Source of the DNA: an uncultured Bacilli bacterium
GTDB lineage: Bacteria > Bacillota_I > Bacilli_A > RF39 > UBA660
Assembly (NCBI GenBank): GCA_947630515.1
Contig: CANRHY010000018.1
Span: 1-11,941, forward strand
Direction: 5' to 3'
DNA length: 11,941 bases
The notes beneath the pieces are model-generated. The model did not search any database and had not been told where the DNA came from. It saw only the letters and a program-made list of their open reading frames with translations. Shown here one piece after another: positions 1-11,941 of the stretch. The translations under genes were made by a program, and so were the position numbers. Every line of letters begins with the position of its first letter. Position 1 is the stretch's first letter.

Positions 1-58
1 TAAATATACTAGATAAAGCAACTCCAAAAGCACCTGATCCAAGTATTGTTATTTTCAT
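1..58 (-). CDS. gpsA: Glycerol-3-phosphate dehydrogenase [NAD(P)+], N-terminal fragment
   Basis: Only the first 19 codons are in the window; the gene runs off the left edge. The visible start reads MKITILGSGAFGVAL, the NAD(P)-binding GxGxxG loop at the very N-terminus that is typical of GpsA, which reduces dihydroxyacetone phosphate to sn-glycerol-3-phosphate in the cytoplasm. The ATG overlaps the stop of the upstream transferase gene in an ATGA arrangement (55-58), so translation is probably coupled. A good ribosome site (AAAAGGAGA, 66-74 on the minus strand) sits 7 nt before the ATG. Glycerol-3-phosphate feeds phospholipid and teichoic acid synthesis, which fits a TagO-like neighbour. Other Rossmann-fold dehydrogenases begin similarly, so the call rests on a short stretch plus context. 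Confidence 0.72.
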   Translation of the reverse strand, partial: MKITILGSGAFGVALSSIF

Positions 59-1098
59 TTTTTAGTCTCCTTTTTAGTAAATAATACATTAGTTTTAAAT
101 ATTAAGAATAGTAATATAAATATTAATACTATATAGAATAGTATCATATCTTCTTTATATCCTAATGCATAAAATATTGTTACTATGCTAAATATTATGT
201 CTACAGCATATATGACTAACACTGTTTTTCTAGTTGACAATCTTTTTAGTAATTGATGATGTATATGTTCTTTGTCTGCAACTCCAATATTTTTTTTGTT
301 TATTATTCTTCTTATTATTGCTAAAATTGTATCTGTTATAGGAAGTGCTAGTAAGACTAGAGGTATTATTAAGCTTGTTAGTGTTACTGTTTTAAATCCT
401 AAAAGCATTATTACACTTATCATAAGTCCTAAAAATGTACTACCAGTATCTCCCATAAATATTTTTGCTGGTGGGAAGTTGAATACCAAAAATCCCATAG
501 TTGCGCCTAGCATGATAAATGATAGTATTATATCAAGGCCTCCCATTTTGTTTAGTATTATTGCAATTATTCCTATAGTTAGAAAGTATATTGAAGAAAC
601 ACCTGCACATAATCCATCTAGTCCATCTATTAAGTTGATTGCATTTATTATACCTACTATTAAAAGCATTGTTGCAGGTTTACTAAGTATGCCAAACTCA
701 ATTCTATAGTCAAACATTTCAACATGAGTAAGCACTAAATTACCATATAACACAACTATAGCCGCGACTAATATGTGTATTATTAGTTTGTATCTCGCTT
801 TTATTGGTTTTATGTCATCAAATACACCAAGAAGTAATATTAGAAATGAAGCTATCAATATTGAAATCATTAATGTATTTTGTTCTCCAAATAACATATA
901 TCCTAGTAGAAAGGATAAGAATATTCCAAGCCCTCCTAAAAGTGGCGTTGGTACTTTGTGAGCACTTCTTTCATTAGGTACATCTATCGCGCCTATGTAA
1001 TTTGCTATTATTTTTGAAATATACACAAATATTACTGAAGCAATAAAAGTTACTAAAACTATTATTAAAATATTATGACCATTGATATTTATATTCAT
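55..1098 (-). CDS. tagO: Undecaprenyl-phosphate GlcNAc-1-phosphate transferase, TagO/WecA type
   Basis: Polytopic membrane enzyme of 347 aa that would move a sugar-1-phosphate (usually GlcNAc-1-P) from its UDP form to undecaprenyl phosphate, the first committed step of wall teichoic acid or related glycopolymer synthesis. Visible family motifs: DVPNERSAHK (39-48), the Asp pair GVFDD (D94/D95), NLIDGLDGL (155-163), NFPPAKIFMGDTGS (207-220, D217) and the His cluster EHIHH (277-281). The DxPNxR and HxHH motifs mark the TagO/WecA branch rather than MraY. About ten hydrophobic helices fill the rest. I chose the ATG at 1098 because AGGTG (1105-1109) lies 6 nt before it; a GTG at 1107 would add MKI and has a poorer site. 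It overlaps the end of the upstream gene by 26 bp and the gpsA start by 4 bp. The exact sugar cannot be read from sequence. Confidence 0.9.
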   Translation of the reverse strand: MNININGHNILIIVLVTFIASVIFVYISKIIANYIGAIDVPNERSAHKVPTPLLGGLGIFLSFLLGYMLFGEQNTLMISILIASFLILLLGVFDDIKPIKARYKLIIHILVAAIVVLYGNLVLTHVEMFDYRIEFGILSKPATMLLIVGIINAINLIDGLDGLCAGVSSIYFLTIGIIAIILNKMGGLDIILSFIMLGATMGFLVFNFPPAKIFMGDTGSTFLGLMISVIMLLGFKTVTLTSLIIPLVLLALPITDTILAIIRRIINKKNIGVADKEHIHHQLLKRLSTRKTVLVIYAVDIIFSIVTIFYALGYKEDMILFYIVLIFILLFLIFKTNVLFTKKETKK

Positions 1099-2344
1099 TA
1101 TTTTCACCTACTTCTTTATTTAATACTAACAAGATTGATACAAATACACTAATTGCTGGTGTTATTAAAATGTGTCCTTGGAATAATGCAAGTAATAGTA
1201 TAAGTAAAAGTATACTTAACTTTTCTATTCCAAAGTCTGTTAGTTTTATACTTTTTATGTAATTTATTATAATTATAATAAATGGTATAAAGTATAATAT
1301 AAATCCTATTATACCCTCTTTATAGAAAATGTCAAAATAATCCATTTCTATAGTTTTAACTTCTCCTTTATATTTACCAGTTAATTCTAAATATCCAATT
1401 CCAAATAATTTTTGAGTAACTGGACTATTTTTATATATTTTATTTGTATTTTCTAAGTATGTTAGTCTTTCACTAAATACCATATTATCTAAAAACTCTT
1501 TACTTATTATACTGATATTATTTTTCTTTAAATATTCATAATGTATAACTAAATTTTTGTAAAATGATGTTTTTGGTAATAAGAAAATACTTCCTACTAA
1601 TACTATTATTATACTTATAGATGTTATTATTAATGGTCTTTTTTGTTTTGCTTTTATTTTTTTATATATGTAATAGATTAAATATATAAGTATTATTAAA
1701 AGTAATCCTATTACTGGTGTTTTAGTACCTATGCTAAAGAATACATAAATAGTACCAAGAGCTAAAAGTAAGATTATCCATTTGTTCATTTTTTTTATTA
1801 CACTCATGCTACTTATTAATAGAAGTAGTAATATTGAACCTACAACATTTGCTGAATAAAACCAGCCTGTGCTTCCTACTTTACTATGGTAATAACTTTT
1901 AAATCCTATTCCAAGTAAATTTGGAATTAGTGTAAGAAGCAAGTATATTAAAAATATATTTCTAAAAGTTTTTTTGTTAAATGTATTTTTTTCGTATATT
2001 ATAGTAAATGTTATTAAGACATATATTAGGTAATACGTAGATAATGTATTTCTAAATTCTGATATAAAGTTAGCACTACCCTTTACGTTATACATAATAA
2101 ATAAGTGGAGTATCATTGCAACTGAAACTAGGCCTATATATAGTAAGACACGTTTTTTATTTTTATAGTCTGTTATTATTAAGTATAATACTAAATATCC
2201 AACAAATGCGAAACGAATTAATGAAGTTATATAATTTGGTAAGTTATATTTTATTAAAAGTGAGCCTATTATATCTAATATTGGTTGTAAATATAAAAAT
2301 ATTATTATTAATTTTGGAGTTATATTATTTACCGTATTTTTCAT
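1073..2344 (-). CDS. O-antigen ligase / Wzy-like polysaccharide polymerase family membrane protein
   Basis: A 423-aa protein with about ten to eleven hydrophobic segments and one long extracytoplasmic loop (about 255-345), the layout of the O-antigen ligase/Wzy_C superfamily. Just after the loop is LFGIGY (313-318), followed by an acidic stretch [17 protein letters not shown], a pattern common in Gram-positive members of this family. Such proteins join lipid-linked glycan repeats into polymers or transfer them to an acceptor. Sequence divergence is high in the family, so polymerase and ligase cannot be told apart. The ATG at 2344 is preferred over one at 2365, because GGAGAAG (2353-2359) stands about 8 nt before it. 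The gene overlaps the acetyltransferase end by 20 bp and the tagO-like start by 26 bp, implying translational coupling in one glycopolymer operon. Confidence 0.78.
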
Positions 2345-2867
2345 AATTAAATCTTCTCCAAACATCTTCTATATCATAAGTGTTAGGTACTTCGCCTTCA
2401 AGTATTGTTCTTTTTTCTAAGTATTTATCTAAAGGTGAGATTACTTTAGCTGGGTTACCTCCTACTACAGTATTATCAGGCACATCTTTAGTTACAACAG
2501 AACCAGCTCCAATAAATACGTTATTACCTATATGAACATTAGGAAGTATTGTTGAGTTAGCGCCTATAAAAACATTATTTCCTATTTCTATAGCACGTGC
2601 ATAGTAAGCATGAAATTTATTATCCATATTTTCTAATACTTTATGAAACACGTCATGATTTATAAATGTTACATTACTAGCAACTATTACATTACTTCCA
2701 AATTTTATTAATTTTGGATCTGATGGTATTTTTCTTGGTTGGAAAATAAAATTATCTCCTACACTATAAAATATATTTTTCTTTACTATATAGTTAGTTC
2801 TTTTATGAACATCAAATATTAGATATATTCTTAATCTTTGTAGTTGAGTTTTTATATAACTTTTCAT
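2325..2867 (-). CDS. Hexapeptide-repeat (left-handed beta-helix) O-acetyltransferase
   Basis: A 180-aa cytoplasmic acyltransferase. Residues about 94-142 contain repeated hexapeptides ([24 protein letters not shown], followed by VVTKDV and [10 protein letters not shown]), the signature of left-handed beta-helix acyl-CoA transferases of the NodL/CatB/maltose acetyltransferase group. A His in FINHDVFH (H71) is a candidate catalytic residue, as in related enzymes. The family transfers acetyl from acetyl-CoA to a hydroxyl or amino group of a sugar. Placed between an ATPase and a polymerase/ligase gene, it most likely acetylates a glycopolymer precursor; the acceptor is unknown. The start is well supported by AGGAGGA (2873-2879) 5 nt before the ATG; that site overlaps the stop codon of the preceding gene. 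Confidence 0.85.
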
Positions 2868-2877
2868 AAATATCCTC

Positions 2878-4164
2878 CTATGGTCTTAAGGCAGTTATTG
2901 GAACTATATATATTCCAGTTTCTGGGTCCTTTACTACACTACTGCCATTACCTACTATTATACACATAAAGGCTGGCTTTTTTATCATGTTATTATAAAA
3001 TCTGTTTAAAGTATTTTTTGCATTATCTATTTCATTTACTCCTAGTTTTATTTCTACAGGAGCATATTCACCACCAGGAAACTCTAATATTGCATCGACT
3101 TCTAATCCAGTTACATTATCTCTAAAATGATATACTTTTCCTTCTAAGTAATCCATATAAATTCTTAGGTCTCTTTCTACTAAACTTTCAAATAAAAATC
3201 CAAAAGTATTTAAATCTTTTAATAATTTTTCAGGAGTTAGTGAAAGGCACGCGCAGGCAAGTGATGGATCTGTTAAATGTCTTTTTACTGATTTGCCTAT
3301 TCTTTCAGGAGAACGATAATTTTCGCTATATGCTTCTTGATTTTCTATTAAGTGAAGTCTATTTAAATCATCCATATATTCATATATTGTATCTCTACTT
3401 GATAGTAATTCTTTTTCTGTTTCACTAGTTTCTATATCTTTTATTAATGTTTTGTTACTCGCGATTGAAGATTCATTTCTAGATAAAGATTTAAGTAACA
3501 TTTTCATTTTATTTATGTCTCTTCTTTTTTCACCATCTTCTACATCTTCATAAAGTATGGAATTTATATATGAAACTGGAATTACATAAGCTTTATCTTT
3601 TCTTACTGTTATGTTTTCTGGCCATCCACCTCTTACTATTAAGTATGCTAATTCTTTAATATCAACTTCTTTATTGTTTGTATTTTCTTGTGTACCATTA
3701 AACATATCCATAATTGAGGCTTTTCCAGTTGAATCTTTACTTTCATATAAGCTCATAGTATACATATTGATTCTTGCTATTCTTCCTGTTCCAGAGTGTT
3801 TTACTTTTTCTTTTTTCTTTTTTTTAGATAATGTCGTAGAACCAGTTAGTATGAAATTTCCTTTTATTGGAGATTTATCACACTCTCTTCTTACGGCATC
3901 CCATATTTTTGGAACTAATTGCCACTCATCAATTAATTGTGGTCTTTCTTCTAAATTATCCATAAATATTGCCTTTGGATCTAATAATGCTACATCTTGA
4001 TTGTCTTGTTCTTCTAAATATGTAATAGTTTTAGCATGATGAGTTGATGAGGAAGTTTTTCCACACCACTTTGGTCCTTCGATACTAATAGCACCAAATA
4101 TTTCCAAATATTCAGATATTTTTTTATCAATTAATCTAGGTAAATACTCTTTTTCTTTATTCAT
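2878..4164 (-). CDS. AAA_14/DUF4143-family ATP-binding protein
   Basis: A 428-aa protein with the two-part layout of the DUF4143 family. The N-terminal P-loop ATPase has Walker A GPKWCGKT (30-37), a Walker B-like LIDEWQ (78-82, D79/E80) and the sensor-like FILTGST (105-110). The family motif [15 protein letters not shown] follows (about 125-139). The C-terminal region carries [23 protein letters not shown] and APVEIKLG, which look like the D/E/E-x-K residues of a PD-(D/E)XK nuclease-like fold. The biological role of these widespread, often horizontally spread proteins is not established. ATG 4164 is used; an in-frame GTG at 4173 would add three residues. No real Shine-Dalgarno precedes either start, and the predicted transcript start falls near 4173, so the mRNA is nearly leaderless. 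It is the first gene of the unit and its stop overlaps the next gene's ribosome site. It has no obvious link to polysaccharide synthesis. Confidence 0.88.
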
Positions 4165-4179
4165 ATAAATCACACTATA

Positions 4180-4208
4180 ATAATAACATATTTACGTAGG
4201 TAAGTCAA
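4180..4208 (-). promoter_or_regulatory. Sigma-A type promoter of the ATPase-glycopolymer operon
   Basis: On the minus strand, TTGACT (4208-4203) and TATTAT (4185-4180) are separated by exactly 17 nt. The predicted transcription start is around 4173-4174, only about 10 nt before the ATG at 4164, leaving almost no 5' leader. The -35 box lies 2 bp from the edge of the 23-bp repeat array, so proteins bound to the array could affect this promoter. Confidence 0.72.
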
Positions 4209-4210
4209 TA

Positions 4211-4348
4211 TCAGTCGACATTTTTTAACGAATTCAGTCGACATTTTTTAACAAATTCAGTCGACACTTTTTAGCGAATTTAGTCGACATTTTTTTATGA
4301 ATTCAGTCGACATTTTTTAATGAATTTAGTCGACACTTTTTAACTTTG
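4211..4348. repeat. Six tandem 23-bp direct repeats with GTCGAC core
   Basis: Six head-to-tail units start at 4211, 4234, 4257, 4280, 4303 and 4326, each 23 bp with no spacers. Each reads T(C/T)AGTCGACA(T/C)TTTTT on the plus strand, followed by A/G/T-rich bases and mostly GAAT. The AGTCGACA core, containing the palindrome GTCGAC, is identical in all six; differences cluster in the T-run and the last bases, and the final unit loses the GAAT end. Units 3 and 6 share ACACTTTTT, while the others have ACATTTTTT. Read on the minus strand each unit begins TGTCGACT. The period is not a multiple of 3 and no gene spans it. The array fills the space between the terminator of one operon and the promoter of the next. 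It may be a multi-site protein-binding array or the repeated end of a lost IS21-like element. Confidence 0.93.
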
Positions 4349-4354
4349 GGATTT

Positions 4355-4382
4355 TAAAAAGCCCTTACATAAGTAAGGACTT
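4355..4382 (-). terminator. Intrinsic terminator after the LCP gene
   Basis: On the minus strand a 10-bp stem, AAGTCCTTAC pairing with GTAAGGGCTT (one G-T pair), closes a 4-nt loop and runs into a short T stretch (five T in all, two of them in the stem). It lies 6 nt past the stop codon of the LytR-CpsA-Psr gene, so it ends the three-gene surface operon before the repeat array and the next promoter. Confidence 0.82.
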
Positions 4383-4388
4383 TGGTAT

Positions 4389-6416
4389 TTAGTCTGTACC
4401 AGTTTCTTCTCCACCTGGTTCTTCTTCACCACTTCCAGAACTTGAGCCTCCTGGTGTTGTTCCTGGCTCTTCACTTGACTCACCGCCAGTTTCTGTGCTT
4501 GGTGGGTTAGATCCTGTAGATGGATTACTTGGGTCATCTTCAGAACTACCCTCGTTTGGTTTTGTTTCAGGCTTTGTTGGAGTTGTAGGTGTTGTTGGTT
4601 TTTCTTCTTCCTCATTTTCATCTGGTTTAGTTGTTGCTTTCTTTCTTATAACATCTATTGTAATACTTCCAACTTTATCAACTAATACCCCTTCATGAAC
4701 ACTTTGTGAAATTATTTGTCCATCAGTATAATTACTATCACTACTATCTACATAATTAACATTAATAGTTATTCCATGAGAACTTCCCCAGTTATTTGCG
4801 TCTGTTAATGAGTATGCAGTAAAGTCAGGAACTAAACTTCTTCTTGCTTCACCGTAATATGTATATCCTATTATTTCTTTTTCGTATGGACTATTCATAC
4901 TAAAGTTAAATGTCTTTATAATAGTAGGCTCAATTAAACCTAGATTTACTTTCATAGCGTTTATTATACTATTTAAACTTTGTTTATAATATTGGAAAGT
5001 ATATGTGTAATCATAACCTTCATATACGTATAAATCATAACCAGTTAAGAAAGTTTTTGTTATATTTATGTTTACATCTTCTTCTTTTGTTAATATATTT
5101 TTAGCTACGTTATAGAAAGATAACATAGTTTCTCTAGACATATTAGTATCAATGTTATTACTTATTGTATCTAATATTTTATAGAAATCATTAACACTTC
5201 TTACTGTTTTTATTTTATTAATCATACCTTCAACTACTAATTGTTGATTTTGTCCTCTTTGGAAGTCTCCTAGTGGAAGTGTTTTTCTGTGTCTTGCTAA
5301 AGCTAGGGCTTGTTCACCACCTAAAGTTTGAACACCTTTATTTAGGCATATCTCCCACTCATCAGCCCATCTATGTGAGTTTGATTCACAGAAATCCATT
5401 GGTACATCTACTGTAATACCGCCTAGTATATCTACTAAACTTACTACTCCTTGGAAGTTTATTTTTACATAATAGTCAATTGATAAACCAGTAAAGTTTT
5501 CTACTGTTTTTACCATACAGCTAGTTCCACCCCAGGCAGCATGTGTTATTTTAGTTTGATTACCACCACACGCCATTGGAACGTAAGTGTCTCTTGGAAT
5601 ACTAAACATAGTTGCATGTAATGTTTCAGGATCTACTGAGATAAGCATTATTGTATCTCCATTATAAGAAGATGATGATATTCCTTCTTCTTCTGAATCT
5701 ACACCTAAAAGTAGTACTGTAAATGGTTTTGTAATTCTATCGCTTGTTAGTGTCTCTTCTTTTTCTACTTTCTTTTTTTGATATGCTTTTTCATATGTAT
5801 ATATTTCATATATTTTAGTGTCTTCTTTAAATGTTTCTATGTTTTTTAACATAGCTTTATAATTTGAACTTATGAATATCGCGTCTACTTCTTTATTTAT
5901 AAATGCTGTCATAAGTGCGATTGTGTCTTCATAGTTAACTATTTCTGTGCTTTTATCTAAAGAATATTTCTTTATTACTTCTTGTGGTAAAATGTAACCT
6001 TCTGTATCTTCAGTGTTTTCTACAATACCTATTTTTATATCTTTTAAGTCTTCTATTTTTTCTTGCTTTTCTAATGAAATTAATACTGTTTTATATTTTA
6101 GTTCTTGTTTGTTCATGTTATCTAGTTTGTTAAGTACTACTAGAATAACTACTGATATAACTACACTTATTATTGTGAGTATTAGCATAATTATACTTGT
6201 TACTATAAAACCTTTTATTTTATAAAATTTAATACATTCGACTAATCTTACTAAAAGTGTTATTAAAGCAATAGCTAAAAAACAAGAAATCATTATTCTA
6301 TAAAATGTTTCAATAGAACTTAGTAAGTATATTGAATATATAGAACACCCAACTGATAGTATAGATAGTATTGTAAGTATTATTCCAATTATTTTATATT
6401 TTTTTAAATTACCCAT
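4389..6416 (-). CDS. LytR-CpsA-Psr (LCP) family wall glycopolymer transferase with extra domains
   Basis: A 675-aa membrane protein. Three hydrophobic helices (about 8-32, 37-57, 68-96) would leave the rest outside. Residues about 108-210 resemble half of a periplasmic-binding fold (DLKDIKIGIVENTE ... KEVDAIFISS). The LCP domain spans about 230-405 with LLLGVDS (D240), NGDTIMLIS (D254), SIPRDTYV (R275/D276), LARHRK (R376/R378) and FQRGQNQQ (R387). LCP enzymes move undecaprenyl-linked glycopolymers onto peptidoglycan. A PASTA-like segment (about 527-591) and an 80-residue Pro/Thr/Ser/Gly/Glu tail without an LPXTG motif follow. GAAGGAGT (6424-6431) sits 7 nt before the ATG. It is the last gene of the operon, 35 bp after the cohesin-like gene. 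The LCP call is firm; the flanking domain names are read by eye. Confidence 0.92.
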   Translation of the reverse strand: MGNLKKYKIIGIILTILSILSVGCSIYSIYLLSSIETFYRIMISCFLAIALITLLVRLVECIKFYKIKGFIVTSIIMLILTIISVVISVVILVVLNKLDNMNKQELKYKTVLISLEKQEKIEDLKDIKIGIVENTEDTEGYILPQEVIKKYSLDKSTEIVNYEDTIALMTAFINKEVDAIFISSNYKAMLKNIETFKEDTKIYEIYTYEKAYQKKKVEKEETLTSDRITKPFTVLLLGVDSEEEGISSSSYNGDTIMLISVDPETLHATMFSIPRDTYVPMACGGNQTKITHAAWGGTSCMVKTVENFTGLSIDYYVKINFQGVVSLVDILGGITVDVPMDFCESNSHRWADEWEICLNKGVQTLGGEQALALARHRKTLPLGDFQRGQNQQLVVEGMINKIKTVRSVNDFYKILDTISNNIDTNMSRETMLSFYNVAKNILTKEEDVNINITKTFLTGYDLYVYEGYDYTYTFQYYKQSLNSIINAMKVNLGLIEPTIIKTFNFSMNSPYEKEIIGYTYYGEARRSLVPDFTAYSLTDANNWGSSHGITINVNYVDSSDSNYTDGQIISQSVHEGVLVDKVGSITIDVIRKKATTKPDENEEEEKPTTPTTPTKPETKPNEGSSEDDPSNPSTGSNPPSTETGGESSEEPGTTPGGSSSGSGEEEPGGEETGTD

Positions 6417-6451
6417 TTTTTTACTCCTTCTATACTATTATAGCACGTATA

Positions 6452-7858
6452 TTATTTTTTTTCTTCTTTATTTTTCTTTTTTTCGTCTTTTTTTTCTATT
6501 TTTTCTTGTTCTATATTATTTTGTTCTGTTTTTATTATATCTTTATTTTGGTTATTTAATTCTTGTTTTAAAGCTTTTTTCTTATTTTTTTTGCTTGATA
6601 AAGTTATAAGTACTACAAGAAGTAATAATATTGTTTCTACTCCAAGTACTATTATTATCATTAAAAAGTTATTGTTTTTTTCAACTAATTCATCTATTAT
6701 TTTGCTGTCATATGCTGTAAATGAATTATTTTTTTTGTCATATACAAAGTAACCTTCTTCGTTATTTTCGATGTTTACTCCATATACTACATAAAGGTTA
6801 GTTTTAGCGTATCTGTATGCTGTTATTTCTTCTTTATTTATTTTAATTTTTGTTTTAGTAAATCCATTTAACCCACCTTTTGGTTCTTTTATAAATAGAG
6901 TAATACCTTCTGATTTTGTTTCAGTATATAATGTATATTTATTATTTTTTTCGTCATATATGAATAAACTTATTTTTCCGTTTTTGTCTTTTAATCCTAC
7001 TAATTTGTAGTTTGTAATTTTACTAATAAAACCTGGTACTTCTACTCCATTTATTTTAAGTGTTGTTTTTTCAAATGTAGAAGGCATAGTTAAACTGCTT
7101 TCTCTTTTTACTACAGTGTAGTCAAGTCCATCTATTCTTAATTTTATTGGGTTTTCATCTTCTACTGTTACTTTTACTGTGTAAGTTTTAGTACTACCAT
7201 TTTCTGCAGTGACTACTATTTCAAATTTGTTATCTCCTTCACTTACGTTAAATTCTCCTGTACCTGTTAAAGTAGCATATCTGTCTTCAACAGATGCATC
7301 TAGTGTTATTTTTTCTGTATTTGATGGAACACTTACTGAGTATTCTAAAGTGTCTTTGTTAAATTCAGGAGTTAGTGAGTATCCATTTATAGATAAGCTT
7401 GCTAAATTGTTATTAGTGCTGTAACTTGCTTGTAAGTCTTCTTGTGTTATTCCTGTTACAGTGGCACTTCCTACAGAAAGGCCTAGTAATTCTTCTTCCC
7501 AGTATGCATAAGCTTCAACTCCACTTACTGATATTGTGCTTGTGCCAGAAGCTTTTACGTAAAATGTGAAATAATATGTTTTAGATGTGTCACTTCCATT
7601 TCCATAATCAACATAATATGCGTTTCCACTAGTTAACTCTAATTTACTAGAGTCATAACTAATGCTATAACTTAAAGAGCCAAGGGCTACATCTGAAGAA
7701 AATGTAACTGATACATTAACATAACTTCCTACTACAGCAGTGTATTTGTCAGTGTTAACTGAAACATAGCCAGATATTGCTTTTAATTTAGTGCTTGGAA
7801 GCAGTAATACAAAAGCAAATATTAATAAATAAACTATCCTTTTTAATCCTTTTTCCAT
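6452..7858 (-). CDS. Membrane-anchored surface protein with cohesin-like and cadherin-like domains
   Basis: A 468-aa exported protein. A signal peptide (1-27, ending KLKA) precedes a cohesin-like beta-sandwich (about 30-137) with the usual pattern AVVGSYVNVSVTFSS, a LGSLSYSISYDSSKLEL strand pair and a closing GSATVTGI. Next is a cadherin-like beta-sandwich (PF12733 type, about 150-233; LASLSINGYSLTPEF ... LEYSVSVP ... NGSTKTYTVKV), an unrecognised region (235-395), a transmembrane helix (about 398-421) and a Lys/Glu-rich cytoplasmic tail. This architecture holds the cohesin-like domain at the outer membrane face. Cohesins bind dockerins, and the gene just upstream in the operon ends in a dockerin. 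A near-perfect AGGAGG (7864-7869) precedes the ATG and the intergenic gap is 12 bp. The cohesin assignment is by pattern, and cohesin-like domains also occur outside cellulosomes. Confidence 0.8.
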   Translation of the reverse strand: MEKGLKRIVYLLIFAFVLLLPSTKLKAISGYVSVNTDKYTAVVGSYVNVSVTFSSDVALGSLSYSISYDSSKLELTSGNAYYVDYGNGSDTSKTYYFTFYVKASGTSTISVSGVEAYAYWEEELLGLSVGSATVTGITQEDLQASYSTNNNLASLSINGYSLTPEFNKDTLEYSVSVPSNTEKITLDASVEDRYATLTGTGEFNVSEGDNKFEIVVTAENGSTKTYTVKVTVEDENPIKLRIDGLDYTVVKRESSLTMPSTFEKTTLKINGVEVPGFISKITNYKLVGLKDKNGKISLFIYDEKNNKYTLYTETKSEGITLFIKEPKGGLNGFTKTKIKINKEEITAYRYAKTNLYVVYGVNIENNEEGYFVYDKKNNSFTAYDSKIIDELVEKNNNFLMIIIVLGVETILLLLVVLITLSSKKNKKKALKQELNNQNKDIIKTEQNNIEQEKIEKKDEKKKNKEEKK

Positions 7859-7870
7859 AACTTTCCTCCT

Positions 7871-10123
7871 TTAAAATGAAGTTATATCTCCTAAAATATA
7901 TTTTTGTACTCTTAGTAAATCTAATATAGAAGTTTTTTCATCATGATTAGTATCAATAGATTTTAATCTTTCATTATTTAATGTAGTACTTCCAAGTAAG
8001 TGTTTTTGTACTTGTAATAAATCTAGTATTGTCACCTTTCCATCACCAGATGGGTCTCCAGTTACTGAAATTGTGTAAGTCCTTGTTTCTCCTCCAGAAG
8101 TAGTCATTTTAATTTTTTGTCCAGTTTTTAGTAAATCTGTACTTGAAGTACTGCTTCCATTTGAGTTTGTTACAGTAACTGTTACAGTACTACTTGCTCT
8201 TTTTATGGAATTAACTAAAGTACTTACTACTGTACCAGGATTTATATTATACATAATTCCATTTGATTGTTTAGTTGAAAGACTACCTACTATTTGGTCT
8301 AGTGTTTTACTATCACTTGCTTTTTTTATAGTTATTTGGTATATTCTAGTCGCACCACTCTCGGCTGTAACTATAATTCTAACAACTGTAGAGTCACCAT
8401 TTAATGTTACTTTTCCATCTCCAGTTACCCTACTTAATGAGTCGTCTTTAGATACTTCTATTTTTACTTCTTTAGTATCTTTTCCTACATAGTAAGTATA
8501 TTCTAGTAAGTTTTTATTAAAGTTTTCTATAGATACACCATCTATTTTTATGTTATTTAAAGTGTTTGTTGTACTTGCAATTATTGGTAAGTTAACACTT
8601 TCTGGCATATTGTTATATACTGGTATATCAAATTCTATTCTGCTTTCCATTTTTCCGTTTTCTAAATATGCATAATATACGTTTGAGCCTTCATCACAAG
8701 GGGCTAAGACGTTAGTTTGATATTGGTGGCTAGCTAGACCATAACTAGAAGTTGGTGAAGTGTTAAAGTGTTGAAAATATAAAGTGTATTGTCCTTCTTT
8801 AATGTATCCTGTTGCTATAAAGTCTGCTCCACCCTTTATCGCAGCTTCTCTTGTCTTCCATGGTCTTCCATATGAATTAGAAAATCCACATTCGCTTCCA
8901 CATGCATAAGCTAGTCCATTTGCTGTTGTGTCATAACCACCTGATACTACTGCATTAATATTATAATAGTTATATAGTCCTTTTAATGAGTGTCCATTAT
9001 ATATTGTTTCATATGTTCCACTTATTATAGGATTACTTTCTCTTGCAGTTCCTTCTTGTACTACACGGCTAGCTAGAAGTGAAGGACTTACATCGTTTTC
9101 AAAACCAGCTTCAATAAATACATTAATGTAGTAATCTGTATCTAGGTAAGTGCCTGATAGTATGCTTTTTAAATCACTATAGTATTTTTTATAACTTGCA
9201 CCATTTTTATTTAGTGAACTTTTTCCATCAGTTCCATAATCATAGTTTTGTTTTTCAAACATAAAGATAAATTTTTCTGTTAAAAAGTTTCTTGGGTCTA
9301 AGTAATATGCGATTACAGGAGTTGTTGTAAAATACCACCCAGATTCTCTTGTTTCTCCGTTTGAGTATAATGGTTTTATTTCATCATCATAAAGATATGC
9401 ATAATTTATAAAGTTCTTATTAGGTGTTTCACTACTTAAAGCTTCGTCCCAATTATATCCAGTGTTAACTGCATTAAATACCCAGTTAGGGTGTTTTTGA
9501 TGTAAGTATACTAAGTAAGGCAAATATCCATCAGTAAATCCTTTATTTCTTAGTTCCTGTTCATAAGAAGCGTCACTTGCAGTTATTTCACTTTTTCTTA
9601 CAACATATTTAGAACATACATATCCGTTTTTATTTTTATGGAAAGTTACGTTATACCAGCCTTCTATACAACCACTGTTATATATTTTATCTCCATGAAT
9701 TGCTAATTCTGTTCCTGGGGCTAATGTTGCAACTAAAGAAGAAGAGGTACTTGCTTCACTTCTTGCATAAATACTAAGTCCATTTACTCTTGCTTCATAA
9801 CTTCCTGTGTTATATCCTGGGTCTGTTGAAGTTATATTACCAACTGATACGTATAAGCCACACATATATCCAGTAGTCCCATTATAATTTACTTTATACC
9901 AACCAGGGTTACAATTAGAGTCACCTTTGTTATATAATTCACTACTTACTAAATCAAGTGTAGTGTATGCTCCATCTATTTGTCCTAGAACGCTTCCATA
10001 TGTACCTGGTTCACTTCTTACTATTATAAAGTAGTCTGTTGTATAACCAGCTAAGGCATCTATTTTATTTATACATATAAAAGATACTATTAAAGTTAAC
10101 AATATAAATAATTTATTTTTCAT
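7871..10123 (-). CDS. SH3b-GH73 endo-beta-N-acetylglucosaminidase with C-terminal dockerin
   Basis: A secreted 750-aa peptidoglycan hydrolase. Order: signal peptide (1-25, ending ALA), two bacterial SH3 domains (about 30-94 and 112-176), a glucosaminidase domain of the GH73/LytG type (about 205-476) with likely catalytic Glu in SRVVQEGT (E357) and typical TPVIAYYLDPRNFL, a cadherin-like beta-sandwich (about 518-602), a small beta-rich module (608-687) and a type I-like dockerin (688-750). The dockerin has two calcium loops, DPSGDGKVTILD (690-701) and DTNHDEKTSILD (724-735), each followed by a similar helix (LLxVQKxxLG). It should cut N-acetylglucosamine bonds in the wall. ATG 10123 is chosen because AAGGAGG (10131-10137) lies 7 nt before it; an ATG at 10147 overlaps the promoter start. 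First gene of a three-gene operon with a cohesin-like partner next. Confidence 0.92.
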   Translation of the reverse strand: MKNKLFILLTLIVSFICINKIDALAGYTTDYFIIVRSEPGTYGSVLGQIDGAYTTLDLVSSELYNKGDSNCNPGWYKVNYNGTTGYMCGLYVSVGNITSTDPGYNTGSYEARVNGLSIYARSEASTSSSLVATLAPGTELAIHGDKIYNSGCIEGWYNVTFHKNKNGYVCSKYVVRKSEITASDASYEQELRNKGFTDGYLPYLVYLHQKHPNWVFNAVNTGYNWDEALSSETPNKNFINYAYLYDDEIKPLYSNGETRESGWYFTTTPVIAYYLDPRNFLTEKFIFMFEKQNYDYGTDGKSSLNKNGASYKKYYSDLKSILSGTYLDTDYYINVFIEAGFENDVSPSLLASRVVQEGTARESNPIISGTYETIYNGHSLKGLYNYYNINAVVSGGYDTTANGLAYACGSECGFSNSYGRPWKTREAAIKGGADFIATGYIKEGQYTLYFQHFNTSPTSSYGLASHQYQTNVLAPCDEGSNVYYAYLENGKMESRIEFDIPVYNNMPESVNLPIIASTTNTLNNIKIDGVSIENFNKNLLEYTYYVGKDTKEVKIEVSKDDSLSRVTGDGKVTLNGDSTVVRIIVTAESGATRIYQITIKKASDSKTLDQIVGSLSTKQSNGIMYNINPGTVVSTLVNSIKRASSTVTVTVTNSNGSSTSSTDLLKTGQKIKMTTSGGETRTYTISVTGDPSGDGKVTILDLLQVQKHLLGSTTLNNERLKSIDTNHDEKTSILDLLRVQKYILGDITSF

Positions 10124-10130
10124 ATAGATA

Positions 10131-10137
10131 CCTCCTT
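10131..10137 (-). promoter_or_regulatory. Ribosome binding site fixing the glucosaminidase start
   Basis: AAGGAGG on the minus strand, 7 nt before ATG 10123. The alternative ATG at 10147 lies next to the predicted transcript start and lacks a site, so the shorter protein, which begins directly with a clean signal peptide, is preferred. Confidence 0.85.
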
Positions 10138-10155
10138 TTTTTAACATATATATAA

Positions 10156-10185
10156 ATTATATCAAATAATGTAGGTTTTTGTTCT
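10156..10185 (-). promoter_or_regulatory. Extended -10 promoter of the glucosaminidase-cohesin-LCP operon
   Basis: The minus strand reads TGATATAAT (10164-10156), a perfect -10 with the TGn extension. A weak -35, AGAACA (10185-10180), lies 18 nt upstream. Transcription should start near 10149, giving a leader of about 26 nt. It diverges from the plus-strand promoter about 70 bp away. Confidence 0.66.
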
Positions 10186-10254
10186 TTTTTTATGTATACT
10201 TTACATTATTGTATATAGTAATTTTAGATTAGTACTTTTTTTGGTATATTTTTC

Positions 10255-10283
10255 TTGACTTGTATTATAAAATATGGTACAAT
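10255..10283 (+). promoter_or_regulatory. Sigma-A type promoter of the SleB-like gene
   Basis: TTGACT (10255-10260), a 17-nt spacer and TACAAT (10278-10283) with a TGG extension just before the -10. The transcript should start near 10290, which rules out the upstream in-frame ATG at 10274 because it lies inside the promoter. Confidence 0.75.
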
Positions 10284-10295
10284 TATATTGGTTTG

Positions 10296-10302
10296 AAGGG
10301 GG
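10296..10302 (+). promoter_or_regulatory. Ribosome binding site deciding the start at 10310
   Basis: AAGGGGG lies 7 nt before ATG 10310 but only 1 nt from ATG 10304, so translation most likely begins at 10310, where a signal peptide (MKKNNYKALL) follows directly. Confidence 0.75.
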
Positions 10303-10309
10303 AATGGAA

Positions 10310-11116
10310 ATGAAAAAGAATAATTATAAAGCACTTCTATGTGCGATTGTTGCAAGTTTATCTGTTAGTAATGTATATGCAGCAGATAATATTATACAAA
10401 ATAAAATAAATCAATATCATAGTACAAGTTTAGTAGAAAATATTGAAAATCTTTATAAGTCTTTAGGGTTATACGACTACTACTTAGAAAGTACAGAAAG
10501 AGCTAAAGAAGAAAGAGAAGCTAAATTAAAAAAGCAAAATCCTACTATAGAGGAAATGATAGAGTTTGTTTGTATTAAATTTGATTTAACTAGAGAACAG
10601 TTTGCTCAGATAGTGGCAGCATGTATTTGTGAAGGATTTGCTGGACCAGAAAATCAAGATAGAATTAATGAAAGTTTGAATGTTGCAAGTGCACTTATAA
10701 ATAGAATTAAAAACACTAAATGGAATGGATATGTTAAAGCTTGGATGCATATACAAGGAAGAGATGTTACTCTTTGGGACCACTTTACTGCACCTAATCA
10801 ATTTGATGTTTTTAATAATATTCATTTTAAAGAAGCTTTAAATCATACAAGTGGGCCTTTATATGAAACTATAATTAAATTTTTCTATTATGTAGATAAT
10901 ATAGACCCAGATAGAATGAACCCAGAGTTTCAAAATTTAAGACACAATTATTGTTCTTACTGGGCTTCTAGGAGTGGAGCTATAAAGTTAATTCCACCTA
11001 AAGGAAATGATTATTTTGACCCAATAGAAGATTATCAAAGAATAGCTACAGAAGATACATATTATTACCAAAATCTATTAGATATAATGGAAAGTGAAAA
11101 GACACTCAGTCGTTAA
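10310..11116 (+). CDS. Secreted SleB/CwlJ-like putative cell wall hydrolase
   Basis: A 268-aa exported protein with a signal peptide (1-24, ending NVYA). A charged linker follows (about 60-77). Residues about 95-170 resemble the SleB/CwlJ wall hydrolase fold (Hydrolase_2): CICEGFAG with a candidate catalytic Glu (E108), then NVASALINRI (124-133), recalling the conserved VAxVxxNR helix, and TAPNQFDVF (160-168), recalling the family's QF motif. SleB-type enzymes act as lytic transglycosylases on muramic-lactam or normal peptidoglycan. The match is by motif spacing only and the C-terminal half (175-268) is not recognised. The gene has its own promoter, a very short leader and a terminator overlapping its end, so it is transcribed alone, divergent from the glucosaminidase operon. 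A different lysozyme-like or hypothetical secreted protein remains possible. Confidence 0.6.
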   Translation: MKKNNYKALLCAIVASLSVSNVYAADNIIQNKINQYHSTSLVENIENLYKSLGLYDYYLESTERAKEEREAKLKKQNPTIEEMIEFVCIKFDLTREQFAQIVAACICEGFAGPENQDRINESLNVASALINRIKNTKWNGYVKAWMHIQGRDVTLWDHFTAPNQFDVFNNIHFKEALNHTSGPLYETIIKFFYYVDNIDPDRMNPEFQNLRHNYCSYWASRSGAIKLIPPKGNDYFDPIEDYQRIATEDTYYYQNLLDIMESEKTLSR

Positions 11117-11128
11117 GAGTGTTTTTTT
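11097..11128 (+). terminator. Intrinsic terminator overlapping the SleB-like gene end
   Basis: ACACTC (11102-11107) pairs with GAGTGT (11117-11122) around a 9-nt loop, extended by AAAAG pairing into the following T tract (11123-11128). The stem's left arm is the last coding bases and the TAA stop (11114-11116) sits in the loop. Confidence 0.82.
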
Positions 11129-11157
11129 CTAGCAATTTTGTTTTTAAAACATATACT
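11129..11157 (+). promoter_or_regulatory. Weak candidate promoter of the substrate-binding protein gene
   Basis: TATACT (11152-11157) with a poor -35, CTAGCA (11129-11134), 17 nt upstream. It is the best candidate between the preceding terminator and the TTG start; the predicted transcript start is about 11164. Confidence 0.35.
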
Positions 11158-11181
11158 ACAACTAGAAAGAGAGGTTATGTT

Positions 11182-11941
11182 TTGAAAAAGATTAGTTTAT
11201 TTGTTGGAGCTTTAGTTATAGCTATTTGTGGGTTTGTAGGTGTTTTTTATGGAATAAAGGATAAAAGGGAAGATAAAATTACTGTTGCTGAAGTTACTCA
11301 TAGTGTGTTTTATGCTCCATTTTATGTAAGTATTCATAATGATTATTTTAAAGATGAGGGACTTAATATTGAGGTTATTTTAACTAGCGGTGCAGATAAA
11401 GTTAGTAGTGCTGTTTTATCAGGGGATGCGAATATTGGCTTAAGTGGGCTTGAAGCAACTTTGTATGTTTATGAAAATAAAGCAGAAGACTATTTAGTTA
11501 GTTTTTCTAGTCTTACTAAGAGAGATGGTCAATTTTTAGTAGGTGACTGTAAGTATAAGGATAATTTTTCTTTAGATATGTTAAAGGGTAAAAGTGTTCT
11601 TGTTGGAAGAAAAGCTGGTATGCCTGCGATGGTGTTTCTTTATGCAATGTATAAAAATGGAATAAATATAGATGAAATAAGTGCTGACTATAGTGTAGAG
11701 TTTGCCTCCCTTAGTGGTGCTTATATAGGCGGAAGTGGGGACTTCGTTAATTTATTCGAACCTACTGCTTTATCTATAGAAAAAGAAGGGTATGGCTGTG
11801 TACTAGAGAGTTTAGGTAAGTTAAGTGGAGAAGTTCCTTATACAGTATTTCACGCTAAGAAAAGTTATATTAAAAATAATAAAAATGTTATAAAAGGTTT
11901 TGTTAAGGCTATAGGAAGGGGACTTGAGTATGTTAAAAATA
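11182..11941 (+). CDS. ABC transporter substrate-binding protein, NMT1/THI5-like (truncated by window edge)
   Basis: The frame from a TTG at 11182 stays open to the right edge (253 codons, incomplete). GAGGT (11171-11175) lies 6 nt before the TTG; the nearby ATG at 11177 is followed at once by a stop in its frame. The N-terminus has an export signal or anchor helix (about 5-24); a Cys at 16 is not in a convincing lipobox. The mature part shows the NMT1/SsuA/ThiY-type pattern: VFYAPFYVSIHNDYFKDEGL (42-61), GADKVSSAVLSGDANIGLSG (70-89), and DMLKGKSVLVGRKAGMP (132-148). Such proteins deliver small molecules such as thiamine precursors, sulfonates or nitrate to an ABC importer; the ligand cannot be told here, and permease and ATPase genes would be expected to the right. 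No riboswitch-like leader is visible in the short upstream region. Confidence 0.83.
   Translation, partial: MKKISLFVGALVIAICGFVGVFYGIKDKREDKITVAEVTHSVFYAPFYVSIHNDYFKDEGLNIEVILTSGADKVSSAVLSGDANIGLSGLEATLYVYENKAEDYLVSFSSLTKRDGQFLVGDCKYKDNFSLDMLKGKSVLVGRKAGMPAMVFLYAMYKNGINIDEISADYSVEFASLSGAYIGGSGDFVNLFEPTALSIEKEGYGCVLESLGKLSGEVPYTVFHAKKSYIKNNKNVIKGFVKAIGRGLEYVKN

Follow-up and report, generated by a model that had tools for sequence, protein, structure and literature searches.

Two adjacent genes in the window (the whole stretch of 11,941 nucleotides analysed), one for a dockerin-bearing wall hydrolase and the other for a membrane-anchored cohesin protein, very probably constitute a dedicated, one-to-one cohesin-dockerin tether that would hold the hydrolase at the membrane, and the pair occurs widely among the small Bacilli of this family, most of them from the gut. 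Cohesin-dockerin pairs are best known from complexes that degrade plant fibre. That the two proteins of the window bind each other, as the original prediction proposed, has strong indirect support: (i) the adjacency of the genes is conserved, (ii) the two are absent together, and (iii) the dockerin co-varies with the partner domain, also once the remainder of the two proteins is corrected for.

Both genes lie on the minus strand and are separated by 12 nt, while the gene of an LCP glycopolymer transferase is found 35 nt downstream of that of the cohesin protein (Table 1). The start of the hydrolase at 10123, already chosen in the original prediction, is preferred over the listed one, because the motif AGGAGGT is located 6 nt before its ATG. 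The hydrolase is formed, in order, by a signal sequence, two SH3 domains, the catalytic region, a Cadherin-like domain and the C-terminal dockerin, the last of which reaches 45.9 bits with PF00404, against a curated cut-off of 22.9 (E=6.5e-12, residues 697-752); across 189 unique pairs, positions 1, 5 and 12 of its loops are mostly Asp. The description of a GH73-type hydrolase ending in a two-loop dockerin, encoded 12 bp before a membrane-anchored, signal-peptide protein with a cohesin-like domain, is thus confirmed, in the case of the dockerin by the profile search that had been proposed for it.

Table 1. Features of the locus, in positions of the window.
Feature	Position	Strand	Support or remark
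Hydrolase gene: dockerin-bearing SagB-like glucosaminidase	listed 7871..10147	-	start probably at 10123, giving 750 aa
Probable ribosome-binding site AGGAGGT for the 10123 start	10130..10136	-	read from sequence
Two bacterial SH3 domains (approximate limits)	9593..10045	-	PF08239 E=3e-16, two stretches
SagB-like GH73 catalytic region (approximate)	8603..9550	-	profile vs PDB: 6u0o_B E=7e-26
Putative active-site Glu 365 of the hydrolase	9053-9055	-	aligned Glu column
Cadherin-like domain of the hydrolase	8324..8557	-	PF12733 residues 531-608, E=1.7e-5
Type I dockerin with two Ca-loop repeats, each having Ile-Leu at loop positions 10-11	7892..8059	-	PF00404
Membrane-anchored cohesin protein, 468 aa	6452..7858	-	
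Cohesin domain, residues 27-139	7442..7780	-	
Cadherin-like domain of the cohesin protein	7166..7405	-	PF12733 residues 152-231, E=2.8e-13
Predicted transmembrane helix near residue 400, then Lys-rich cytoplasmic tail	6605..6673	-	hydropathy; helix in model
LCP glycopolymer transferase with PASTA domain, linked context	4389..6416	-	PF03816 E=5e-43, PF03793 E=1.8e-5

With respect to the enzyme, a catalytic profile of 29 orthologues, compared with the PDB, ranks 6u0o_B and 6fxp (E about 1e-25) above other glucosaminidases; 6u0o is SagB from the SagB-SpdC structure. Glu 365 of the window, presumably the catalytic Glu, aligns with a Glu of 6u0o_B, and its column holds Glu in 203 of 205 sequences and a gap in the remaining two, in a set that contains near-duplicates (the organism-named and the other genome sets overlap). 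The NCBIfam SagB model matches 19 of the 29 orthologues, with the window protein below the curated cut-off. Another NCBIfam name, "enterotoxin EntFM", was rejected, as it falls far below its cut-off and covers the SH3 region only.

In the partner, a signal sequence is followed by the N domain, a Cadherin-like domain, a further extracytoplasmic region, the transmembrane helix and the Lys-rich tail. The predicted structure of the N domain is the beta-sandwich of a cohesin, its closest solved folds being 2jh2, 2w1n and 2vo8, and this bears out the cohesin-like domain originally proposed, with a Pfam score just below the cut-off: PF00963 gives 23.5 bits as against 24.1 (E=3.4e-5; unlisted by hmmscan), which is a matter of the detection threshold and not of a property that defines cohesins. 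The same model matches 7 of the 29 orthologues at E<=1.

The pairing itself was followed through the relatives, as had been suggested, and the co-occurrence is upheld. When loci were picked by the cohesin protein alone (using a profile made from 29 pairs already known and taking its 120 top-scoring matches), the dockerin gene was directly upstream, on the same strand, in 118; together with the 29 of 29 loci that had been chosen for both matches lying together, this makes 147 of 149 family loci, of which 125 have 8-17 nt between the two genes. Similarly, among 80 organism-named loci, a set that overlaps with the 149, the dockerin gene is directly upstream in 78, and the other two start at a contig end. 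These records are named as uncultured Bacilli, Mollicutes, Tenericutes and similar, one being Candidatus Onthousia faecigallinarum, and their sources, judged from the isolate names, are the guts of rabbits, ruminants, mice and poultry, as well as some sediments. In the window's own family, a dockerin match stands beside the cohesin protein in 29 of 37 genomes (in one of these, G021, the protein is shorter). The exceptions to the pairing are two genomes of one genus (G226 and G097), where a hydrolase without dockerin is still beside the cohesin protein; one such hydrolase (L267) carries eight SH3 stretches, and dockerins elsewhere in the genome number four in G226 and none in G097.

The cohesin protein was detected in 328 of 386 family genomes at E<=1e-3, a count that includes matches to the Cadherin-like domain only. 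In a sample of the order it is present in 47 of 60 genomes at E<=1e-30, all 60 belonging to the window's family, and in a sample of the class in 10 of 100 at E<=1e-20 (7/11 within the family and 3/89 outside it). The three from outside all belong to one other family, in which the dockerin gene is adjacent in 4 of 4 loci. Both genes are also missing together: in 21 family genomes lacking the full cohesin protein (20 of the 58 without a cohesin match, plus G014, which has a weak partial match at E=3.4e-4), a profile search found the catalytic domain of the hydrolase in none and a dockerin over the threshold in two (G161 and G163), while the positive controls for this test have both domains in 4 of 4.

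As for what is tethered, 137 of the 147 dockerin partners have a SagB-like region, and among the ten that lack it, the contig end truncates three, while seven have a Pfam glucosaminidase domain; one cargo (L281) is closest in the PDB to 7pj3 (E=1.7e-19), presumably the pneumococcal LytB. In the other family the cargo is a GH25 muramidase at L333, a glucosaminidase at L334, a glucosaminidase slightly below the cut-off at L335 and a SagB-like enzyme at L336. More distant, related anchors have an M6 peptidase as cargo (L082, L093 and L094), and at L099, in genome G009, a NAGPA-domain protein with a weak dockerin match lies beside an anchor-like protein. Where the catalytic domain has been replaced, the cargo thus usually still appears to be a wall hydrolase, and the conserved unit would therefore be a wall hydrolase, a dockerin and a membrane receptor, the catalytic part being exchangeable. 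That the enzyme acts on the bacterial wall is supported, because its domain is SagB-like, the active-site Glu is kept, and the replacement enzymes are wall hydrolases too.

Co-variation was examined from the pairwise distances of five blocks: the N domain, Cadherin-like domain and C-terminal part of the partner, and the dockerin and catalytic domain of the hydrolase. In 170 unique pairs (the 189 minus 19 without a usable block, mostly the catalytic one), the N domain and the dockerin correlate with r 0.69 and a partial correlation of 0.55, which was reached in 0 of 499 permutations, the largest value being 0.11. The partial is 0.39 within the cohesin class (127 pairs), 0.55 without the organism-named genomes (135) and 0.57 in a thinned set (82). 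For the dockerin with the Cadherin-like, C-terminal and catalytic blocks, the partials are 0.04, 0.07 and 0.08. Two further correlations are left unaccounted for by a tether, that of the N domain with the catalytic domain (partial 0.24-0.38) and that of the catalytic domain with the dockerin in the cohesin-class subsets (0.20-0.22).

The same relationship is seen when the N domains are clustered without supervision and the dockerins are read by motif, under rules that were drawn up after the sequences had been seen and were later loosened: the cohesin cluster is accompanied by DLLxxQK-like dockerins in 117 of 127 pairs (3 being DLLxxRQ and 7 other), class B, a short Ig-like receptor, by DYVxxKN-like dockerins in 21 of 21, and class C, a short, cysteine-bearing receptor, by DLLxxRQ dockerins in 17 of 18, the matching numbers under the stricter rule being 110, 20 and 17. 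One receptor that forms a cluster by itself is likewise accompanied by a DY dockerin, and three more receptors by dockerins of other motifs. The adjusted Rand agreement of N-domain and dockerin clusters is 0.58, 0.58 and 0.54 at 5, 6 and 8 groups, with no agreement at 3 or 4 (about 0 and 0.08); at 8 groups the N-domain and Cadherin-like clusters agree too (0.50). When independent pairs were compared on the supported branches of a tree built from the rest of the partner, all of them agreed, 5 of 5 and 4 of 4 (p 0.0625 and 0.125), which is too few pairs for significance.

Some genomes carry more than one such system. Two of them (G003 and G006) have, besides the pair of cohesin and DLL hydrolase, a second one that consists of a class B receptor (E about 1e-18) and an adjacent M6 peptidase carrying a DYV dockerin. 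In two others (G005 and G007) a comparably long protein bears the DYV dockerin, and its contig, which is short, shows no receptor. The other family, too, has a DYV dockerin together with a class B-like receptor (E=2.5e-10), at L334. In multi-dockerin genomes, 11 of 11 readable further dockerins differ in motif from that of their own genome's hydrolase; in five other fetched loci of such genomes the dockerin profile read none. Given the other dockerins and cohesin-like domains present in some genomes, cross-binding is possible. An hhalign comparison of class C with the cohesin class gives a probability of 96. PF09394 (chagasin inhibitor) matches 8 of 29 anchors, with a best E of 2.2e-7, and BatD 7 of 29; the short receptors may be related to I42. 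On balance, the evidence leans towards a dockerin receptor that would have been remodelled or replaced several times in the family, with class B (97 residues, Ig-like) and class C (short, two cysteines) binding correspondingly altered dockerins.

In the proposed mechanism, the hydrolase, a SagB-like glucosaminidase that lacks a membrane anchor, would be secreted in soluble form, the N-terminal cohesin of its neighbour would capture its C-terminal dockerin, probably in a calcium-dependent manner, and the transmembrane helix of the cohesin protein would keep the two on the outer side of the membrane, where the enzyme could cut peptidoglycan strands near the attachment of LCP glycopolymers. A SagB-like role on the cell's own nascent wall is a guess, and the weakest step, made because of the homology and because LCP genes are found in 44 of the 80 organism-named loci (within about 5 kb; a raw count in which many loci are short). 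The linkage to LCP of the original prediction is therefore present in the window, but not universal.

The tethered enzyme could instead attack the walls of other bacteria, as a surface-bound lytic device, an idea to which the dockerin-containing wall hydrolases reported in a cellulosome setting, and the "lyticome" suggested there, lend some weight (PMC6403190). This is rather unlikely, since the predicted anchor is a membrane helix, LCP genes are often near, and SagB, the best structural relative, works on the nascent wall at the membrane (PMC12272431). A cellulosome-like hub, in which the dockerin would mainly bind other cohesins, or the anchor take many cargoes, as part of a surface assembly of several enzymes directed at polymers of the host or the diet, is a less probable reading still. 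Several dockerins do exist in some genomes (1-10 among those with a match), in the window genome an M60 peptidase contains a dockerin-like stretch and the N-terminus of an M26-like peptidase is cohesin-like, one related genome's cohesin protein has three Cadherin-like domains, and the M6 and NAGPA cargoes adjoin related anchors. However, the anchor carries one cohesin, the further dockerins differ in motif as described, the window genome (74% complete) has only two dockerins over the cut-off, and all seven complete cargoes without a SagB-like region tested in the 149-locus set have a glucosaminidase domain. A cellulosome or mucinolysome proper was set aside: a cellulosome combines a scaffoldin of several cohesins with plant-polymer enzymes, whereas this anchor has one cohesin and, in the loci tested, a wall hydrolase as the cargo next to it.

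It could also be that the proteins do not bind at all, and that the matched co-variation is due to the joint transfer of neighbouring genes between lineages. Adjacent genes could indeed move together, and the correlation of N domain and catalytic domain would fit; nevertheless, joint transfer predicts a dockerin linked to the whole of its partner, whereas the link is to the N domain and hardly to the Cadherin-like and C-terminal blocks, and the class match recurs in the M6 peptidase pair and in the other family, so that this explanation is very improbable. The dedicated tether thus remains the preferred reading.

SagB has a membrane anchor of its own, and the tether, if real, would show how a SagB-type hydrolase can be held at the membrane without one. 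In addition, cohesin-dockerin docking, so far linked to the breakdown of fibre, would also serve the upkeep of the envelope, in genomes of about 1 Mb. Should the short receptors bind as proposed, dockerin receptors would exist outside the canonical cohesin, and there would be a natural set of mutually exclusive plug-and-socket pairs, of which at least two genomes would use two for different enzymes. The 189 unique natural pairs, in several matched classes, are a resource for the study of cohesin-dockerin specificity.

A dedicated cohesin-dockerin pair for a wall hydrolase was not found in the titles and abstract beginnings of the open-licence PubMed Central papers that the searches listed, and the known systems resemble this one in part. 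The type I pairs of cellulosomes (Clostridium, Ruminococcus) share the cohesin fold and the two-loop dockerin with conserved Ca-loop residues; in contrast, here there are one cohesin, one cargo, adjacent genes, a transmembrane anchor, a wall hydrolase in place of fibre enzymes, and two extra short receptor classes. The closest solved folds are cohesins of Clostridium perfringens glycoside hydrolases (2jh2, 2w1n and 2vo8), which sit within the hydrolases (titles of 2w1n and 2vo8), whereas here the cohesin is on the membrane anchor. In Staphylococcus aureus, SagB releases nascent peptidoglycan with its membrane partner SpdC (LyrA) (PMC12272431), and is thus a homologous glucosaminidase working with a membrane partner, although the partner here is a cohesin-type tether and not a protein of the CAAX-protease family. 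The "lyticome" likewise involves a wall hydrolase with a dockerin, but is described for cellulosomal scaffoldins (PMC6403190), whereas the genomes of about 1 Mb considered here have a dedicated pair. Finally, the mucinolysome of Limousia, also from a gut bacterium and with a cell-anchored cohesin, is described as having many mucin enzymes, multi-cohesin scaffoldins and a sortase anchor (PMC12997984), unlike the pair presented here.

On sequence grounds the M6 peptidase encoded at the loci L093, L094 and L082 is a predicted second enzyme on the same docking principle as the hydrolase, as it bears a DYV dockerin and lies directly downstream of a predicted membrane receptor of class B (short and Ig-like). 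At two other loci, L267 and L297, the hydrolase is devoid of a dockerin and the cohesin protein still adjoins it; the L267 hydrolase has eight SH3 stretches.

The genome of the window itself possibly holds a third pair of the hydrolase and cohesin-protein design, at the locus of an M60-type peptidase (L096). This peptidase has an internal dockerin-like stretch, and 3 nt after it begins a small membrane protein that appears cohesin-like by eye and in which Pfam gave no cohesin match. Elsewhere in this genome, an M26-like peptidase (L095) has a cohesin-like N-terminus and a weak half dockerin. For the 280-aa protein of the window Pfam returned no significant match; in L064 and L067, weak relatives (26–31%) are found upstream of the pair.

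Coordinates of the features in the window and in its own genome
Feature	Location	Position
M26-like peptidase (L095)	own genome, contig 46	160-7278
M60-type peptidase and small membrane protein (L096)	own genome, contig 24	3113-8959
Divergent 280-aa secreted-looking protein	window	10274-11116

A possible further cargo in genome G009 is the NAGPA-domain protein of L099, which has a weak dockerin in addition to repeats and is adjoined by two anchor-like proteins. Contig 23 of G006 (L097) encodes a scaffold-like protein, bearing a cohesin and three Cadherin-like domains, as well as a 1892-aa protein with a C-terminal dockerin (motif KINDAMKISNHLNK).

Genome G028 contains ten dockerins. The two non-hydrolase dockerins read there (L342 and L350) have in common the motif IGDLLYARQYITG, from which the dockerin of its hydrolase differs, and they look like a docking system separate from that of the hydrolase.
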